Positions 1 to 64,000 of a stretch of DNA of 64,000 bases are shown here, piece after piece. Position numbers and translations under genes: made by a program. Positions within the stretch are counted from its first letter, which is position 1. Every line of letters begins with the position of its first letter. The stretch lies in NCBI GenBank assembly GCA_016873295.1, contig VGXM01000002.1:62001-126000 (forward strand), given 5' to 3'. The notes under the pieces are model-generated. The model was not told the origin of the DNA. It saw only the letters and a list, made by a program, of their open reading frames with translations, and ran no database searches. Source of the DNA: Phycisphaerae bacterium. GTDB lineage: Bacteria; Planctomycetota; Phycisphaerae; Phycisphaerales; UBA1924.

Positions 1-2
1 CC

Positions 3-722
3 TTCCACCTCCTCATGCTCGACGCCCGCTCGGGCAAGCCCGTCCAGAGCTTCGTTCTCGACGACACCGCCGACGCCGTCCGACTCACCGAGCAGGGCAC
101 CGCCGTCGTCAACTCCGGACGCCGCTTCCTCGCCTTCCGCGCCGACAGCGACGTGCCCGTGTGGCGCGTCGACGACCTGCCGCTGCGCGGCGGGATCGCG
201 GAGCTCTGGCTCGCGGGCACCCACCTCGTCGCGCTGGAGCGCGGCGGGATCGCCTGGCTCATCGACGCCCAGTCGGGGCAGCCCCGACGCGAGCCGCTCG
301 ACACCCGCGGGCGCCTGGGCATCGGCGGCGAGGTCCGCGCGTCGGCCCTCGACGCCCACGTCGCCCTCCGCGGCTCGGGCGGCACCGTCGTGTTCGATCA
401 GCGCGGCGCCGCCGTCGGCGCGTCGGCCCTCGTGGGCTGGCCCTCCGTCCTCGCCCCAGAGCCCGCCGAGGGCCTCTTCGTCACCATCACCACCCAGCGC
501 CAGCCGCAGAGCGTCACGCCTTGGGCCGGGGCCGCCCGCTCGCCCGACCCCGACGCCCCGCAGTGGGCCCGCCTGGCGGTCATCGACGCCCCCTCAGGCC
601 GCCTGCTCGCCACCGAGCCGGTCCAGATGTGGGAGGACCCGCGCTCCATCGCCGTGATCGACGGCAAGATCATCGTCTCCACCACCTACCTCAGCCTCGT
701 GCTCGACGCGCCCCCGCCCTGA
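3..722 (+). CDS. 3' end of a beta-propeller (PQQ/WD-like) protein
   Basis: The reading frame is open from the left edge of the window, so this is the C-terminal part of a longer gene; the ATG at 15 is probably internal. About 235 residues are visible. They contain repeated short blocks of the type 'W-L-I-D-A-x-S-G' (for example LIDAQSGQP and VIDAPSGRL) that recur in PQQ-like and outer-membrane propeller repeats. That family assignment is by pattern only, and no catalytic residues are recognisable. The stop codon sits in the loop of a strong GC hairpin. The next gene on this strand lies beyond a 1 kb repeat array, so no operon partner is visible. Confidence 0.6.
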   Translation, partial: FHLLMLDARSGKPVQSFVLDDTADAVRLTEQGTAVVNSGRRFLAFRADSDVPVWRVDDLPLRGGIAELWLAGTHLVALERGGIAWLIDAQSGQPRREPLDTRGRLGIGGEVRASALDAHVALRGSGGTVVFDQRGAAVGASALVGWPSVLAPEPAEGLFVTITTQRQPQSVTPWAGAARSPDPDAPQWARLAVIDAPSGRLLATEPVQMWEDPRSIAVIDGKIIVSTTYLSLVLDAPPP

Positions 723-735
723 CCGGGGCGGGGGC
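710..735 (+). terminator. GC hairpin with the stop codon in its loop
   Basis: Ten-base arms GCCCCCGCCC (710-719) and GGGCGGGGGC (726-735) surround a six-base loop that contains the TGA stop of the upstream gene. There is no T tract, so it is not a classical intrinsic terminator, but it is the first strong structure after the coding region. Confidence 0.45.
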
Positions 736-738
736 TGG

Positions 739-1735
739 GTGCCACGACCGTGCCGCCCCGGGCACAGCCGTGCTCGCGCGCACGGGGGCACGGTCGTGTC
801 CGGGTGGTTCCCGTGCCACGACTGTGCCGCTCGGGGCACAGTCGTGCCTTTGAGATCCCAAGACACGACTGTCGGTCAGAGCCCCGACAGTCGTGGCACG
901 GTCGTGTCCGGGTGGTACCGTGCCACGACTGTGCCGCTCGGGGCACAGTCGTGCCTTTGAGATCCCAAGACACGACTGTCGGTCAGAGCCCCGACAGTCG
1001 TGGCACGGTCGTGTCCGGGTGGTACCGTGCCACGACTGTGCCGCTCGGGGCACAGTCGTGCGCTTGCGATCCCAAGGCACGACTGTCGGTCAGAGCCCCG
1101 ACAGTCGTGGCACGGTCGTGTCCGGGTGGTTCCCGTGCCACGACTGTGCCGCTCGGGGCACAGTCGTGCGCTTGCGACTTGAGGACACGACCGTCGGTCA
1201 GAGCCCCGACAGTCGTGGCACGGTCGTGTCCGGGTGGTACCGTGCCACGACTGTGCCGCTCGGGGCACAGTCGTGCGCTTGCGATCCCAAGGCACGACTG
1301 TCGGTCAGAGCCCCGACAGTCGTGGCACGGTCGTGCCCGGGTGATTCCCGTGCCACGACTGTGCCGCCCTGGGCACAGTCGTGCGCTTGCGATCCGAAGG
1401 CACGACTGTCGGTCAGAGCCCCGACAGTCGTGGCACGGTCGTGTCCGGGTGGTACCCGTGCCACGACTGTGCCGCTCGGGGCACAGTCGTGCGCTTGCGA
1501 TCCCAAGACACGACTGTCGGTCCGAGCCCCGACAGTCGTGCCACGGTCGTGTCCGGGTGGTACCGTGCCACGACTGTGCCGCTCGGGGCACAGTCGTGCG
1601 CTTGCGATCCGAAGACACGACTGTCGGTCAGAGCCCCGACAGTCGTGGCACGGCGAAGGGGTGGGCCACGACCGTGCCGCCCGGGGCGCAGGCGTGTCGG
1701 CGGCAGACACGACGATCGGTCAGGGCACCGATCAT
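739..1735. repeat. Tandem array of ~107-bp nested-palindrome units
   Basis: Eight near-identical units begin at 813, 920, 1027, 1135, 1242, 1350, 1458 and 1565 (period 107 or 108), with a shortened unit at 739 and a diverged one at about 1664. Each unit holds two perfect 12-bp-arm hairpins built on the same core: CACGACTGTGCC/GGCACAGTCGTG (loop of 6) and CACGACTGTCGG/CCGACAGTCGTG (loop of 8). Where the linker reads GGTACC, the junction between units forms a third palindrome with 16-bp arms (ACAGTCGTGGCACGGT / ACCGTGCCACGACTGT). The stretch is open in several frames on both strands because the period lacks stops; these frames are not genes. It lies between the 3' ends of two convergent genes. 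No unique spacers exist, so it is not CRISPR. Function unknown; BIME/REP-like array or structured RNA are possibilities. Confidence 0.95.
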
Positions 1736-1766
1736 GGCGGCGCCGCGCGGCCCGCCCCAAGGGGGG

Positions 1767-4700
1767 CTACCCCACCGCGACCTTGCGGGTCTCCCACTTG
1801 CGGCGGTTGTCGACGCGCTCCACGCTCACGCCGCCCACCACGCGCACCGAGCCGGCCGACCCCAGGATCGCCGACAGCTCGCCCACGTCCTCGGGCGTCA
1901 TGCGGAAGGCGCGCGTGCGGTCCGCCTCCAGCCACACCACGCCCGACTCGGTGGCGATCACCACGTCGAGCGGGAAGGCCGGGGCCTCGCCCTTGGGCCG
2001 ACCCGCCTCGACGAGCAGATCGGCGACGCGCTGGACCGCCGCCGACCCCGAGCCGTTGGCCTTGGCGGCGTCGATCGCGACGCGCACGCGCCCCGGCAGG
2101 AGGGGCACGGACTCGATGGGGACGATGCGATCCACGAGCACCTGGGCCTCGCCGCGCGAGTGATCGACGCGCCCGAGCACGAAGACGACCTTGTCGATCT
2201 CGAGCAGGTGCCCGTAGCGGGCGAAGGCGTCGCTGAAGAGGACGCCCTGGAGGCTGCCGCTGGTGTCCTCGATGGTGGCGACGCCCATCTTCTGCCCCGC
2301 CGCCGACCCGTTGCGGATCACCGACGTGCGGACCGCCTGCACCAGCCCCGCGAGCACGACGCGCTCGTCCTTCTTCCGGTCCTTGACGCCGGCGACGGTG
2401 CACGTCGCGAAGACCGCGCTCCAGAAGGCCCAGCGCTCCAGCGGGTGGCTCGACACGTAGAACCCGAGGGCTTCCTTCTCGTGGGCGAGGGTCTCGGCCT
2501 CGGTCCAGGGCGCGACCCGGGCCAGGGCCGCGGGGGCGCTCGTGGGGCCCCCGCCGCCGCCGAAGAGGGCGCCCTGCCCCGCGGCCCGGTCCGCCGCGGC
2601 CTTCTGCCCCGCCCCGATGGCGCCCTCGACGCTCGCGAGCATGGCGCTGCGCTGCTCGCGCCCTTGGACCGAGTCCAGCACGCCGCACTTGACCAGGGCC
2701 TCGATCGCCGCCTTGTTCACCACGCCCGGGCCCTGGGCCAGAAGCCGCTCGCACAGGTCAAAGAGCGAAGAGAACGCCCTCTTCCCCTCGCCCCCGGTGC
2801 CTCGATGCCCCCCTGCCTCGGCGCCTTCCCGCTCCGCGATGATCGCGCCGACGACCTTCTCCCCCACGCCCTTGATGCCCCGCAGCCCGAAGCGGATGTG
2901 CCCGTGCCACGCGTCACGCGGCTCGCCCCCGTCGAAGACCACCGTGAACTCGGCGTCGCTGAGGTTGAGGTCGGGCGGCTTGACCTCGATCCCCGTCCGC
3001 AGCGTGCGCCCCGTCGCCGGGTCGATCCGACGCGTGCGCTTGCAGTCCTCCAGGTACGGCATCCACTCGCTGGCCTTCATGGCCTGGCTCTCGTAGGTGA
3101 GGAACGCCGCCATGTACTGGGCCGGGAAGTACGTCTTGAGGTACGCCGTCTGGTACGCCACGATCGCGTACCCCGTGCTGTGGCTCTTGTTGAAGCCGTA
3201 GCCCGCGAACTTGAGGATGAGCTCGTAGAGATCGTCGCCGGCCTTCCTCGAGAGGCCCTTGCCGGCGGAGCCCTCGACGAACCGCGTGCGCTCGGCCTCG
3301 ATCACCTTCTCCTTCTTCTTGCTGATCGCCTTGATGAGCGAGTACGCCGCACGCAGCGGGATCCCCCCCAGCTCGTGCACGATCTGCATCACCTGCTCCT
3401 GGTACACCATCACGCCGTAGGTCTCGGCGGTGTGCCGATCGACGATCTCGTGCACCCTCGGCACCGCGTCCTGCCCGTGCTTGCGCCGGTTGTACGCCGG
3501 GATCAGGTCCATCGGGCCCGGGCGGAAGAGGGCGTTGGCCGCGATCAGGTCCTCCAGGCGGTCGGGCTTCATCTCCACCAGCAGCCGCCGCATGCCCGGC
3601 GACTCGAACTGGAACACCCCCGTCGTGTCCCCGCGCCGGAACACCTCGAACACCCTCTGGTCGTCGAACGACAGCCGGTCCAGGTCCAGCGGGTGGGCGT
3701 GCGCCGAGGTGTCGGGGGGAGGAGGGGTGTCGGGGCGCGACGGTGTCAAGGTGCCCGGGGCGTCGTCACCAGCCCCCCCGGCACGCTCCTTCTTCCCCCC
3801 CCTCGGCCCCTCGGCACCTCGGCACCTCGGCACCTCTCTTCGCCCGACCGCCCGCCAGATCTCGTCCTCGCTCAGCCCCCGCCGGATCAGCGCCTTGCAC
3901 CGCTCGATCACGCTCAGGGTGCGCAGCCCCAGGAAGTCCATCTTCAAGAGGCCCATCCGCTCGCACGTCGGGCCGTCCCACTGCGTCACCACCCCGCCGT
4001 CGTCGCTGCCGGGGGGCGTGTAAAGGGGCACGATCTCCTGCAGCCGCCGCGTCGCGACGATCACGCCCGCCGCGTGAACCCCCGCGTGCCGCGCCTGACC
4101 CTCGATGCTCGCCGCCGTGTCCACCAGGCGGCGCACCGCCTCGTCCCCCTCGTACGCCTTCTTCAGGTCCGGCTGCTCGGCCAGGGCCGACTCCAGCGTC
4201 GTCCCCACCGCCTCCGGGATCATCTTGCAGATCCGGTCCACGTCGGGCAGGGGCATCTCCATGACGCGCCCGACGTCGCGCAGGGCCGCCCGGGCCTTGA
4301 GCGTCCCGAACGTGATGATCTGGGCCACGTGCCCGTACTTGCGCCGGACGTAGTCGATCACCCGCGCCCGCCCGTCCTGGCACATGTCGATGTCGATGTC
4401 GGGGAACTCGCTGCGGTCCGGGTCGGTGAAACGCTCGAAGAGCAGCCCGTACCGCACCGGGCAGGCGTTGGAGAGCCCCAGCACGTACCCCACCATCGTC
4501 CCCACGCCCGAGCCGCGGGCCAGGGCCGGCACGTGGTTCTGCCGCCCCCAGTTGACGAAGTCCCACACGATCAGGAAGTAGGCGCTGATCCCCTTGTCGC
4601 ACAAAACCTTCAGCTCGCGCTCCAGGCGGGATCTCTTGGCCGGGTCGCCCGCGCCCGACTCGCCGTAGCGCCACGTGAACCCGGCCTCGGCCAGCAGCCG

Positions 4701-5834
4701 AAGCGCCGCGTCGCACTCGCTCTGCGCCCGCGCCCGATCGCCGCCGGATTCCAGCGGTACGACCTCGAACTCGGCGCAGAAGGCGTCGTACCACGCCGAC
4801 AGGTCGCCCCCGAACCGCGCCTCGTCGCGCGTCGGCAACCCGGGCGCGTCGAGCGCCGCCCCCGAACGTCGCACCACCCGCACCATGGGTGCGTGCTTGG
4901 CGCCGATCGGCAGCGACACGTCGCACCGGCGCGCGATCCGCACGGTGTTGTCGCACGCCTCGCGCCCGGCCTCGCCGTACGCCTCGAAGAGCCGGCGCAT
5001 CTCCGACGGGCTCTTGACGTAGAGCTCCCGCGAGTACCGCATTCGGTTGGGCTCGCTCTTGGCCTTGCCCGTGGAGATACAGATGAGCGTGTCGTGGGCG
5101 TCGTGGTCCTCGCGCCGCAGGAAGTGCGCGTCGTTGGTCGCGACCAGCGGCAGCCCGAGCTCCTCCGCCAGCCGGATCAGGTGCGGGTTGATCGAGTTCT
5201 GCTCGGGCACGTGGTGCTGGAGTTCCACGTAGAACCGGGGCTCGGGCCCGCGGTTGAAGACGTGCGCGTGCCAGCGCGCGCTCTCGACCGCCGCGGCCCA
5301 GTGCTTCTCGTCGCCGTTCTGCTCGAACGCCAGCAGGTGCTCGCCGATCTCGGAGCCCAGGTGCCCGTTGATGGCGATCAGGCCCTCGGCGTGCCTCTCC
5401 AGCAGCTCGCGGTCGATGCGCGGCTTGTAGTAGAAGCCGGTGAGGTAGGCCTCGGAGCACAACTCCATCAGGTTGCGCCAACCGGCGTCGTTCTGCGCCA
5501 GAAGGACAAGGTGGAACCCGCCCTCGCCCCCGCCCGAGTAGGTGCGGTCGGTGCGCGGCTTGTCGGGGGGCGTGACGTAGGCCTCGACCCCGAGGATCGG
5601 GCGCACGCCACGCTCCCGGCACTCCGTGTAGACCGCCACTGACCCGAAGAGGTTGCCGTGGTCGGTGACGCCGACGGCGTCCATGCCCAGTTCGGCGACG
5701 CGCGAGACGAGCTTCTCGACTCGGTTCCCGCCGTCGAGCAGCGAGTACTCGGTGTGCAGGTGAAGGTGCACGAACCGATCGCCGATGGGCATCGCGTCGC
5801 CCGCACCCACAACTTGTTGTGTTCGCTCCGCCAT
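1767..5834 (-). CDS. dnaE: DNA polymerase III subunit alpha
   Basis: Replicative DNA polymerase catalytic subunit, 1355 aa with the ATG at 5834; an ATG at 5792 (MPIGDRFVHLH) is an alternative start. The N-terminal PHP domain opens with HLHLH at residues 23-27. The polymerase metal-binding motif PDIDIDM is at 478-484. The helix-hairpin-helix region and an OB fold near the C-terminus (GVLFSDAFARYG) follow in normal order. Around residues 660-710 there is a low-complexity Pro/Gly/Arg insertion not expected in DnaE; it contains four 8-bp repeat units. The 152-bp gap to the divergent MarR gene holds the promoter. Family assignment is secure; whether the insertion is tolerated as a surface loop is inference. 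Confidence 0.95.
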   Translation of the reverse strand: MAERTQQVVGAGDAMPIGDRFVHLHLHTEYSLLDGGNRVEKLVSRVAELGMDAVGVTDHGNLFGSVAVYTECRERGVRPILGVEAYVTPPDKPRTDRTYSGGGEGGFHLVLLAQNDAGWRNLMELCSEAYLTGFYYKPRIDRELLERHAEGLIAINGHLGSEIGEHLLAFEQNGDEKHWAAAVESARWHAHVFNRGPEPRFYVELQHHVPEQNSINPHLIRLAEELGLPLVATNDAHFLRREDHDAHDTLICISTGKAKSEPNRMRYSRELYVKSPSEMRRLFEAYGEAGREACDNTVRIARRCDVSLPIGAKHAPMVRVVRRSGAALDAPGLPTRDEARFGGDLSAWYDAFCAEFEVVPLESGGDRARAQSECDAALRLLAEAGFTWRYGESGAGDPAKRSRLERELKVLCDKGISAYFLIVWDFVNWGRQNHVPALARGSGVGTMVGYVLGLSNACPVRYGLLFERFTDPDRSEFPDIDIDMCQDGRARVIDYVRRKYGHVAQIITFGTLKARAALRDVGRVMEMPLPDVDRICKMIPEAVGTTLESALAEQPDLKKAYEGDEAVRRLVDTAASIEGQARHAGVHAAGVIVATRRLQEIVPLYTPPGSDDGGVVTQWDGPTCERMGLLKMDFLGLRTLSVIERCKALIRRGLSEDEIWRAVGRREVPRCRGAEGPRGGKKERAGGAGDDAPGTLTPSRPDTPPPPDTSAHAHPLDLDRLSFDDQRVFEVFRRGDTTGVFQFESPGMRRLLVEMKPDRLEDLIAANALFRPGPMDLIPAYNRRKHGQDAVPRVHEIVDRHTAETYGVMVYQEQVMQIVHELGGIPLRAAYSLIKAISKKKEKVIEAERTRFVEGSAGKGLSRKAGDDLYELILKFAGYGFNKSHSTGYAIVAYQTAYLKTYFPAQYMAAFLTYESQAMKASEWMPYLEDCKRTRRIDPATGRTLRTGIEVKPPDLNLSDAEFTVVFDGGEPRDAWHGHIRFGLRGIKGVGEKVVGAIIAEREGAEAGGHRGTGGEGKRAFSSLFDLCERLLAQGPGVVNKAAIEALVKCGVLDSVQGREQRSAMLASVEGAIGAGQKAAADRAAGQGALFGGGGGPTSAPAALARVAPWTEAETLAHEKEALGFYVSSHPLERWAFWSAVFATCTVAGVKDRKKDERVVLAGLVQAVRTSVIRNGSAAGQKMGVATIEDTSGSLQGVLFSDAFARYGHLLEIDKVVFVLGRVDHSRGEAQVLVDRIVPIESVPLLPGRVRVAIDAAKANGSGSAAVQRVADLLVEAGRPKGEAPAFPLDVVIATESGVVWLEADRTRAFRMTPEDVGELSAILGSAGSVRVVGGVSVERVDNRRKWETRKVAVG
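3803..3834 (-). repeat. 8-bp repeats inside dnaE
   Basis: Read on the minus strand this is three exact copies of GGTGCCGA plus one GGGGCCGA, four octamers in all. They encode part of the Pro/Arg/Gly-rich insertion of DnaE. The first six bases match the GGTGCCTT-type octamers found downstream of the three HAF-repeat genes at 51-54 kb. Confidence 0.85.
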
Positions 5835-5849
5835 ACCCGACCCCAAGCC

Positions 5850-5881
5850 ACTATAGATTGAATCAGCAGGTCGTCGGTCAA
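5850..5881 (-). promoter_or_regulatory. Candidate dnaE promoter
   Basis: On the minus strand TTGACC (5876-5881) is followed 20 bp later by TATAGT (5850-5855), or 18 bp later by TCTATA. The ATG is 15 bp beyond TATAGT, so the leader would be only about 8 nt. The spacing is not ideal, so this is tentative. Confidence 0.35.
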
Positions 5882-5947
5882 GTCTATCGGTGGCGGACGG
5901 GAGTCGAGCGGAGCCGCCAGCTTCTCCCCGAAACCGGCGAGCACGGG

Positions 5948-5976
5948 TTGACCCGGCCCCCAAGCCGTGATATACA
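5948..5976 (+). promoter_or_regulatory. Promoter of the MarR gene
   Basis: TTGACC at 5948-5953 and TATACA at 5971-5976 are exactly 17 bp apart, a good sigma-70-type pair. The expected start point, about 5983, is only a few bases before the ATG at 5987, so the transcript would have almost no leader. Confidence 0.6.
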
Positions 5977-5993
5977 TAGGAGTCCTATGGATA
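5971..5993. promoter_or_regulatory. Palindromic candidate operator over the MarR start
   Basis: CATAGGA-G-TCCTATG is a perfect palindrome with 7-bp arms (5975-5989). With one mismatched pair it extends to 23 bp (5971-5993). It overlaps the -10 element, the AGGAG sequence and the first start codon of the MarR gene. MarR-family proteins commonly bind such palindromes at their own promoters, so autoregulation is the likely reading. Confidence 0.6.
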
Positions 5994-6676
5994 TGTCGGA
6001 GGGGACAAGACGGGCGGGGGATGCACCGGCCCGCGGGCCGGAGCATGGGCTGGCGGCGGGCCTGTCGAAGATCGCGCTGGCGCTGCGGCATCATGCCTGG
6101 GCGACGCAGGGGCCGCGGGGCCTGACGCCCACGCAGGCCCAGGCCCTGGCGGTGCTGGCGGCGCGGGGCGAGCGTGGGCTGACGGTATCCCGGCTGGCAT
6201 CGGAGTTGGCGGTGACTCAGCCCACGGCCAGCGACGCCGTCGCCGCGCTGGTCCGCAAGGAGCTCATCCGGCGGGTCCGCTCCGAGTCTGATCGGCGCTG
6301 CGTGGAGGTTCGGCTGACGGAGCGCGGGCGTGCGATGGCCGGGGCGGAGGCGTTGTGGCCCGACGCGCTCCTGGGGGCGATTGACGCGCTGGACGAGGTG
6401 GAGCGCGGCGTGCTGACGCGCGCGGTGATGAAGGTACTCCGTCGGTTCCAGGAGTCGGGCCGGATTCCCGTGGCGCGGATGTGCGCGACGTGCGTGCATT
6501 TCCGGCCGCGCGTGCACGCGGACTCGGCCCGCCCGCACCACTGTGCGTTCGTGGACGCGCCGCTGGCGGACGGCGGGCTGCGATTCGACTGCCCGGACCA
6601 CGAGCGGGCCGACGCCGCCGGGCGCGAGCGATTGTGGAAGGTGCTGATCGAAGGGAGAGAGGCCGTCGGCGCGTGA
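5987..6676 (+). CDS. MarR-family regulator with a Cys/His C-terminal extension
   Basis: Winged-helix transcription factor of 229 aa. The MarR DNA-binding region spans about residues 45-115 (recognition helix near TQPTASDAVAALVRK, wing near RRVRSESDRR). Unusually, the C-terminus carries a Cys/His cluster with Cys166, Cys169, Cys186 and Cys202 and several His, arranged like a metal-binding or redox knuckle (CATCVHF ... HHC ... DCPDH). The ATG at 5987 follows AGGAG by 4 nt; the in-frame ATG at 5993 is an alternative. The next gene, a CxxC thioredoxin-like protein, begins 32 bp after the stop on the same strand, so a redox- or metal-responsive two-gene operon is likely. The ligand is unknown. Confidence 0.85.
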   Translation: MDMSEGTRRAGDAPARGPEHGLAAGLSKIALALRHHAWATQGPRGLTPTQAQALAVLAARGERGLTVSRLASELAVTQPTASDAVAALVRKELIRRVRSESDRRCVEVRLTERGRAMAGAEALWPDALLGAIDALDEVERGVLTRAVMKVLRRFQESGRIPVARMCATCVHFRPRVHADSARPHHCAFVDAPLADGGLRFDCPDHERADAAGRERLWKVLIEGREAVGA

Positions 6677-6708
6677 CCGGCGGCGGAGTCTCACGAAAGG
6701 AGTTCGTC

Positions 6709-6945
6709 ATGAAGATCGCCAGGTTCTACCACGCCGGGTGCCCCGTGTGCGTCGATGCGGAGCGGCAACTGGCCTCGTCGCTGGACCCATCGCGCTTCCG
6801 CGTGGAGGTGGTGCATCTGGGGCGGGAGAAGGGGCGGCTGGCGGACGCGGAGCGCGCGGGAGTCAGGTCGGTGCCCGCGCTGGTGATCGAGGACCGGGTG
6901 TACCACATCAACTTCGGCGCGGCGTTGAGCGACCTGAAGTCGTGA
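6709..6945 (+). CDS. Small thioredoxin/glutaredoxin-like protein (CPVC)
   Basis: A 78-aa protein with a thioredoxin-type N-terminus (beta strand, then HAGCPVC with Cys11 and Cys14) and a later VRSVPALVIED segment. That Val-Pro is the cis-proline position of thioredoxin folds. It is shorter than thioredoxin (about 105 aa) and closer in size to glutaredoxin-like mini-thioredoxins. The start follows a clear GAAAGGAG ribosome site by about 6 nt. It lies immediately downstream of the MarR gene and is probably co-transcribed with it. The electron donor and target are not evident. Confidence 0.8.
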   Translation: MKIARFYHAGCPVCVDAERQLASSLDPSRFRVEVVHLGREKGRLADAERAGVRSVPALVIEDRVYHINFGAALSDLKS

Positions 6946-6946
6946 T

Positions 6947-6962
6947 GCCCCGCGGGCGGGGC
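6947..6962 (+). terminator. Hairpin after the thioredoxin-like gene
   Basis: GCCCCGC (6947-6953) and GCGGGGC (6956-6962) can pair 1 nt after the stop codon. There is no T tract, so it may stabilise an RNA end or assist Rho-dependent termination. The rest of 6963-7374 shows no gene with coding-like character. Confidence 0.4.
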
Positions 6963-7374
6963 CCGGACGCCGGGCGCGCCCGCCCTGAGCCGGTAGCATC
7001 GACTGGGCCGGGTGGCCCCGATCGCGCGTGATGGCGACTGCCGTGCCCCCGATCCCTCGAGGCAACGATCGGGGACACGGCCTCACCCGTGTTCGAGGCC
7101 GGCCGCCGGGCGCCCACCCACCGCTGCATGGATCTTCACGGATTCACTCTCGGGCGCGATCGATGCCGCCTGCCGCTGGTGGGTCCGTCCGCTCCCGCGG
7201 ACGGCTCCGAAGGCGTGTCTTTCGCAGCCCCGCGCGGGAGCACGGGATGTTCGCGGCGGGCCGTCGCCGACGCCCTCGGCGCCTCGGGGAGGCTCCCGTC
7301 TCTGCCCTCGGCCGTCTTGCCCGGCTGAGGAGTTGCGACGAGGAAAGGGGCCCGTCCTTCCTATCATCGCGGTC

Positions 7375-8988
7375 ATGGCAACGCGGGCGCAGATGAGTCG
7401 CGGGGTCGACGCGGAAGCGTGGTGCACGACTCCGGTCGCGCCGTTATTCCCGGTGCTGGACCTGCGAGTCGATCCGCGCGGTACTCATGCCGAGGGCCCC
7501 GCCGTCTGGCGTTGGGGACACCAGGTCGCGCGCCCCACCCCGCCTCACGACGGCGTGTTCGCCGGGTGGAGCGTCGAGGGTTCGCGTCTGACCGCGTTCA
7601 ACGACCGATACGGGTTCGCGCCCCTGTACTACGCGGCGTCACCGACCCGGTTCCTCATCTCACCGAACCCGCTGGCCATCGTGGCGCGGCTGCCGGAGGC
7701 GCCCCTTGACGACGCCGCCATGGCCGTGTTCGTCCGACGCGGGTTCTTCATCGGGGAGGACACCGCGTGGCGGGATGTCAGGGCTCTCCCGCCCGATGGA
7801 CGGCTCGAGTGGGACGCGGGTCGGCTGTCGCTGTCGGGCGCCATCACGATCCGCAAGGCGTGCCGGATCGGATACGAGGAAGCGCTCGATTCGTACATCG
7901 ACCTGTTCCGCGCCGCCGTGGCCAGACGACCGCCGACGGACAACACGGTGCACCCGCTCTCCGGAGGGCGGGACTCCCGCCACATCCTGTTCGAGCTGGC
8001 GCGGCAGAAGATGCTCCCGCGCTCGTGCATGACCGTCGACCGCTTCGCCCGCACGGAGTGGGACGACACGAGCACCGCGGCCGTCATTGCCGGGAAGGTC
8101 GGCGCGAGGCACGAGATCGTCCGCTATCGGCGCTCGTGGACGGGCTATGAGCGGATCAAGAACGTCCGGACGGGCTTCTGCAGCGACGAGCACAACCACT
8201 TCATGGTCCTCGCCGAGCACGCGGAAGGGCGCTTCGACTGCGCGTACGACGGCATCGCCGGGGATGTCATGTCGGCGGCGCACTTCATCACGCCCGAGCG
8301 ATTGGCGATGATGCGCGAGGGGCGATTCGAGGACATGGCCAGGGAGATCCTCGAGCCACCGGAGGGCGGTTACTCCTACACCATGTGGGCCGCCGTCGTG
8401 AGCGAGGCGGCCGCGGGCTGGCTGCTCTGGCCCGACCAGAAGCGTCGCTGGACCCGCGACGCCGCCATCGAGCGGATCGCGCGCGAACTGCGGCTCCACG
8501 CCGACGCGCCCAATCCCGTGGACTCGTTCTACCTCTTCAACCGAACCCGCCGGAAGATCGCCCTCTCGCCCTACGCCGTGCTCCGCGGAGTGCCCACGGT
8601 CTACTCCCCGTTCATGGACCACGACGTGTTTGACTTTCTCATGTCCCTCCCGGCCGAGATGGTCATCGACCACCTCTTTCATACGCGCGCGATCCAACGG
8701 GCCTTCCCCGAGCACGCCGACGTGCCATTCGCCAGGGGGCTTGGCGCGGGCGTGTTCCGCACGCCCCTGGCGGAGAACCTGCGGTGGTTGGGCGAGCTCT
8801 GCGCGTTGACCCTGCGCGCCAACCCGGCGAGACTGCCCACGATCGCCGCCTACGTGCGCAATCACCGCCGCGGCGGACCCCTCGGACGGTGCAGCCGCGC
8901 GATGGTGTTGCTGCTGACGCAGTTCGAGAAGGCCGCGGCACCACGCGCCGCCCGTGCACTCCTGCACGCGTTCCGCGCCCACCTGTGA
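7375..8988 (+). CDS. Asparagine-synthase-like ATP-pyrophosphatase protein
   Basis: A 537-aa protein with two parts of the asparagine synthase B fold. Residues about 60-160 resemble the class II glutamine amidotransferase half (FNDRYGFAPLYY), but the N-terminal catalytic Cys is absent, so ammonia is unlikely to come from glutamine. The synthetase half carries the PP-loop SGGRDSR at 196-202, which binds ATP for substrate adenylation. Such stand-alone asparagine-synthase-like proteins act in peptide or cell-surface polymer modification as well as amide formation; the substrate here cannot be told. It stands alone, with no biosynthetic partners beside it. The start was chosen at the first ATG that joins the conserved region. 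AGGAAAGGGG lies about 25 nt upstream, too far to be convincing. Confidence 0.75.
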   Translation: MATRAQMSRGVDAEAWCTTPVAPLFPVLDLRVDPRGTHAEGPAVWRWGHQVARPTPPHDGVFAGWSVEGSRLTAFNDRYGFAPLYYAASPTRFLISPNPLAIVARLPEAPLDDAAMAVFVRRGFFIGEDTAWRDVRALPPDGRLEWDAGRLSLSGAITIRKACRIGYEEALDSYIDLFRAAVARRPPTDNTVHPLSGGRDSRHILFELARQKMLPRSCMTVDRFARTEWDDTSTAAVIAGKVGARHEIVRYRRSWTGYERIKNVRTGFCSDEHNHFMVLAEHAEGRFDCAYDGIAGDVMSAAHFITPERLAMMREGRFEDMAREILEPPEGGYSYTMWAAVVSEAAAGWLLWPDQKRRWTRDAAIERIARELRLHADAPNPVDSFYLFNRTRRKIALSPYAVLRGVPTVYSPFMDHDVFDFLMSLPAEMVIDHLFHTRAIQRAFPEHADVPFARGLGAGVFRTPLAENLRWLGELCALTLRANPARLPTIAAYVRNHRRGGPLGRCSRAMVLLLTQFEKAAAPRAARALLHAFRAHL

Positions 8989-9114
8989 TCGACGCCGGGT
9001 TCGATTACTCGCTCGTCGGCACGATGCCGGGGCCGCCCCCGCGGGACCCTTCTCGGCTGGGGGAATCGACACCGCCCGGGTGGCCCCGAGCGCGCCGGCG
9101 TCTTCGACTCCGGC

Positions 9115-9305
9115 GGGCGCGCCGAGGCCGGTCGCGGCAGGGTCGGCAGACAGACCCGTGGTGTTTCCGGCGTCGTTCTCCGCAAAGCGGTTGCAACTTC
9201 CCGGTCCATCGCTCAAATTGGAGTGTGAGGAGGTGCTCCGATGCGCAGCGCCACAATCCGGATCGTCCTGTCCCTGTTGGCCGCGACCGTCCTGACGGCC
9301 CGGCC
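9115..9305 (+). repeat. Duplicated promoter/leader, copy 1
   Basis: About 190 bp here is nearly identical to 10314-10504. It covers the leader, ribosome site and first ~20 codons of the PEP-CTERM gene. It includes TTGCAA (9191-9196), a 17-bp spacer, CAAATT (9214-9219) and AGGAGG (9228-9233) 7 nt before the ATG. This is one end of a 1.2 kb tandem duplication. The upstream stretch 8989-9114 shows nothing else recognisable. Confidence 0.9.
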
Positions 9306-9921
9306 CGCCGCCGCCCAGCCCATCTTCTTCGACGACTTCAACGGCCCGACCCTCGACCCCCGCTGGCAGTTCTTCAGCACGCCCTTTGACTACACCCTGG
9401 CCGGCGGACGCTTGACCGTGACACGTCTGAACGGGCGCTACCCCGAGCCGCCGCCGCACGGCCCGGACACCTCGTACGGGTCGTTCGGCATCGATCTGCC
9501 GGTCCTCAACGACTTCCGCGTAACCATTGACCTGGGATGGGCCCCGGGGTCGGGTCGCCGCCTCCAGCTCCTCGCATCCCCCGCCGCTACATTGCAGATG
9601 TCCGAGCTCGTCGGGCACGCTGGCCTGCACTTCAGCGGCGGAGGGTTCGTGGGGTCGCGCCCCACGCCGCCACCGGGTCCGCACCGCTTCACGATCATCC
9701 GTGAGGCCGGGCGCTTCCGCTGGCTCTTCGACGGTATTGAGCTGGCGCAGGCCCCGGACCGGTCCGGATCCCCAGTGACTCGGCTTTACCTCTTGTTTGA
9801 CGGCCCATGGTCGGGCGCCCCCGAGCCCATGTGGCTCGACTCCGTCCTCGTTGTGCCCGCACCAGGCGCGGCGGGGCTCCTTGTACTGGCATTGGGAGCC
9901 CTCAAGCCCCGAAGGAGATGA
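9241..9921 (+). CDS. Secreted PEP-CTERM-like protein, LamG/ConA-type fold, copy 1
   Basis: A 226-aa exported protein. It has a signal peptide ending near AAAQP and a body starting FFDDFNGPTLDPRW, typical of concanavalin-like lectin/glucanase jelly rolls. It ends in a PEP-CTERM-like sorting tail (VPAPGAAGLLVLALGAL then KPRRR). Such tails direct cell-surface sorting by an exosortase; none is encoded in the window. A perfect AGGAGG lies 7 nt before the ATG. The stop overlaps an ATG of the downstream galactose-oxidase-like fragment (ATGA), showing the pair was translationally coupled. It is a diverged paralog of the gene at 10440. Confidence 0.8.
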   Translation: MRSATIRIVLSLLAATVLTARPAAAQPIFFDDFNGPTLDPRWQFFSTPFDYTLAGGRLTVTRLNGRYPEPPPHGPDTSYGSFGIDLPVLNDFRVTIDLGWAPGSGRRLQLLASPAATLQMSELVGHAGLHFSGGGFVGSRPTPPPGPHRFTIIREAGRFRWLFDGIELAQAPDRSGSPVTRLYLLFDGPWSGAPEPMWLDSVLVVPAPGAAGLLVLALGALKPRRR

Positions 9922-9923
9922 AC

Positions 9924-10427
9924 ATGTCGAGCGGATGGCAGGAGCAGTTTCAGGCGCCACAATGGCGTACGACGCCGTCGAGCCCCAACTTCACGGCCAT
10001 CCACATGTGCCACCTGCGCACGCGGAAGGTGCTGATGTGGGGGTTCGGCGAGTCGGGGGGCACTGCGGCAACGTACAGGACTCCCGAGGCCCGCCTGTGG
10101 ACGCCGCCGCCCCTCGGCGCGCCGCAGGGCGAGGTAGGCACGTTCCAGAGCGTGCCCAACACGCGCACGAACCTGCTCTGCGCCGGACACTCGTTCCTTG
10201 ACGACGGGCGCCTCTTCTGCGCCGGCGGCCACTTCAACCCGCAGGTGCCGGACCCGATCCCGCCCGGCACGCGCCGCGAGGCCGGCGCGCATGCCGACGG
10301 ATTCAATCCGCCCGGGCGCGCCGAGGCCGGTCGCGGCAGGGTCGGCAGACAGACCCGTGGTGTTTCCGGCGTCGTTCACCGCAAAGCGGTTGCAGCTTCC
10401 CGGTCCATCGCTCATATTGGAGTGTGA
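9924..10427 (+). pseudogene. Truncated galactose-oxidase-like gene
   Basis: The first ~120 codons align with the intact oxidase at 11210: shared TPEARLWTPP, then TNLLCAGH against TNLFCAGH, then AGGHFNP. The conserved Cys of the copper-radical site is present. Homology stops near 10290. After that the frame runs through the duplicated promoter of the next PEP-CTERM gene (10314 on) and ends at a chance stop inside it. It therefore lacks the catalytic Tyr, His and C-terminal domain. GAAGGAG lies 6 nt before ATG 9924. This is the remnant of the second gene of module copy 1, cut by the duplication junction. Confidence 0.85.
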
Positions 10428-10504
10428 GGAGGTGCTCCGATGCGCCGCGCCACAATCCGGATCGTCCTGTCCCTGTTGGCCGCGACCGTCCTCATGGCCC
10501 GGCC
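10314..10504 (+). repeat. Duplicated promoter/leader, copy 2
   Basis: Near-identical to 9115-9305, offset 1199 bp. It contains TTGCAG (10390-10395), a 17-bp spacer, CATATT (10413-10418) and AGGAGG (10427-10432) 7 nt before ATG 10440. The few differences include the third base of the -10 element, so the copies may differ in strength. Confidence 0.9.
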
Positions 10505-11141
10505 TTCCGGCGGACAGCCGATCGTCTTCCGCGACGACTTCAACGGCACGGCCCTGGGCCCGCACTGGCTGCGCCAGCCGGGGATCACGCTGGAGGTGGG
10601 CGGGGGTGAGCTGCGCGTGACGAGGCTGACACTGCCGCCGGGCCAGCCCGACGGGCGCGGCGCCATTGGGGTCAACCTCGCGCCCCTCCAGGACTACCGC
10701 GTCACCACCCGCTTCGACGTCCCGCCGGGGTTGAGGATGGGGCTGGTCTTCTCCCTCGTCGCGGGTGGCGGCACGCATCTTGCCCAGATCGAAGTGCAGT
10801 ACGACCGGTTCACGGGCGAGACTGGGTACATGATCGTGGCCGGGGGCTCGGATCCGGCGCTGCTCCCGCCCCCGCCTCCCGGGTACAACGAGTACACGCT
10901 CCGGCGAATCGGCGGCCGCGTGGAGTTCGAGTTGAACGGCGTTCTGGCCGCCGTGCTGAACGATCGCTTCCAGACACCCATCGACCAGATGCGGTTCGAG
11001 TTCGTCGGTACGAGCGGCATGATCCAGCCCGCCCGGCGCGTCGACTACGTCGAGATCATCCCCTCCCCCGGGCCTTTCGCCGTGCTTGGCATCCTCGGGT
11101 TCGGGCTGCTCCGCCGCCCGGCGCGGCGCGCACGACCATGA
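10440..11141 (+). CDS. Secreted PEP-CTERM-like protein, LamG/ConA-type fold, copy 2
   Basis: A 233-aa paralog of the protein at 9241. The first ~20 residues are almost identical (MRRATIRIVLSLLAATVL), and the diverged jelly-roll body begins VFRDDFNGTALGPHW. The tail IPSPGPFAVLGILGFGLL followed by an Arg-rich end is a PEP-CTERM-like sorting signal. The last codons overlap an ATG (ATGA) at 11138, in frame with the downstream oxidase, so the two are probably translated together. The role is unknown; a surface-attached carbohydrate-binding partner of the oxidase is a reasonable inference from the conserved pairing. Confidence 0.8.
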   Translation: MRRATIRIVLSLLAATVLMARPSGGQPIVFRDDFNGTALGPHWLRQPGITLEVGGGELRVTRLTLPPGQPDGRGAIGVNLAPLQDYRVTTRFDVPPGLRMGLVFSLVAGGGTHLAQIEVQYDRFTGETGYMIVAGGSDPALLPPPPPGYNEYTLRRIGGRVEFELNGVLAAVLNDRFQTPIDQMRFEFVGTSGMIQPARRVDYVEIIPSPGPFAVLGILGFGLLRRPARRARP

Positions 11142-11209
11142 GCGACACGCGCCGGTTCGCGCGACCGGCAATCCGCCACCGCCGTCGGACAACCACTGGA
11201 GATACGACT

Positions 11210-12763
11210 ATGGCAGGTACCTGGGACACTCCGCGTGATTTCGGCCCCGACTTCTTCAACCCCGCCAGAACGCCGATCCGGGTGATCCACCTGATGCACC
11301 TGCACACGGGGAAGTTCCTGGCGTTCTCGTACGGGCTGAGCCAGGAGTGGCCCGAGCCGGCCAGCACCAGCGAGCCGTGGAAGTACCGCCTGAACTCCTT
11401 CTCGACTCCGGAGGCGCGGCTGTGGACGCCGCCGGCGCCGGGCGCCCCCGCCACCGACCGCGGCCTGTTCGAACTCGTCCCCAACCACCGCACCAACCTC
11501 TTCTGCGCTGGACACTGCCCGCTGCACGACGGGCGGGTGTTCCTCGCGGGCGGGCACTTCAACCCCATGCCGACCGTCACCGCCGACCCGCAGGCCGCGG
11601 ACGAGGTCTTCTACTTCCCGCCGCTGACCTCGGACCTGTTCCTTCCTGCGCGCGAGTCGTGGCGCGCCGGCCCGGACATGCGCCACAAGCGCTGGTACCC
11701 GACGTGCACGCGGATGTGGGATCGGCGCGTGCTGATCTCGCTGGGCGATCGGCGCACGCCCCCGCTGGACATCACGGGCCGCGCTCTCCGCTGCGAGGTC
11801 TTCGACCCGGCGACAGACGCGCTCACGGAGTTGGCGCACAACCTCCCCGTCACGGTCGGCGTCACCTACGTCTTCGTCTATTGCGTCCCCACTTCGTCGG
11901 GCCCGCGGATGCTCTACGCCGGGCCCGAGCCGCAGGCGTACGTCTGGGACGGCAACGCCGGCAGCCCGTGGTCCGCGTTCGGGTCGCCCATCACCGGGCA
12001 GAATGGGCTGTATGCCTCGACCTCCGTGATGTACGCGCCCGGCAAGGTGCTCAAGGTCGGCGGCAGCCCGAGCGGCACCCCGCCCGCGCTGAACTTCATG
12101 TGGCGCCTCGACACGACCACCGGTGCCGGGTGGCTCAGGACCAACACCAACCTCCGCTACGCCCGCATGGACGCCACCGGGGTGATGATGCCCGACCAGA
12201 AGGTGCTGATCGTCGGCGGCAAGGACGGCCCGACCCCGCGACTGATCGGCGAGATCTACGACCCGATCGCGGATACGACAACGGTGGATACGCTGCCAAT
12301 GCAGAACATCCGCGAGTACCACTCGGTGGCCATGCTGCTCAAGGACGCGCGGGTGATGGTGGGCGGGGGCGAGGGCGCGCCGCTCACCTTCCAGATCTAC
12401 AACCCGCCGTACTTCTCGCTCAACCAGGACACGCGGCCCGTGATCACGGCGGCGCCGGCGCAGATCGTCGTCCCGCAGCCCGGCGGACCGCCCGGCGCTG
12501 CCTTCCGCGTCAACTGGCAGCCGCAGGCCGCCGGCAACTGGCGCGCCATCTCCAAGGTCTGCCTCATCGCCCTTGGCGCGGTCACCCACGGCTTTGACCA
12601 GAACCAGCGTTACGTCCCGCTGGAGTTCGAGGACGCCGGCCAGGGGGCGCTGGACGTCTTCACCCCCATCGACACCACGCACGCCCCGCCGGGGTGGTAC
12701 ATGCTCTTCCTCGTGACCGAGGACGGCCTGCCCAGCGTCGCCGTGTACATCCAGGTCGTCTAG
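11210..12763 (+). CDS. Galactose/glyoxal-oxidase-like copper radical enzyme
   Basis: A 517-aa protein with a kelch propeller followed by a C-terminal DUF1929 (galactose-oxidase-like) domain. All positions that bind copper or form the Tyr-Cys cofactor in galactose oxidase can be matched: Cys99 (NLFCAGH), Tyr163 (RWYPT), Tyr370-His371 (REYHS) and His460 (AVTHGFDQNQR). Family members oxidise primary alcohols or aldehydes to give H2O2. The start at 11210 has GGAGA 7 nt upstream; an ATG at 11138 overlapping the previous stop would add 24 Arg-rich residues. Neither start gives a recognisable signal peptide, odd for an enzyme that is normally extracellular. The stop codon abuts an inverted-repeat element. 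Confidence 0.85.
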   Translation: MAGTWDTPRDFGPDFFNPARTPIRVIHLMHLHTGKFLAFSYGLSQEWPEPASTSEPWKYRLNSFSTPEARLWTPPAPGAPATDRGLFELVPNHRTNLFCAGHCPLHDGRVFLAGGHFNPMPTVTADPQAADEVFYFPPLTSDLFLPARESWRAGPDMRHKRWYPTCTRMWDRRVLISLGDRRTPPLDITGRALRCEVFDPATDALTELAHNLPVTVGVTYVFVYCVPTSSGPRMLYAGPEPQAYVWDGNAGSPWSAFGSPITGQNGLYASTSVMYAPGKVLKVGGSPSGTPPALNFMWRLDTTTGAGWLRTNTNLRYARMDATGVMMPDQKVLIVGGKDGPTPRLIGEIYDPIADTTTVDTLPMQNIREYHSVAMLLKDARVMVGGGEGAPLTFQIYNPPYFSLNQDTRPVITAAPAQIVVPQPGGPPGAAFRVNWQPQAAGNWRAISKVCLIALGAVTHGFDQNQRYVPLEFEDAGQGALDVFTPIDTTHAPPGWYMLFLVTEDGLPSVAVYIQVV

Positions 12764-12947
12764 GCGCGAGTCGGAAGAACGTGCACCAAGGCGCGGGCGG
12801 GCGCTGCGGGTGCCACGGGCGAGCCGCCCGGCGGTCGCCCGTGCCGGCGTCCGGACGGGCCTCGAACAGCCGCACGGGTCACGGGCGGAGCGCCCGATGA
12901 CCCGTGGCACCCGGAGCGCATCCGTCCACGGACTTCCGACTCGCGCC
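12763..12947. mobile_element. MITE-like element, copy 1
   Basis: A 185-bp element with perfect 15-bp terminal inverted repeats (GGCGCGAGTCGGAAG at 12763-12777, its complement at 12933-12947). An internal inverted repeat, CGGGTGCCACGGG (12807-12819) with CCCGTGGCACCCG (12901-12913), makes the whole element fold on itself. A second copy in the same orientation lies at 17006-17177. It begins in the last base of the oxidase stop codon. No transposase or clear target duplication is visible. Confidence 0.85.
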
Positions 12948-13007
12948 ACGAGCCGGGGAGCGTCGGTCGTTTGAGGCCACGATTGCCGGCGCGGAAGAAT
13001 GCCCTGG

Positions 13008-16000
13008 CTACTTGTCCTTGGGGTCCAGGCCCATGCCCTTGCGGTCCGGACTCGCGGGTCGGGCGGGCTTGACGTAGGGGTTCTTCGTCAGTTCGTCGAG
13101 CATGTGGGCGATGGCGGCGTCGAGCTGGGGGTCTTGCCCGTTCTGCATCCTGGCGGGGTCGTCGATGACGAGGATGTCGGGGTCGACGCCGTGGCCCTCG
13201 ACGGCCCAGGTGCCGTCGCGTTCGTAGATGCCGAAGGTGGGGACGGAGACGTAGCCGCCGTCGATGAGCCCGGGGTTTCCGGAGATGCCGACGAGGCCTC
13301 CCCAGGTGCGGGTGCCGATGAGCCTGCCGAGCCCGTTGAGCTTGAAGAGCCAGGGGAACATGTCGCCGCCGGAGCCGGCCAGGCCGTTGATGAGCATGGT
13401 CTTGGGCCCGTTGTGGGCGTCTGGGGGCCAGGTCCAGTCGTTGAGGTCGCGTCGGGCCCAGTAGGCGATGGCGGGGCGGTTGAGGAGCTCGATGAAGCGC
13501 GTGGGGATCTGCCCGCCGCCGTTCCAGCGTTCGTCGATGATGAGGGCTTCCTTGGCGCGCTGCCCGATGAACTGTCGGACGAGGTCGCTCTGCCCGTCGG
13601 TGCCGGTGTTGGGGACGTAGATGTAGCCGACGCGGCCGCCGGACTTTTCGTCGACGTACTTGCGGTTGGCCTCGATCCAGGCGCGGTAGCGCTGCGTGCC
13701 CTCGGAGGCGATGGGGCGGACGAGGACATCGCGGGCGTCGGCGTCCTTCTTGCCGGGCACGGGCTGGTTCTTGCTGACGGTGAGGGTGGTGGGGCGGTTG
13801 GCGGTGCCGACGAAGGAGGCCCAGGGGTCCTTGGCGGTGTCGACGGGGACGCCGTTGACGGCGGTGATGAACTCGCCCTCGTGGATGCGGTCCTTGGCGG
13901 GGCCGGCGCTGTTGACGGGGTTGCGGGCGTCGGAGTCCCACGGGCCGCCGGAGTAGAGCTTCTTGACGCGGTAGGCGGCGGCGGCGTCTCCGGCTGCGGG
14001 GACGAGCTCGAAGTCGGCGCCGAGCAAGCCCACCGCGGCGCCGCCCGGGCCCGACTCCACGTCGCCCTGGCTGGTCACGTAGGCGTGCCCGATGTTGAGC
14101 TCGGAGATCATCTCGGCGATGACGTGGTTGAGGTCCTCGCGGTTGACGCAGTCGTCGACCATCTTGAGGTAGTGGTCGCGGATCTTGGCCCAGTCGACGC
14201 CGTGGAGCGTGGCCTCGTAGAAGTAGTCACGCTGGACCTTGTAGACGTCGTGGATGATCTGGCGCCACTCGACGCGCGGGTCCGGAATGGTGGCGTTCAT
14301 GCCCGCGGTGGGGACGGTGGAGGACTTGCCGCCGCCCGCGGCGGCGTCGGCGATGGTGAGGTTTGAGCCGCCGCGGCCGATGAGGAGCTTCTTGCGGTCG
14401 GCGGACATCTGGAACCCGCCGCCGGCGGTGACGGTCTTCTCCTCGCGGGCCTCGTCGGCGGGGTCGAAGATCTTGATGGAGGAGGCCTCGCCCGAACCGC
14501 GGGCGCCGCGCCGGACGTAGACGAGCTTGTGGTCGTGGGTGACGGCGAGGGAGCCGAACGAACCGGCGGAGACGGGGAGGAGAACGGCCCGCTCCTCGAA
14601 GCCTTCGAGCTCGATCTTGACTTCCTTTGCCTCGTCCTTCCTGTCGTCCTTCTTGGGCTCGTCCTTCTTCTCGGCGTCGGGCTGGGCGCCGGGCTTGCCG
14701 GTGCGTCGGCCGGACCAGCTGCCGCTCATCTCGCCGGCCGACCAGGAGCCGGAGATCTCTTCGCCCTTGATGACGCCGGTGATGGTGGCGACGGCGTCGC
14801 CGATGGCGACGGAGAGGGTGAGCGTGCCGGAGGCCTTGTCGAAGGAACCGCTGGAGATCCCGCCCTGTCCCATGGGTGAGACGACGGTGCCCGAGACGGA
14901 GCCGTCGGGCTGCATGCGGATGATGAGCGAGACGGGGATGGGCTGCTGGAGGTTGCCGCCCGTCGCGGTGCCCTCCCAGGTGCCGGAGACGCCGTCGTCG
15001 GGCCTGGCGTCGCCCTTCTTCTCGTCGTCCTTCTTGTCGGCGGGCTTCTTGTCGGAGTCGGGCTTCTTGTCCTCCTTGAAGGTCTCCTCGTCGGCCTTGA
15101 GGGCGAAGGGGTCCTTCACGTCGGCGCGGAGGGGGACCATGAGGAGGTTGGCGGTGCCGGTGTAGACCCAGGTGGTGTCGAGGTCGGAGTACATGGGCCC
15201 GGAGATGTTGCGGTTGCTGACGAAGTAGAGGAAGTCGCCCTTGTTGTCGAAGGCGGGGTCTCCGGCGGGGAAGGCGCCGCTGGTGACGCGCGTCGTTTGC
15301 CCGGACTTGACGTGGTGGAGCCAGACGGAGCGCTGGTTGAGCGTGTCGTCGGAGCGGTCGTAGGCGAGCCACGCCGAGTCGTGCGACCAGGAGACGGAGA
15401 TGGCATCGCTCCACGGGTCCTTGTCGAACTGCCTGACCTCGTGGGTGCCGTCGGCGCCGGGCTCGACGGTGACAAGGTACATGCGCCCGAAGTTGTCGCG
15501 GAAGAAGATGCGCTTGGAGTCGGGGGACCACGTGGCGCCGGTCTTGAAACCCGGGCCCAGGTCGGTCAGGCGGCGGGGCTCGGCGGCGAGGCCCTTGACC
15601 TCGGCGGGCGGGGCGGCGGCGTCGCCCTCCTTCTCCTCCTTCTTCTCGTCCTTCTTGTCGTCCTTCTTCTCCTCCTTCTCGGGAGCGCGGGCGTCGGAGG
15701 GGCGGATCCAGAGCTGGTACTCGCCCGATTCGTCGGAGAAGTAGGCGATCCAGCGCCCGTCGGGGGACCAGGACGGGGAGCGCTCGAAGACGCCCGGCGT
15801 GCGCGTGAGGTTGCGGACGACGCCCTCCTTGGCCGGGGCGGTCCACACGTCGCCGCGGGCCTCGATGGCGACCCGCTTGCCCGCGGGGCTGATGGCGGCG
15901 GAACCGACGAATCTGGCGGCGTCGACCTGCCGGGGACGCAGGCTGGGACGGTCGCCCGGGATGGTGACCTTGACAACGCGGTCCTGGCCCGTGCCCAGGT

Positions 16001-16904
16001 CGAGGAGGCGCAGCTCGGCGCCGAGCTGGAAGACGATCTCGCCCTGGTCCTTGTCGCCGGGACCGATGCTGGGCCAGCGCACGTCGTCGACGGCGTGCCT
16101 GGTGATCTGGCTTCGGCGGCCCGAGCGGGTGTCGAACTCCCAGATGTTGAGGCGGTGCTCGGGCCCGTTGTCGGAGAGGTAGTAGACCTTGGTGCCGTCG
16201 TCGGCGGGGTTGAACATGGGGATGGTGTCGGTGCCCTCCCAGTCGGTGATCTGGCGGCTGGACTTGTCGCGGAGGTTGAAGAGCCAGACGTCGGTCGCCA
16301 TGCCGCCGCGGTAGCGCTTCCATGTGCGGTTGTCGGTGGAGTGGAGGGTGTAGGTGAGCCACTGCCCGTCGGGGCTGATGGAGCCGAACCCGCCGTAGGG
16401 CACGGGGACCTGCTCGGGGAGGCCTCCCTTGCTGCTGACGGTGAAGAGCTGAGATTGGCGTGAGAGGCCGGCGAGGCCGTTGGTGAGGAAGAGAAGGCGC
16501 CCGTCGTTGGTCCAGCCGCACAGCGTCTCGGAGGCGGGGTGGTGCGTCACGCGCGTCGCGAAGCCCCCCTCGGCGGGGATGGTGTAGAGGTCGCGGTTGC
16601 CCTCGTAGTTGCCGACGAACGCGATGGTGGAGCCGTCGGGGCTGAGGCGGGCGAAGGACTCCTGCCCGGCGGGCCCGGCGACGGGACGCGCCACGCCGCC
16701 GGCCTTGGGCACCATCCACAGGTCGTTGGCGTAGCTGAAGACGACGTGGGTCTTGCTGACGGCGGGCCAGCGGAGCATCCCGGCCTGCGGCTCAACCTGC
16801 CCGGAGGCGGAGGCGGCCAGCCCGGCGAGGGCGATGAGGGCGGCGCGGCGGGCGAGCGAGCAGATCCCCTGGCCCGCGATCGGGCGGCGCGTGCGGGTGG
16901 TCAT
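13008..16904 (-). CDS. Tricorn-type S41 protease
   Basis: A 1298-aa exported protease of the tricorn family. Order: signal peptide (residues ~1-35, ending ASASGQ), TolB/WD-like propeller repeats (LSPDGSTIAFVGNYEGN and similar), a charged Lys/Asp/Glu linker, an inserted beta-rich domain (~700-800), a second propeller part, a PDZ-like region and the S41 core. The core has ELNIGHAYV (usual SH pair; here Gly-His) and NGLAGSGGDMFPW carrying the nucleophile Ser near residue 1175. Members degrade peptides. The ATG at 16904 gives a good signal peptide; extending upstream would run into the neighbouring repeat element. It is flanked by two copies of that element. The S-to-G change beside the His may alter activity; that is inference. 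Confidence 0.9.
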   Translation of the reverse strand: MTTRTRRPIAGQGICSLARRAALIALAGLAASASGQVEPQAGMLRWPAVSKTHVVFSYANDLWMVPKAGGVARPVAGPAGQESFARLSPDGSTIAFVGNYEGNRDLYTIPAEGGFATRVTHHPASETLCGWTNDGRLLFLTNGLAGLSRQSQLFTVSSKGGLPEQVPVPYGGFGSISPDGQWLTYTLHSTDNRTWKRYRGGMATDVWLFNLRDKSSRQITDWEGTDTIPMFNPADDGTKVYYLSDNGPEHRLNIWEFDTRSGRRSQITRHAVDDVRWPSIGPGDKDQGEIVFQLGAELRLLDLGTGQDRVVKVTIPGDRPSLRPRQVDAARFVGSAAISPAGKRVAIEARGDVWTAPAKEGVVRNLTRTPGVFERSPSWSPDGRWIAYFSDESGEYQLWIRPSDARAPEKEEKKDDKKDEKKEEKEGDAAAPPAEVKGLAAEPRRLTDLGPGFKTGATWSPDSKRIFFRDNFGRMYLVTVEPGADGTHEVRQFDKDPWSDAISVSWSHDSAWLAYDRSDDTLNQRSVWLHHVKSGQTTRVTSGAFPAGDPAFDNKGDFLYFVSNRNISGPMYSDLDTTWVYTGTANLLMVPLRADVKDPFALKADEETFKEDKKPDSDKKPADKKDDEKKGDARPDDGVSGTWEGTATGGNLQQPIPVSLIIRMQPDGSVSGTVVSPMGQGGISSGSFDKASGTLTLSVAIGDAVATITGVIKGEEISGSWSAGEMSGSWSGRRTGKPGAQPDAEKKDEPKKDDRKDEAKEVKIELEGFEERAVLLPVSAGSFGSLAVTHDHKLVYVRRGARGSGEASSIKIFDPADEAREEKTVTAGGGFQMSADRKKLLIGRGGSNLTIADAAAGGGKSSTVPTAGMNATIPDPRVEWRQIIHDVYKVQRDYFYEATLHGVDWAKIRDHYLKMVDDCVNREDLNHVIAEMISELNIGHAYVTSQGDVESGPGGAAVGLLGADFELVPAAGDAAAAYRVKKLYSGGPWDSDARNPVNSAGPAKDRIHEGEFITAVNGVPVDTAKDPWASFVGTANRPTTLTVSKNQPVPGKKDADARDVLVRPIASEGTQRYRAWIEANRKYVDEKSGGRVGYIYVPNTGTDGQSDLVRQFIGQRAKEALIIDERWNGGGQIPTRFIELLNRPAIAYWARRDLNDWTWPPDAHNGPKTMLINGLAGSGGDMFPWLFKLNGLGRLIGTRTWGGLVGISGNPGLIDGGYVSVPTFGIYERDGTWAVEGHGVDPDILVIDDPARMQNGQDPQLDAAIAHMLDELTKNPYVKPARPASPDRKGMGLDPKDK

Positions 16905-17005
16905 GGCGGTGTGTGTCCTTGGTGCGAGGAGGGTGTCGGCCCCCCCAGCCGGGGCGCCGAGCGGAACACTGTACCGGGTCGAGGGCGGGCACGTGCTCCC
17001 CTGGT

Positions 17006-17177
17006 GGCGCGAGTCGGAAGAACGCGCACAGAGGCGCGGGCGGGTGCCGCGGGCGAGCCGCCGGTCGCCCGTGCCGGCGTCCGGACGGGCCTCGAACAGC
17101 CGCACGGGTCACGGGCGAAGCGCCCGATGACCCCTGGCACCCGGCGCGCATCCGTCCACGGACTTCCGACTCTCGCC
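17006..17177. mobile_element. MITE-like element, copy 2
   Basis: A 172-bp copy of the element at 12763-12947, same orientation, with terminal repeats GGCGCGAGTCGGAAG (17006-17020) and CTTCCGACTCTCGCC (17163-17177), 14 of 15 matching. The interior is about as conserved but 13 bp shorter. It lies about 100 bp upstream of the tricorn start, so the two copies bracket that gene. Confidence 0.85.
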
Positions 17178-17179
17178 CC

Positions 17180-17218
17180 TAGAAAGCGACAGGGCCCGGG
17201 GTTGGCCCGGGCCGTCGC
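17180..17218 (-). terminator. Terminator after tRNA-Ala
   Basis: On the minus strand a long GC hairpin (outer pairs GCGAC/GTCGC, inner CCCGGG/CCCGGG, loop CCAA) is followed by TTTCT, directly downstream of the tRNA gene. Confidence 0.7.
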
Positions 17219-17226
17219 GGTCAACG

Positions 17227-17301
17227 TGGAGGCGACGAGACTCGAACTCGTGACCTCATCCATGCCATGGATGCGCTCTACCAAAACTGAGCTACGCCCC
17301 C
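17227..17301 (-). tRNA. tRNA-Ala (anticodon GGC)
   Basis: A full cloverleaf of 75 nt. It has a 7-bp acceptor including the G3:U70 pair that identifies alanine tRNA, a D-arm GCTC/GAGC with a 10-nt loop, an anticodon stem CATCC/GGATG around loop ATGGCAT (GGC), and a T-arm ACGAG/CTCGT. The discriminator is A; CCA is not encoded (the next bases are CGT). Confidence 0.95.
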
Positions 17302-17387
17302 GATCGGGGAACAGGTTGGACCCGAACGATGTTCGGGTTGCGGTTGGCTAGTCCGCTGATCGGATGGTAGAGGATCGGCCCAACGGG

Positions 17388-18530
17388 TCAAGGACTGGGA
17401 GCGCCCCCCGCGAGCCGTGATCGCCCGGGCGGGCCGCCGGCGAGGGCCCGGTTGCAGGCGGCGATCACGGCGTCAAGGGTGATGCGGTCCACGCGGCAGC
17501 GGTCGGGGTGGTCGTCGGCGACCTCGGACTCGGGCAGCGTTGGATCGGCCAGGAGCATGAGGTCCGGGGCATTCTCGCGCGTGGGGATGATCGTCCAGCG
17601 GTGGTCGGTGGGGCCGAAGAGCGAGACCGTCGGCACGCCGAACGCCGCGGCGACGTGGCGCGGGCCCGTGTCGTTGGTCACCATGAGGCGGCAGCGGCGC
17701 ACGATCGCCTTGAGGGAGGCGAGCGTGATGCCGAGCGCGGGAAGCGAGGCGGGACGCGCGGTGGTGCAGGCGCCCGCGATCCGCAAGACCAGGTCGGCTT
17801 CCGCGGGCGAGCCGTTGATGAGCACGGTCATGGCGTGCGTGCGCGCGAGGTGATCGGCGAGGGCGGCGAATCTCTCGGCGGGCCAGCGCTTCTCCTCGCG
17901 GTTGCCGCCCGGGTTCAGGAGGACCAGGGGCGCGGCGGGGTCGACGCCGGCGCCGCCCAGGATGTCGTCGGCCGCCGACTCGTCCGCCGGGGTTGCGGCG
18001 AGCTCCATGAAGCAGCCCGGGGGGAGCGGCCGCCAGGCGTCAACGCCTCCCCGGCCCTCCCCTGGAGGGGAGGGGGAAAGGAGGTGCGCCGCCGCGAGGT
18101 TGTGGTAGTAGTCGACGGCGGGGACGGGAGCCCATCTCCCGTCGGGGCGGCGAGGGGCCTCCGACTTGTCGGTGAGGAGGAGGCTTCGGGCGTCGCGGGC
18201 GTAGCCGATGCGACGGGGGATGCCGGCGATGCGCGTGATGAGCGCCGTTGAGAAGGAGTTGGTCAGAAGGAGCGCGGTGTCGTAGCGGCGCGGACGGACC
18301 TTGGCGGCGGCGAACTTGGGGCCCATCACCCCGGCGGCGCGCTCGACGTGCAGTTCGTCGAAGAGGTCGAGCCCCGCGAGGAGCAGGTCGATCCCGGGTC
18401 GGCAGAGGCCCCCGATGAAAACGCCGGGGAAGGCACGCCGGATGAGGCGGATGGTGGGCGTCGCCATGACCGCGTCGCCGACCCACGAGGGGCAGACGAT
18501 CAGCAGGCGCAGGGGGTTGGGGCGGGGCAC
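17388..18530 (-). CDS. Glycosyltransferase family 9 (heptosyltransferase-like)
   Basis: A 380-aa cytoplasmic GT-B enzyme like the ADP-heptose:LPS heptosyltransferases WaaF/WaaC. The N-terminus LLIVCPSWVGDAVMATPTIR is the family signature, and the donor-binding half has LNPGGNREEKRWP and NDTGPRHVAAAFGVPTVSLFGPT. The GTG at 18530 is preferred because it places the signature at the usual position; the ATG at 18617 lies directly at the end of the SRP RNA gene and would add a low-complexity leader. A Pro/Gly-rich segment near residue 155 is encoded by a palindrome (18055-18074), probably an inserted repeat. Nucleotide-sugar specificity cannot be inferred. Confidence 0.85.
   Translation of the reverse strand: MPRPNPLRLLIVCPSWVGDAVMATPTIRLIRRAFPGVFIGGLCRPGIDLLLAGLDLFDELHVERAAGVMGPKFAAAKVRPRRYDTALLLTNSFSTALITRIAGIPRRIGYARDARSLLLTDKSEAPRRPDGRWAPVPAVDYYHNLAAAHLLSPSPPGEGRGGVDAWRPLPPGCFMELAATPADESAADDILGGAGVDPAAPLVLLNPGGNREEKRWPAERFAALADHLARTHAMTVLINGSPAEADLVLRIAGACTTARPASLPALGITLASLKAIVRRCRLMVTNDTGPRHVAAAFGVPTVSLFGPTDHRWTIIPTRENAPDLMLLADPTLPESEVADDHPDRCRVDRITLDAVIAACNRALAGGPPGRSRLAGGAPSP
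18055..18074. repeat. Palindrome inside the GT9 gene
   Basis: CCCTCCCC (18055-18062), loop TGGA, GGGGAGGG (18067-18074): a perfect 8-bp hairpin in the coding sequence. On the minus strand it encodes SPSPPGEGRGG, a segment out of character with the surrounding Rossmann fold. Confidence 0.7.
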
Positions 18531-18617
18531 GCGAGGAATGTATGGAATGGGGGATCGCCGGACGCACCGGCTGGAAGCCGGTCCCGATGGAGACCATCGG
18601 CCGGAGGCCGGTCCCAC

Positions 18618-18747
18618 GATTCCCTCTGATCGACGGCCAGGACACCGGCGGCACCGGACGGCGCTCGCTTATGGCTGCTGCGGTCAGGCTCTGACCAGGT
18701 TCACGGGCCATCCGTGCACCGGGCCCGGCCGTCGATCGGGGGGAATC
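18618..18747 (-). ncRNA. ffs: Signal recognition particle RNA (small bacterial type)
   Basis: Read on the minus strand, the 5' arm GATTCCC...GATCGACGGCC pairs with the 3' arm GGCCGTCGATC...GGGAATC, giving one long hairpin of about 130 nt. The apical part has the SRP signature: AACCTGGTCAG, 11 nt, then AGCAGCCATAAGC. That is the same spacing as E. coli 4.5S RNA between GGTCAG and AGCAGCC. The apex reads GCCUGACCGC rather than the usual GGAA tetraloop. This RNA binds Ffh to target membrane proteins. It lies between the GT9 and PIN-TRAM genes. Confidence 0.88.
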
Positions 18748-18796
18748 GCCGCCGGGGGGAGGATACGCGTCCCGGGCCTCCGCGTACACTCTGCCG

Positions 18797-20101
18797 GTGG
18801 GCGAGCCCGGCGCCAACCTGAGCCCCTTCGAGGCCGCGAGGCGCCAGCGGGCGTCACTCCTCCGCATCGTCCGCATCTGCTTCTTCTCGCTGTTCCTGAC
18901 GGTCGTGCTTCTGGCGATCCTGGGCGGCGAACCCGTGGCGGGGGATGTCCGCAACCGGCTGGTTCCGCAGTGGGAGCTGACGCTGCTGCTGGGGATCGGG
19001 CTGGCGATCGTGATCATCGCGGTGGACCTGCTCACGCCGCGGAAGAAGATCTCGACGCTGTTCTCGATCTTCTTTGGGCTGCTGGGGGCCATGCTCGCGA
19101 CGGTGGCGATCAGTTTCGTGATCGACCTGCTGGTGCGGAGTTACGAGATCAAGGACGAGACGATGGTCGGCGCGGTGAAGGTGATGATCGGGATGGGGCT
19201 GGCGTACCTGGGCATCTCGACGGTGCTGCAGACCCAGGACGACTTCCGGCTGGTGATCCCCTACGTCGAGTTCGCCAAGATGATCCGCGGGCCGCGGCCC
19301 ATGCTGCTGGACACGTCGGCGATCATCGACGGACGCTTCGCCGACCTGCTCGAGTCGGGGCTGCTCCAGTCGCCGGTGGTCATCCCCCGGTACGTGATCG
19401 ACGAGCTGCAGTTGCTGGCCGACCAGGAGGACCGCTCGCGCCGGGCCCGGGGGCGGCGCGGACTTCAGATGGTGGCGCGGATGCAGCGCTGCGCCCTGGC
19501 GGACGTCACCATCGAGGACTCGTCGGTGCCCGGGACGGCCCGGGGCGTGGACCAGGCCCTCATCGAGCAGGCCGAGCAGATCCAGGGCGTCATCGTCACC
19601 ACCGATTCGGGCCTGGCCCGCGTCGCCGGGATCCGCAAGGTGCAGGCGGTCAACCTGCACGAACTGGCGTCGGCCCTGCGCCCGATGATCTCGGCGGGGG
19701 CGGGCCTCACGCTGCGGATCGTCAAGCCGGGCGAGCAGCCCGGGCAGGGCGTCGGGTTCCTCGACGACGGCACGATGGTGGTGGTCGAGGACGGCGCGGC
19801 GGCGGTGGGGCAGGAGGTCGGCGTGGTGACGACGGGCACGCTGCAGACCGCGGCGGGGCGCATGCTGTTTGCGCGACTGGCGCCGGGGTCGGAGGGTCGG
19901 ACGGAGGAGGCGGCACCGGAGCCCGAGCCCGGGCCGGCGCAGGGCGACGCGCCATCGATGACCTCAGACGGCGGGGACGGGTCGGACAAGGGCGACAGGC
20001 CCGCCGGTCAGCGCTTTGCGCAGCCCCGCGCGGTCGGCCCATTCCCGGCGCAGCCTCCGAACAGGCCTCGGGCGGGCACGCCTCGGAATCCTCGGCGGTA
20101 G
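18797..20101 (+). CDS. PIN-TRAM domain membrane protein (YacL-like)
   Basis: A 434-aa protein with four membrane segments (about 24-42, 61-79, 87-112, 124-145), then a PIN ribonuclease-like domain and a TRAM RNA-binding domain. The PIN domain begins MLLDTSAIIDGR with Asp172; its later acidic motif is VTTDSGLARVAGI. TRAM is around 305-370, and the C-terminal 60 residues are disordered, Pro/Asp-rich. This matches the YacL type found in many bacteria, whose cellular role is poorly defined. The start is GTG at 18797; no ATG gives a better N-terminus. It is transcribed away from the SRP RNA gene, 50 bp apart. Confidence 0.85.
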   Translation: MGEPGANLSPFEAARRQRASLLRIVRICFFSLFLTVVLLAILGGEPVAGDVRNRLVPQWELTLLLGIGLAIVIIAVDLLTPRKKISTLFSIFFGLLGAMLATVAISFVIDLLVRSYEIKDETMVGAVKVMIGMGLAYLGISTVLQTQDDFRLVIPYVEFAKMIRGPRPMLLDTSAIIDGRFADLLESGLLQSPVVIPRYVIDELQLLADQEDRSRRARGRRGLQMVARMQRCALADVTIEDSSVPGTARGVDQALIEQAEQIQGVIVTTDSGLARVAGIRKVQAVNLHELASALRPMISAGAGLTLRIVKPGEQPGQGVGFLDDGTMVVVEDGAAAVGQEVGVVTTGTLQTAAGRMLFARLAPGSEGRTEEAAPEPEPGPAQGDAPSMTSDGGDGSDKGDRPAGQRFAQPRAVGPFPAQPPNRPRAGTPRNPRR

Positions 20102-20146
20102 TCAGGAGTCGTCGGAGTGCGGTGGGAGCGCCACGATTCGCGGCGC

Positions 20147-21367
20147 TTATCGTGGGCTTGGCGGGGGCGTGCCCGGGACAGGAGATCCCGGGTCGGTCTT
20201 GGGCTCGCGGGCCGCGGCCTCCTCGTCGCGGGCGAGCTCCAGGGCGAGGTCTTCGCGCCACTGGGCGTCCAGGTCGGCGAATGAAAGCCCCAGGGCCTCG
20301 CGCGAGGATTCGTCGAGCGTTGCACCCTGCGCCATCGAGCGCATCCAGGCGTTGCGGCGCGTGCGCCCGAAGCGTTCCGTGACGTACGCCACCATGTGGT
20401 GCCCCTGGGCGTAGACGTAGCGCCCGAGGCTGCGCCCCTTCTCGTCGAACGCCGCCATCTCCGCCCAGTTCCCAAGCGTGCCGGCCTTGGCCCAGCGTTT
20501 GACGGTGGTGTTGGGGCTCCCGGTGTTTGTAGCCGCCTCCCCCGCGAGGTTGGCGATCCCCTCAAGGACCCACCAGGGCATGTCGGTGGCGTGCGGGCCC
20601 ATCTCGAAGGTCGCGACGTGCCCGTACTCGTGGGCCAGGCGGTTCTCGATCGATCGGCGGGTGGTGTTGGGGCGGGCCAGGAGCTTGATCGCCTCGCCCG
20701 GCTCGTTCCACCCGCCCAGCGAGTCGGTGTAGCTCAGGTAGATCGAGGCCTGCAGGTGCGCCATGGACTGGTAGAGCTTGACCTCCTGCGTGCGATGCGG
20801 GAGAGGGTCGTCGGGCGCTACCTCAAACCCCTCGTGCACCACGTCACGCACGTGCGGCATCAGCTCGGCGACGAGGGCTGCGGCCTGGTCGAGCCCGTCC
20901 TCGTGCAGCACGCGCACACCCGGCGACTCGTGCGCGTGCCAGACCTCGCCCGCGTACAGCCACCCCGACCCGCCGCGCACGAACCGTGCGGGCCAGGAGA
21001 CCGTGCGCTCACGGACCGGCTCGGCCTCCTCGCCCTCCGCGTGCGGCGGCCCGGGCATCCGCCAGACGAGCGACAACTCGCCCCGCGCCGACCCGTCGAC
21101 CAGCGTTACACCCGCTTCGCCCAGCGTCATGCGGAACTCGACGGGGACGTGCTTCTTGAGATCCGCCGCCCAGTTGAACTGCTCCTTGGAGAAGACCGGG
21201 TCGGCGTGGTCGACGTGCTTGAGATAGGCCTCGGGGTCGCCGGCCAGGACCGCCGCGGCCATGCCTCCGAGCACCTTCTCCACTTCGGTGCGCACGACGC
21301 CGGCGTCCTCCGGCGACGACACCCCGAGCGACACTCCGACCAGCCAGCCCAACGATGCGAGTCCCAT
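20147..21367 (-). CDS. Exported gluzincin metallopeptidase (MA clan)
   Basis: A 406-aa protein with a short hydrophobic N-terminus (signal-like) and an HEYGH zinc motif at 246-250, followed by Glu269 in WWVLEGIAN, the HExxH...E arrangement of gluzincins. The upstream ~200 residues form an accessory domain with no recognisable motif. The C-terminal tail is Pro/Glu-rich. The predicted role is a periplasmic or extracellular peptidase; substrate unknown. It is convergent with the PIN-TRAM gene (45 bp between stops) and divergent from the deoxyhypusine-synthase-like gene. Confidence 0.75.
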   Translation of the reverse strand: MGLASLGWLVGVSLGVSSPEDAGVVRTEVEKVLGGMAAAVLAGDPEAYLKHVDHADPVFSKEQFNWAADLKKHVPVEFRMTLGEAGVTLVDGSARGELSLVWRMPGPPHAEGEEAEPVRERTVSWPARFVRGGSGWLYAGEVWHAHESPGVRVLHEDGLDQAAALVAELMPHVRDVVHEGFEVAPDDPLPHRTQEVKLYQSMAHLQASIYLSYTDSLGGWNEPGEAIKLLARPNTTRRSIENRLAHEYGHVATFEMGPHATDMPWWVLEGIANLAGEAATNTGSPNTTVKRWAKAGTLGNWAEMAAFDEKGRSLGRYVYAQGHHMVAYVTERFGRTRRNAWMRSMAQGATLDESSREALGLSFADLDAQWREDLALELARDEEAAAREPKTDPGSPVPGTPPPSPR

Positions 21368-21518
21368 GCGGCGGCTCCCGTGATTGCAAGCCTACGCGAT
21401 CGCGTTCGCCGACGGAACCCGGAGCCCGATCCCCCGTATGATCCCCGCGTCGCCGTCACCCCCGGCGGCACCCCACATCACGACGGGCCAGGGGGGCTTG
21501 GCCATTGGAGGATTCGCC

Positions 21519-22652
21519 ATGCCGAACGGCAAGTGGACGAAGAAGGAGTTGCTGTCGCGCCCCGTGCGCCACGTGGACATCACGCGGATCGACGCCCGCC
21601 CGGTCATCGAGAGCTACCGCGACATGGCGTACAGCGCCCGGACGCTGGCCCAGGCGGCGGACATCTACTCGATGATGCTCAAGGACCGGGAGTGCGCCGT
21701 GATCGTGACGCTGGCGGGTTCGCTGATCAGCGCCGGGCTCAAGAAGGCCCTGATCACACTGGTGGAGCACAACATGGTGGACGCGATCGTCTCCACCGGC
21801 GCCAACATCGTGGACCAGGACTTCTTCGAGGGGCTGGGGTTCAGGCACTACATCGCGCCGGGGAGCCCCGAGGCCCCTCCCGTGGACGACGTGACACTCC
21901 GCAACCTCATGATCGACCGCATCTACGACACGTACATCGACGAGGACGACCTGCGGGCCTGCGACGACACGACCAAGGACATCTTCGACGCCTTCGCCCC
22001 CGGGGCCTATTCGTCGCGCGAGTTCGTCGAGGCCATGGGGGCCTACCTGGCGAAGAACCACGCCAGGAACGAGTCGATCGTCAAGAGCTGCTACCTCAAG
22101 CGGGTGCCGATCTTCTGCCCGGCGTTCAGCGACTGCTCCGCCGGGTTCGGGATCGTGCTGCACCAGACCGAGCGGCTGGAGCGTGGGGAGCCCATGGTCG
22201 CCTTCGACTCGGGCAAGGACTTCCGCGAGCTGACCGACATCAAGCTCGCGTCGAAGGACACGGGGCTGCTCATGCTGGGCGGGGGCGTGCCCAAGAACTT
22301 CGCGCAGGACATCGTCGTGGCGGCGGAGCTGCTGAGCGAGCGCAAGGGCGGCAAGGCCAGGGGCGACGTGGGCATGCACAAGTACGCCGTGCAGATGACC
22401 GTCGCCGACTCGCGCGACGGCGCCCTCTCCGGCTCCACGCTGCGCGAGGCGTGCTCGTGGGGCAAGGTCGACGTCGTCCACGAGCAGATGGTCTTCGGCG
22501 AGCTGTCGGCGCTCTTCCCGCTGCTGGCCAGCGATGCGTACCACCGCGGCGAGTGGAGGAAGCGCAAGGGCTTCAAGTTCGCCGACCTGTTCGAGAGGGG
22601 CGACGGCGTGCCCGACTTCATGCGGGCGGGCAGGAAGCGGGCCGTTCGATAG
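21519..22652 (+). CDS. Deoxyhypusine-synthase-like enzyme
   Basis: A 377-aa homolog of deoxyhypusine synthase: NAD-binding Rossmann-like core (VIVTLAGSLIS, VSTGANIVDQD) and the active-site loop GGGVPKNF with Lys259 at the position of the catalytic lysine. Eukaryotes and archaea use this enzyme to modify eIF5A with spermidine. Bacteria lack that target, and bacterial relatives are thought to make homospermidine or related polyamines, so the name is structural, not functional. The start has GGAGGA 6 nt upstream. A strong terminator follows. No other polyamine gene is adjacent. Confidence 0.85.
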   Translation: MPNGKWTKKELLSRPVRHVDITRIDARPVIESYRDMAYSARTLAQAADIYSMMLKDRECAVIVTLAGSLISAGLKKALITLVEHNMVDAIVSTGANIVDQDFFEGLGFRHYIAPGSPEAPPVDDVTLRNLMIDRIYDTYIDEDDLRACDDTTKDIFDAFAPGAYSSREFVEAMGAYLAKNHARNESIVKSCYLKRVPIFCPAFSDCSAGFGIVLHQTERLERGEPMVAFDSGKDFRELTDIKLASKDTGLLMLGGGVPKNFAQDIVVAAELLSERKGGKARGDVGMHKYAVQMTVADSRDGALSGSTLREACSWGKVDVVHEQMVFGELSALFPLLASDAYHRGEWRKRKGFKFADLFERGDGVPDFMRAGRKRAVR

Positions 22653-22668
22653 ACCGCGACGTCGCGAG

Positions 22669-22696
22669 AGCCCGGGGGCCGACCCCCGGGTTCTTT
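22669..22696 (+). terminator. Intrinsic terminator of the DHS-like gene
   Basis: CCCGGGGG (22671-22678) pairs with CCCCCGGG (22683-22690) around a 4-nt loop, extended by two flanking pairs and followed by TTCTTTC. It lies 17 bp after the stop. Confidence 0.8.
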
Positions 22697-22803
22697 CGCG
22701 CGCCGCAAGGCTGTTCGGATCGCCGCCCACACGCGTGCGTCGTGGGCGCCCTCCGGCTCCGCGCGCGGAGCGCGTGGCGGGGACGCCGCGCCTCGCATCG
22801 GTC

Positions 22804-24492
22804 TCACTCGCCGGCGAACTCGTCGCGGAAGCGGGCCTCGGCGTCGATCCCGCCCACCAGCACCAGCTCGTCGCCCTCGGACAGGACGTGCTGGGCCGGG
22901 GGGTTGATGACCAGGGCCCCGGCGGAGCGGACCGCCACGACCGAGCTGCCCGTGCGCTCGCGCACGCCCGACTCGGCCAGGGGCTTGCCGTGCAGGGCCG
23001 GGGGCGCGGGCAGGCGGAAGATGTCCAGCCCCTCGGCCACGGTCAGGATGCGGCTGCGCTTGAGGAGATTGACGATGGTGTTCGAGCCCATGTTGGCGTA
23101 GCTGAGGACGTGATCGGCCCCCGCCCGGTGCAGCGTCGCCACGTTGCGCTCGTGCGTGCAGCGCGAGATCACCTGGATGTCGGGGCGGAGCTTGCGCACG
23201 TAGATCGTGAGGTAGATGTTGAGGCTGTCGTCGTGGGTGGTGATAAGGACGGTGGGGGCCTTGCGGATCCCCGCCTGCTCGAGCACCTCCAGCTCCGCCG
23301 CGTTGCCCACGATGGTCCGGGCCTTGTCGCGCACGCGGTCGGGCGACTGCTCGACGATGCGCGAGTCGATGCCGCGTTCGGCAAGGGCCCGGGCCGTCGC
23401 CCGCCCCACGCGCCCGCCCCCGAGGATCAGGGCCGGCTCGCCCGACTGGTTGTAGATCGCGAACGCCTCGTCGTAGTTCTGGAGCTGCTGGGCCGACCCG
23501 GTCAGGACGAGGATGGAGTGGGGGTTGACGACGGTGTCGGCGGCGGCGAACTCGAACCGCCCCCGCTCCCACACGCCGATCACGCTCACGCCCAGGTCGG
23601 TCAGGCGGTTGTCGCGGAGCGACTTGCCGACCAGGGGCGTTCGGGCGGCGCTGGCCTCGGCGATGAGCACCTCGTCCACCTGGGCCACCACGTGGCTGAC
23701 CGCGTCCCCCCCGATCGTGCAGCGGGCCAGGGCCTGACCCATCATCTGGTGCAGTTGCAGGACCCGGGTCGCCCCGCCACGGTACAGGATGTCCTCGGCG
23801 GCGGCGCTGTTGGCCGTCGCCACGATCGGCAGCTCGGGCGCCACGCCTCGGGCCGTGAACGACACGTTGGTGTTGAGCACGTCCGACTGGGTGGTGGCGA
23901 GCATGGCGGCCCTGTCGGCCCGCAGGCGGCGATACGTCTCCGGGTCGTCCAGGTCCCCCACCACCACGCGCACGCCCATGTCGTGCAGGCGCAGGGCCTC
24001 CTTGAGGTCGGGCACGACGAGCGCGTACTCCTGGTCGATCGCCACGAAGCGCTTGATGAGGGCCGTGGTCACCGGGTCGTGGCTGGTCAGCAGCACGTGC
24101 CCGCTCGACTGCTCCGGCAGGGCGCTCGGGGCCCGGGCCGCGGCCTGGGCCTCCATCCACGGCGCGTAGAAGAACTGGATGAAGGTGAACGGGAGGAGGA
24201 TGAGCAGGAAGACGATCCCCGAGAGCAGCACCACCATCGAGAAGGCACGCCCCAGGTCGCTGTGGAAGGTGATGTCGCCGAAGCCCAGCGTCGACATCAC
24301 CGTCAGCGTCCAGTAGAGACCGGTGAGCCACGAGTGCTCGCGCCCCTCCAGCTCCATCAGGTAGTGGAAGACCACGCTGTAGAGCAGCACGAGCCCGACC
24401 AGCACCGCCACGAACCGCAGCAGGTACACGATGTTCCGCTTCGCCTTGCGCTGGCGGAGCAGGAACGCGATCTGCGCGGTGAGGTATTTCAT
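22804..24492 (-). CDS. K+ channel with tandem TrkA/RCK domains
   Basis: A 562-aa inner-membrane protein: two transmembrane helices (about 22-45 and 83-108) flank a pore loop with filter TLGFGD at 68-73 (GFG as in K+-selective pores). Two Rossmann TrkA-N/RCK modules follow (first near HVLLTSHDPVTTALI, second near LILGGGRVGRATARAL), each with a TrkA-C type domain. RCK modules gate such channels by nucleotide or ion binding. It resembles Kch/MthK-type channels but with duplicated regulation like TrkA. The ATG at 24492 begins just before the first helix; upstream ATGs add a basic leader. It is divergent from the FKBP gene. Confidence 0.9.
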   Translation of the reverse strand: MKYLTAQIAFLLRQRKAKRNIVYLLRFVAVLVGLVLLYSVVFHYLMELEGREHSWLTGLYWTLTVMSTLGFGDITFHSDLGRAFSMVVLLSGIVFLLILLPFTFIQFFYAPWMEAQAAARAPSALPEQSSGHVLLTSHDPVTTALIKRFVAIDQEYALVVPDLKEALRLHDMGVRVVVGDLDDPETYRRLRADRAAMLATTQSDVLNTNVSFTARGVAPELPIVATANSAAAEDILYRGGATRVLQLHQMMGQALARCTIGGDAVSHVVAQVDEVLIAEASAARTPLVGKSLRDNRLTDLGVSVIGVWERGRFEFAAADTVVNPHSILVLTGSAQQLQNYDEAFAIYNQSGEPALILGGGRVGRATARALAERGIDSRIVEQSPDRVRDKARTIVGNAAELEVLEQAGIRKAPTVLITTHDDSLNIYLTIYVRKLRPDIQVISRCTHERNVATLHRAGADHVLSYANMGSNTIVNLLKRSRILTVAEGLDIFRLPAPPALHGKPLAESGVRERTGSSVVAVRSAGALVINPPAQHVLSEGDELVLVGGIDAEARFRDEFAGE

Positions 24493-24588
24493 CGCGGCGG
24501 GGGCGGGTCTCCGTGGACGGTGCATCGTACCGGCGGCGTCGGACGGCACGCCCGCCCCCTACCGTCCCCCTCCCCACAGGAGCCCCCC

Positions 24589-25377
24589 ATGCGCCGCCTC
24601 GCCGCCACGCTCGCCCTTGCCGCCCTCGCGGCCTTGTCCTCCGCGGTTCAGCCCCCCGCGCCCGCCCCCATCCCGGAGCCGCCCCCCGTGCCAGCCGCCA
24701 TCCCCGTGCCCGACGGCCCGGTCGTCAAGAAGACCGAGCCGGCCCCGGGCCTCATCGCCGAGGACCTCAAGCTCGGCGACGGCGACGAGGTTGCGCCCGG
24801 TGCCGCCGTCGTCGTCCACTACCACGGCACGCTCAAGAACGGGGGCAAGGTCTTCGACTCTTCCTTCGACCGCGGCGAGCCCATCTCCCTGCCGCTCACC
24901 AGGGTGATCGAGGGGTGGCGGAAGGGCGTGCCCGGGATGAAGGTCGGGGGCGTGCGCCGCCTGACCATCCCCTCGGCGCTGGGCTACGGCGAGGGCGGCG
25001 CGGGGGGCGACATCCCGCCCAACGCCGACCTGGTCTTCACCATCCAGGTCGTCGACGCGCTGGGCGTCGAGGACCTCAAGGTGGGCGAGGGCGAGGCCGC
25101 CGCCGGGCAGTGCGTCGCCGTCGCCACCTACACCATCTCCGACAAGGACGGCAAGGTGGTGGAGAAGGCCGAGAGCGGCAAGCCCTACATCTGGCTGCCG
25201 GGCGAGTTCCAGGCCATCGACTTCGGGCTCGAGGGGATGAAGGTCGGCGGGAAGCGGCGCCTCACGGTGCCGGCGGCGTTCAACGTCGCCTCGCCCCAAC
25301 TGGCCTCCACGCGCCCCCAGCACGTCCCCCTCACCATCGAGATCGAGCTGATCGCGGTCCGCAACCTCGGGCGCTGA
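24589..25377 (+). CDS. Exported FKBP-type peptidyl-prolyl isomerase, two domains
   Basis: A 262-aa protein with a signal peptide (ALAALAALSSAV) and a Pro-rich linker, then two FKBP-like domains. The first (about 65-165) is complete, with VVVHYHGTLKNGGKVFDSS, the Asp in VFDSS and ALGYGEGG. The second (about 168-258) keeps the fold pattern (ATYTISDKDGKVVEKA, GLEGMKVGGKRRLTVP) but lacks the aromatic and Asp positions of the active site, so is probably a chaperone or binding module. AGGAG lies 6 nt before the ATG. Its stop is only 6 bp from that of the convergent LptB gene. Confidence 0.85.
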   Translation: MRRLAATLALAALAALSSAVQPPAPAPIPEPPPVPAAIPVPDGPVVKKTEPAPGLIAEDLKLGDGDEVAPGAAVVVHYHGTLKNGGKVFDSSFDRGEPISLPLTRVIEGWRKGVPGMKVGGVRRLTIPSALGYGEGGAGGDIPPNADLVFTIQVVDALGVEDLKVGEGEAAAGQCVAVATYTISDKDGKVVEKAESGKPYIWLPGEFQAIDFGLEGMKVGGKRRLTVPAAFNVASPQLASTRPQHVPLTIEIELIAVRNLGR

Positions 25378-25383
25378 ACGCCC

Positions 25384-26145
25384 TCACCGGACCATCGGCG
25401 GCGGGTGCAGATGGTCGAACTCGTCGCCACGGAAGAGCGACCCGAGGTAGACGCGCTTGACGAGCTCGTCGTTGATGAGCTCGCGGGGCGTGCCCTCGGC
25501 GAACTTCCTGCCCGCGTCGATGATGCAGGCGCGGTCGCAGATCCGCAGCGTCTGCTGCACGTTGTGGTCCGTGATCAGGAAGGCGATCCCGCGGGCCTTG
25601 AGGGCCTTGATCTCCTCCTGAAGGTCCTCCACCGCGATCGGGTCCACGCCGCTGAACGGCTCGTCCAGCAGGATCAGGCGGGGGCGCGTGATCAGGGCCC
25701 GCGCGATCTCCAGTTTCCGCCTCTCGCCCCCCGAGCAGGTGCGGGCGGCGTGCCGGCACTTGTGCAGCAGCCCGAACTGCTCCAGCAGCTCGTGGGCCCG
25801 GCGCTTGCGCTCCGCGCGCGAGAGCCCCAGCGTCTCCAGGATCGCCAGCAGGTTCTGCTCGCACGTCAGGCGCTGAAAGACGCTGGGCTCCTGCGACAGG
25901 TACCCCATCCCCATGCGGGCCCGACGGTACATGGGCAGGCGCGAGACGTCCTTCCCGTCGAACGAGACCCGACCCTCGTCGGCGTCGATCATCCCGATCG
26001 TCATGCGGAAACTGGTCGTCTTCCCCGCCCCGTTCCGCCCCAGCAGCCCCACCACCTCCGCCGGCTCCACGTGAAACGACACGCCGCCGACCACGGCCCG
26101 CCCGGCGTAGGACTTGCGGAGGTTCTCGGCGGCGAGGAGCGGCAA
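25384..26145 (-). CDS. lptB: LPS export ABC transporter ATP-binding protein
   Basis: A 253-aa ABC ATPase. Walker A GRNGAGKT is at about 36-43, signature CSGGERRKLEIARAL, Walker B LILLDEPFSGVDPIA, and the H-loop in LITDHNVQQTL. The LptB hallmarks YLSQEPSVFQRLT and GVDPIAV are present. LptB powers lipopolysaccharide transport to the outer membrane with LptFG and LptC. The proposed start is TTG at 26145 because there is no suitable ATG or GTG next to the conserved LLAAENLRKSY. LptA, C, F and G are not adjacent. It is divergent from the HlyD-like gene, 193 bp apart. Confidence 0.88.
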   Translation of the reverse strand: MPLLAAENLRKSYAGRAVVGGVSFHVEPAEVVGLLGRNGAGKTTSFRMTIGMIDADEGRVSFDGKDVSRLPMYRRARMGMGYLSQEPSVFQRLTCEQNLLAILETLGLSRAERKRRAHELLEQFGLLHKCRHAARTCSGGERRKLEIARALITRPRLILLDEPFSGVDPIAVEDLQEEIKALKARGIAFLITDHNVQQTLRICDRACIIDAGRKFAEGTPRELINDELVKRVYLGSLFRGDEFDHLHPPPMVR

Positions 26146-26338
26146 CGCCCAACCGTAGGGCCGCCCGCGACCGCTGCGCCCGCGATCGCCCGCCGACCCA
26201 CTCCGGGGAGGGCCGCCCCCGGCCTGCCCTGGGGCCCGACGCGATCCCCCGGGCACGCGCCGCACCTGACGGATCCCGCCCCCGGGCGCATCTCTAGAAT
26301 CGAGGGGCGGGGCGTGTGCGTCGTCGCAGGGAGGGTCG

Positions 26339-28195
26339 ATGCTGGACCTGGGATCGGTGACGAAACGCCCATCGCGCCGCGGGATGGCGTGGCTCCGGGT
26401 CGGGTTCGTGCTGGTCGTCGCCATCCTGGCCATCGCCGGGACGGTGGTGCTGTGGCGCGCCTCCGCGGGCGCGCCGCCCGCCGACCGCGGCGACTCGGCG
26501 GACATCGCCCCCGCCCGCCTGGCCTCGTTCGACATCACGACCACGGCGACGGGCGAGCTGGAGGCCCGCAACCAGATCGAGCTGCGCAGCCGGCTGGAGC
26601 GGACCAGCACGATCCTGGAGATCGTGCCCGAGGGGACGCGCGTCAAGGCGGGTGACGTGCTCGTGCGCCTGAACGCCGACGACATCCAGACGCAGATCGA
26701 GGAGGACGTGTCGCGCGTCGAGGCGGCCCGCGCCGATCTGGTCAACGCCGAGAACGCGTTCGCGATCCAGGTCTCCGAGAACGAATCCAAGCTCCGCAAG
26801 GCCGGGCTCAACATCGAGCTGGCCACGCTGGCGCTCGACCAGTGGCTCAAGGGGGAGGTCGAGCAGAAGAGGAAGGACCTCGAGCTCCAGCTGGAGAACA
26901 CCAAGAAGGAGCTGGAGCGCCTCGAGAACAAGCACGCCAACAGCCTCAACCTGTTCCGGCGCGAGTTCCTGTCGAAGAACGAGCTGGACCTTGACGAGAT
27001 CTCGCTGCGCAAGGCCCGCGCCGACCGCGAGAAGGCGCTGCTCGCCAACGAGACCTACTGGGAGTACCAGTACCCCAAGGACGAGAAGACCCGCCGCTCG
27101 GACGTCGCCGAGGCCCAGGCCGAGCTTCAACGCGTGGAGAAGACCAACGAGAGCCAGTTGGCCCAGCGCCAGGCCCAGCTCAACAACGCGCAGACCCAGC
27201 TGGCCAGCCGCGAGAACCGCCTCGCCCGCCTCCGGGCCCAGTTCGACGCGGCGGTGCTGCGGGCCCCGACCGACGGGCTCATCGTCTACTCGACAAGCAC
27301 CGATCGCGGGCGGGGACCGATGATGTCACAGGGCGGCACGCTGCAGGTGGGCACGCAGGTGCAGCCCAACCAGGCGATGATCATCCTGCCCGACACCACC
27401 GAGATGCGGGCGGCGGTGCGGGTGCACGAGAGCCTGGCGGGGCGCATCAAGCCGGGGCAGCCCGCGGCGGTCCGCGTCGAGGCCGCCAACACCGTCTTCC
27501 AGGGCGTGGTCGAGTCGATCGGCGTGCTCGCGGAAACCGGGGGGTGGCGCGACCCCAACCTCCGCGAGTACACCGTGCGGATCTCCCTGGCGGGCGACGT
27601 GCAGGCGCTCAAGCCCAGCATGCAGTGCGAGGCCCAGATCCTGCTGGGCCGCGTCGAGAGCGCGCTGGTGGTGCCCGTCCAGGCCGTGTTCATGGACGGC
27701 GCCGTCCGCTTCGTCTACAAGCCGCGCGGCAGCCGCTTCGTCCGCGTGCCCGTCCGGCTGGGCCGACGGTCCGATCTCTTCGCCCAGGTGCTCAAGGGCC
27801 TCGGCGAGGGCGAGCGCGTGCTCGTGCGCCAGCCCCAGCCGGGCGAGGTCATCGCGGGCGAGTGGGACCGGGCGGCCCTGACGCTCGCCGGATACCAGGT
27901 CAACGACGAGGGCAGGCCCACCGATCCGGAGGCCGAGGCCGGGCTCCGCGTCACGGCCCCCCCCGGGATGCCCGTCGAAGGCGCCCCCGGCGACCCCCGC
28001 AATGGCCCCCCCGGCACGCGACCTCGCGAGGGCTCCGGGACCAACGGCCAGGACGCGCGACCGGGCCGCTCGGATGGCATGAGCGAGCGCGGCGGCAACC
28101 CCGAGCACCGACGCCGCCCCGCGCAGGACGAGCCCGCCTCCACCGACAACGACGCCCGCACGCGCGGCGAGCCCGCGCCCGGCAAGTCAACCTGA
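26339..28195 (+). CDS. HlyD/RND-type periplasmic adaptor protein
   Basis: A 618-aa membrane-fusion protein. One transmembrane segment lies near residues 17-41, followed by a biotinyl-lipoyl-like half (VPEGTRVKAGDVLVRLNADD), a long coiled-coil hairpin (about 125-305, Glu/Lys/Arg/Gln-rich), the second lipoyl half (LRAPTDGLIVYSTS), beta-barrel segments and a membrane-proximal domain. The C-terminal ~110 residues are Pro/Gly/Arg-rich and disordered. Such adaptors link inner-membrane pumps to outer-membrane channels; no pump is beside it. GGGAGG precedes the ATG. The stop is 8 bp from the convergent HD-GYP gene. Confidence 0.85.
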   Translation: MLDLGSVTKRPSRRGMAWLRVGFVLVVAILAIAGTVVLWRASAGAPPADRGDSADIAPARLASFDITTTATGELEARNQIELRSRLERTSTILEIVPEGTRVKAGDVLVRLNADDIQTQIEEDVSRVEAARADLVNAENAFAIQVSENESKLRKAGLNIELATLALDQWLKGEVEQKRKDLELQLENTKKELERLENKHANSLNLFRREFLSKNELDLDEISLRKARADREKALLANETYWEYQYPKDEKTRRSDVAEAQAELQRVEKTNESQLAQRQAQLNNAQTQLASRENRLARLRAQFDAAVLRAPTDGLIVYSTSTDRGRGPMMSQGGTLQVGTQVQPNQAMIILPDTTEMRAAVRVHESLAGRIKPGQPAAVRVEAANTVFQGVVESIGVLAETGGWRDPNLREYTVRISLAGDVQALKPSMQCEAQILLGRVESALVVPVQAVFMDGAVRFVYKPRGSRFVRVPVRLGRRSDLFAQVLKGLGEGERVLVRQPQPGEVIAGEWDRAALTLAGYQVNDEGRPTDPEAEAGLRVTAPPGMPVEGAPGDPRNGPPGTRPREGSGTNGQDARPGRSDGMSERGGNPEHRRRPAQDEPASTDNDARTRGEPAPGKST

Positions 28196-28203
28196 CCACC
28201 CCG

Positions 28204-29454
28204 TCAGGCCGCCGACGTCCCCGGCGGGCGTTCGATGGACCTGGAGTAGGCGCCGACGTCGAACCGCGTCGCGCCGCAGGCCCCGGACGGGTAGAAGTTG
28301 AAGGGCCCGACCGGCGTGCCGTCGGCCTCGACGACTTCCAGGTCCGGCTCCGACCTCAGGTCGAAGGACTGCCCGGTGGTCCACGCGCCGCTCCGGTCGC
28401 CCTCCGGCCTCATCTCCTCCACCACCGGCCGGCACGGATTGGCCGGCGTCCAGGACGTCACCACCCCGCGCACGCCGCTCGACAGCATCACCTGCGTGCC
28501 GGGCGGATAGGGCGGCACCACGCTCGTCAGGGCCCGCAGCACCACCGGGTCGAGCCACGACGAGCACGCCGGCTCGATCAGCCGGCGCAGCACCGCGACG
28601 GTCGGCGCGGGCTCGCGGCAGCCCGGCTCGTACCGGAGCCGCTCGAACAGGTCGGCGGCGGCGACGATCCGCGCAAAGACGTGGATGTCCGATCTCGCGA
28701 CCGCCTCCACCCGACCGCCGTACTTCTCCCGCTTCGGGAACCCCGTCCCGTCGAACCGCTGGTGGTGGTGCAGGACGACGGCGGCGGCGGCGGGATCGAC
28801 CTCGCGACGCACCATCTCGAACCCCAGCGTCACGTGCTCCCTCCACCCCGGGTCGCTCTCGTCCCGCGTGCCCTCCCAACGCGCCGCCACCTCCGGGGGA
28901 AGCGACAGCATCCCGATGTCGTGCAGCATGGCGCCCACCCCGAGGTTGGTCACGTCCATGGCCACGTCCGACCTCAGGCGCGACCGCTCCCGCACCAGGT
29001 GGAAGTCGAGCTTCAGGCCCATCAGGACCGACAGGAAGCACACGGTGCTGGCGTTGCGGAGCAGCGGATCGGCGCCGCCCGACTCCTGGATGAGCAACGC
29101 CGCCTTCGGGCTCGCGGCCAGGCGCTCGAGCACCCCCACCACCGCCCGCCGGAACACCGCGAACTCGAACGAAGTGTGCGTGTCGGCGCGCACGCGCTCG
29201 AACCCCTGGTGCAGGTCCCGGGCCATGTTGGCGCACGCCTCGTGCACCCCTGGGTTGACGTACTCGGCGAGGCGCTCCAGCCCCGGAACCCGGATCCACA
29301 GGTCGCGCACCCCCAGTTCGCCCAGCCGCTTGACGTGCACCCCCGCCAGCTCAACCCCGGCCCGGAGCAGGACCGTGTCCAGGCGCCGGGGGTGACGCAC
29401 CGGCAACGCCAGCATCATCCCATCCCTGGCTTGAGTGAGATTGACCCGCAGCAT
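28204..29454 (-). CDS. HD-GYP domain protein
   Basis: A 416-aa protein with an HD-GYP core: HDIGML (HD at 178-179) and HHHQRFDGTGFP at 229-240, the 'GYP' motif reading GFP. HD-GYP proteins hydrolyse cyclic di-GMP. The helix before the HD motif, where a metal-binding His is usual, reads NASTVCFLSVLM (Asn at 134), so catalysis may be altered. The N-terminal ~120 residues lack a recognisable sensor; the C-terminal ~120 are an uncharacterised extension. No membrane helix is predicted, so it is cytosolic. Confidence 0.82.
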   Translation of the reverse strand: MLRVNLTQARDGMMLALPVRHPRRLDTVLLRAGVELAGVHVKRLGELGVRDLWIRVPGLERLAEYVNPGVHEACANMARDLHQGFERVRADTHTSFEFAVFRRAVVGVLERLAASPKAALLIQESGGADPLLRNASTVCFLSVLMGLKLDFHLVRERSRLRSDVAMDVTNLGVGAMLHDIGMLSLPPEVAARWEGTRDESDPGWREHVTLGFEMVRREVDPAAAAVVLHHHQRFDGTGFPKREKYGGRVEAVARSDIHVFARIVAAADLFERLRYEPGCREPAPTVAVLRRLIEPACSSWLDPVVLRALTSVVPPYPPGTQVMLSSGVRGVVTSWTPANPCRPVVEEMRPEGDRSGAWTTGQSFDLRSEPDLEVVEADGTPVGPFNFYPSGACGATRFDVGAYSRSIERPPGTSAA

Positions 29455-29565
29455 CGCGTGTCCCGCCCATCGTCACGGCGACGGCGCGGGCTTGACCCCG
29501 GGTCCGCAAACGCGCGTGCATCGGGGGCTCGGGGATGGGGCGGGCGCCGGCGCGGGCCCGAGAAC

Positions 29566-30459
29566 TCACCGCGGGAACAGCTCGAAGCGCGGCGGGACGT
29601 GCGCGCGCAGCACGACAATCACGCGCAGGGCGGCCCCCGAAGGGTTCGACCAGTCGGTGAGCACCAGCCCGCCCAGGTCGGGCGCCGCCGGGGCGAAGGG
29701 CCCGAGGTCGTCCGCGGGCGGCGCGGCGCCGGCAGGAGGGTCCCACCCGCTCCAGGCGTGCCCGGGCAGGTCGGGCACGAGCAGCACGGCGGCGCCGTCC
29801 GCCAGCTCCAGCTCGAGCGCGAGGCGTTCGAAGCACAGGCCCTCTTCCGCGGCCCTGAGGCGAGGCGTGAGCCCCAGGCGCCTCCTCACGCTCTCCGGGT
29901 CCTCCGTGTCCGCGCTGCCGACGTGCTGGGGAACCAGGTCGACGCGCAGGCGGGCCGCGGCCGGGTGGGCCGGGTCGCCGGCGGGGGCGATCCACGAGCG
30001 GACCAGCAGGCGGAGGCGCCCCGCCGGGAGGCGCAGCGCCTCGCCCCCGACGTCGAGGGTCCGCGCGCCCGACCACGGAACGCCCGCGGCGAGCACCCCC
30101 CAGCGCGGGTTGGTGCCCATCCGCGCCCGCTGGACGGGCGGCGTGACCCGCAGCGCCGCCAGGAGCCCGTCGAGTCGGTCGGCGTCCACGCCCACCACGC
30201 GGAGCCCCGCGGACCACCACTGCAGCACCTGGGTCGGCGGCGCGGGGACCGGGTTCGACGCCGACGAGGCCAGCACGCGCCCGACGTGCTCGGCGTCGGG
30301 ATCGCGCACCACCCACCACGAGACCTCGAGGCCCACGTCGCCGGGGGACGACGGCGCCGGCCCGTCGGCGACGGTCGCGCCGGACCCGCAGCCGCTCACC
30401 GCCAGGGCGAGGGCCAGGGGCGCGAGCAATGCGGGACGGGCGCGCACGGTCGACCTCAC
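29566..30459 (-). CDS. Hypothetical lipoprotein
   Basis: A 297-aa protein with a lipoprotein signal (hydrophobic run then VSGC, the modified Cys near residue 23). The body is rich in beta-strand-like sequence; no family is recognised. The GTG start overlaps the stop of the LOG-family gene by 4 bp (GTGA) and has GGGAGG upstream, so the two are translationally coupled. Why a LOG protein should be coupled to an envelope lipoprotein is unknown. Confidence 0.75.
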   Translation of the reverse strand: MRSTVRARPALLAPLALALAVSGCGSGATVADGPAPSSPGDVGLEVSWWVVRDPDAEHVGRVLASSASNPVPAPPTQVLQWWSAGLRVVGVDADRLDGLLAALRVTPPVQRARMGTNPRWGVLAAGVPWSGARTLDVGGEALRLPAGRLRLLVRSWIAPAGDPAHPAAARLRVDLVPQHVGSADTEDPESVRRRLGLTPRLRAAEEGLCFERLALELELADGAAVLLVPDLPGHAWSGWDPPAGAAPPADDLGPFAPAAPDLGGLVLTDWSNPSGAALRVIVVLRAHVPPRFELFPR

Positions 30460-31550
30460 GCCTCCCGGTTGATCCGGTCGATGAGCTGCCGGACGCGCCC
30501 GAACCTGGACTTGGTGTGGGTGAACGCCAGGCGGGGCAGGTCGAGGAACTCGTCCTCCTCGGGGTAGGCCTCGCGGGCCTGGATCGTGCCCGCCTTGACC
30601 AGGTCGCGGAACTCCTCGTTGAGGCTCGCCAGCGTGCCGACGCTCAGCGGGCGGCGCAGGCGGATCACCAGGTCGTCGCGGACGTAGCGCTGGGAGTGGA
30701 AGACGCGGTAGAAGCCGGTGACGTGCTCGGCGGCGTCGCGGGGCGTGGGGCAGATGCGGTACAGGCTCAGGTCCTCGGGGCTGACGAAGCCCTTGGCGAG
30801 CAGGTGGTCGCGCACGAAGGCGTCGAAGGCGCGCCAATAGCCCGCCCCGGGCCCGCTCCCCTCCACCATGACGACGGGCATCATGGCCGCCTTGCCCGTC
30901 TGCACGAGCGTGAGGGCCTCGAAGGCCTCGTCGAGCGTCCCGAACCCGCCCGGGAAGAGGGCCACCGCCTCCGCCTGGCTGATGAACATCAGCTTGCGCG
31001 TGAAGAAGTAGCGGAAGTGGATCAGCTTCTCGTCGCCGGCGATCACCTGGTTGGCGTTGGTCTCGAAGGGCAGGCGGATCGCCACCCCGAACGACGATTC
31101 GCGCCCCGGGCCCACGTGCCCGGCGTGCATGATGCCCATGCCCGCGCCGGTGATCACCATCCAGCCCGACTCGGCCATGAGCCGCGAGAACTCGACGGCG
31201 GCCTGGTAGTCCGGGTGCCCCTCGGGGGTGCGGGCCGACCCGAAGATCGTGACCTTGTGGGGCGCGGCGTAGCGGGCGAAGACGCGGAAGGCGTGGCGCA
31301 GTTCGCGCACGGAGTTGGTGATGAGCTTCAGCTCGCCCGTGTGCCGGCCGTCGGGGATGAGCTTCAGCCCCGTGAGCATCAGGTCGCGGACCAGGCGGGT
31401 GCCGAACGCCTCGGGGATGGCGCCGATGTCCGCCAGCAGCCGGTCGAGGGCCTCGAGAACCTTGGGGTCGTCGGCACGGAGGGCCGCGGGCCGCTGCGGC
31501 GGGGGCTGGTGGAGCGGGCCATCACCCGCCTGATCTTGCGTCAGCGTCAT
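30456..31550 (-). CDS. LOG-family protein (Rossmann, PGGxGTxxE)
   Basis: A 364-aa member of the TIGR00730/LOG ('lonely guy') family. The signature PGGFGTLDE is at 200-208, preceded by ITGAGMGIMHAGH. Small LOGs release cytokinin bases from nucleotides, or act as nucleotide 5'-monophosphate nucleosidases. This one is longer, with about 95 extra N-terminal and 90 C-terminal residues, like the PpnN class, so a nucleotide N-glycosidase is plausible but not shown. It heads a two-gene operon with the coupled lipoprotein. Confidence 0.85.
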   Translation of the reverse strand: MTLTQDQAGDGPLHQPPPQRPAALRADDPKVLEALDRLLADIGAIPEAFGTRLVRDLMLTGLKLIPDGRHTGELKLITNSVRELRHAFRVFARYAAPHKVTIFGSARTPEGHPDYQAAVEFSRLMAESGWMVITGAGMGIMHAGHVGPGRESSFGVAIRLPFETNANQVIAGDEKLIHFRYFFTRKLMFISQAEAVALFPGGFGTLDEAFEALTLVQTGKAAMMPVVMVEGSGPGAGYWRAFDAFVRDHLLAKGFVSPEDLSLYRICPTPRDAAEHVTGFYRVFHSQRYVRDDLVIRLRRPLSVGTLASLNEEFRDLVKAGTIQAREAYPEEDEFLDLPRLAFTHTKSRFGRVRQLIDRINREA

Positions 31551-31584
31551 CGAGCCGGATTGTTGGCCGACCGCGCCACGGAGA

Positions 31585-34500
31585 TCACCGGCCCAGGGCG
31601 GGGGCGTCGGGCCCCCGGGATTCGCCCCCGCGCCGGCGCCGGAGCCGGTCCCCGAGCTGGGTCGCCTCGCGCCGGATGCGCTCCAGGCGCCGCTCCTGGG
31701 CCGAGGGCGCGACGCCCAGCACGCGGCGGACCACCCACCGCGTCACCGGCAGGGTCGACAGCCGGACCTCGGGCTCCATCGCGGTGCCCGTCACTTCCGT
31801 GGTGATCAGTTCGTCGCGAACGGCCTCCACGATGTCGCTGATCACCGGCACGCGCCGCCCCGAGCGCGAGTTGAACCGCAGGTCCAGCTCCAGGGTGTCC
31901 CAGTCCATGGTGCCGTACCCCACGATCTCCACGCTCCGGGAGGCGAGCAGCAGCTCCTCGAAGGCCAGCCGCCTCCCATCGACGTGGAAGCGGGCGCTGG
32001 CCAGGTCCAGGCGCTCGTCCATGGGCGGCTGGAGGTTGCTCACGCGCACGAGCGAGAGGGCCAGGGGCATGGAGACGACCCGCCCGTCGCCGACCTGCGC
32101 GGACCCCCGCCCCCAGCGCGCCGTCGGATCGCCCACCGCCCCTTCGAGGCTCAGGTGGGCCTCCAGCCGACCGGAGTCGGACCGATTCTCCGCGGCGCTC
32201 GCGGGCCGCAGGTCGTCCAGGAGGTCGCCGAGCCGCACGTCGGCGGCCCTGATCTCGACCGCGTACGTGCGCTCGCCCTCCGACGCGCGGCTGACCGCCG
32301 CCGACCCGGCGACGCGCCCGCCGTGACAGTCCGCCTCCAGCACCGGGACCAGCACGTCCCCGTCCTCGCCTCCCACGGCCTTGACGCGCCCGCGGGTCAT
32401 TCGCACGCCGCCCGCGGCCAGCGTGTCCAGCGTGGCCCAGCACTCGAAGGCGGGCCCGGCTCCGGCGCGACGCTCGAAGCGGAACTCCAGGGCGCCCTCC
32501 GCGTCGGCGATCGGCACGCCCGCGTCGAGCGAGACGCCCGTGGCACGCACCAGGCCCGCGGCGGTGACGCCGAGCCCGTCCGGGCCATCGCTGATCGTCA
32601 CCCCCACGTCGCGGGCGCTCATCCCGGCGCCCACGTCGACCGCCAGGTCGTCGAGCAGCTCACGCAGCGCGTCGGGGAGTGCGGCGCGCAGGCCGGGCGG
32701 CATGGCGCCGCCCCAGTCGCGCGTGCTCTCCACGCCCACCACCAGCCGCGCCGACACACGCGACGCCGCCTGCTCGTCGGCGCCGCCGGGCAGCGCCCAG
32801 ACCTGCCAATCGCCCCCGAGCGAGAGCCGCCAGCGGCTGGCGTCGAGCGCCAGCCCGACAAGCCGCCCGCCGTCGGCGTCGAACTCCACCTCGCCCGAGA
32901 CCCGCTCGAACCGGACGGGCTGGCCCTCGCGGGTGAGCGTCAGGGCGTGGGGGCGGACGCGTCCACCGAGCTGCGGGGTGCGGGCCGGGCCGGCGCCGGT
33001 CCAGACGGCCTCGAGCTCCAGGTCGTGGGCGCCGGCGGGTCGGAAGCGGTCGTAGAACCGCGAGGCGACGCCGCCGAGGCTCAGCGCGGCCCGGCGCGTG
33101 AGCGCCGATTCGAAGCGACCGTCCTCGAGCGCGAGGCGCAGGCGGTGCTCGCCCCCCGACGCGCCCACCGGGGCCGTGCCGCTCAGGCGCACGGTCCCCG
33201 CCGGCTCGCCGTCGACGCGGAGGGGGCCCGACAGGCCGTCGAAGGCGGCGACGCCGCCCGACGGGCCCGGCGTGCTGATCGTGACGCGCCCTTCCGTCGA
33301 CCCGAGCCAGACCCGGGCCCCCGCCGCGTCGAACTCCAGCCCGCGAAGGCCGGAGAGCGAGACCTCGCCCTCGGTGCTCCCCCCTTCCGCGACGCGGATC
33401 GCGATCTGCGCGTCGACCCTCCCCGCCGGGCGGTGCTCCGCGCGGAGCCGGCGGACGTCGTCGGCCACGGACTCCGAGAGCAGGGCGGCGAAGTCCTCCA
33501 GCGGGGCCGAGGCGTCCAGGCCGGCCAGATCGACGCCGGCGACCACGGCGGTGCCCTTCGCCCCGTCCTCGATCGACGCCGTGAACCGCGCGATCGCGAG
33601 GACCCCGTCGGGGTCCCCCGCCCGCTGCAGCCGCCCGTCGACGTTGGCCGACACCGACCGCGGTCGGAACGCGATCGTCCCCGAGAGTCCGTCCAGCTCG
33701 ATGGAGGAGGGCCTGTGTCCCGGGGCGGGGCGCAAGCGCAGGTTGCTGGTCCTGATCCGACCCGAGGCCGAGGGCTTGCCCTGAGGGTCGATGGCGATGT
33801 CGACGCGACCGGAGACGAGCCCTCCGGTGTCGAGGGCGCGCACCACCGCCGCCGGGTCGACCCCCTCGCCGCGCTCGGCGCGCTCCAGGGCGGCGGCGAT
33901 CGCGGCCCGCAGCACGCCGTCCGCCGGCACACCCCCCGCGACCAGCGAGAGCTCGGGCGCGAACTCCCGCCCCTGGGCAATCGCGCCCAGGTCGAGGCGA
34001 CCGGCGAGCTCGACCACGCCCCCCGTCGGGGTCTGGAAGACCCCGGCGTCGATGTCGACCTGCGTGTCCTGGATGTGCAGCGACGCCTCGCGCGCCGCCA
34101 GGGGGATCGGGAAGCGGCGCGGCAGGAACCGCGGCTCGCGGATGGTCGCCACGATCGCCTCCGACCAGTCCGCCCGCTCGCCGAAGATGCGGCGCACGAA
34201 GATCGACAGGTCCAGCGTCCCGCCCGGCGCGAAGACCGGCGCGGCCCCCGCGGCGCCGGGAGGGCGCAGCACGCCCTCGGAGGCCAGCGCCTCGAACGCC
34301 TCCTGGCTGATGATCTCATCGATCAGGAACGCCCGCTCGGGTCCGAGCGCGGCCCGCAGGGCGGGGTCGAGCAGCGGCACGCCGCGGACCTCGACCTCCA
34401 CGTCCACCCCGGCGTCGCCCGTAAGCGGGGCGATGTGGGCGTTGGCTCGGACGGTGGCGCCGCTGCCCGCAGTGCCCACGATGTCGTGGAAGGCGATGCT

Positions 34501-35841
34501 GTCGGCGTCGAAGGTGACGCGACCGGTCATGCCGCGGAACTCGTAGGGGAAATCGGCGAAACTGCTGACGGCGTCGCGGAAGGTGAGCTCGCCCTCGAGC
34601 TTGATCTCGGCGGGCACGCCGTCCACGGGCGGGCCGCGCCGGAACGCGATCCTGGTGTCGACGATGCCGGTGGGGTCGGAGAACTGGCGGAGGCGCTCGC
34701 GGACCGTCTGCGGGGCGTAGCGGAGCACGCGCGGGTCCTTGCCCAGCTCGAACCCGCTGCTCGTGAGCACGCATTCGAAGGGGGCGTCGACCTCCACGCC
34801 GCGCCACTCCATCCGGATCGCGTAGGGCAGGTCCTCGATGATGCCCCGGAGGTCCGCGTCGATGCGTTCGGCGGTGAGGCGCAGCGTGCCGCTGGTGCCG
34901 TGCACGCGGAGGAAGGCGTCGGACGTCACCGTCACCGCCTCGCCCGTCGCGGGGGCGCCCTCGGCGGGCAGGGGCAGGTTGATCGCCACGCCGTCGAGCG
35001 TCGCGCGCACGATCGGGCTCCCCGCCGTGAACGAGTGCGTGAAGCGCACGTCGCTCAGTCGCCCCGCCAGGTCGAGCTGCTCCCAGCGGGGGCGGATGGG
35101 GGTGGGCACGGCCGAGGGGGGCCAGTCCTTCATGTCCACGCCCTTGAGGATGAGCGTGAGCCCGGCGTCGTTGATCCGCCCCTCGAGCGCGAAGGGCGCC
35201 GCCGCCGCGCCCGGCTCGCCCGAGGCCTGCCGTTCCTCCAGGCGCACGGCGTAGCCGCCCCCCTCGGGTGTGGGCGCGGGCGAGAGGTCCCCGTCGATCG
35301 CGATCCGCTTGAGCCAGCGGTACCCGCTGGGCGTGTGCTCCCCCAGTTCCAGCACCCCGCCGCTGACCGTGACCCGCGGCAGCACCGCCGGTCCGCCCGC
35401 CACGCCCGGAACACCCGCCGGGGGCACGTTCAGCGACCCGTCGCCCATCGACTGGCTGATGCGGAGGAGCGGCCTGGTCAGCGTCAGCGTGCGCACGGGC
35501 TGGCGACCCCCGAAGAGCTCGCCCCAGTTGACCACGGCCTCGACCCGTTCGGCCTCGGCGAACGACGCCGCAGGACCCGCCACCCCGGGCGTCGTCGCCC
35601 GGAGGCGGTCGAACCTCACCGTGCCGTCGAGCCAGACGCGGACGCGCTCGGCCCGCACGCGGGCCCCGAGGCGTTCGCTCAGCCGCGGCAGCACGATGGC
35701 GCCGGTCAGCGGGCTCTGCGTCAGCACGAACCACCCCACCACCAGCAGCACCAGCAGCAGCCCGGGCACGCGGTACCGCCGCCACAGCCGCTTGCCGAGC
35801 GAGGGCGTGGTCGGGCGTTCCGCTGGGGTCGGGGGGCTCAT
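31585..35841 (-). CDS. AsmA-like giant envelope protein
   Basis: A 1418-aa protein with one N-terminal transmembrane helix (about 26-45, VPGLLLVLLVVGWFVL) and a very long beta-rich body of short amphipathic strands. It ends in an AsmA-type C-terminal region (YGTMDWDTLELDLRFNSRSG ... EVTGTAMEPEVRLSTLPV). The layout matches the AsmA/YhdP/TamB group, thought to form bridges that carry phospholipid between the inner and outer membranes. Nearby lptB fits envelope assembly, though they are not in one operon. The start is ATG 35841; the last ~35 residues are Arg-rich. Confidence 0.82.
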   Translation of the reverse strand: MSPPTPAERPTTPSLGKRLWRRYRVPGLLLVLLVVGWFVLTQSPLTGAIVLPRLSERLGARVRAERVRVWLDGTVRFDRLRATTPGVAGPAASFAEAERVEAVVNWGELFGGRQPVRTLTLTRPLLRISQSMGDGSLNVPPAGVPGVAGGPAVLPRVTVSGGVLELGEHTPSGYRWLKRIAIDGDLSPAPTPEGGGYAVRLEERQASGEPGAAAAPFALEGRINDAGLTLILKGVDMKDWPPSAVPTPIRPRWEQLDLAGRLSDVRFTHSFTAGSPIVRATLDGVAINLPLPAEGAPATGEAVTVTSDAFLRVHGTSGTLRLTAERIDADLRGIIEDLPYAIRMEWRGVEVDAPFECVLTSSGFELGKDPRVLRYAPQTVRERLRQFSDPTGIVDTRIAFRRGPPVDGVPAEIKLEGELTFRDAVSSFADFPYEFRGMTGRVTFDADSIAFHDIVGTAGSGATVRANAHIAPLTGDAGVDVEVEVRGVPLLDPALRAALGPERAFLIDEIISQEAFEALASEGVLRPPGAAGAAPVFAPGGTLDLSIFVRRIFGERADWSEAIVATIREPRFLPRRFPIPLAAREASLHIQDTQVDIDAGVFQTPTGGVVELAGRLDLGAIAQGREFAPELSLVAGGVPADGVLRAAIAAALERAERGEGVDPAAVVRALDTGGLVSGRVDIAIDPQGKPSASGRIRTSNLRLRPAPGHRPSSIELDGLSGTIAFRPRSVSANVDGRLQRAGDPDGVLAIARFTASIEDGAKGTAVVAGVDLAGLDASAPLEDFAALLSESVADDVRRLRAEHRPAGRVDAQIAIRVAEGGSTEGEVSLSGLRGLEFDAAGARVWLGSTEGRVTISTPGPSGGVAAFDGLSGPLRVDGEPAGTVRLSGTAPVGASGGEHRLRLALEDGRFESALTRRAALSLGGVASRFYDRFRPAGAHDLELEAVWTGAGPARTPQLGGRVRPHALTLTREGQPVRFERVSGEVEFDADGGRLVGLALDASRWRLSLGGDWQVWALPGGADEQAASRVSARLVVGVESTRDWGGAMPPGLRAALPDALRELLDDLAVDVGAGMSARDVGVTISDGPDGLGVTAAGLVRATGVSLDAGVPIADAEGALEFRFERRAGAGPAFECWATLDTLAAGGVRMTRGRVKAVGGEDGDVLVPVLEADCHGGRVAGSAAVSRASEGERTYAVEIRAADVRLGDLLDDLRPASAAENRSDSGRLEAHLSLEGAVGDPTARWGRGSAQVGDGRVVSMPLALSLVRVSNLQPPMDERLDLASARFHVDGRRLAFEELLLASRSVEIVGYGTMDWDTLELDLRFNSRSGRRVPVISDIVEAVRDELITTEVTGTAMEPEVRLSTLPVTRWVVRRVLGVAPSAQERRLERIRREATQLGDRLRRRRGGESRGPDAPALGR

Positions 35842-35880
35842 GGGGCTGGGTCGGCCGCAGAGTCTACGGACGCCCCGTGC

Positions 35881-36318
35881 CTAGCGCTGCGCCAGCGCCG
35901 CCAGCGCCGCCCCGATCACGACGAAGGGGGCGAACGCCGCGACGATCGACACCACGACGATCCAGCGGTCGCGAGGGTGGGGCAGGAGGAACACGCTGTC
36001 CATGGCCATCGGCGCGAACACCGACCATCCCATCGTCAGCGCCGCCACGACCAGCATCAGGGCCATCAACCACGGGAACGACGCGAGCAGCACCGTGCAC
36101 GCGGCGAAGACCGAGACCCCGACCACGCTCGGCCCCACCACCCACAGGACCCCCTTCCACAGCCCCGGGCAGGGTCGGCGGAAGGCGTGCCCCTCGCGCC
36201 CGCCGCACTCGGGACAGACCAGGGCCGGGTCGGGGCGCTCCAGTTGGGCCGACACGTCGTACCCGCAGACCAGGCACCGCGGGGCCCGCTCTCCCAGCAG
36301 CCGGTCCGTGAGGCTCAC
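35881..36318 (-). CDS. Zinc-ribbon membrane protein
   Basis: A 145-aa protein: two CxxC pairs (CLVCGY and CPECGG) near the N-terminus form a zinc ribbon, then three hydrophobic segments. The GTG start overlaps the stop of the upstream gene by 4 bp (GTGA). It is the last of three coupled genes (thioesterase, zinc-ribbon 1, zinc-ribbon 2). No specific function is known; it resembles zinc-ribbon membrane proteins seen often in Planctomycetota. Confidence 0.75.
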   Translation of the reverse strand: MSLTDRLLGERAPRCLVCGYDVSAQLERPDPALVCPECGGREGHAFRRPCPGLWKGVLWVVGPSVVGVSVFAACTVLLASFPWLMALMLVVAALTMGWSVFAPMAMDSVFLLPHPRDRWIVVVSIVAAFAPFVVIGAALAALAQR

Positions 36319-36662
36319 GGTCGCCGCCCCATCGCGGCGCCGCGGGCCCACACCACCACGATCAGGGCTGCGGCGAACCCGAGCGTGACCGCCGCGACCA
36401 GCCACGGGTCGTCGCCCCGCGCCATCCGCACCACGCCCCAGATCATGATGAGCACGACGCCCGCCGCCAGCCACGCCCAGCGCGCCGGGCGCCGCTCCGG
36501 GGTCCTGAGGGCGAACCGCGTAACGTGGGCGCACTCGGGGCACACGATCACGCCCCCCGGCTCGATCTCGATGCCGCCGAACTGGTACCCGCACTTCTCG
36601 CACAGGGCCTGCGTGGGGCGCACGCCCCGGTGATCGCCGGAGTTGCCGGGGGTGGGCGTCAT
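36315..36662 (-). CDS. Small zinc-ribbon membrane protein
   Basis: A 115-aa protein with CEKCGYQF and CPECAH (zinc ribbon, about residues 19-42) and two closely spaced hydrophobic segments (about 60-75 and 84-103). Its ATG overlaps the stop of the thioesterase (ATGA), and its own stop overlaps the next GTG, so three genes are read as one coupled unit. It is similar in plan to its downstream neighbour, so the two may form a complex or derive from duplication. Confidence 0.75.
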   Translation of the reverse strand: MTPTPGNSGDHRGVRPTQALCEKCGYQFGGIEIEPGGVIVCPECAHVTRFALRTPERRPARWAWLAAGVVLIMIWGVVRMARGDDPWLVAAVTLGFAAALIVVVWARGAAMGRRP

Positions 36663-37132
36663 GGCGTTCCGCTCAGCCAGTCCGGCAGGGAGGTCGGTCG
36701 CCCCGAGGCGTCCACGCACGCCAGCGCGCTGGCGGCGACGGCCAGCTCGTCGCCCGGCGCCCCGGGGCGCCCGCCGGGCCTCTCCACCAGCACGACCTCG
36801 TAGTGGTGCTCGATCTTGACCCGCCCGTTTCCCACGACCCGGGCCCGGACCTCGACCAGGTCGTCGTAGCACGCCGGTCGGCGGTAACGCACGTCCAGCC
36901 TTACGATGGCGAGGAAGACCCCCGCGGCCTCGAGCCGGGCGTAGGACACCCCGGCGTCGCGCAGGATCTCCGTCCGCCCGATCTCCAGCCACGGGACGTA
37001 CGCCGAGTGATGCGCCACGCCCATCGGATCGCACTCGCAGTACCGCACCCGCAGGCGGACGGCCGCCTCGCGCGGTACCGGGCGGTCCGGGGACCGAAGG
37101 AGGTCGGGGGAGGGCGGGGGTTTGATTTCCAT
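36659..37132 (-). CDS. Acyl-CoA thioesterase, 4HBT/YbgC type
   Basis: A 157-aa hot-dog-fold protein. The motif YCECDPMGVAHHSAYVPWLE matches the YbgC/FadM/4-hydroxybenzoyl-CoA thioesterase active site, with the catalytic Asp in CDPMG. The second strand motif is LDVRYRRPACYDDLVEV. It should hydrolyse acyl-CoA thioesters in the cytosol. ATG 37132 is preferred; a GTG at 37159 is in frame. It heads a three-gene coupled operon and is divergent from the GNAT gene 50 bp away. Confidence 0.85.
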   Translation of the reverse strand: MEIKPPPSPDLLRSPDRPVPREAAVRLRVRYCECDPMGVAHHSAYVPWLEIGRTEILRDAGVSYARLEAAGVFLAIVRLDVRYRRPACYDDLVEVRARVVGNGRVKIEHHYEVVLVERPGGRPGAPGDELAVAASALACVDASGRPTSLPDWLSGTP

Positions 37133-37182
37133 GCAGGTTCCGAATATTCTCTCAGTCACGCGCCTTCGCCGACAGGAGCGCC

Positions 37183-37806
37183 GTGTCGATCGTGACGCCC
37201 CGTCAACCGCTCAACGCTAAGCCGGCCCCCGCCGCCGGGGATGACCGCCCCGTGCTCGTCCGTCGCATCGGCGCCGCCGACGCGATCAACGAGATCACGC
37301 GCCTGCTGCACCGGGCCTACCGCCCGCAGGTGGAGATGGGGCTGGCGCCCCTGGCCGGGCGCCAGGGCGACGACATCACCGCCGACCGCGCCGCCCACTC
37401 CGAGTGCTGGCTGGCCACCATCCCCCGCGAACCCGCGGCCCCCATCCCGGGCACCACCGAGCCCGTCCCCGCCGCCTGGGGCCCCGAGCGGGTCGTCGGC
37501 GTCATCCTCTTCGAGGAGGTCGAGCAGGCCACCTTCCCACCCTTCTTCCTCAAGCCACACGTCGCCCACTTCGCCCAGTTCGGCGTCGATCCCGACGTCC
37601 AGGGCCTGGGCATCGGGCGCCTGCTCCTGGACAAGGTCGAATCCCGGGCCCGCGAGAACGGGGCCGTCGAGCTGGCCTGCTCCATGGCCGAGCCCGACCG
37701 CAAGCTCTTCGACTTCTACGCCCGCCGCGGCTTCCGCCTCATCGAGCACTGGCAATGGCCCTACACCAACTACCGCTCGTGCATCATCAGCAAGGCCCTG
37801 ACCTGA
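37183..37806 (+). CDS. GNAT-family N-acetyltransferase
   Basis: A 207-aa cytosolic acetyltransferase. The acetyl-CoA pyrophosphate-binding motif appears as VQGLGIGRLLLDKVE (Q/RxxGxG/A), followed by the usual YARRGFRLIEHW strand. The substrate is not predictable. The start is GTG 37183 with AGGAG about 7 nt upstream. It is followed within 30 bp by the YkgJ-type gene, suggesting co-transcription with it and with PgeF. Confidence 0.8.
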   Translation: MSIVTPRQPLNAKPAPAAGDDRPVLVRRIGAADAINEITRLLHRAYRPQVEMGLAPLAGRQGDDITADRAAHSECWLATIPREPAAPIPGTTEPVPAAWGPERVVGVILFEEVEQATFPPFFLKPHVAHFAQFGVDPDVQGLGIGRLLLDKVESRARENGAVELACSMAEPDRKLFDFYARRGFRLIEHWQWPYTNYRSCIISKALT

Positions 37807-37834
37807 GCGCTTGCGGCGGGCCCCGCGATCGCGG

Positions 37835-38671
37835 ATGATGGACCCCGTGAGCGCCCCCACGCCCGTCCCCATCGAGCTGACGATCTTCGGCGGCACGCTC
37901 CGCGCCAGGGTCCCCGTGCCCGCCGGCCCCACCACCGCCGGGGACCTGCTCACCCCGCTCCGCGCCATCACCGACGCCGTCGTCGCCCTCTCGGTCAAGT
38001 CGGTGGAGCGTGAAGGCAGGTCTGTCTCCTGCCGGGCCGGGTGCGGGGCCTGCTGCCGCCAGCTCGTGCCCATCAGCCGCGTCGAGGCCCGTCGGCTTCT
38101 GGGCGTGATCGAGGCGATGCCCGATCCCCGCGGCGCGGCGGTGCGCGAGCGCTTCCGCCGCGCCGCCGAGGCCATCCGCGCCGCGGGCCTCTCCGACACG
38201 CTCCTGCACCCCAGGCGCGAGAAGATCGAGTCCCTCCGCGAGCTGGGGGTCGACTACTTCCGCCTGGGCGTGCCGTGCCCGTTCCTCGAGGACGAGTCCT
38301 GCGGCATCTACGAGGAGCGACCCCTCATCTGCCGCGAGTACCTGGTCACCAGCCCCGCCGAGCGCTGCGCCACGCTCGACGACGTCAAGGGGGTGCCCGT
38401 GCCCTTCAAGCCTTCGATCGCGCTGTCGCGCCTGGGCGAGGAGCCCGGGCGCGAGGTGGTGGCGTTCGTGCCCCTGGCCCAGCTCTTCGAGTGGGCCGCC
38501 GAGCAGCCCGAGACCCCGCCCGCCGACGACCCGCCCCGCCCAGGGCCCGAGATCCTGGGCGAGTTCATGGAGCGCCTGAGCCAGTCGGGCGCGACGCCGC
38601 CCGTGATCGGCGCCGAGGCCGCCGTCGGCTGGGCCGCCACGCGCCGGCGAGGCCACGCGCCGCCGGGCTGA
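37835..38671 (+). CDS. YkgJ-family cysteine-cluster protein
   Basis: A 278-aa protein with the YkgJ (UPF0153) cysteine pattern: CRAGCGACCRQ, then CPFLEDESCGIYEERPLICREY, and a later Cys in AERCATL. The cluster probably binds zinc or an iron-sulfur centre. Function is unknown across the family. ATG 37835 is one of several close starts (37838, GTG 37846). It lies between the GNAT and PgeF genes on the same strand, with gaps of about 25 bp. Confidence 0.8.
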   Translation: MMDPVSAPTPVPIELTIFGGTLRARVPVPAGPTTAGDLLTPLRAITDAVVALSVKSVEREGRSVSCRAGCGACCRQLVPISRVEARRLLGVIEAMPDPRGAAVRERFRRAAEAIRAAGLSDTLLHPRREKIESLRELGVDYFRLGVPCPFLEDESCGIYEERPLICREYLVTSPAERCATLDDVKGVPVPFKPSIALSRLGEEPGREVVAFVPLAQLFEWAAEQPETPPADDPPRPGPEILGEFMERLSQSGATPPVIGAEAAVGWAATRRRGHAPPG

Positions 38672-38696
38672 ACCGCGCCCGCCCCTACGCTCGCGG

Positions 38697-39473
38697 GTGC
38701 TCAGGCCGCTCCATTCGCCGCTCCTGGCCCGCGTGGGCGTCCCGCACGCCTTCAGCACACGCCTCGGCGGCGTCTCACCCCCTCCCTTCGACTCGCTCAA
38801 CTTCGGCAATCCCTCCGACCTCCCCGGCGAGCGGCGCGATCCACCCGAGCGGCTCGCCCGCAACTGGAACCTGCTCCTCGCCGCCATCGGCGCCGAGGGG
38901 CGCGAGGTGGTGCAGGCCCACCAGGTCCACGCCGACGCCGTGCTGGTCGTGCGCCCGGGGATCCCCGCCCACGCCGGACCGAGCCAGACCAGGGCCGACG
39001 CCCTCGCCACCGCCGACCCGGCCCGCCTGCTCGCCGTGCGCGTCGCCGACTGCGCCCCCGTGCTCCTGGCCTCCGCCGACGGCCGCTGCGTCGCGGCGGT
39101 GCACGCGGGGTGGCGGGGCGTGCTCGCGGGCGTCGTCCCCCGGGGCGTCAACGCCCTGCGCAACCTGGGCGCCACACGACTCGTCGCCGCCATCGGCCCC
39201 TGCCTCTCCGCCGACGCCTTCGAGGTAGGCGAGGAGGTCGCGGCCCGGTTCGACGACGCGTTCGGTGCGGGCTCTCCGGTCGTGGTGCGGGGGCGCGACA
39301 AGCCCCACCTGGATCTCAAGCGCGCCCTCGCGACACAGCTCCGCGCCGCAGGCGTCGGCGAGATCGACACGCTCCCCCACTGCTCGTTCCGCGACGCCGA
39401 CCTCTTCTTTTCCCACCGGCGCGACCATGGCGTCACGGGGCGAATGGTGGGCGCCATCGGGCCCCGCGCCTGA
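38697..39473 (+). CDS. pgeF: Peptidoglycan editing factor / YfiH laccase-domain protein
   Basis: A 258-aa protein of the DUF152 (Cu-oxidase_4) family: FSTRLGGVS at the N-terminus, HQVHAD, VADCAPVLL, HAGWRG and IGPCLSADAFEVG. The His/Cys set binds zinc or copper. E. coli PgeF removes wrongly incorporated L-Ser from peptidoglycan precursors; relatives have purine nucleoside phosphorylase or multicopper activity, so the precise role is open. The start is GTG 38697. It is convergent with upp; a GC hairpin (39524-39543) lies between them. Confidence 0.85.
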   Translation: MLRPLHSPLLARVGVPHAFSTRLGGVSPPPFDSLNFGNPSDLPGERRDPPERLARNWNLLLAAIGAEGREVVQAHQVHADAVLVVRPGIPAHAGPSQTRADALATADPARLLAVRVADCAPVLLASADGRCVAAVHAGWRGVLAGVVPRGVNALRNLGATRLVAAIGPCLSADAFEVGEEVAARFDDAFGAGSPVVVRGRDKPHLDLKRALATQLRAAGVGEIDTLPHCSFRDADLFFSHRRDHGVTGRMVGAIGPRA

Positions 39474-39523
39474 TCGACGGGCCCCACGCGCGAGCGTGGA
39501 GGGGCGCGCACGTGGCCCCGCAA

Positions 39524-39543
39524 CCCCGGGCTCGCGCCCGGGG
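39524..39543. terminator. Symmetric hairpin between pgeF and upp
   Basis: CCCCGGGC (39524-39531), loop TCGC, GCCCGGGG (39536-39543). It could act for both convergent genes. No T tract. Otherwise 39474-39648 shows nothing. Confidence 0.4.
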
Positions 39544-39648
39544 CCCGTACGAGCTCCCGGAACGAGCCCATGCCCGTCCCCATCACGCCCGGGATGAAAA
39601 GTCCGCGACGAATCCCTGCATCGCTCCGCCCCGCGGAGCCCCGCGCCC

Positions 39649-40296
39649 TCACTCCGTCCCGTACATCCGGTCTCCCGCGTCGCCCAGCCCGGGGCGGATG
39701 AACCCGTGCCCGTCCAGCTCGCGGTCGACCGCGGCGGTGTAGATCGTCAGGTCCGGGTGGGCCTGGGCCATCCGCCGGATCCCCTCCGGGGCCGCGACCA
39801 GGCAGATCATCGCCAAGTCGGTCGCCCCCGCGTCGCGCAGGATCTTCACCGCCTCGATCGCCGACCCGCCCGTCGCCAGCATGGGGTCGACCAGCAGCAC
39901 CGGGCCCGCCGCCAGGTCCCGCGGCAGCCGCTTGAGGTAGACGTGCGGCTTGAGCGTCCGCTCATCCCGCACCAGCCCCAGGTGACCCACCCGCGCCTCG
40001 GGCATCATCTCCAGCACCCCCTCGGCCATCCCCAGCCCCGATCGCAGCACCGGCACCACCGTCACCGCCGACGCCAGGCGCCGCCCCGCCGTGCGCTCCA
40101 GCGGCGTGTCGATCTCCACCGCCCGCGTCGGCAGCGTCCGCGTCACCTCGTACACCATCAGCCCCGCGATCTGGTACAGGATCGCCCGGAACGGGCGGTG
40201 GCTCGTCGACCGGTCGCGCAGGTGCGACAGCTTGTGCTGGATCAGCGGGTGGTCGAAGACGATGACGTTGGCGAACTGGGGGTGCGGGTGGCCCAT
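39649..40296 (-). CDS. upp: Uracil phosphoribosyltransferase
   Basis: A 215-aa enzyme making UMP from uracil and PRPP. The PRPP loop LLVDPMLATGGSA is typical of Upp, together with PVLRSGLGM, an early RTAGRRLASAVTVVP segment and a C-terminal GLGDAGDRMYGTE. Length is normal (about 208). It is divergent from a cytosine deaminase gene with only 45 bp between starts, so a shared promoter region serves a pyrimidine salvage pair. Confidence 0.95.
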   Translation of the reverse strand: MGHPHPQFANVIVFDHPLIQHKLSHLRDRSTSHRPFRAILYQIAGLMVYEVTRTLPTRAVEIDTPLERTAGRRLASAVTVVPVLRSGLGMAEGVLEMMPEARVGHLGLVRDERTLKPHVYLKRLPRDLAAGPVLLVDPMLATGGSAIEAVKILRDAGATDLAMICLVAAPEGIRRMAQAHPDLTIYTAAVDRELDGHGFIRPGLGDAGDRMYGTE

Positions 40297-40341
40297 GACT
40301 GCTGCGCGGAGTGTACCGCCCCCGCCCCTCTACGATCCGCC

Positions 40342-40800
40342 ATGGACCGCGACGCCCTCGACCTCGCCGCGCTCGACGCCGCCTACCAGCAGGCCCTCAC
40401 GAGCCAACGCGAGGGCGGAATCCCCATCGGCGCGGCCCTCGTCAACGAACGCGGCGCCGTCGTCGCCCTCGGGCACAACCTCCGCGCCCAGACCGGCGAC
40501 CCCACCGCGCACGCCGAGACCGTCTGCATCCGAAACGCCGGACGACGACGCGACTGGCACACCCTCACCCTCGCCACCACCCTCAGCCCCTGCCCCATGT
40601 GCTCGGGCACGGCGGTGCTGCACCGCATCCCCCGCGTCGTCATCGGCGAGAACCAGACGTTCCAGGGGCGCGAGGATTGGCTCAAGGCCTCGGGGGCCCA
40701 GGTCCGCGTGCTGGACGACCCCCGCTGCGCCGCCCTCATGGAGCGCTTCATCCGCGAACACCCCGACCTCTGGAACGAAGACATCGGCGTGCCGAAGTGA
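40342..40800 (+). CDS. Cytosine deaminase, yeast (FCY1) type
   Basis: A 152-aa zinc deaminase. HAETVCIRNAG supplies the His ligand and catalytic Glu; SPCPMCSG supplies the two Cys ligands. The C-terminal half (RIPRVVIGENQTF, VRVLDDPRC, FIREHPDLWNEDIG) follows the yeast cytosine deaminase pattern, including the ending W-x-E-D-I-G, rather than guanine deaminase or the large bacterial CodA. It would convert cytosine to uracil, the substrate of the divergent upp product. Length matches FCY1 (158 aa). Confidence 0.88.
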   Translation: MDRDALDLAALDAAYQQALTSQREGGIPIGAALVNERGAVVALGHNLRAQTGDPTAHAETVCIRNAGRRRDWHTLTLATTLSPCPMCSGTAVLHRIPRVVIGENQTFQGREDWLKASGAQVRVLDDPRCAALMERFIREHPDLWNEDIGVPK

Positions 40801-40818
40801 TGACAGCCACCGCGTGCC

Positions 40819-42189
40819 TCACACGCCCTTGCGCTTCACACGGTCCTTGAGCGAGGGCAGCACATGGTAGAGCACCTCGCGCCCCCGCTTTGACGTGGTC
40901 ATCAGGCGGCGCCGGACCAGGTCGTCCAGGTCGGCGCGGGCGGTCGCCGGAACGATGCCATTGCTGGTGGCATGGCTCTTGACGGTGTAAACGGTCGCAG
41001 GATGTCGAAGGGCGTGCTGAAGCAGGAGCCGCTGGCGGAGGTTGAGGTCCCGGCTGAGGGCCAGCAACGCATCGGCTCGCGCGAGGCGATCCTCCTCTCG
41101 GGCGAGGTACTCCGCGAATCGTGCCAACGACTGTTCAATCACGTCGAGCTTGTAGAGCACGAAGTAAGTCAAGTCGCCCTCGTCCAGTTCGCTGTCGGTG
41201 AATGCCTGCGGATACCGGGCGAATCCGCGGCGGATGACCTCCGAGATCGCGAGGTACTCGAAGAGCCCGTAGCCGTGCCGCAGCGCGTGCCAGTAGAAGA
41301 GCGCCCGGGCCGTCCGCCCATTGCCGTCAACGAATGGATGCAAGTAGCCGATCATGAAGTGAAGCACCGATGCCTCGACGATCGGGTGGATCCAGCCGGC
41401 TCCCTTCGCAGACCCGTTCGCGAACGCGAAGAGGTCCTTGAGCAGCGCCGGGAGCGCTTCAGCCGGTGGCGGCGTGAAGGCCGTCGACCGGTCGCGCGTG
41501 TCGACCACGCGCACTTGCTCCGTCGGCAGACGCAGCCTTCCGCACGCCGACGGGTCCTCCAGCGTCTTCTCCGTGAGCGTCACGTGGAGCTCCGTGAGCA
41601 ACTCGAGGGATAGCTCCGCGCCGAGCGAGCGCTTCACGAGTTCCATGCCCGAGTGGTTGTTGAGGATCATCCTCTCGCCCACCGACGCCGGGGCACGGCC
41701 CTCGCGCAGCATGCCGATGGCCTGTGCCCGAGTCGCGCTCGCGCCCTCCATGATCGATGACTCCGCCGCTTCTCCCATCGTGGTCGCCACGCGGAGCCGG
41801 TCTCGAGGCACCTCGCCGCGCGAGAACAACGTGCGTATCCGCTCGACCAACTGGCTTGACGACGCGCCGGCGCCACCGACTCTGAACAGGTCGTCCCCGC
41901 TCGAACGGTCGACCTTGAAGAGCCCCTCACCGAGAGCCGGCGTCAGGCACACGCCGAAGCAGCCGCCCTCCCAGCGGCGCAGCGGAAGCGAACGCCAGAC
42001 CAGCCACCGTGCGGCCTTGACAGCCCGCCAGGCCGCCAACGGGTCCAACCCCTCCTCCTGGGCCAGGTGACGGAGCTTCCGCCAGGGGCGATGCCCCCCC
42101 AAGAGGCGACGCATTGACGCCTCGGGCAGCGCGATCACCCCACCTTCGGCCTCGAACCCCGACGGAGGGCGGTCCCGGTCGCTTGACAT
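40819..42189 (-). CDS. Fic-family AMP-transferase with N-terminal inhibitory motif
   Basis: A 456-aa protein. The Fic motif HPFVDGNGRTAR is at 284-295, complete with catalytic His, Glu/Asp position and Arg. An inhibitory helix motif S-S-I-M-E-G (144-149, pattern S/T-x-x-x-E-G/N) lies before the Fic core, as in class II Fic proteins that restrain their own AMPylation. The C-terminal ~100 residues look like a winged helix. Codon use is slightly less GC-rich than its neighbours, hinting at transfer. ATG 42189 is chosen; an in-frame TTG lies at 42204. The upstream region has inverted repeats (GTCAA ... TTGAC, GTTGCCAAC). No antitoxin is adjacent. Target unknown. Confidence 0.88.
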   Translation of the reverse strand: MSSDRDRPPSGFEAEGGVIALPEASMRRLLGGHRPWRKLRHLAQEEGLDPLAAWRAVKAARWLVWRSLPLRRWEGGCFGVCLTPALGEGLFKVDRSSGDDLFRVGGAGASSSQLVERIRTLFSRGEVPRDRLRVATTMGEAAESSIMEGASATRAQAIGMLREGRAPASVGERMILNNHSGMELVKRSLGAELSLELLTELHVTLTEKTLEDPSACGRLRLPTEQVRVVDTRDRSTAFTPPPAEALPALLKDLFAFANGSAKGAGWIHPIVEASVLHFMIGYLHPFVDGNGRTARALFYWHALRHGYGLFEYLAISEVIRRGFARYPQAFTDSELDEGDLTYFVLYKLDVIEQSLARFAEYLAREEDRLARADALLALSRDLNLRQRLLLQHALRHPATVYTVKSHATSNGIVPATARADLDDLVRRRLMTTSKRGREVLYHVLPSLKDRVKRKGV

Positions 42190-42246
42190 GCCCAATGTTG
42201 GCAACTGTCAGCCCAAAGTCAACCATTAGGATTGACAATTCGCCCC

Positions 42247-43281
42247 TCACCCCACGTCCATCACCACCTTGATCCCCTCGCCGCGGATCATGGTCTGGTG
42301 CGCCTTCTCGAACTCCTCGAGCGCGAACTCGTGCGTGATGATGTCGTCGAGCTCCAGGCGGCCCGAGAGCAGCAGCTCCTCCATCTGGTACCAGGTCTCG
42401 AACATCTTGCGCCCGTTGACGCCCAGCACCGTGCAGCCCTTGAAGATGACCAGGCGGTTGAAGTCGAAGGGCTCGGGCTTCTTGAAGATGCCCAGCAGGG
42501 CCGCCACGCCCCCGTTCCGCAGGGCCTCGAAGCCCTGGTTCAGGGCCGACGCGGCGCCCGACATCTCCAGCAGCACGTCCGCCCCCTCGCCCCGGCACGC
42601 CCGCCGCACCTCTTCGATCCACCCGCCGTCGCGCGGGTCGAACGCCTCCACCGCCCCCAGCCTCTTCGCCAGCGCCCGCCGGCGCGGGTCGATGTCCGTC
42701 GCGAAGATGCGCCCGGCCCCCGCGGCCCGGGCCACCGTCACCGCCATCAGCCCGATGATCCCCGTCCCCGTCACCAGCACGCTCTTGGCGCTCACGCCCG
42801 CGGCCATCACCGTGTGCACCGCGTTCCCCAGCGGGTCCAGCACCGCCGCCACCCTGTCCGGGATCGACGCGTGCACGGGCCACACGTTCTCCTCGGGCAC
42901 GCACACATACTCGGCGAAGCACCCGTCGCGGTCGATGCCGATGATCTTCGTGTCGCTGGCGATGTGCGCGCTGCCGGTGCGGCTGTTGTAGTCCTTCCAC
43001 GCCGTCGTGTGCCCCTCGGCGCTCACGCGCAGCCCGGGCCGGTAGTTCGTCACCGCCGATCCCACCGCCTCGATGACGCCCACGAACTCGTGCCCCGTCA
43101 CGATCCCCACGGGGATGCGCCCCGCCGCCCACTCGTCCCACTCCCAGATGTGCCGATCCGTCCCGCAGATCCCGACCTTCTTCACCCGGATCAGCACGTC
43201 CCGCGGCCCGGGGATGGGCCTGGGGCGATCCGACACGAAGCGAAGACCCGGGCCCGCGTGGTGCTTGATCAATGCGCGCAT
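42247..43281 (-). CDS. L-threonine 3-dehydrogenase-like zinc alcohol dehydrogenase
   Basis: A 344-aa medium-chain dehydrogenase that follows E. coli Tdh closely: GICGTDRHIWEWDEW (catalytic zinc Cys39), GHEFVG (His64-Glu65), LDPLGNAVHT, LVTGTGIIGLMAV (NAD fold) and MFETWYQMEELL near the end. The lobe that normally holds four Cys for structural zinc (about 91-108) has none of them. Tdh makes 2-amino-3-ketobutyrate from threonine; the strong motif match supports that, but the missing lobe leaves room for another polyol or amino-alcohol substrate. No kbl gene is adjacent. The start is ATG 43281; ATG 43332 is in frame. Confidence 0.82.
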   Translation of the reverse strand: MRALIKHHAGPGLRFVSDRPRPIPGPRDVLIRVKKVGICGTDRHIWEWDEWAAGRIPVGIVTGHEFVGVIEAVGSAVTNYRPGLRVSAEGHTTAWKDYNSRTGSAHIASDTKIIGIDRDGCFAEYVCVPEENVWPVHASIPDRVAAVLDPLGNAVHTVMAAGVSAKSVLVTGTGIIGLMAVTVARAAGAGRIFATDIDPRRRALAKRLGAVEAFDPRDGGWIEEVRRACRGEGADVLLEMSGAASALNQGFEALRNGGVAALLGIFKKPEPFDFNRLVIFKGCTVLGVNGRKMFETWYQMEELLLSGRLELDDIITHEFALEEFEKAHQTMIRGEGIKVVMDVG

Positions 43282-43551
43282 GGTGGAAGTCGCCTGGACC
43301 ACGACCGGTGAACGAGGACTGACGGTGGCCATCGCGTGACTCTAGGGATCGGACGCTCCCGATCGGAGCGGCCCGCGCGACGCCCCCTTCGCCCGAGAAC
43401 CCACCTCGAACAGACTGCGTACATGATTCCCCCGATAGGGCCGGTAACTGCCCCCAGGATCGATCACGTGGAGGGCGCGCCCGCGGGGAGCGCGTGGGCC
43501 GTGGGAAGGCGTCGGATGCCGATCGTCGCCCACGCAGAGAGGGAGTCTGCA

Positions 43552-43782
43552 ATGCGAGCGTTCGTTCGTGTGGCGACGGCGGGCTTCGCCGCGTCGGTCG
43601 CGTCCGCCCAGGTCCTGCCGGGCGGGGCGCACGTCGCCAGCAACTTCATCCCGTTCGGGGCCAACGACAGCGTGCGGTCCCAGCAGGTGTTCCGGTCCGG
43701 GCTCTTTGGCACCGCGACGCGGATCACCAACCTGGGCTTCGCGCGCGCCGCATCCCGCGCCACGCCTGTACACTCCCCGGCG
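43552..43782 (+). pseudogene. Remnant of a secreted protein, in frame with gspF-like gene
   Basis: After GGGAG and an ATG at 43552 the frame encodes a signal peptide (MRAFVRVATAGFAASVASAQ) and about 55 residues of a mature secreted protein (ASNFIPFGANDSVRSQQVF, then ATRITNLGFA), a pattern I associate with PEP-CTERM-type exported proteins. It then runs without a stop straight into the GspF-like gene. The likely explanation is a deletion that removed the rest of the secreted gene up to the promoter of the next one. A chimeric product is possible but would place a signal peptide on an inner-membrane protein. Confidence 0.6.
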
Positions 43783-44982
43783 ATGCCCCAGGCCCTGACC
43801 GCCCCATTCCTCTACATGGCCAGCCGACCCGACGGGCGGAGCGCCCTGGGCGTGCGCTCGGCCCGCAACGAGGCCCAGTTGGCCGAACTGCTCCGGCGCG
43901 ACCGCCTCGTGCTGCTCCGCACCTGGCGCCTCCCCGCCTGGGCCGACCGCCCCTCGCGCCTGCGCCAGAAGGACCAGGCCGAGCTCCACTCCCAACTGGC
44001 CCAGTTGCTGGGGCGGGGCGTGCCCCTGGTCGAGGCCCTGGACGTGGCGGCCCGCAGCGTCTCCGAGCGGGCCCGCCCCACAATCCTGCGGATCAAGGAC
44101 CAGGTGGCGGCGGGGGCGAGCCTGGCCAACGCCTGCCGCGCCGCCGGCGTCTTCGACGCCGTCACCACCGCCGTCTACCGCGCCGCCGACCGCACGGGCG
44201 ACCTGGCCGGCGCCGCCAGGCAACTCGCCTCGAGCATCCGCCGCCAGCTCGCCATGCGCGACAAGGCCGTCACCGTCGCCATCTACCCCGCCATCGTCGT
44301 CTCCATCAGCGTGCTCGTGTGCCTCGTGATGCTCACCATCGTCGTCCCCCTCATCGGCGACGCGCTCCTCAAGCAGCAGCTCACCCTCCCGGCGTACACG
44401 CGGGCCATGATCGCCGTCGGCGTCTTCTCCCGCGACCACGCCCTCTGGCTCCTCGCGGGCGCCCTCGCCGTGGCGCTCGCGCTCTACGCCCTCCGCGCCC
44501 GCCTCGTGCCCCCCGCCCTCGGCCTGCTCCGGGCCCTCCCCCTGGTCCGCGCCCTGGTGCTGGCCCAGCAGACCGCCCGCTTCTTCACGGTCATGGCGGC
44601 CCTGACCCGCTCGGGCGTGCCCGTCGCCGACGGGCTGGCGATCGCCTCGCAGGTCGTCGCCCACCGCCGCCTCCGACCCCAGCTCGAGAACCTCCGCCGG
44701 CGCCTCGTCGAGGGCGGCGCCCTCCGTCAACTCATCGACACCGTCGAGGCCCTCCCCCTGGGCACGCGCCGCCTGCTCATCGCCGCCGAACGTTCGGGCG
44801 ACCTCGACTCGGCCTTCGATGCCCTCGCCTCCGACTCCGCCGAGGAGGTCGACCGCCGATCCATGCGCCTCCTCGCCGCCCTCGAGCCCTTCCTCATCCT
44901 CGCCATGTTCCTCGTCATCGGCGGGCTGCTCTTCTCGGTCATGTGGCCCATGATCCGCCTGGCCGCATCACAGCAGTTCTGA
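43783..44982 (+). CDS. GspF/PilC-type inner-membrane platform protein
   Basis: A 399-aa type II secretion/type IV pilus platform protein with two GspF domains. The first is around 70-190 (LAQLLGRGVPLVEALDVAAR, YRAADRTGDLAGAARQLA); the second (FFTVMAALTRSGVPVADGLAIAS, IAAERSGDLDSAFDALA) is around 260-380. Three membrane segments lie near 170-195, 220-245 and 365-390. The ATG at 43783 begins the natural N-terminus, but the frame is open upstream into a secreted-gene remnant. A pseudopilin gene is convergent next door; no ATPase is present in the window. Confidence 0.88.
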   Translation: MPQALTAPFLYMASRPDGRSALGVRSARNEAQLAELLRRDRLVLLRTWRLPAWADRPSRLRQKDQAELHSQLAQLLGRGVPLVEALDVAARSVSERARPTILRIKDQVAAGASLANACRAAGVFDAVTTAVYRAADRTGDLAGAARQLASSIRRQLAMRDKAVTVAIYPAIVVSISVLVCLVMLTIVVPLIGDALLKQQLTLPAYTRAMIAVGVFSRDHALWLLAGALAVALALYALRARLVPPALGLLRALPLVRALVLAQQTARFFTVMAALTRSGVPVADGLAIASQVVAHRRLRPQLENLRRRLVEGGALRQLIDTVEALPLGTRRLLIAAERSGDLDSAFDALASDSAEEVDRRSMRLLAALEPFLILAMFLVIGGLLFSVMWPMIRLAASQQF

Positions 44983-45066
44983 CCGCGCCCCTTCCGAGCC
45001 GACGGCGAGCCGGCGGACGCCGTGCGCCGTTGCCTCCGACCCGCTCGCGCGGATCGCCCCGGGCGC

Positions 45067-46077
45067 TCAGCTCCCGCCCGACACCACGATGTCGTCGAAC
45101 TCGGTCAGCAGGTCGATCCGCGACGGGAGCAGTGCGCCCGTCCGGTTCTTGAAGTTGAGCCCGTAGTCGAGTGGCCCGGCCGCGGCCTTGGCGCCCCGCT
45201 CCTCCGTGCCCAGCAGCACCCCGTTGCGACCCCCCGACATCACCACGATCGGCCCGCGCGACGCGTTGGGCAGGATCGCGTCCACGGCCACGTTCACGTC
45301 CACCGGGTACGCCGGGTTCCCCAAGAGGCCCCGCAGCGACCGCAGGCGCTCCGCCTGCGTCCCCCCCAGCAGGCTCTGCTGGCTCATGTTGACCTTCATC
45401 CGCCCCACCTGCGTCGCGCCCAGGATCGCCGAGTTGGACGCCCAGTAGAACCGCGATGGTGTGCGCGAGTCCTCGGTCGCAAAGTCCGACGGCTGGCGCA
45501 CGCTCGCCTGCCCCGCGTCGTCCTGCACCCACGCGATCAGCGGCATCCCATAGTCGTCGATCAGCTCGAAGAGGGCCGCGTGCTCCGCCGTGCTGCTCCG
45601 CTCGCCCGCCAGGTTCGAGAACAGGGCCAGGCCGCGGGCCGAGGGCGTGAAGTACGCCTTGTTGGTGGCGCTGGGCACGCCGATCAGGGTCGGATCGACG
45701 CGGATGTGCGTCTGCGGGTCGTCCAGCGGCCCGATGTTCGCAACCACGCCCGGCGGATTGCCGGTCACCACCCCCCCCGACAGGTCCAGCAGCATGTTCT
45801 GCACCGCCGAGAGCCCGCGCGGGATGTTCTGGGCCGCCCCCATCTCGCGCACCGTGAAGTACCCCGGCAAACGCCGGTGGTCCTGCTGGAACTGCTCCGC
45901 CGCCTGCACGAACCGCTGCACGAACGACTGCGTCGACGCCGAGCGGGCCGAGTCCCGCGCCCGACCCAGCGTCGGGATCACGATCGCCACCACCAGCGCG
46001 ATGATCGCCATCACGGTGAGCAGTTCGATGAGCGAGAAGCCGGGGCGTTGCGAGGCCGGGCGGGTGTGGGCAAGCAT
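45067..46077 (-). CDS. Type IV pilin-like / type II pseudopilin (large)
   Basis: A 336-aa protein with a prepilin leader: PGFSLIELLTVMAIIALVV, cleavage after Gly13 with Glu at mature position 5, then a hydrophobic helix. The remaining ~300 residues are typical of Planctomycetota pseudopilins, much longer than Gram-negative pilins (about 150). AGGAG lies 6 nt before ATG 46077. It is convergent with the GspF-like gene, 84 bp between stops, and is probably part of the same secretion or pilus-like machine. A 16-bp perfect palindrome sits 124 bp upstream. Confidence 0.85.
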   Translation of the reverse strand: MLAHTRPASQRPGFSLIELLTVMAIIALVVAIVIPTLGRARDSARSASTQSFVQRFVQAAEQFQQDHRRLPGYFTVREMGAAQNIPRGLSAVQNMLLDLSGGVVTGNPPGVVANIGPLDDPQTHIRVDPTLIGVPSATNKAYFTPSARGLALFSNLAGERSSTAEHAALFELIDDYGMPLIAWVQDDAGQASVRQPSDFATEDSRTPSRFYWASNSAILGATQVGRMKVNMSQQSLLGGTQAERLRSLRGLLGNPAYPVDVNVAVDAILPNASRGPIVVMSGGRNGVLLGTEERGAKAAAGPLDYGLNFKNRTGALLPSRIDLLTEFDDIVVSGGS

Positions 46078-46200
46078 CGACCGCTCCTGGGGCGGGACCA
46101 TCCCCGCGACGGGGTTCGGCCGCCCCCAAGCGGGGCGCGGCGTGCGAGCGCGGGCCAAAACCGTGACCCACGGCACAGGATTGTTCGGACCGGACAGCGC

Positions 46201-46216
46201 GGATGTTGCAACATCC
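46201..46216. promoter_or_regulatory. Perfect 16-bp palindrome upstream of the pseudopilin
   Basis: GGATGTTGCAACATCC is fully symmetric and AT-richer than its surroundings. It lies between the terminator of the upstream lipoprotein gene and the pseudopilin start, a position suited to an operator. No cognate regulator is known. Confidence 0.4.
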
Positions 46217-46283
46217 CGCGCCGGAGGCCCTGGCAACACCACATGGTAGCGACCGCCGGCCCGCCCCATCGCCCGCCCACAAA

Positions 46284-46312
46284 GAACCCCCTCCCGCGGG
46301 CGGAGGGGGTTC
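46284..46312 (-). terminator. Terminator downstream of the Cys-rich lipoprotein gene
   Basis: AACCCCCTC (46285-46293) pairs with GAGGGGGTT (46303-46311); on the minus strand CTTTGT follows. It separates the lipoprotein gene from the pseudopilin gene. Confidence 0.7.
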
Positions 46313-46484
46313 GGGTCTTGTTCATGCCTGTTGAGGTTACCCGTCAGACCACGCCGAGCCTGGGGAGGCTGGGCGACGAAGGCTCGGATCTCGACCGGAC
46401 GGTCCGGGCCGTCGCTCGGAGGCTGGCTCCGACCTGGCGTTGGGGGGTGTCAACAGGGCAGTCCAGTTCGAATGGACCCGGGCG

Positions 46485-46799
46485 TCACTTGGCCTTGGCC
46501 ATGATGCTGTCCTTGTCCGCCGCCGACGCCGCCTCGAACTTCTTCTGGCACCCGGCGCAGCAGAAGGCGACGGTCTTGCCGTTGTGGGTCGAGGTGATCT
46601 CGGGCTTGGCGGCGTTGCCGCTGTAGGGGCAGGTGGTGTTGAACGCCGCGGACTTGATCGCGGCCTTGCCCTCGGTCTCGCAGGCGCTCCCGCAGGACGA
46701 GGAGGAGCCGCAGTCGCTGCCGCAGTTCTCGGTGGCCTTGCAGGCGCCGAGGGCCAGAAGGGCGGCGGAGAGAATCGCGGTACGAAGAATCGTGTTCAT
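46485..46799 (-). CDS. Small lipoprotein with YHS/TRASH-like metal-binding motif
   Basis: A 104-aa protein with a lipobox (LALGAC, Cys20) and a Cys/Ser-rich spacer (six Cys), then a YHS/TRASH-like pattern: CPYSGNA (Cys57), NGKTVAFCCAGCQKKF (Cys80, Cys81, Cys84). This pattern binds copper or other soft metals in resistance proteins. It is lipid-anchored in the periplasm or outer membrane. It lies downstream of two other Cys-rich small genes on the same strand. A metal-handling role is inference. Confidence 0.75.
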   Translation of the reverse strand: MNTILRTAILSAALLALGACKATENCGSDCGSSSSCGSACETEGKAAIKSAAFNTTCPYSGNAAKPEITSTHNGKTVAFCCAGCQKKFEAASAADKDSIMAKAK

Positions 46800-46923
46800 G
46801 AGGTCGGTTTCCTTTCAGGTCAATCTATTGGAGATCCCCGGAGCGGTCGGCCGCGACGGGGGGTTCGCGGCTCCGGCGCACGCCGGAGCCGCATTGTTGC
46901 ACCGGTCCGCACGCGCGGGCCGG

Positions 46924-47037
46924 TCACTCGCAGTTCGAGCAGCAGCCGCAGCAATCCGGGCAGCAGCAGCCGCAGCACGGACATCCCGACGCCGAGCGCA
47001 CAAACGCGAGCCCGGCCAGCCAGGTCAGAAACTTCAT
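46924..47037 (-). CDS. 37-aa exported Cys-rich peptide (11 Cys)
   Basis: The small frame starts ATG at 47037 with GAGG 7 nt upstream. The product has a hydrophobic N-terminus (MKFLTWLAGLAFVRSASG) and an 18-residue tail in which 11 residues are Cys (CPCCGCCCPDCCGCC, then SNC). This is metallothionein-like in composition but not in any family I recognise. It lies between two other small Cys-containing exported proteins on the same strand. Expression is unproven. Confidence 0.6.
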   Translation of the reverse strand: MKFLTWLAGLAFVRSASGCPCCGCCCPDCCGCCSNCE

Positions 47038-47116
47038 GTCGAAGCCTCAGAAGGGTGAGTGGTCTGGGAACGACGCGCCTGTCGCGCCGCAAACCGCGGC
47101 GCGATCGGATCGCGCG

Positions 47117-47488
47117 CTAGTTGTTCCAGACGCACAATCGGGCCCGCGAAGGGGGCCCCGTCTCCCGGAGTTGGATCAGAAGGAGGGCCCTGCGCGGGCC
47201 GGAAACAAACCGCGGGAGGGACGCCGAGAATGCCGGCGCACCCGCCAGGGGCGACGGCGCCGGCGGACGGACCGGATCAGGGATGGCCGGGACGTCCTGC
47301 TGCGCGCTGCACGGGGCCGGGCAGGGGCGCTCGCGGCGCGGCTTCTCGCAGGGCGTCGTGCCGCGTGGCGCAACCGTCGCCGGCGCGCGCAAATCAGGGC
47401 ACACGCGGGCCGCGCACTCCAACGCCAGGGCCTGCTGCCACAGCAGACCCAACGCCAGCGCCAACGAGATCAGCAGCCGATCCGACAT
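47117..47488 (-). CDS. Small exported protein with Cys/Pro-rich middle
   Basis: A 123-aa protein with a signal-like N-terminus (MSDRLLISLALALGLLWQQALALE), two Cys shortly after, a Pro/Arg/Cys stretch (CEKPRRERPCPAPC) and a C-terminal LLLIQLRETGPPSRARLC. No family is recognised. The promoter TTGACC-17-CACAAT ends 7 nt before the ATG. It probably heads a unit with the 37-aa peptide and the YHS-like lipoprotein. Confidence 0.6.
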   Translation of the reverse strand: MSDRLLISLALALGLLWQQALALECAARVCPDLRAPATVAPRGTTPCEKPRRERPCPAPCSAQQDVPAIPDPVRPPAPSPLAGAPAFSASLPRFVSGPRRALLLIQLRETGPPSRARLCVWNN

Positions 47489-47495
47489 CCGGACA

Positions 47496-47524
47496 ATTGT
47501 GTCAGCGAACGGGGTCCGGGTCAA
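47496..47524 (-). promoter_or_regulatory. Promoter of the small Cys-rich gene cluster
   Basis: On the minus strand TTGACC (47519-47524), 17-bp spacer, CACAAT (47496-47501). The ATG at 47488 starts 7 bases after the -10 box, predicting a leaderless or nearly leaderless mRNA. A short palindrome ACAATTGT overlaps the -10. The promoter lies in the 3' end of the ABC exporter gene. Confidence 0.5.
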
Positions 47525-49514
47525 GCGAAACTTCGGGGGCCCCGGCCTCCGGCGCCCGCTCGGCGTGTTCGAGTTGCGTTCGGAGCAGGTTCGAATACCT
47601 CCCGCCCCGCGCCAGCAGTTCGGCGTGCCGGCCCGTCTCGATGATCCGCCCGTCCTCCAGCACGACGATCAGGTCGGCGCTGCGGATCGTGCTCAGGCGG
47701 TGCGCGATCACGAACGACGTCCGACCCCGCATCAGCCGTGCCAGGCTCGACTGGATCAGGGCCTCGCTCTCGGCGTCGAGGTTGCTGGTCGCCTCGTCGA
47801 GGATCAGGATCAGGGGGTCGGCCAGGAGCGCGCGCGCGATCGCCAGCCTCTGCTTCTGCCCCCCCGACAGCCGGACCCCGCGCTCCCCGATCAGCGTGTC
47901 GTACCCCCTGTCGAGCCTTGAGATGAACTCGTGGGCGTTGGCGAGGTCGGCGGCGTGGCGGATGGCCTCCTCCGTCGGCGCGCGCGCGCCGTAGGCGATG
48001 TTCTCCGCGACGGTGCCGTCGAAGAGGAAGACGTCCTGCTCCACGATGCCGAGGAGTCGCCGGTACGAGTCGACGTTGAGCCCGCGGAGGTCGTGCCCGT
48101 CGAGGTGGATGGAGCCCGAGGTGGGGTCGTAGAAGCGGGCGACGAGGTTGCAGAGGGTGGTCTTGCCGCTGCCGCTGGCCCCGACGAGGGCGATCGTCTG
48201 CCCCGGGCGCACGCCGAGGGAGATGTCGCGGAGGACGGGCTGGCGGGGGGGCTTGCCCGGGGGGGCGGGGTAGGCGAAGGTGAGGTCGCGGATCTGGATG
48301 TGCCCGCGGGCCGAGGCGCGGGTCGCGGCCAGCCCGGCGCGGGACTGGGCGAACTCCTCGGGCTCGTCGAGCAGGTCGAGGACGCGGTCGAAGCCGGCGA
48401 GGTTCTGCTGGATGGTCGCGGCGGTGCTTGTCAGAGTCTCCAGCGGACCGAGGAGCATGAGCAGGTAGGTGCTGAACATCATGACGTCGCCGATGGTGAG
48501 CCGGGCGTCGAGGACGGCGTACCCGCCGTAGATGATGAGCCCGGCGCTGGCGGCGGGGATGAGGACGCTCCAGGCGACGTCGACGATGCGCGACCACCAC
48601 CAGACGAGCATCTCCTGCCGGGCCATGAGGTGGGCGGCGAAGGCGAAGCGGTTGCGCTCGCGCCGGTCGCGGACGAAGCCGCGGACGACGCGGATTCCCT
48701 GGAAGACCTCGGTGGCGTGGGCGTCGAGGCGTTGGCGCTGGGCCCCGATGTCCTTGTGCACGGGGCGGATCCGCTCGATCCAGGTCTTGTGGGAGACCCA
48801 GACGATCGGGAGCAGGAGCAGGGCCCCGGCCAGCATGGTCCAGTCCACCCACGCCAGGATGGCCAGCGTGCCCAGGAGCTGGATGATGGCGCGGAAGGGG
48901 TTGTAGATCATGCCGAAGAGCAGCTCGGCGGCCCGCCCGGCGTCCTCGCGGATGATCGAGACCAGCCCGCCGGTCTTGTGGCGCTGGAGGGCGTGCAGGG
49001 GCAGGCGTCCGGCGTGGGCGAAGGCCCGGGCCCGCACGTCGGCCTGCACCAGCTTGGTGATCCGCGTCATGTGGTAGCGACCCCACATGCCGACCAGGAC
49101 GCTCAGGGCGCTGAGCGCGACCATGCCGATCCCGATGGCCCACAGCAGCGCGTGCCGATCGCTCCGGAAGGGGACCCAGCCCGGCAGCCCGCCCGGCCCC
49201 GGGTTGTCGGTGATCACGAAGTCGAGCACGACCTTGGTCGAGCCCGGCACGCCCAGCACCAGGAACGTCGAGAGCGAGAGCGTCGCCAGGGCGCCCAGGA
49301 TCGTGGGCGTGTGCCCCCGGAGCAGTCGCCAGAAGGCGCCGAAGAGGGTGAAGAACGAGCGGGCCCGGCGCGGCCTGGGCGGCGCGGGCCCCCGCGGCGG
49401 CGAGGCCAGCGACGCCTCGTCGAGCCTGTCATGATCGCCCTGGCGGCGGCGTTCGAGGCGCAGGCGCAGGTAGTCCTGGTAGCGACTCCTGCTGCCGCGG
49501 AGACGGGACAGCAT
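47502..49514 (-). CDS. MsbA-like ABC exporter (fused permease-ATPase)
   Basis: A 670-aa half-transporter. After a ~55-residue Arg-rich cytosolic leader come six membrane segments (about 65-360), then a nucleotide-binding domain with Walker A GASGSGKTT, signature LSGGQKQRLAIARAL, Walker B LILILDEATSNLD and H-loop AHRLSTI. It works as a homodimer; the family exports lipids, lipid A precursors or drugs. ATG 49514 is the only plausible start. The last codons overlap the promoter of the small Cys-rich cluster. Confidence 0.88.
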   Translation of the reverse strand: MLSRLRGSRSRYQDYLRLRLERRRQGDHDRLDEASLASPPRGPAPPRPRRARSFFTLFGAFWRLLRGHTPTILGALATLSLSTFLVLGVPGSTKVVLDFVITDNPGPGGLPGWVPFRSDRHALLWAIGIGMVALSALSVLVGMWGRYHMTRITKLVQADVRARAFAHAGRLPLHALQRHKTGGLVSIIREDAGRAAELLFGMIYNPFRAIIQLLGTLAILAWVDWTMLAGALLLLPIVWVSHKTWIERIRPVHKDIGAQRQRLDAHATEVFQGIRVVRGFVRDRRERNRFAFAAHLMARQEMLVWWWSRIVDVAWSVLIPAASAGLIIYGGYAVLDARLTIGDVMMFSTYLLMLLGPLETLTSTAATIQQNLAGFDRVLDLLDEPEEFAQSRAGLAATRASARGHIQIRDLTFAYPAPPGKPPRQPVLRDISLGVRPGQTIALVGASGSGKTTLCNLVARFYDPTSGSIHLDGHDLRGLNVDSYRRLLGIVEQDVFLFDGTVAENIAYGARAPTEEAIRHAADLANAHEFISRLDRGYDTLIGERGVRLSGGQKQRLAIARALLADPLILILDEATSNLDAESEALIQSSLARLMRGRTSFVIAHRLSTIRSADLIVVLEDGRIIETGRHAELLARGGRYSNLLRTQLEHAERAPEAGAPEVSLDPDPVR

Positions 49515-49779
49515 GGGGCATGCTAGCGGAGAGGGAGGCCAGCGGACAAGAAGCGGCAGGCGAGGAGGGGGCGGCGTGGATCGGGTGTGCCGGCGCGGCT
49601 GGCGCGCCCCCCAGAGTCCCGAGGCCCGCTCCGCCGGAGGAGCGCCGAGCCCGGGACTGGGCGCCATGGCGATGGCGACGCCGACTCATGCGTGGAGCGG
49701 GGTTGTCCCCGCAAGGGCGAGGCCGCGGCACGGGGCCCGGCGGGGACACGCAGGTCCCCAGAAACCGACCGGTGGGCGG

Positions 49780-50263
49780 GCGCACGACCCGGCGCGTGAT
49801 CGTCTCGTGGTGTTCGGGGGGCACAACGGCGGCACCATCACCGCGCCGACGTGGGAGTTCAGCGGCGCGACGTGGAGCCTGGTCGTCCCGCCCAAGAGCG
49901 CGTCGCCCCGTCAGTCGTACGCCGCGGCCTACGACCCCGTCGCGCAGCGCGTCGTGCTCCACGGCGGGTACGACGGCTCGGACCGGCTCAGCGACACCTG
50001 GTCGTGGGACGGGGCGGACTGGACTCAGATCGGCCCCGCCCCTGGCGAGCTCGCCCGGGCCGGGCGGGCTCGTCGAGTTTGACGACGGCACGGGGCCCGC
50101 GCTCCATTCCGGCGGCACCGGACGCGTGGCGGACGTGCACGCCCGGCACGCCAACCCGCGCGACATCCATCGCGACGGCGTGGCCAACAGCGCCGACGTC
50201 GCCATTCTCTGGGGCACGACCCGCTTCTGGGCGCGGTTGCAGATGACGCGCGGCAGGGAGTGA
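49780..50263 (+). pseudogene. Decayed kelch-repeat secreted protein
   Basis: No start codon or signal peptide precedes the frame. From 49786 to about 50037 one frame encodes two kelch-like blocks (RLVVFGGHNGG ... WEFSGATW; RVVLHGGYDGS ... TWSWDGADWTQ). The match then continues in the next frame at about 50069 with FDDGTGPALHSGG, a block common in large planctomycete secreted proteins, ending at TGA 50263. The frame change and missing N-terminus mark a pseudogene. Confidence 0.7.
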
Positions 50264-50266
50264 GGG

Positions 50267-51014
50267 TCAGGGAATGTCGCGCCCGCGGACGCCGTCGATC
50301 GTGCTGTCGAAGGGCATGCTGAAGACGGAGGGGAGCCCGTCCCGGCGTCGGCGCCGCGCGACGGTCCCGTCGAACATGGCGGTGCTGGTGGCGAAGGGGT
50401 AGGTCTGCGCCAGGTGGTGCTTCCACTCGTCGGAGCCGGGGTCGTTGACGCAGGGCGGTTCGCCTACCACCATCTGGAAGTCAAGCCCGCGTCGGCGGCG
50501 GGCGGGCCGGCACCGGTGGAGGAGTTGGAGTACTTCGTGTACTACGACGGGCGTCGGGCCCGGAGCGAGAGAGGCGGGCCGCGCGCGGATCAGTACGTCG
50601 AGTCGGAGATACCGCGTGAACCCGGCTGGCAGCCGCCCCAATGGGACTTCGCCCCCTGGCCGCTGGCGGCGGGGTGGGCCCGCGATCTCCTCGCCGCCGG
50701 CGACACGGCGATCGCGGCGGCGGAGGGGGGTTGGCGGGCTTGGGGGCCCGGCGTGCCGATCGAGTTGCACTGGGAGGACGCGGCACGCCGGGCCCCGGGC
50801 GGTGTCCGCGCGTCGGCCGGCTTCGGCGGCCTCGGACGGTTCGGCGGTCGGCGTCGATTCGTCGTAGCACAGGTCCACGCCGACCGACTCGGGATCCCGC
50901 ATCGCGCCCCGCATGAGCGGCAGGCCGACGAAGGACCTCAGCGGCCTCTTACGGAAGGTGGCGGGGCGGCGGGACGGAGTGGCGCCGTAGGGTCAGACAG
51001 GCGGGACGCCTGTC
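50267..51014. pseudogene. Mosaic of gene fragments on opposite strands
   Basis: Codon use suggests coding on the minus strand at both ends (50267 to ~50470, ending FDSTIDGVRGRDIP; and ~50840 to 50960, SFVGLPLMRGAMRDPESVG). The middle (about 50470-50840) is coding-like on the plus strand instead (EELEYFVYYDGRRA, WARDLLAAGDTAIAAAEGG). No complete gene or start is evident. This looks like a broken gene with an inverted or foreign inner segment. A hairpin GACAGGCG/CGCCTGTC (50996-51014) closes the region. No family is recognised. Confidence 0.45.
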
Positions 51015-51079
51015 CCACCCACGGCTGCCGAATGCCGGTTGCCTGACGCCCGGTGGCGCGCCCCCTGTCTCGCTCTCTC

Positions 51080-51119
51080 GCCGCCTCGGTGCCTCGCTGC
51101 CTTGGTGCCTCGATGCCTA
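51080..51119 (+). repeat. Octamer tract A (GGTGCCTC type)
   Basis: About four to five degenerate 8-bp units (GGTGCCTC, GCTGCCTT, GGTGCCTC, GATGCCTA). The last one includes the stop codon of HAF paralog A, read on the minus strand. Confidence 0.8.
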
Positions 51120-52412
51120 CTCCCCACACCCCTTGTTGTACAGGTTGAGGAAGGCCAGGAAGTCGTTGAAGTCGATCTCGTCGTCGGGGGCCAGGTCGCA
51201 GTAGAAGAAGTCGATGGGGTTGGCGCGGGGGTCCTGGGCGCGCTCGAAGCGGTTGAGGAAGCAGAGGAGGTCGGAGAAGTCGACCACGTCGTCTCCGGTG
51301 CAGTCGGCCCAGCACCAGGGGGGCAGGCGGACGAGGAACGCCGGTCGATCGTCGGTGAACCCGCGGCGGGCGATGCCGGTCATGAGCGTGCCGTCGGGGC
51401 TGATGTCGTTGATGTTGTTGATGGTATACCCGCGGCGGTCGACGCCGAGGGCGTCGAGGATGTCGTTGACGTAGCGCTTGCCGCGGACGGGGTCCCAGAG
51501 GAAGGCCAGGTAGAAGTAGGAATCCCTGGTGCAGTCCTCTCCCGCGACGACGGGGAGGCGGCGTGCGATGGCGCTAGCGCCGCTGCAATAGGGGAAGTAC
51601 GGGGGCGTGCCCAGTCCGACCATGCCCGTGGGGGCGCTCCAGAGGAAGGCCTCGCCGCTCGTGGGCGAGTTGAGGGAAGCGCCCGAGCCGACGACGCGCA
51701 GCCCCGTCCCGTCGATGCCAGGGGCGTCGTAGTCGCCGCCCGCCACGCCCGGCAGGTTGCCCAGGTCGCGCACATAGCGCTGGAGCGTGTCCACTCGCGT
51801 CGCCCTGATGAAACCGGCGAACCCCCCCCCGACGATGTAGCGTCCCACGGCGTCAACGTCCGCCCCGGAGAAGGGAGTCGCCTCGCCGGGCGTGCGGCTC
51901 AGATCCTCGACCTTGCCATCGACCCAGCGGACCAGGCCGGAATACGGGCTCGTGTGTGGCAACTTGGCATCGCCCACAATCACGCGCCCGTCGTCGGAGA
52001 TGGCCTCGGGTATGCCCTGCCACGAGTTCGGGAGCATGGGAAGAACCTCGAGCACGCCGTCGCGCCAGAGTGCGGGGTGCGCGATCGAAGTCCCAGGCGG
52101 AACAGCCCAGCCGACGATCAGTCGGCCGTCCGGCGAGACGTTGTTTGGCTTTGTAGGGCGCTCCGGCTCGCCGGGCATGAGGCTGAGGCGCCCCTTGGAG
52201 TCCCAGCGGACACCGTGGAAGCGCGTGACGTCGCTGTTGGCCACCATCCCCACGATGACGCCGGCGTCGTCGCTGAGCGCGAACCCTGCACCCCTGGGGT
52301 AGTCTGGGAGCATACCGAGAATGCGCAACTCGGCGCCCGGGCTCTGGGCCCGGGCGCCTGCATGGAGGGTGAGCGCGGCGCAGCACGCCGCGGAGTAGAG
52401 GACTGTCTTCAT
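51117..52412 (-). CDS. Secreted HAF-repeat protein with dockerin-like GC motif, paralog A
   Basis: A 431-aa exported protein. Signal peptide about 1-23 (ending ARAQ); then repeated beta units with SDDGRVIVG and DLGNLPG sequences, the HAF-repeat pattern; a conserved block FLWDPVRGKRYVNDILDALG; and a C-terminal pair of Asp-rich dockerin-like loops (CTGDDVVDFSDLLCFLNRF, APDDEIDFNDFLAFLNLY) ending in Cys. The GC-type tail is common on Phycisphaerae secreted proteins; its role is unknown. It is the third of three tandem paralogs read on this strand. Their ends are almost identical and their middles diverge. Confidence 0.8.
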   Translation of the reverse strand: MKTVLYSAACCAALTLHAGARAQSPGAELRILGMLPDYPRGAGFALSDDAGVIVGMVANSDVTRFHGVRWDSKGRLSLMPGEPERPTKPNNVSPDGRLIVGWAVPPGTSIAHPALWRDGVLEVLPMLPNSWQGIPEAISDDGRVIVGDAKLPHTSPYSGLVRWVDGKVEDLSRTPGEATPFSGADVDAVGRYIVGGGFAGFIRATRVDTLQRYVRDLGNLPGVAGGDYDAPGIDGTGLRVVGSGASLNSPTSGEAFLWSAPTGMVGLGTPPYFPYCSGASAIARRLPVVAGEDCTRDSYFYLAFLWDPVRGKRYVNDILDALGVDRRGYTINNINDISPDGTLMTGIARRGFTDDRPAFLVRLPPWCWADCTGDDVVDFSDLLCFLNRFERAQDPRANPIDFFYCDLAPDDEIDFNDFLAFLNLYNKGCGE

Positions 52413-52440
52413 GGCGCGCCTCAGTTCTGGGGGCAGGTTC

Positions 52441-52496
52441 GGTGCCTCGGTGCCTTGGTGCCTTGGTGCCTCGGTGCCTTGGTGCCTTGGTGCCTA
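52441..52496 (+). repeat. Octamer tract B (7 units)
   Basis: Seven contiguous 8-bp units: GGTGCCTC, GGTGCCTT (x2), GGTGCCTC, GGTGCCTT (x2), GGTGCCTA. The last unit overlaps the stop codon of paralog B. Confidence 0.92.
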
Positions 52497-53783
52497 CTGC
52501 CCACACCCCTTGTTGTACAGGTTGAGGAAGGCGAGGAAGTCGTTGAAGTCGATCTCGTCGTCGGGGGCCACGTCGCAGTAGAAGAAGTCGATGGGGTTGG
52601 CGCGGGGGTCCTGGGCGCGCTCGAAGCGATTGAGGAAGCAGAGGAGGTCGGAGAAGTCGACCACGTCGTCGCCCGTGCAGTCGGCCCAGCACCAGGGGGG
52701 CAGGCGGACGAGGAACGCCCGGCGATCGTCGGTGAAGCCCCGGCGGGCGATGCCGGTCATGAGCGTGCCGTCGTGGTTGATGTCGTTGATGCGCTCGACG
52801 TCCCAACCCTGCCGATCGACCCTGAGGGAGTCAAGGATGTCGTTGACGTAGCGCTTGCCGCGGACGGGATCCCAGAGAAACCCAATCCAGCGGTACAGCG
52901 TCGCCGTGGGGTTCTCACCGGCGACGACAGGGAGGTGGCGCGCGATGGCGAGCGATTGGCTGGAGTAGGGGTAGTAGGGCGGGAATCCCAATCCGATCAT
53001 GCCCGTAGGATTGCTCCAGAGAAACGCCTCCCCGGCCGAGCGCGGATCGGCGGTTTGAGCCCTGCCCACGATGCGCGAGCCGTCGTGGTTGGCGGCGACG
53101 GCGCCGTTCTCAGTCCTTCTGGCGCCGGGGAGGCCTCCCAGGACCTCGACCCGCTTGTCGACGCGGAAGGCGTGCAGGCCACCGGAGCCCAAGCCGTTGC
53201 CCAGCACGAAGCGCCCCTGCCCGTCGATGCCGTATGCGTACTGCGCGCTCGCGGGCCCCGGAGCGTCGGCGAGGCTCTCGATCCTGTTCTTCACCCAGCG
53301 GACGACGCCGTAGCGGGGCTGGGGATGTGCCAGGGTGATGAATCCCGCAATGACGTTGCCGTCGGCGGACACAGCGACCGCCCATGGAGACCATGAGTTC
53401 GGGAGGATGGGCAAGACCTGGAATGCGCCGTCACGCCAGGCGCCGACTTGCGCAGTCTGGCTGCCGGGCGGCGCGTTGAGGCCGACGATGGTCCGACCAT
53501 CGGCGGAAACATCCATCAGGAAGCCCCACGCTCCCGGTTCGGCGGGGAAACGGCTCACCCGGCCCTGGGCGTCCCAACGAACGCTGATGAAGCATCCGGT
53601 TTCGCAGAACCACGCCTGCCCCACAGTCACGCCGGCATCGTCGCTTAGCGCCACGCCGACGGACATGGGGTAGCCGGGGGGTACGTCCAGAAGCCGAAAC
53701 TCGGCGCCCGGGCTCTGGGCCCGGGCGCCTGCATGGAGGGTGAGCGCGGCGCAGCACGCCGCGGAGTAGAGGAATGTCTTCAT
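52494..53783 (-). CDS. Secreted HAF-repeat protein with dockerin-like GC motif, paralog B
   Basis: A 429-aa paralog of A with the same signal peptide (MKTFLYSAACCAALTLHA), HAF-type repeats (SADGRTIVG, DLG-like VLGGLPG), the RGKRYVNDILDSL block and an almost identical dockerin-like tail (CTGDDVVDFSDLLCFL). The N-terminal repeat region differs more. The frame is open beyond the ATG at 53783 into paralog C, but that ATG starts the signal peptide and is clearly the start. It is preceded by a 65-bp spacer containing octamer tract C. Confidence 0.8.
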   Translation of the reverse strand: MKTFLYSAACCAALTLHAGARAQSPGAEFRLLDVPPGYPMSVGVALSDDAGVTVGQAWFCETGCFISVRWDAQGRVSRFPAEPGAWGFLMDVSADGRTIVGLNAPPGSQTAQVGAWRDGAFQVLPILPNSWSPWAVAVSADGNVIAGFITLAHPQPRYGVVRWVKNRIESLADAPGPASAQYAYGIDGQGRFVLGNGLGSGGLHAFRVDKRVEVLGGLPGARRTENGAVAANHDGSRIVGRAQTADPRSAGEAFLWSNPTGMIGLGFPPYYPYSSQSLAIARHLPVVAGENPTATLYRWIGFLWDPVRGKRYVNDILDSLRVDRQGWDVERINDINHDGTLMTGIARRGFTDDRRAFLVRLPPWCWADCTGDDVVDFSDLLCFLNRFERAQDPRANPIDFFYCDVAPDDEIDFNDFLAFLNLYNKGCGQ

Positions 53784-53811
53784 GGCGCGCCTCAGTTCTG
53801 GGGGCAGGTTC

Positions 53812-53851
53812 GGTGCCTCGGTGCCTTGGTGCCTTGGTGCCTTGGTGCCTA
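53812..53851 (+). repeat. Octamer tract C (5 units)
   Basis: Five contiguous 8-bp units: GGTGCCTC, GGTGCCTT (x3), GGTGCCTA. The last overlaps the stop codon of paralog C. Confidence 0.92.
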
Positions 53852-55132
53852 CTGCCCACACCCCTTGTTGTAGAGGTTGAGGAAGGCGAGGAAGTCGTTG
53901 AAGTCGATCTCGTCGTCGGGGGCCACGTCGCAGTAGAAGAAGTCGATGGGGTTGGCGCGGGGGTCCTGGGCGCGCTCGAAGCGGTTGAGGAAGCAGAGGA
54001 GGTCGGAGAAGTCGACCATGTCGTCGCCGGTGCAGTCGGCCCAGCACCAGGGGGGCAGGCGGACCAGGAACGCCCGGCGCTCGTCGCCCCGGCGGGCCAA
54101 GCCGGTCATGAGCGTGCCGTCGTGGTTGAGGTCGTTGACGCCGTCGATGATCCATCCCTGGCGGTTGACGGCGAGCGCGTCGAGGATGTCGTTGAGGTTC
54201 CGCCTGCCGCGGACGGGGCCCCAGAGGAAGGGGTGGTACTCGCCGAAGACGTTGGTGCCGACGAGGCCGCCCACGACGAGGGCTTCGCGGGCGATCGTCC
54301 TTGCGTTGCTGCCCTGAACGGCGGCGGGCGGAGCGCCTAGGCCGACCATTCCCGTGGGCGCGCTCCAGAGAAAGGCCTCCCATCCTTGGCGCGTGGCGAC
54401 GGAACTGGCGGTGCCGACGATGCGTGAGCCGTCGTGGTTGGCGGCGGCGGCGCCGTTCTCGCTGATTCGCGCGCCGGGGAGGCTGCCGAGGTCCTCGACC
54501 ACATTGTCGACGCGGATGGCGCGGATGCCGCCTGACCCTTGGCCCGCGCCGACGATGTACCGACCTTGTCCGTCGATGCCACTGGCGTAATTGGCGGTGG
54601 CCTGGCCCGGTCGGCGGCTGAGGTCCTCGACCTTGCCGTCGACCCAACGGACGAAGCCGCGACCCGGCCAGGTGTGCGACAACGCGGCATCGCCGCCGAT
54701 GATTCTCCCATGCGCGGAGATACCGCTCGGAGTGCCGTGCGAGGAGTTGGGAGGGAGTGGGAGCACCTCGAGCACGCCGTCACGCCACGCAACAGGCTGA
54801 AACACGCTGCTCCCTGGCGGCATCGCCCTGCCGACGATCAGTCTTCCGTCCGGCGACACCTCCCGGGGCAGGCCTGAACCAGGCGGCTCACCCGGAAACG
54901 CACTCACCCGCCCCTTGGAGTCCCACCGCACCCCAACGGTGCAGCCGACGTCGCACGACCACGCCAGCCCCACGGTCACGCCGGCATCGTCGCTCAGCGC
55001 CAAGCCGACGGACTTGGGGTAGTTCGGCGGCACGTCCAGTATCCGCAACTCGGCGCCCGGGCTCTGGGCCCGGGCGCCGGCATCGAACGCGAGCGCGGCC
55101 CAGCACGCCGCTGAGTAGAGGAATGTCTTCAT
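53849..55132 (-). CDS. Secreted HAF-repeat protein with dockerin-like GC motif, paralog C
   Basis: A 427-aa paralog of A and B: signal peptide MKTFLYSAACWAALAFDA, repeats with SPDGRLIVG and EDLGSLPGARIS, the NLNDILDALAVNRQG block, and the shared tail (CTGDDMVDFSDLLCFL, FNDFLAFLNLYNKGC). It is the first of the three paralogs in transcription order. Its start is 8 bp from the stop of the large secreted protein upstream, so the four may form one operon. Confidence 0.8.
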   Translation of the reverse strand: MKTFLYSAACWAALAFDAGARAQSPGAELRILDVPPNYPKSVGLALSDDAGVTVGLAWSCDVGCTVGVRWDSKGRVSAFPGEPPGSGLPREVSPDGRLIVGRAMPPGSSVFQPVAWRDGVLEVLPLPPNSSHGTPSGISAHGRIIGGDAALSHTWPGRGFVRWVDGKVEDLSRRPGQATANYASGIDGQGRYIVGAGQGSGGIRAIRVDNVVEDLGSLPGARISENGAAAANHDGSRIVGTASSVATRQGWEAFLWSAPTGMVGLGAPPAAVQGSNARTIAREALVVGGLVGTNVFGEYHPFLWGPVRGRRNLNDILDALAVNRQGWIIDGVNDLNHDGTLMTGLARRGDERRAFLVRLPPWCWADCTGDDMVDFSDLLCFLNRFERAQDPRANPIDFFYCDVAPDDEIDFNDFLAFLNLYNKGCGQ

Positions 55133-55140
55133 GGCGAGCC

Positions 55141-57654
55141 TCAGTTCTGCGGACAGGTGTTGCAGACGCGCGCGTTGGGCGGCGGCGGCAACCCCTCCAA
55201 GCCGCGCTCGACCTTGAACGGATCGACGCTCAGATCAAGAACCCCGTCCATGTTCCAGTCCGCGTAGACCACTTGTGCCTGGCGTGCCGCACTCCACAGC
55301 TGCCAGTCATCCTCCGCCCCGGCGTTGTTATCGGTGCATTCATCGCGGTTGAAGTCGCTGGGGCACCAGCAGAGGCGCTGGAGCAGGCGTGCCAGGAGGT
55401 CGGAGAAGAGCGAGGGCGGGGGCTCGATCGCCTCCGTCCGCGCGGCGATGCCCGTGGAGCGCTTGTCGATGTCCTCCGGCCCCTGCGGGTCGGGCACGAC
55501 AGGGGCGATCACGGTTTCGAGCATCGTGTCGCGAAAGGCCGCCCCGGCGCCGAGGCTGCAGATGCGATCGAAGTAGCCGGGCGCCGAGGCCGCGGCACGG
55601 GCCGCGGGCGTATCGGGCATGCCGGGCTCGTTCCCGATCAGCAGGATCGAGGCGTGGGCCGACGACCCCACGCCCGAGCGGGCCAGGCTGTCGCGGGCGG
55701 CGAGCAGGCCGTCGGCCACGCGGTTGGTCTGCGTGCCGAGGAGGAAGATCGCCAGGGCGGCGAGTTTGCGGGCGAACAGGTCGCGCGTGGTGGTGTCGAA
55801 GACGGTCCAGGGCATGACCACGCGCGCCTCCCGACCCAGGAGCGGGCGCGTCGTGTGCAGGATGGCGTTCACCTGCACCGCCGACAGGCGGCTGCCTCCG
55901 CCCGGACGGGTCGATCCCACCGACGGGATCACGTCCGTCCGTGCCAGGGTGTCGCCCAGACAGGCGAGCATGGGGGCGAAGTACGCCGTGGGGTCGCAGA
56001 ACATGCTGATCGAGTTGTCCAGCACCAGCGAGACCTGGAAGCCGACGCCCGCGGGCGCCGCGGGGCGGACCACCGCCAGGAACGCGTCGGAGAACCCCTC
56101 GCTGACGACGAGGTTCGTGATCGTGGGGTTGGGGTTCAGGTCGATGGCGTACTGGCCCGGGGCGGCGTCGGGCCTGCCGAACCAGCCCGTCAGGGCGAAG
56201 CGGTCCGTGTACGCCGGGTCGAAGGCGATCGCCGTCGCCGATTCGTCCAGGTTGCCCCCGATCCGGTACGCCCACTCCACCGCGCCCGTGATGGGATGGA
56301 CGCGGGCGGCGAAGGCGTCCAGCCCGTCGGGGGTGAGCACCGTCGAGCCGAAGGCGATGGAGGGATCGGCGCACGGCGTGCCCGGCGCGTAGGGGCAGCC
56401 GAACTGCCCGGTGAAGACGGGTCGGCCCAGGCCGTCGACCGCCACCGACAGCACGCGGTCGTCGCCCGCCGCGCTCGGGTTGAAGGACCACTTGACCGAG
56501 CCGTCGTGCTGGATCGCGGCGAAGTAGAGGTCGCGACCGGCGCCGGCGGTCCAGCCGCCCACGAAGGCGAGCGTGGTCAGATTCGCGTCGTCGTTGACGC
56601 CCAGGGCCACGCACGAGGCCTCGTCGTCGCCCGCCGTGCCCGAAACATGCAGCCACACGAGCATCGGCGTGCCCGAAAGCGGAACGCGATAGCGAGCCAC
56701 GAACATGTCGCGCCCGCCCCCATGGCTCGGCGGGTGAATCGGATCACCCCCGCCGAGGTTGAAGTTCGTCTGCGGGTGATCGAACCACCCCGCCACGATC
56801 AGGTCCTGCGTGCGCTCATCGATCGCCAGGGCCGTGATCCGCTGGTTGCCGGCGCCCCCCAGGCGGAAGGCCCCCGTGACCAGGCCATTCGTGTCGAGGA
56901 GCACGATGTAGGCGTCTTCGCCTCCGGACGTGGCGGCGCGCTGCTCCCCGCCGAACCACACCGTCCCCTCGAAGAATCCTCCCACGACGACGGAGCCGAA
57001 GACCTTGGTCGAGACGTCATCCGACCCGCAGGAAAGGTTCCGGTGCGGACGCCCCGTCGCCACGGTCAGCGCGGCGTTGCGCCCGCCGCTGAACCCCGTC
57101 ACCCAGCGGACGCGCCCGCCGCCCGGCGGGCACCCGGCCTCAGTCTGACGCGCCTTGGCGACGTAACTCCACTCGGTCGTGGCGGACAGCGGCGGAGCCG
57201 CCCCCTCCGCGAAGAACTCCACGGACCCCTTGTAGCGCCCCACCACGTACGCGACGCCGTCCGTCGGCGCCTCCAGCGTCGGATCGGCCAGGGCCAGGGC
57301 CCGCGTCACCACCATGTCGTGCAGAGGCGTGTTGGCCTCGAAGACCACGGTCCAGCACGGGTCGCCGCCCGTCGACGGGTACTTGCTCACCCGTGACATC
57401 GGCACGGGCGGCTCTTCGTTGCTCGAAGTGTCAGGGTAGAGCGTCGTCCCGGTCCACACCACCGACCCGTCGTTGGTCACCGCCACGCTCCGGCCTTCGT
57501 CGTTGAAGACCGTCCCCGCGCGGGTCCCCCACGCGTGCGTGTACCCCGCCGGCTGCTGGGCCCACGCCGCGGCGGTCGCCTCCGTCCGCGTCAGCCGCGC
57601 CACCTCCGGATGGTGCATCGCGCTCCACAAGAGCAACACCCCGACGAACGACAT
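55141..57654 (-). CDS. Large secreted propeller protein with vWA-like and dockerin-like regions
   Basis: An 837-aa exported protein. A hydrophobic N-terminus (MSFVGVLLLWSAM) precedes about 450 residues of SBBP-like beta-propeller repeats (VVVGGFFEGTVWFGG, LIVAGWFDH, PVFTGQFG, FALTGWFG). A von Willebrand A-like region follows, with SLVLDNSISMFCD (a DxSxS metal site). The C-terminal Asp-rich segment (CPSDFNRDECTDNN, ADWNMDGVLDLSVDPF) resembles the GC/dockerin motif and ends in Cys. It is probably a surface or matrix protein. The ATG at 57654 is chosen over 57687 for the cleaner signal sequence. It lies directly upstream of the three HAF paralogs. Confidence 0.75.
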   Translation of the reverse strand: MSFVGVLLLWSAMHHPEVARLTRTEATAAAWAQQPAGYTHAWGTRAGTVFNDEGRSVAVTNDGSVVWTGTTLYPDTSSNEEPPVPMSRVSKYPSTGGDPCWTVVFEANTPLHDMVVTRALALADPTLEAPTDGVAYVVGRYKGSVEFFAEGAAPPLSATTEWSYVAKARQTEAGCPPGGGRVRWVTGFSGGRNAALTVATGRPHRNLSCGSDDVSTKVFGSVVVGGFFEGTVWFGGEQRAATSGGEDAYIVLLDTNGLVTGAFRLGGAGNQRITALAIDERTQDLIVAGWFDHPQTNFNLGGGDPIHPPSHGGGRDMFVARYRVPLSGTPMLVWLHVSGTAGDDEASCVALGVNDDANLTTLAFVGGWTAGAGRDLYFAAIQHDGSVKWSFNPSAAGDDRVLSVAVDGLGRPVFTGQFGCPYAPGTPCADPSIAFGSTVLTPDGLDAFAARVHPITGAVEWAYRIGGNLDESATAIAFDPAYTDRFALTGWFGRPDAAPGQYAIDLNPNPTITNLVVSEGFSDAFLAVVRPAAPAGVGFQVSLVLDNSISMFCDPTAYFAPMLACLGDTLARTDVIPSVGSTRPGGGSRLSAVQVNAILHTTRPLLGREARVVMPWTVFDTTTRDLFARKLAALAIFLLGTQTNRVADGLLAARDSLARSGVGSSAHASILLIGNEPGMPDTPAARAAASAPGYFDRICSLGAGAAFRDTMLETVIAPVVPDPQGPEDIDKRSTGIAARTEAIEPPPSLFSDLLARLLQRLCWCPSDFNRDECTDNNAGAEDDWQLWSAARQAQVVYADWNMDGVLDLSVDPFKVERGLEGLPPPPNARVCNTCPQN

Positions 57655-58105
57655 CACACGCGTCCTGACTCCCGACCGTGGCCCCACCCGTGCCGGCGGG
57701 GTCGCGCCGGCGATCCCGGCGCCGTGCCGGTCGCCTTTAGAATCACCTCCGCTCCTCCGCTCCTCCGCTCCTCAGCTCCGCCGCTCCGCCGTGCCGTTGG
57801 ACGTCTTCATGGAATGTCCGCCTGTCTGAGTGCCCCGGAGCCCCGGCGGCCCACTCGCCGGCCCCGTACCCACAATCTACCGGAAGGCCGGTGTTGGAGT
57901 TGCGAGTTCCGCGGGATCTGGCATGGATCGCGCGATTCCACCCACGCCGGGTACACTCGCCCCCTGGCGTATACATGGATTCCCCGGGGGAGACACCCCC
58001 CCCCCGGCGGGGATGCCGTTGCCGGTCCCGGGCCAGGTCCGCCCATGCCCGCGGGAGCGTGGGCGCGACCCTGGTCGATCCGTGCCCCGTATCCTCAGTG
58101 CCCCG
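57655..58105. other. Divergent intergenic region with 8-bp-period tract
   Basis: A 451-bp gap between divergent genes. At 57751-57790 there are five 8-bp units (GCTCCTCC twice, GCTCCTCA, GCTCCGCC twice). No coding-like frame and no clear promoter pair were found. Confidence 0.7.
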
Positions 58106-59455
58106 ATGCTCCTTCAGGCCCTGGCCATCGCCCGCAACGCTTTCGTGGAGAGTCTCCGCCAGCCGGTGGTGTTCGTGCTGGTGGCGCTCTGCGGCGTGCT
58201 GCAACTGTTCAATACCTGGTCGAGCGCCTTCTCCATGGGGCTGAGCGAGACGGGCGAGGTCGAGGGCGACAACAAGATGCTCTTGGATGTCGGCCTGGGC
58301 ACGATCTTCGTGATCGCGATGCTGCTGGCGGGGTTCATCGCCACCTCGGTGCTGTCCCGCGAGATTCAGAACCGCACCATCCTGATGGTGATCGCCAAGC
58401 CGATCTCCAGGCCGGTGGTGGTCGTCGGGAAGTACCTGGGCGTGGCGGGGTCGCTGCTGGTGGCGACGCTGCCCATGGTGATCTTCCTGCTGATGGGGGT
58501 GCGGCACGGGGTGATGTCGACGGCGGCGGATGAGCTGGACGGGCCGGTGCTGGTGTTCACGCTCACCGCCGCGGCCCTCTCGCTCGGGCTGGCGGCGTGG
58601 AGCAACTTCTACTACGGGTGGAGCTTCGGCCAGACGGCGGTGGTGCTGCTGGCGGTGAGCTTTCCGCTGGCGTACGTGTGCGTGCTGGGCCTGGGCAAGG
58701 CCTGGTCGCCGCAGCCGCTGGGGACGGACTTCAAGCCGCAGATCACCCTGGCGGCGGCGTGCCTGGCGATGGCGGTGCTGGTGCTGTCGGCGGTGGCGAC
58801 GGCGGCGAGCACGCGCCTGGGGCAGGTGATGACGATCGTGGTGTGCGCGGGGGTGTTCCTGGCGAGCCTGCTCTCCAACCACGTGCTGGGTCGGTTCGCC
58901 TTTCAGAACACGCCCGTGGCCCGGGTCGCGGACGTCGAACCCCTCGACCCGACGCGAGCCGACCTCAGGCAACCGGGCACGATCCTCAAGGTGAGCCTGC
59001 GCGAATCGCCCACGCGCCCGGTCCGGGCCGGCGACACGTTCTGGTACGGCCCGGGCCCGGGCGGCTTCCCGATGTCGGTGGGCGGGCTGGCGGGGTTCGA
59101 GGGCGACCCGACGCAGACCGTGACCTTGAACAACCCCGACGCCCCTGCGACCCTCGTCATCACCGAGGCCCGGGACCGCGACCTGACCGTGCGGAGCGTC
59201 GGTCGCCCGGCGGTGTTCCTGCCTCCCGAGGCCGACGACTACGTTTTCCTCGCTCCGACCCGCGTTCGACCGCTGGTGCTGGGCGCCTGGGCGGTGATCC
59301 CGAACATGCACTTCTTCTGGCTCCTCGACGCCGTCAGCCAGAACGTCGAGATCAAGGCGGGGCACGTGGGGCTGGTGCTGGTGTACGGGCTGTTCCAGGC
59401 CGGCGCCTTCCTGGCCCTGGCCGTGGTCCTGTTCCAGAAGCGTGACGTCGGGTGA
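58106..59455 (+). CDS. ABC-2 type transport permease
   Basis: A 449-aa inner-membrane protein. It starts MLLQALAIARNAFVESLRQPVVFVLVAL, the typical N-terminus of ABC-2 permeases, with about six hydrophobic segments. The conserved SREIQNRTILMVIAKPISR loop matches ABC-2 (NatB/gliding-type) permeases. A long periplasmic region (about 270-400) sits before the last helix. The partner ATPase is not adjacent. The substrate is unknown. Confidence 0.82.
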   Translation: MLLQALAIARNAFVESLRQPVVFVLVALCGVLQLFNTWSSAFSMGLSETGEVEGDNKMLLDVGLGTIFVIAMLLAGFIATSVLSREIQNRTILMVIAKPISRPVVVVGKYLGVAGSLLVATLPMVIFLLMGVRHGVMSTAADELDGPVLVFTLTAAALSLGLAAWSNFYYGWSFGQTAVVLLAVSFPLAYVCVLGLGKAWSPQPLGTDFKPQITLAAACLAMAVLVLSAVATAASTRLGQVMTIVVCAGVFLASLLSNHVLGRFAFQNTPVARVADVEPLDPTRADLRQPGTILKVSLRESPTRPVRAGDTFWYGPGPGGFPMSVGGLAGFEGDPTQTVTLNNPDAPATLVITEARDRDLTVRSVGRPAVFLPPEADDYVFLAPTRVRPLVLGAWAVIPNMHFFWLLDAVSQNVEIKAGHVGLVLVYGLFQAGAFLALAVVLFQKRDVG

Positions 59456-59548
59456 GCGGGGGGCGGCGGCGCTGGGGGGGCTACGATACGGGAATGGCGG
59501 GGCGGCGTTGGCCGCGCCGGGCAACGGAAGAAGGAAAGGAGCCCGATC

Positions 59549-59875
59549 ATGGCGGGTTCGCGTCAGAGTCTCGAGAGTGCGTCCGGCATGAAGCCCGGCG
59601 CGGCGCCTTCCAAGGGCGGCAAACTGACCCAGGCGCAGAAGGTGAAGATCGCGGTCGCCGTCGTCTGCATCGTCGTCGGGGTCGGGCTGGCGACCTACTC
59701 GCTGGGCCTGTTCGGCGAGTCGGCGCCTCCCACCGAGGCGCCCGCCAACTACGATCCCGCGGCGGGCGCAGTCGAGGGCGCCTCCAAGGCCCAGGAGCAG
59801 CGTGCCGCGGAACTCCAGCGCATGCGCGACGCGGCCGCGGCGCGCGGGCAGCCCCTCCCCGAGGGCGGCAGCTGA
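59549..59875 (+). CDS. Small single-pass membrane protein
   Basis: A 108-aa protein with a polar N-terminus, one transmembrane segment (about 32-54, VKIAVAVVCIVVGVGLATYSLG) and a charged Ala/Glu/Arg C-terminal tail likely to be helical. AGGAG is 8 nt before ATG 59549. No family is recognised. It lies 93 bp downstream of the ABC-2 permease on the same strand, so may be co-transcribed with it. Its stop abuts that of the convergent glycosyltransferase gene. Confidence 0.7.
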   Translation: MAGSRQSLESASGMKPGAAPSKGGKLTQAQKVKIAVAVVCIVVGVGLATYSLGLFGESAPPTEAPANYDPAAGAVEGASKAQEQRAAELQRMRDAAAARGQPLPEGGS

Positions 59876-61333
59876 TCAGCCCAGCGTGGCCAGGTTGCCC
59901 GCCGGCTTGCGTGGCTTGATCGCCCTGGCGTAGCAGTCCAGGCAGGCGTGGGCGGCGGTGTCCCAGGTCAGGCGCTGCACCTCGATGGCGCTCTCGGCCC
60001 GAAGGGCCTGGGCCAGGGGCGGGTGGCGCAGGACCGCGACGATCTTGTTGGCCAGCTCGTCCACATCCCAGAAGTTCACCTTGAGGACGTGCTTGAGAAC
60101 CTCGGAGACCCCGCTCGTCCTGCTCACGATCGTGGGCACGTCCTGGCGGATGGCCTCGAGCGCGGAGAGCCCGAAGGGCTCCGACACGCTGGGCATGACA
60201 TAGCAGTCGGCCATGCGGAAGACCCGCTCCAGGTCCTTGCCCCGCAGGAACCCGGTGAAGAAGACGCGCGAGCCGATGCCCGACGAAGCCGCCTGTTCGA
60301 TCACCTTCGCCGCCATGTCGCCCGTTCCCGCGACGATGAACTTGACGTTGGGGACCTTCTCGAGCACGCGCCGGGCCGCCGCGATGAAGTACTCCGGCCC
60401 CTTCTGGAAGGTCAGGCGTCCGAGGAAGAGCACGACGCGGTCGCCTCGCTCGATCCTCGCGCCGGGCGGCGGCTGGCCCCGCTCGCACTCGATGCCGTTG
60501 TAGACCACGTCGATGCGCTCGGCGGGCACGCCGTAGCGGGCCACGCAGATCGAGCGCGTCAGGTTGCTCACCGCGATCACGCGGTCGGCGCCCACCATCC
60601 CGGCCCGCTCGATGTCGTACACGCGCTGGTCGACGTGCTCGCCCGAGCGATCGAACTCGGTGGAGTGGACCTGCACCACCAGGGGGCGCCCGCTGGCGCG
60701 GGCCACCGCCAGGCCCGCCGGGAACGTCATCCAGTCGTGCGCGTGCACCAGGTCGAAGGGCTCCTCGCGCACGAGCCCGACCACCAGGCGCGCGAACCGC
60801 TCCACGTCATGGACCAGGTCGGTCCCGTAGACTTGGCTCGCCGACGGCGCCGGGGCGCGGACGCCGGGTGCCCCCCCGCCGGACGCCGCTCCGCCGGCGA
60901 GGGGCGCCTCCTCGGCGCCCGAGGGGATCGTCTCCGCGGCGGGCTCCGCCACCTCGGTCCAGCGCATGACGGAGTGCCCGACCGGGCCGCCCCCGGGGTA
61001 GGGGCTCGAGAACGACGCCTCGACGCCCGCGAAGCGCGTGTAGCGGAACCCCGGCGCCGGCTGGAAGGGGCTCTCGGGGCGCGGGCGCGGTGGCACGGGG
61101 TCGATCAGGCTCGGGTCGCCCGGCACGGGGCCGGGGGGCGGGCGGGCCTCGGCCGATCGGGCGGGGCTCAGCAGGCGCACGTGCTCGGCGTCGGGGCGCC
61201 CGATCGGCGTTGGGAGCACGAACGTGACGCGGTGACCGGCCCGGTCGAGCGCGCGGGTCAGCCCGTGGCAGGCGACGCCCAGCCCGCCGGCGATGTAGGG
61301 AGGAAACTCCCAGCCCAGCATGAGGATGCGCAC
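59876..61333 (-). CDS. Glycosyltransferase, GT4/GT5 (glycogen-synthase-like)
   Basis: A 485-aa GT-B enzyme. The N-terminus RILMLGWEFPPYIAGGLGVACHGL has the GGLG donor-binding loop of glycogen synthases. The C-terminal half has FLGRLTFQKGPEYFIAAA and MPSVSEPFGLSALEAI (the E-x7-E type motif). A Pro/Gly-rich insertion lies near 80-190. Activity could be glycogen or alpha-glucan synthesis, or another sugar transfer. The GTG at 61333 has AGGAGG 7 nt upstream. It follows the small hypothetical gene by 13 bp, so they likely form an operon. Confidence 0.85.
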   Translation of the reverse strand: MRILMLGWEFPPYIAGGLGVACHGLTRALDRAGHRVTFVLPTPIGRPDAEHVRLLSPARSAEARPPPGPVPGDPSLIDPVPPRPRPESPFQPAPGFRYTRFAGVEASFSSPYPGGGPVGHSVMRWTEVAEPAAETIPSGAEEAPLAGGAASGGGAPGVRAPAPSASQVYGTDLVHDVERFARLVVGLVREEPFDLVHAHDWMTFPAGLAVARASGRPLVVQVHSTEFDRSGEHVDQRVYDIERAGMVGADRVIAVSNLTRSICVARYGVPAERIDVVYNGIECERGQPPPGARIERGDRVVLFLGRLTFQKGPEYFIAAARRVLEKVPNVKFIVAGTGDMAAKVIEQAASSGIGSRVFFTGFLRGKDLERVFRMADCYVMPSVSEPFGLSALEAIRQDVPTIVSRTSGVSEVLKHVLKVNFWDVDELANKIVAVLRHPPLAQALRAESAIEVQRLTWDTAAHACLDCYARAIKPRKPAGNLATLG

Positions 61334-61346
61334 CCGACGCCTCCTC

Positions 61347-61835
61347 TCAGTCGTCCCCGCCGCCCGACATGTCGCCCAGGTTGCGGAAGCACGCCTCATA
61401 CGCCAGCAGCACCGTGGCAACCACGTCCGCCTCGCGCTCCCCCGCCCGGGCCGGGTCGATCGGCACCGGGCTCCGGAACACGAACATCTTGTCGTCGTCG
61501 CGGAAGTGCTCGAACGGGAGCGGCCCGTCCTCGTACCCCAGCTCGGTCAGCTCCTCGTCGATCAGCTCGTCGAGCTTGTCCCCGGTGTGCACCAAATCCG
61601 TCTCGATCGACTCGCTCAGCCAGCGGTCGGCCATGGTGAGGGCGACCCACAGTGTCCCCTTGTGCAGTTCGAGCCGATAGTGCGCGGGCGACGCCGCGTC
61701 GCGGGCCTCGCACGTCAGCAGCGCGGGCGAAGGGGGCGCCCCTTCCGCCACCGACCCGAAGACGCCCGCGTCGCGGGCCCGGCGCGCGACCGCGCGGGCC
61801 AGGGGAGCGAGCGACGGGAGAGTCTGAGCGGCCAT
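61347..61835 (-). CDS. Conserved-type hypothetical cytosolic protein
   Basis: A 162-aa acidic protein with no signal peptide or membrane segment. It has a regular alpha/beta look (HYRLELHKGTLWVALTMADRW, FRDDDKMFVFRSPVPID) and no recognised motif. The start is ATG 61835, with GGAAGA 5 nt upstream. It sits directly upstream of the glycosyltransferase, 13 bp apart, so the two are probably co-expressed. Confidence 0.7.
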   Translation of the reverse strand: MAAQTLPSLAPLARAVARRARDAGVFGSVAEGAPPSPALLTCEARDAASPAHYRLELHKGTLWVALTMADRWLSESIETDLVHTGDKLDELIDEELTELGYEDGPLPFEHFRDDDKMFVFRSPVPIDPARAGEREADVVATVLLAYEACFRNLGDMSGGGDD

Positions 61836-62025
61836 CGGCGGTCTTCCGATGTGATCGGTGAGCGTCCCGCGTTGGATGCCCCCGGGGCAGCCGTCGAAGC
61901 ATAGCCCGGGCCTGTCGCGGCGCCCCGAGTTCTCGTCGCCCCGATCCCGCCGCGCTATATTTCGGCGACTCGCCGGTTTCGACGCCCCGGGCTCCCCCGG
62001 GCGGCGCCGTCGGCGGGGACAACCG

Positions 62026-62109
62026 GCCCAGGTGGCGAAACTGGCAGACGCACTACCTTGAGGTGGTAGCGCCCGCAAGGGCATGGAGGTTCAAATCCTC
62101 TCCTGGGCA
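62026..62109 (+). tRNA. tRNA-Leu (anticodon GAG)
   Basis: An 84-nt class II tRNA: acceptor GCCCAGG/CCTGGGC, anticodon stem CTACC/GGTAG with loop TTGAGGT (GAG), long variable arm with stem GCCC/GGGC, T-loop TTCAAAT. The discriminator is A and CCA is not encoded. A TATATT box at 61956-61961 could be its -10 element. Confidence 0.95.
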
Positions 62110-62264
62110 TTCCCGACGCAGACCGTGGGCGATCCGCCGCTGGACCAGCCCCAACGCCGCATCGAGCCCTGTCCGATCGACGGGTCGAGATGCCGCGCCC
62201 GCCGCTCGAAAAGCCGGGGTGCGAGCGGATGAGCCGGCGGTGCGGACGGTGACCGCGGCGCCCG

Positions 62265-62960
62265 TCAGCACCCGGCGTTGAAGAGGTTGAGGAACAGGAG
62301 GACGTCGTTGAAGTCGACGGCGCCGTCGTTGTTCAGGTCGGCCCCCGGGGATTGAGCGTTGAAGTCGCCCAGGAACTCCAGGAAGTCGTAGAAGTCGAGG
62401 GTGCCGTCGCAGTTCCAGTCGGCGATGCACACGGACAAGTTGGCCGGGTTGCTGGTCGTGCTGCCGCACGGCCCGGCGACGACAACGTCGAACAGGCCCG
62501 CGTCTCCCGGCTGCGCGTTGGCAATGGAGAGCGTCGTGGTGGTGGCGCCTGAGACGATGGAGCCCGAGGGGGTCGGGCCGTTGAGGAGGGGCACGCCCCG
62601 GCGCCCCCACTGGTAGGTGAGCGCGGGCGTGCCGGTGGCGGCGACGGAGAAGTGGGCGGACCCTCCGCGGCACGCGACGGCGCCTTGCGGGTGCGTGGCG
62701 ATCGCCGGTGCGGACCCGTTGAAGGTGTAGCGGGCGAAGTAGGCCGAGACCTGGCCGCCGGCGGTGGTGAAATCACCACCCACCGCCAGGGCGGTCACGC
62801 TGCCGCTCATCCCCGATCCCAGCGGACTCCACTTGTCGCCGTCCCAGCGGCCGATGCGTCTTGCCGCCACACCCCCCGCGCTGGTGAAGGCGCCACCCGC
62901 GACAAGGTCGCCGTTCGGAAGGACGGCCAGCGCGAACACGCCGGCGGACTCGATTGCGCA
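62265..62960 (-). pseudogene. 5'-truncated secreted propeller/Ig/dockerin-like gene
   Basis: About 225 codons remain. The N-terminal part has repeats of the VAGGAFTSAGG / RIGRWDGDKWSPLGSGM type. An immunoglobulin-like domain follows (CRGGSAHFSVAATGTPALTYQW, DAGLFDVVV), then two dockerin-like loops (DWNCDGTLDFYDFLEFLGDF, NNDGAVDFNDVLLFLNLF). Only ~30 bp separate the start of this frame from the stop of atpG, so signal peptide and first repeats are missing. A GTG at 62939 is the only start and gives no export signal. A deletion next to atpG is the simplest explanation. Confidence 0.75.
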
Positions 62961-62991
62961 CCGCGGCCCGCCCCACCGCCGACGGGGAGGG

Positions 62992-63912
62992 CTACTCCAG
63001 CGCCTGGGCGCCGGAGATGATCTCGGTCAGCTCGGTGGTGATCTGGGCCTGGCGGGCGCGGTTGTACTTGCGGCTGAGGGTCTTGCCCGCCTTGCCCGCG
63101 TTGTCGGTCGCGCTCTTCATCGCCACCATGCGGGCCACGTGCTCGCTCACCACCGCGTCGTTGAACATCTGGAAGAGCACCGCCTTGACCGCCGCGGGCA
63201 GCAGCTCGCCCAGCAGTTCCGCCGCGCCGGGGCTGAACTCGTAGTTCGAGCCCAGCTTCTTGCCCTCCTCCGCGGCCAGCGCCGGCTGCCGGCTGACGGC
63301 CTGGGACTTGGCGGCGTCGGTGATCGCCCGGGCGTCGAACGGGAGCAGTTGCGTGACCGTCGGCGATTGCTTGCCCGCCGAGATGTACTTCATGTACACG
63401 ATTCGGACGGCGGAGATCTCGCCCGCCGCGAACGCGCGCATGTACTCGTCCGCCAGGGCCGTCACCGCCTCGTACCCGGGCTTGTCGCCGAAGGTGTGCT
63501 GCCGCGCGACCTGCACGCCCTGGAACCTGAGGAACCCGGCCCCCTTCTTGCCGACCAGCTCGATGCGCCCGTCCTTGGCGCCGGCGTTGGAGCGCAGGAA
63601 CGCCATCGCCGTGCGCAGGACCGTGCTGTTGTACGCCCCGCAGAGCCCGCGGTCGGAGGTGAGGATCAGCGTCAGGGGCTGCCCCGCGCCGGGCCTGCGC
63701 CCCATGCCCAGGAGCGGGTGGGACACGTCGGTGACCGCCGCGGACATGTCGGCGACGAGGTGGAAGAGCGTCTCGGCGTAGGGCTTGCCCGCCACGGCCG
63801 CCTGCTGGGCCTTGGCGAACTTGCTCGTCGCGATCATCTGCATCGTCTTGGTGATGCGCCGGATGTTCCCGACCGCCTTGATGCGCTTCTTGATCTCACG
63901 GGTCTTGGCCAT
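62992..63912 (-). CDS. atpG: F1Fo ATP synthase gamma subunit
   Basis: A 306-aa central-stalk subunit. The N-terminus MAKTREIKKRIKAVGNIRRI and motif ITKTMQMIATSKF are classic, with LILTSDRGLCGAYN in the middle and the C-terminal helix LSRKYNRARQAQITTELTEI. It couples proton flow to catalysis in the alpha-beta hexamer. The ATG at 63912 is chosen over an upstream one that adds 22 unconserved residues. Other atp genes would lie beyond the right edge; nothing recognisable is seen in 63913-64000. Confidence 0.95.
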   Translation of the reverse strand: MAKTREIKKRIKAVGNIRRITKTMQMIATSKFAKAQQAAVAGKPYAETLFHLVADMSAAVTDVSHPLLGMGRRPGAGQPLTLILTSDRGLCGAYNSTVLRTAMAFLRSNAGAKDGRIELVGKKGAGFLRFQGVQVARQHTFGDKPGYEAVTALADEYMRAFAAGEISAVRIVYMKYISAGKQSPTVTQLLPFDARAITDAAKSQAVSRQPALAAEEGKKLGSNYEFSPGAAELLGELLPAAVKAVLFQMFNDAVVSEHVARMVAMKSATDNAGKAGKTLSRKYNRARQAQITTELTEIISGAQALE

Positions 63913-64000
63913 GGGACGGCAAGGATAGGACCGACACCCCCGCGCATCCCGGGCACGCGAAAACACCTGGATGGGCACCGAACAGCGACCGCTCCACGCA

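Follow-up and report, generated by a model that had tools for sequence, protein, structure and literature searches.

REP/BIME elements tagged with GTAG and the RAYT transposases that accompany them in E. coli, Pseudomonas and Stenotrophomonas, together with the REPINs, are the closest described relatives of the palindromic array reported here. The tags described for REPs are GTAG and CGTC (PMC3733652) or GT[AG]G and CnGA (PMC6006769), the tag being most often GTAG (PMC8266576). The array lies in the window, a 64,000-nucleotide stretch of Phycisphaerae DNA from contig C2 (62001–126000), and shares with these systems a palindrome of 20 to 50 nt whose 5′ foot carries a tetranucleotide, an intergenic location at high copy number, dimers arranged head-to-head, mosaics that combine several stem types, tandem clusters and the presence of a RAYT in the genome. 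It differs from them in its tag, which is GTGC and not GTAG, GTGG or CGTC, in stems that begin with CAC and loops that carry GCTC or GCTT, and in that no RAYT was found beside its stem family. Class 3 Y1 elements of Planctomycetes (PMC6006769) also comprise high-copy hairpins associated with a Y1 enzyme in the same phylum, but they have their own tag, CnGA, and the Tyr motif EQ where the GTGC systems have NP. We found no mention of GTGC as a tag in PMC3733652, PMC6006769 or PMC8266576, nor any report of a GTGC REP tag in a literature search of limited coverage; provisionally, the tag appears to be undescribed. Because its tag is GTGC, the array falls outside the GTAG (GT[AG]G) and CGTC super-families and is a REP/BIME in the broad sense. 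Very probably, it is a BIME/REPIN that belongs to a high-copy REP family, presumably mobilised by a RAYT, and has been amplified in tandem.

The first-pass annotation had described eight units of about 107 bp, each with two 12-bp-arm hairpins on a common core, and both points were borne out. Tandem Repeats Finder gave 8.1 copies of 107 bp at 787–1653 with 93% matches, and register analysis resolved eight units of 107 or 108 bp with decayed units at both ends, the whole array spanning 739–1739 with no strand assigned. Each unit pairs a type A hairpin (12-bp arms, 6-nt loop) with a type C hairpin (12-bp arms, 8-nt loop), both built on CACGACTGT / ACAGTCGTG. A decayed, GTGC-tagged type A REP (739–772, + strand) marks the left edge. 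Units 1 (813–899) and 2 (920–1006) share the linker CCTTTGAGATCCCAAGA between GTGC-A (813–846 and 920–953) and C-GCAC (864–899 and 971–1006). In unit 3 (1027–1113), CGCTTGCGATCCCAAGG joins GTGC-A at 1027–1060 to C-GCAC at 1078–1113, and in unit 4 (1135–1221), CGCTTGCGACTTGAGGA, a linker also present in the array on contig C6, joins GTGC-A at 1135–1168 to C-GCAC at 1186–1221, which has one arm mismatch. Unit 5 (1242–1328) comprises GTGC-A at 1242–1275 and C-GCAC at 1293–1328; unit 6 (1350–1436) has the loop GCCCTG in GTGC-A (1350–1383), followed by C-GCAC at 1401–1436. Unit 7 (1458–1544) carries GTGC-A at 1458–1491 and a type C hairpin at 1509–1540 with CCAC in place of GCAC, and unit 8 (1565–1651) has GTGC-A at 1565–1598 and C-GCAC at 1616–1651. 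Decayed REPs occupy the right edge (1665–1739), with type A at 1665–1696 and, at 1708–1739, a type C hairpin whose inner arms are compensated and outer arms broken. For the diverged last unit, the reading of GATCGG/CCGATC against TGTCGG/CCGACA as a true double compensation was correct, but the outer six pairs of this hairpin are broken (CACGAC against ATGGCG), and the unit is therefore decaying. The third palindrome proposed at unit junctions, ACAGTCGTGGCACGGT / ACCGTGCCACGACTGT, has the claimed 16-bp arms where the junction is GGTACCGTG; where it is TTCCCGTG the arms are 15 bp. Folded as single-stranded DNA, one unit reached −39.9 kcal/mol (z = −7.0). The array separates convergent genes, as first annotated: upstream is the 3′ part of a large gene (3–722, + strand) that has no Pfam match in this part and whose stop codon, at 722, falls just before the array, and on the other side dnaE (DNA polymerase III alpha; 1767–5963, − strand) converges on it.

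With one unit as query, the genome of the window (3.14 Mb, 104 contigs, 94.75% complete) gave 266 matches, spread over some 30 contigs. Exact copies of CACGACTGT-N{4,24}-ACAGTCGTG, a pattern that is the same on either strand, numbered 275 genome-wide, compared with 0 for the reversed-pattern control, and the regions around exact matches yielded 279 hairpins in 42 clusters, with arrays of up to 20 hairpins or more at a single locus. The window array is therefore one cluster of a dispersed REP/BIME palindrome family. All hairpins follow one plan, in which a fixed 9-bp outer arm is combined with a 3-bp inner arm that exists in three compensated versions, GCC/GGC in type A (137 copies), TCG/CGA in type B (80 copies) and CGG/CCG in type C (62 copies), around a loop with GCTC. 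With orientation set by the loop showing GCTC or a close variant, GTGC directly precedes the hairpin in 263/279 cases and on one side only, the opposite side being variable. Hairpins of 30 to 32 nt with 12-bp arms lie within the 20 to 50 nt required by the broad definition of a REP, which likewise asks for a tetranucleotide at one foot only and for high-copy, intergenic repeats; all 42 clusters are intergenic. These results contradict the idea that an assembly artefact or a local neutral tandem duplication without wider meaning could be the full explanation. Clusters do stand at several contig ends (C14, C15, C17, C26, C31 and C61, judged from the listed places), so the repeats disturb the assembly, and the copy numbers may be inaccurate; the window array, however, is interior to a contig of 206 kb, substitutions distinguish its units and the family occupies about 42 separate sites, which leaves this explanation with next to no credibility.

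The REPs are arranged as expected for BIMEs and REPINs, that is, inverted REPs with a linker, often in tandem: we counted 119 head-to-head heterodimers with GTGC outside, 75 A-B and 44 A-C, together with tandem arrays. Among 28 full-length A-C units, tag and stems vary by 0 to 0.03 per site and the 17-nt linker by 0.197. The closest relative of a unit lay in another array in 13 cases and in its own array in 2, with 13 ties, and variants of the linker, CCTTTGAGATCCCAAGA among them, are found repeatedly on contigs C2, C6 and C18; the unit variants common to several arrays could come from recombination alone. Dimers with inverted ends of 13 bp or longer and a regular unit spacing might also recall a classical MITE or a CRISPR-like array, but the ends are complete hairpins tagged on one side and the enzymes with a matching plan are RAYTs, so that we consider such an identity extremely improbable. 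A CRISPR array was rejected, the linkers being a few recurrent variants common to several loci and not unique spacers.

Gene prediction for this GC-rich genome, trained on known genes, placed all 42 clusters between predicted genes, 19 of them between tandem, 12 between convergent and 3 between divergent genes, the remaining 8/42 being at ends of a contig or of the stretch read (background gene pairs: 210 tandem, 66 convergent and 66 divergent). This placement agrees with that reported for REPs, which stand mainly between unidirectional and convergent genes (PMC3733652). The same bias (31/34 clusters in tandem or convergent gaps, 3/34 in divergent ones) and the very stable stems could also be expected if the hairpins acted in RNA, as read-through terminators or 3′-end stabilisers with stems kept by selection. 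In a set of 47 distinct hairpins, pairing holds in 94% of cells and two-sided changes number 66, against 82% and 30 in shuffles; these counts were made in a fixed register, as a MAFFT alignment of the hairpins misplaced the type C inner arms. The two-sided changes stem mainly from the three types and so represent few events, and departures from the type consensus comprise 39 one-sided non-pairing cells, 15 G-T and 4 compensated. Conservation of structure, as first proposed, thus holds between hairpin types, through their compensated inner arms, but is weak within types, where changes are mostly uncompensated. The covariation result is compatible with DNA or RNA structure and does not tell them apart. 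Rfam at gathering scores gave no family match in the array, and promoter and intrinsic terminator scans of the array, including for a T-run terminator, found none. An RNA hairpin would moreover have no need of an asymmetric GTGC tag and strict head-to-head dimers, and the clusters occur in one genome only. Together with the uncompensated changes within types, this makes an RNA role an unlikely origin of the repeats, one that could act as a secondary effect.

The seven Y1 transposase (PF01797) matches of the genome are four IS200-type genes, two RAYTs (NCBIfam) and one truncated fragment at a contig end. The RAYT on contig C54 (NF047646, 107.9 bits) matches among PDB sequences only 4ER8, E. coli TnpA-REP (1.7e-10), and is flanked on both sides by GTGC-CACCGATGTCG-GCTCTG-CGACATCGGTG, a palindrome with 8 copies genome-wide. 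A 109-nt unit, GTGC-CACGGGCGA-GCTCGG-TCGCCCGTG...GCCCGATGACCCGTG-GCAC, flanks the RAYT on contig C50 in four copies; in this unit, GTGC-CACGGGCGA-GCTCGG-TCGCCCGTG is paired with a second hairpin, GTGC-CACGGGTCATCGGGC-..., that has 102 tagged copies genome-wide. Both RAYTs are thus flanked by REPs with the plan of the window family and other stems. The exact CACGACTGT hairpin was absent from the regions around six of the seven Y1 loci and from the 2 kb around the seventh, C54. As for the three RAYT-like genes in the genome, either the REPs beside them are different or, in the case of a copy within ValS, the catalytic Tyr is missing. A REPtron, with a RAYT flanked by the same REPs, was accordingly not found in this incomplete assembly, the RAYTs having other GTGC REPs; since no RAYT is flanked by CACGACTGT REPs, the mobiliser can only be inferred, and it may be absent from the assembly, lost, or the C54 or C50 RAYT acting in trans. 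The REP/BIME-like amplification suggested by the first-pass annotation is nevertheless strongly supported by dispersal, tag, inverted dimers, intergenic sites and RAYTs with repeats of the same plan.

The RAYT loci also bear on whether the arrays are binding sites for a host protein (a nucleoid protein, gyrase or a segregation factor) amplified for binding. Gyrase, IHF and Pol I are stated to bind known REPs (PMC6006769), and loci of at least 20 hairpins would suit such a role; yet no single locus stands out among the some 30 contigs on which the family is scattered, RAYT genes are flanked by repeats that follow its plan with different stems, which points to RAYT as the reader, and the repeat is absent from the related genomes searched, bar one single copy. 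We regard this reading as very unlikely, less so than an artefact and more so than an RNA role, and no evidence singled out a topological or protein-binding site or a structured RNA, as put forward at first.

Look-alikes of the C50-type REPs (GTGC-CACGGGCGA...TCGCCCGTG family) were also seen in the window at 12810–12843 and 17044–17073. Composite modules in which an A-B dimer of the window family stands beside or between C50-type hairpins occur at L036, L037, L038, L039, L042, L062 and L064, with near-identical flanks at several loci; the two REP families therefore spread or amplify as one block.

Asked whether the unit occurs elsewhere, we found it throughout its own genome and in none of the other genomes of the family: the window repeat was absent from 60/60 relatives and from 162/162 other genomes of the family. 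Among 84,980 species, one copy was found outside its own genome, in one other member of the Phycisphaerales, with the caveat that the nearest records may be outside the scan. There (CP070772.1, Phycisphaerales bin220; L105:5886-6006), GTGC-CACGACTGTAGTCC-GCTTTG-GGACTACAGTCGTG faces a second GTGC-tagged hairpin; the outer arm of this REPIN is that of the window family, in one copy only, and the inner arm differs. GTGC-flanked RAYT loci of related Planctomycetota (for example L074, L076, L083, L087, L094, L097 and L142) have GTGC-CA(C/T)...GTG hairpins, of the kind seen in the window family, in inverted orientation on either side of the RAYT gene, but their stems vary from genus to genus and none is CACGACTGT. 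Of 30 RAYT loci of the family, 15 had GTGC at perfect hairpins, more than any other tag (the next 7, GTAG 0), and 21/30 had a GTGC hairpin if one mismatch was allowed; phylum-wide, GTAG was found at 5/29 RAYT loci and GTGC at 4/29.

RAYTs at the GTGC-flanked Planctomycetota loci carry the motif EHVH ... FW(Q/L)xGGG(F/Y)DRN ... YIHxNP, and Table 1 of PMC6006769 lists no subclass with the HUH variant EHVH or this loop, GGG(F/Y)DRN. W(Q/L)xGGG(F/Y)DRN stands where GTAG-type RAYTs have WQ...EH..R; GGG(F/Y)DRN was placed at the guide-reading stretch of the E. coli enzyme, in which W94, Q95, E100, H101 and R104 read the guide (PMC6006769), by counting from W without structural alignment. At least two GTGC hairpins accompanied 18/28 RAYTs with W(Q/L)xGGG(F/Y)DR versus 2/31 others (Fisher 4e-6), and GTAG hairpins 0/28 RAYTs with this loop versus 7/31 others, the loci compared being kin by descent, so that P values overstate the case. 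These results suggest that in a Planctomycetota REP class that includes the window array the GTGC tag and the RAYT loop W(Q/L)xGGG(F/Y)DRN probably changed together. If so, GTGC is predicted to shift RAYT cleavage, which by the guide rule of PMC8266576 applied to GTGC would fall at GC or GA and not at CT or CA. A tag and a RAYT loop that jointly differ from those of GTAG systems would amount to a natural experiment on guide reading by a single-strand transposase.

The array can thus be explained as follows. One REP would consist of GTGC + CACGACTGT-NNN-(G)GCTC-loop-N'N'N'-ACAGTCGTG, and two REPs of different inner-arm type with GTGC outside would form a mobilisable head-to-head dimer. When the strand is single-stranded, each REP would fold into a hairpin; a RAYT (TnpA-REP, an HUH-Y1 nuclease) would read the hairpin and the GTGC guide, nick beside the hairpin and carry the dimer to a new intergenic site that is single-stranded. 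Slippage or unequal recombination would then lengthen or shorten the tandem, and arrays would exchange unit variants. What we infer here is the route of amplification and that a RAYT, either acting in trans or since lost, mobilised the dimers. In the simplest view, the present role is that of an intergenic repeat that is mobile, close to neutral and tolerant of gene 3′ ends, with a possible influence on mRNA ends or supercoiling. A puzzling palindromic array is in this way accounted for as a REP/BIME, and REPs are extended to an apparently undescribed GTGC tag. REP families of this kind fragment assemblies made from short reads and could be used to tell strains apart.

RAYT-like (NF047646) domains were also seen nested in-frame within housekeeping proteins across many genera of the family, and these look more surprising than the array. 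ValS has such a nested domain at L031:5911-9684 (− strand), L109, L110, L112, L114-L116 and L118-L120, in the same place in 10/10 copies, shortly before the RDWCISRQ motif. From recognised sequence motifs, we take the hosts to be LeuS at L111, L113 and L117, MiaA at L121 and RdgB/HAM1 at L122-L124 and L126. In the ValS copy of the window's genome, DHVH is kept and Ser replaces the catalytic Tyr, and at L110 the HUH motif is lost (DHVL), the frame thus being preserved as catalysis decays. Linkers at the nested domains (L112, L115, L116, L118, L119 and L120) read RGTGFQPV/RGTGVPPV, GLEARPT and RRDACATR; their codons resemble palindromes that have been translated, so REPs may have come in together with the nested domains. 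A literature search found no mention of GTGFQPV. At L093:1359-1461, three GTGG-tagged hairpins, GACGGGCG-TCT-CGCCCGTC, precede a RAYT-like domain in a 792-aa open frame, the GTGG tag differing from the tags of its neighbours. Finally, the window contains octamer microsatellites (GGTGCCTY)n at 52441–52495 and 53812–53850, and related 8-bp repeats at 3801–3836, 51065–51118 and 57746–57791; the triple (GGTGCCTY) repeat occurs 7 times in the genome, 6 of these being overlapping matches within the two window tracts.
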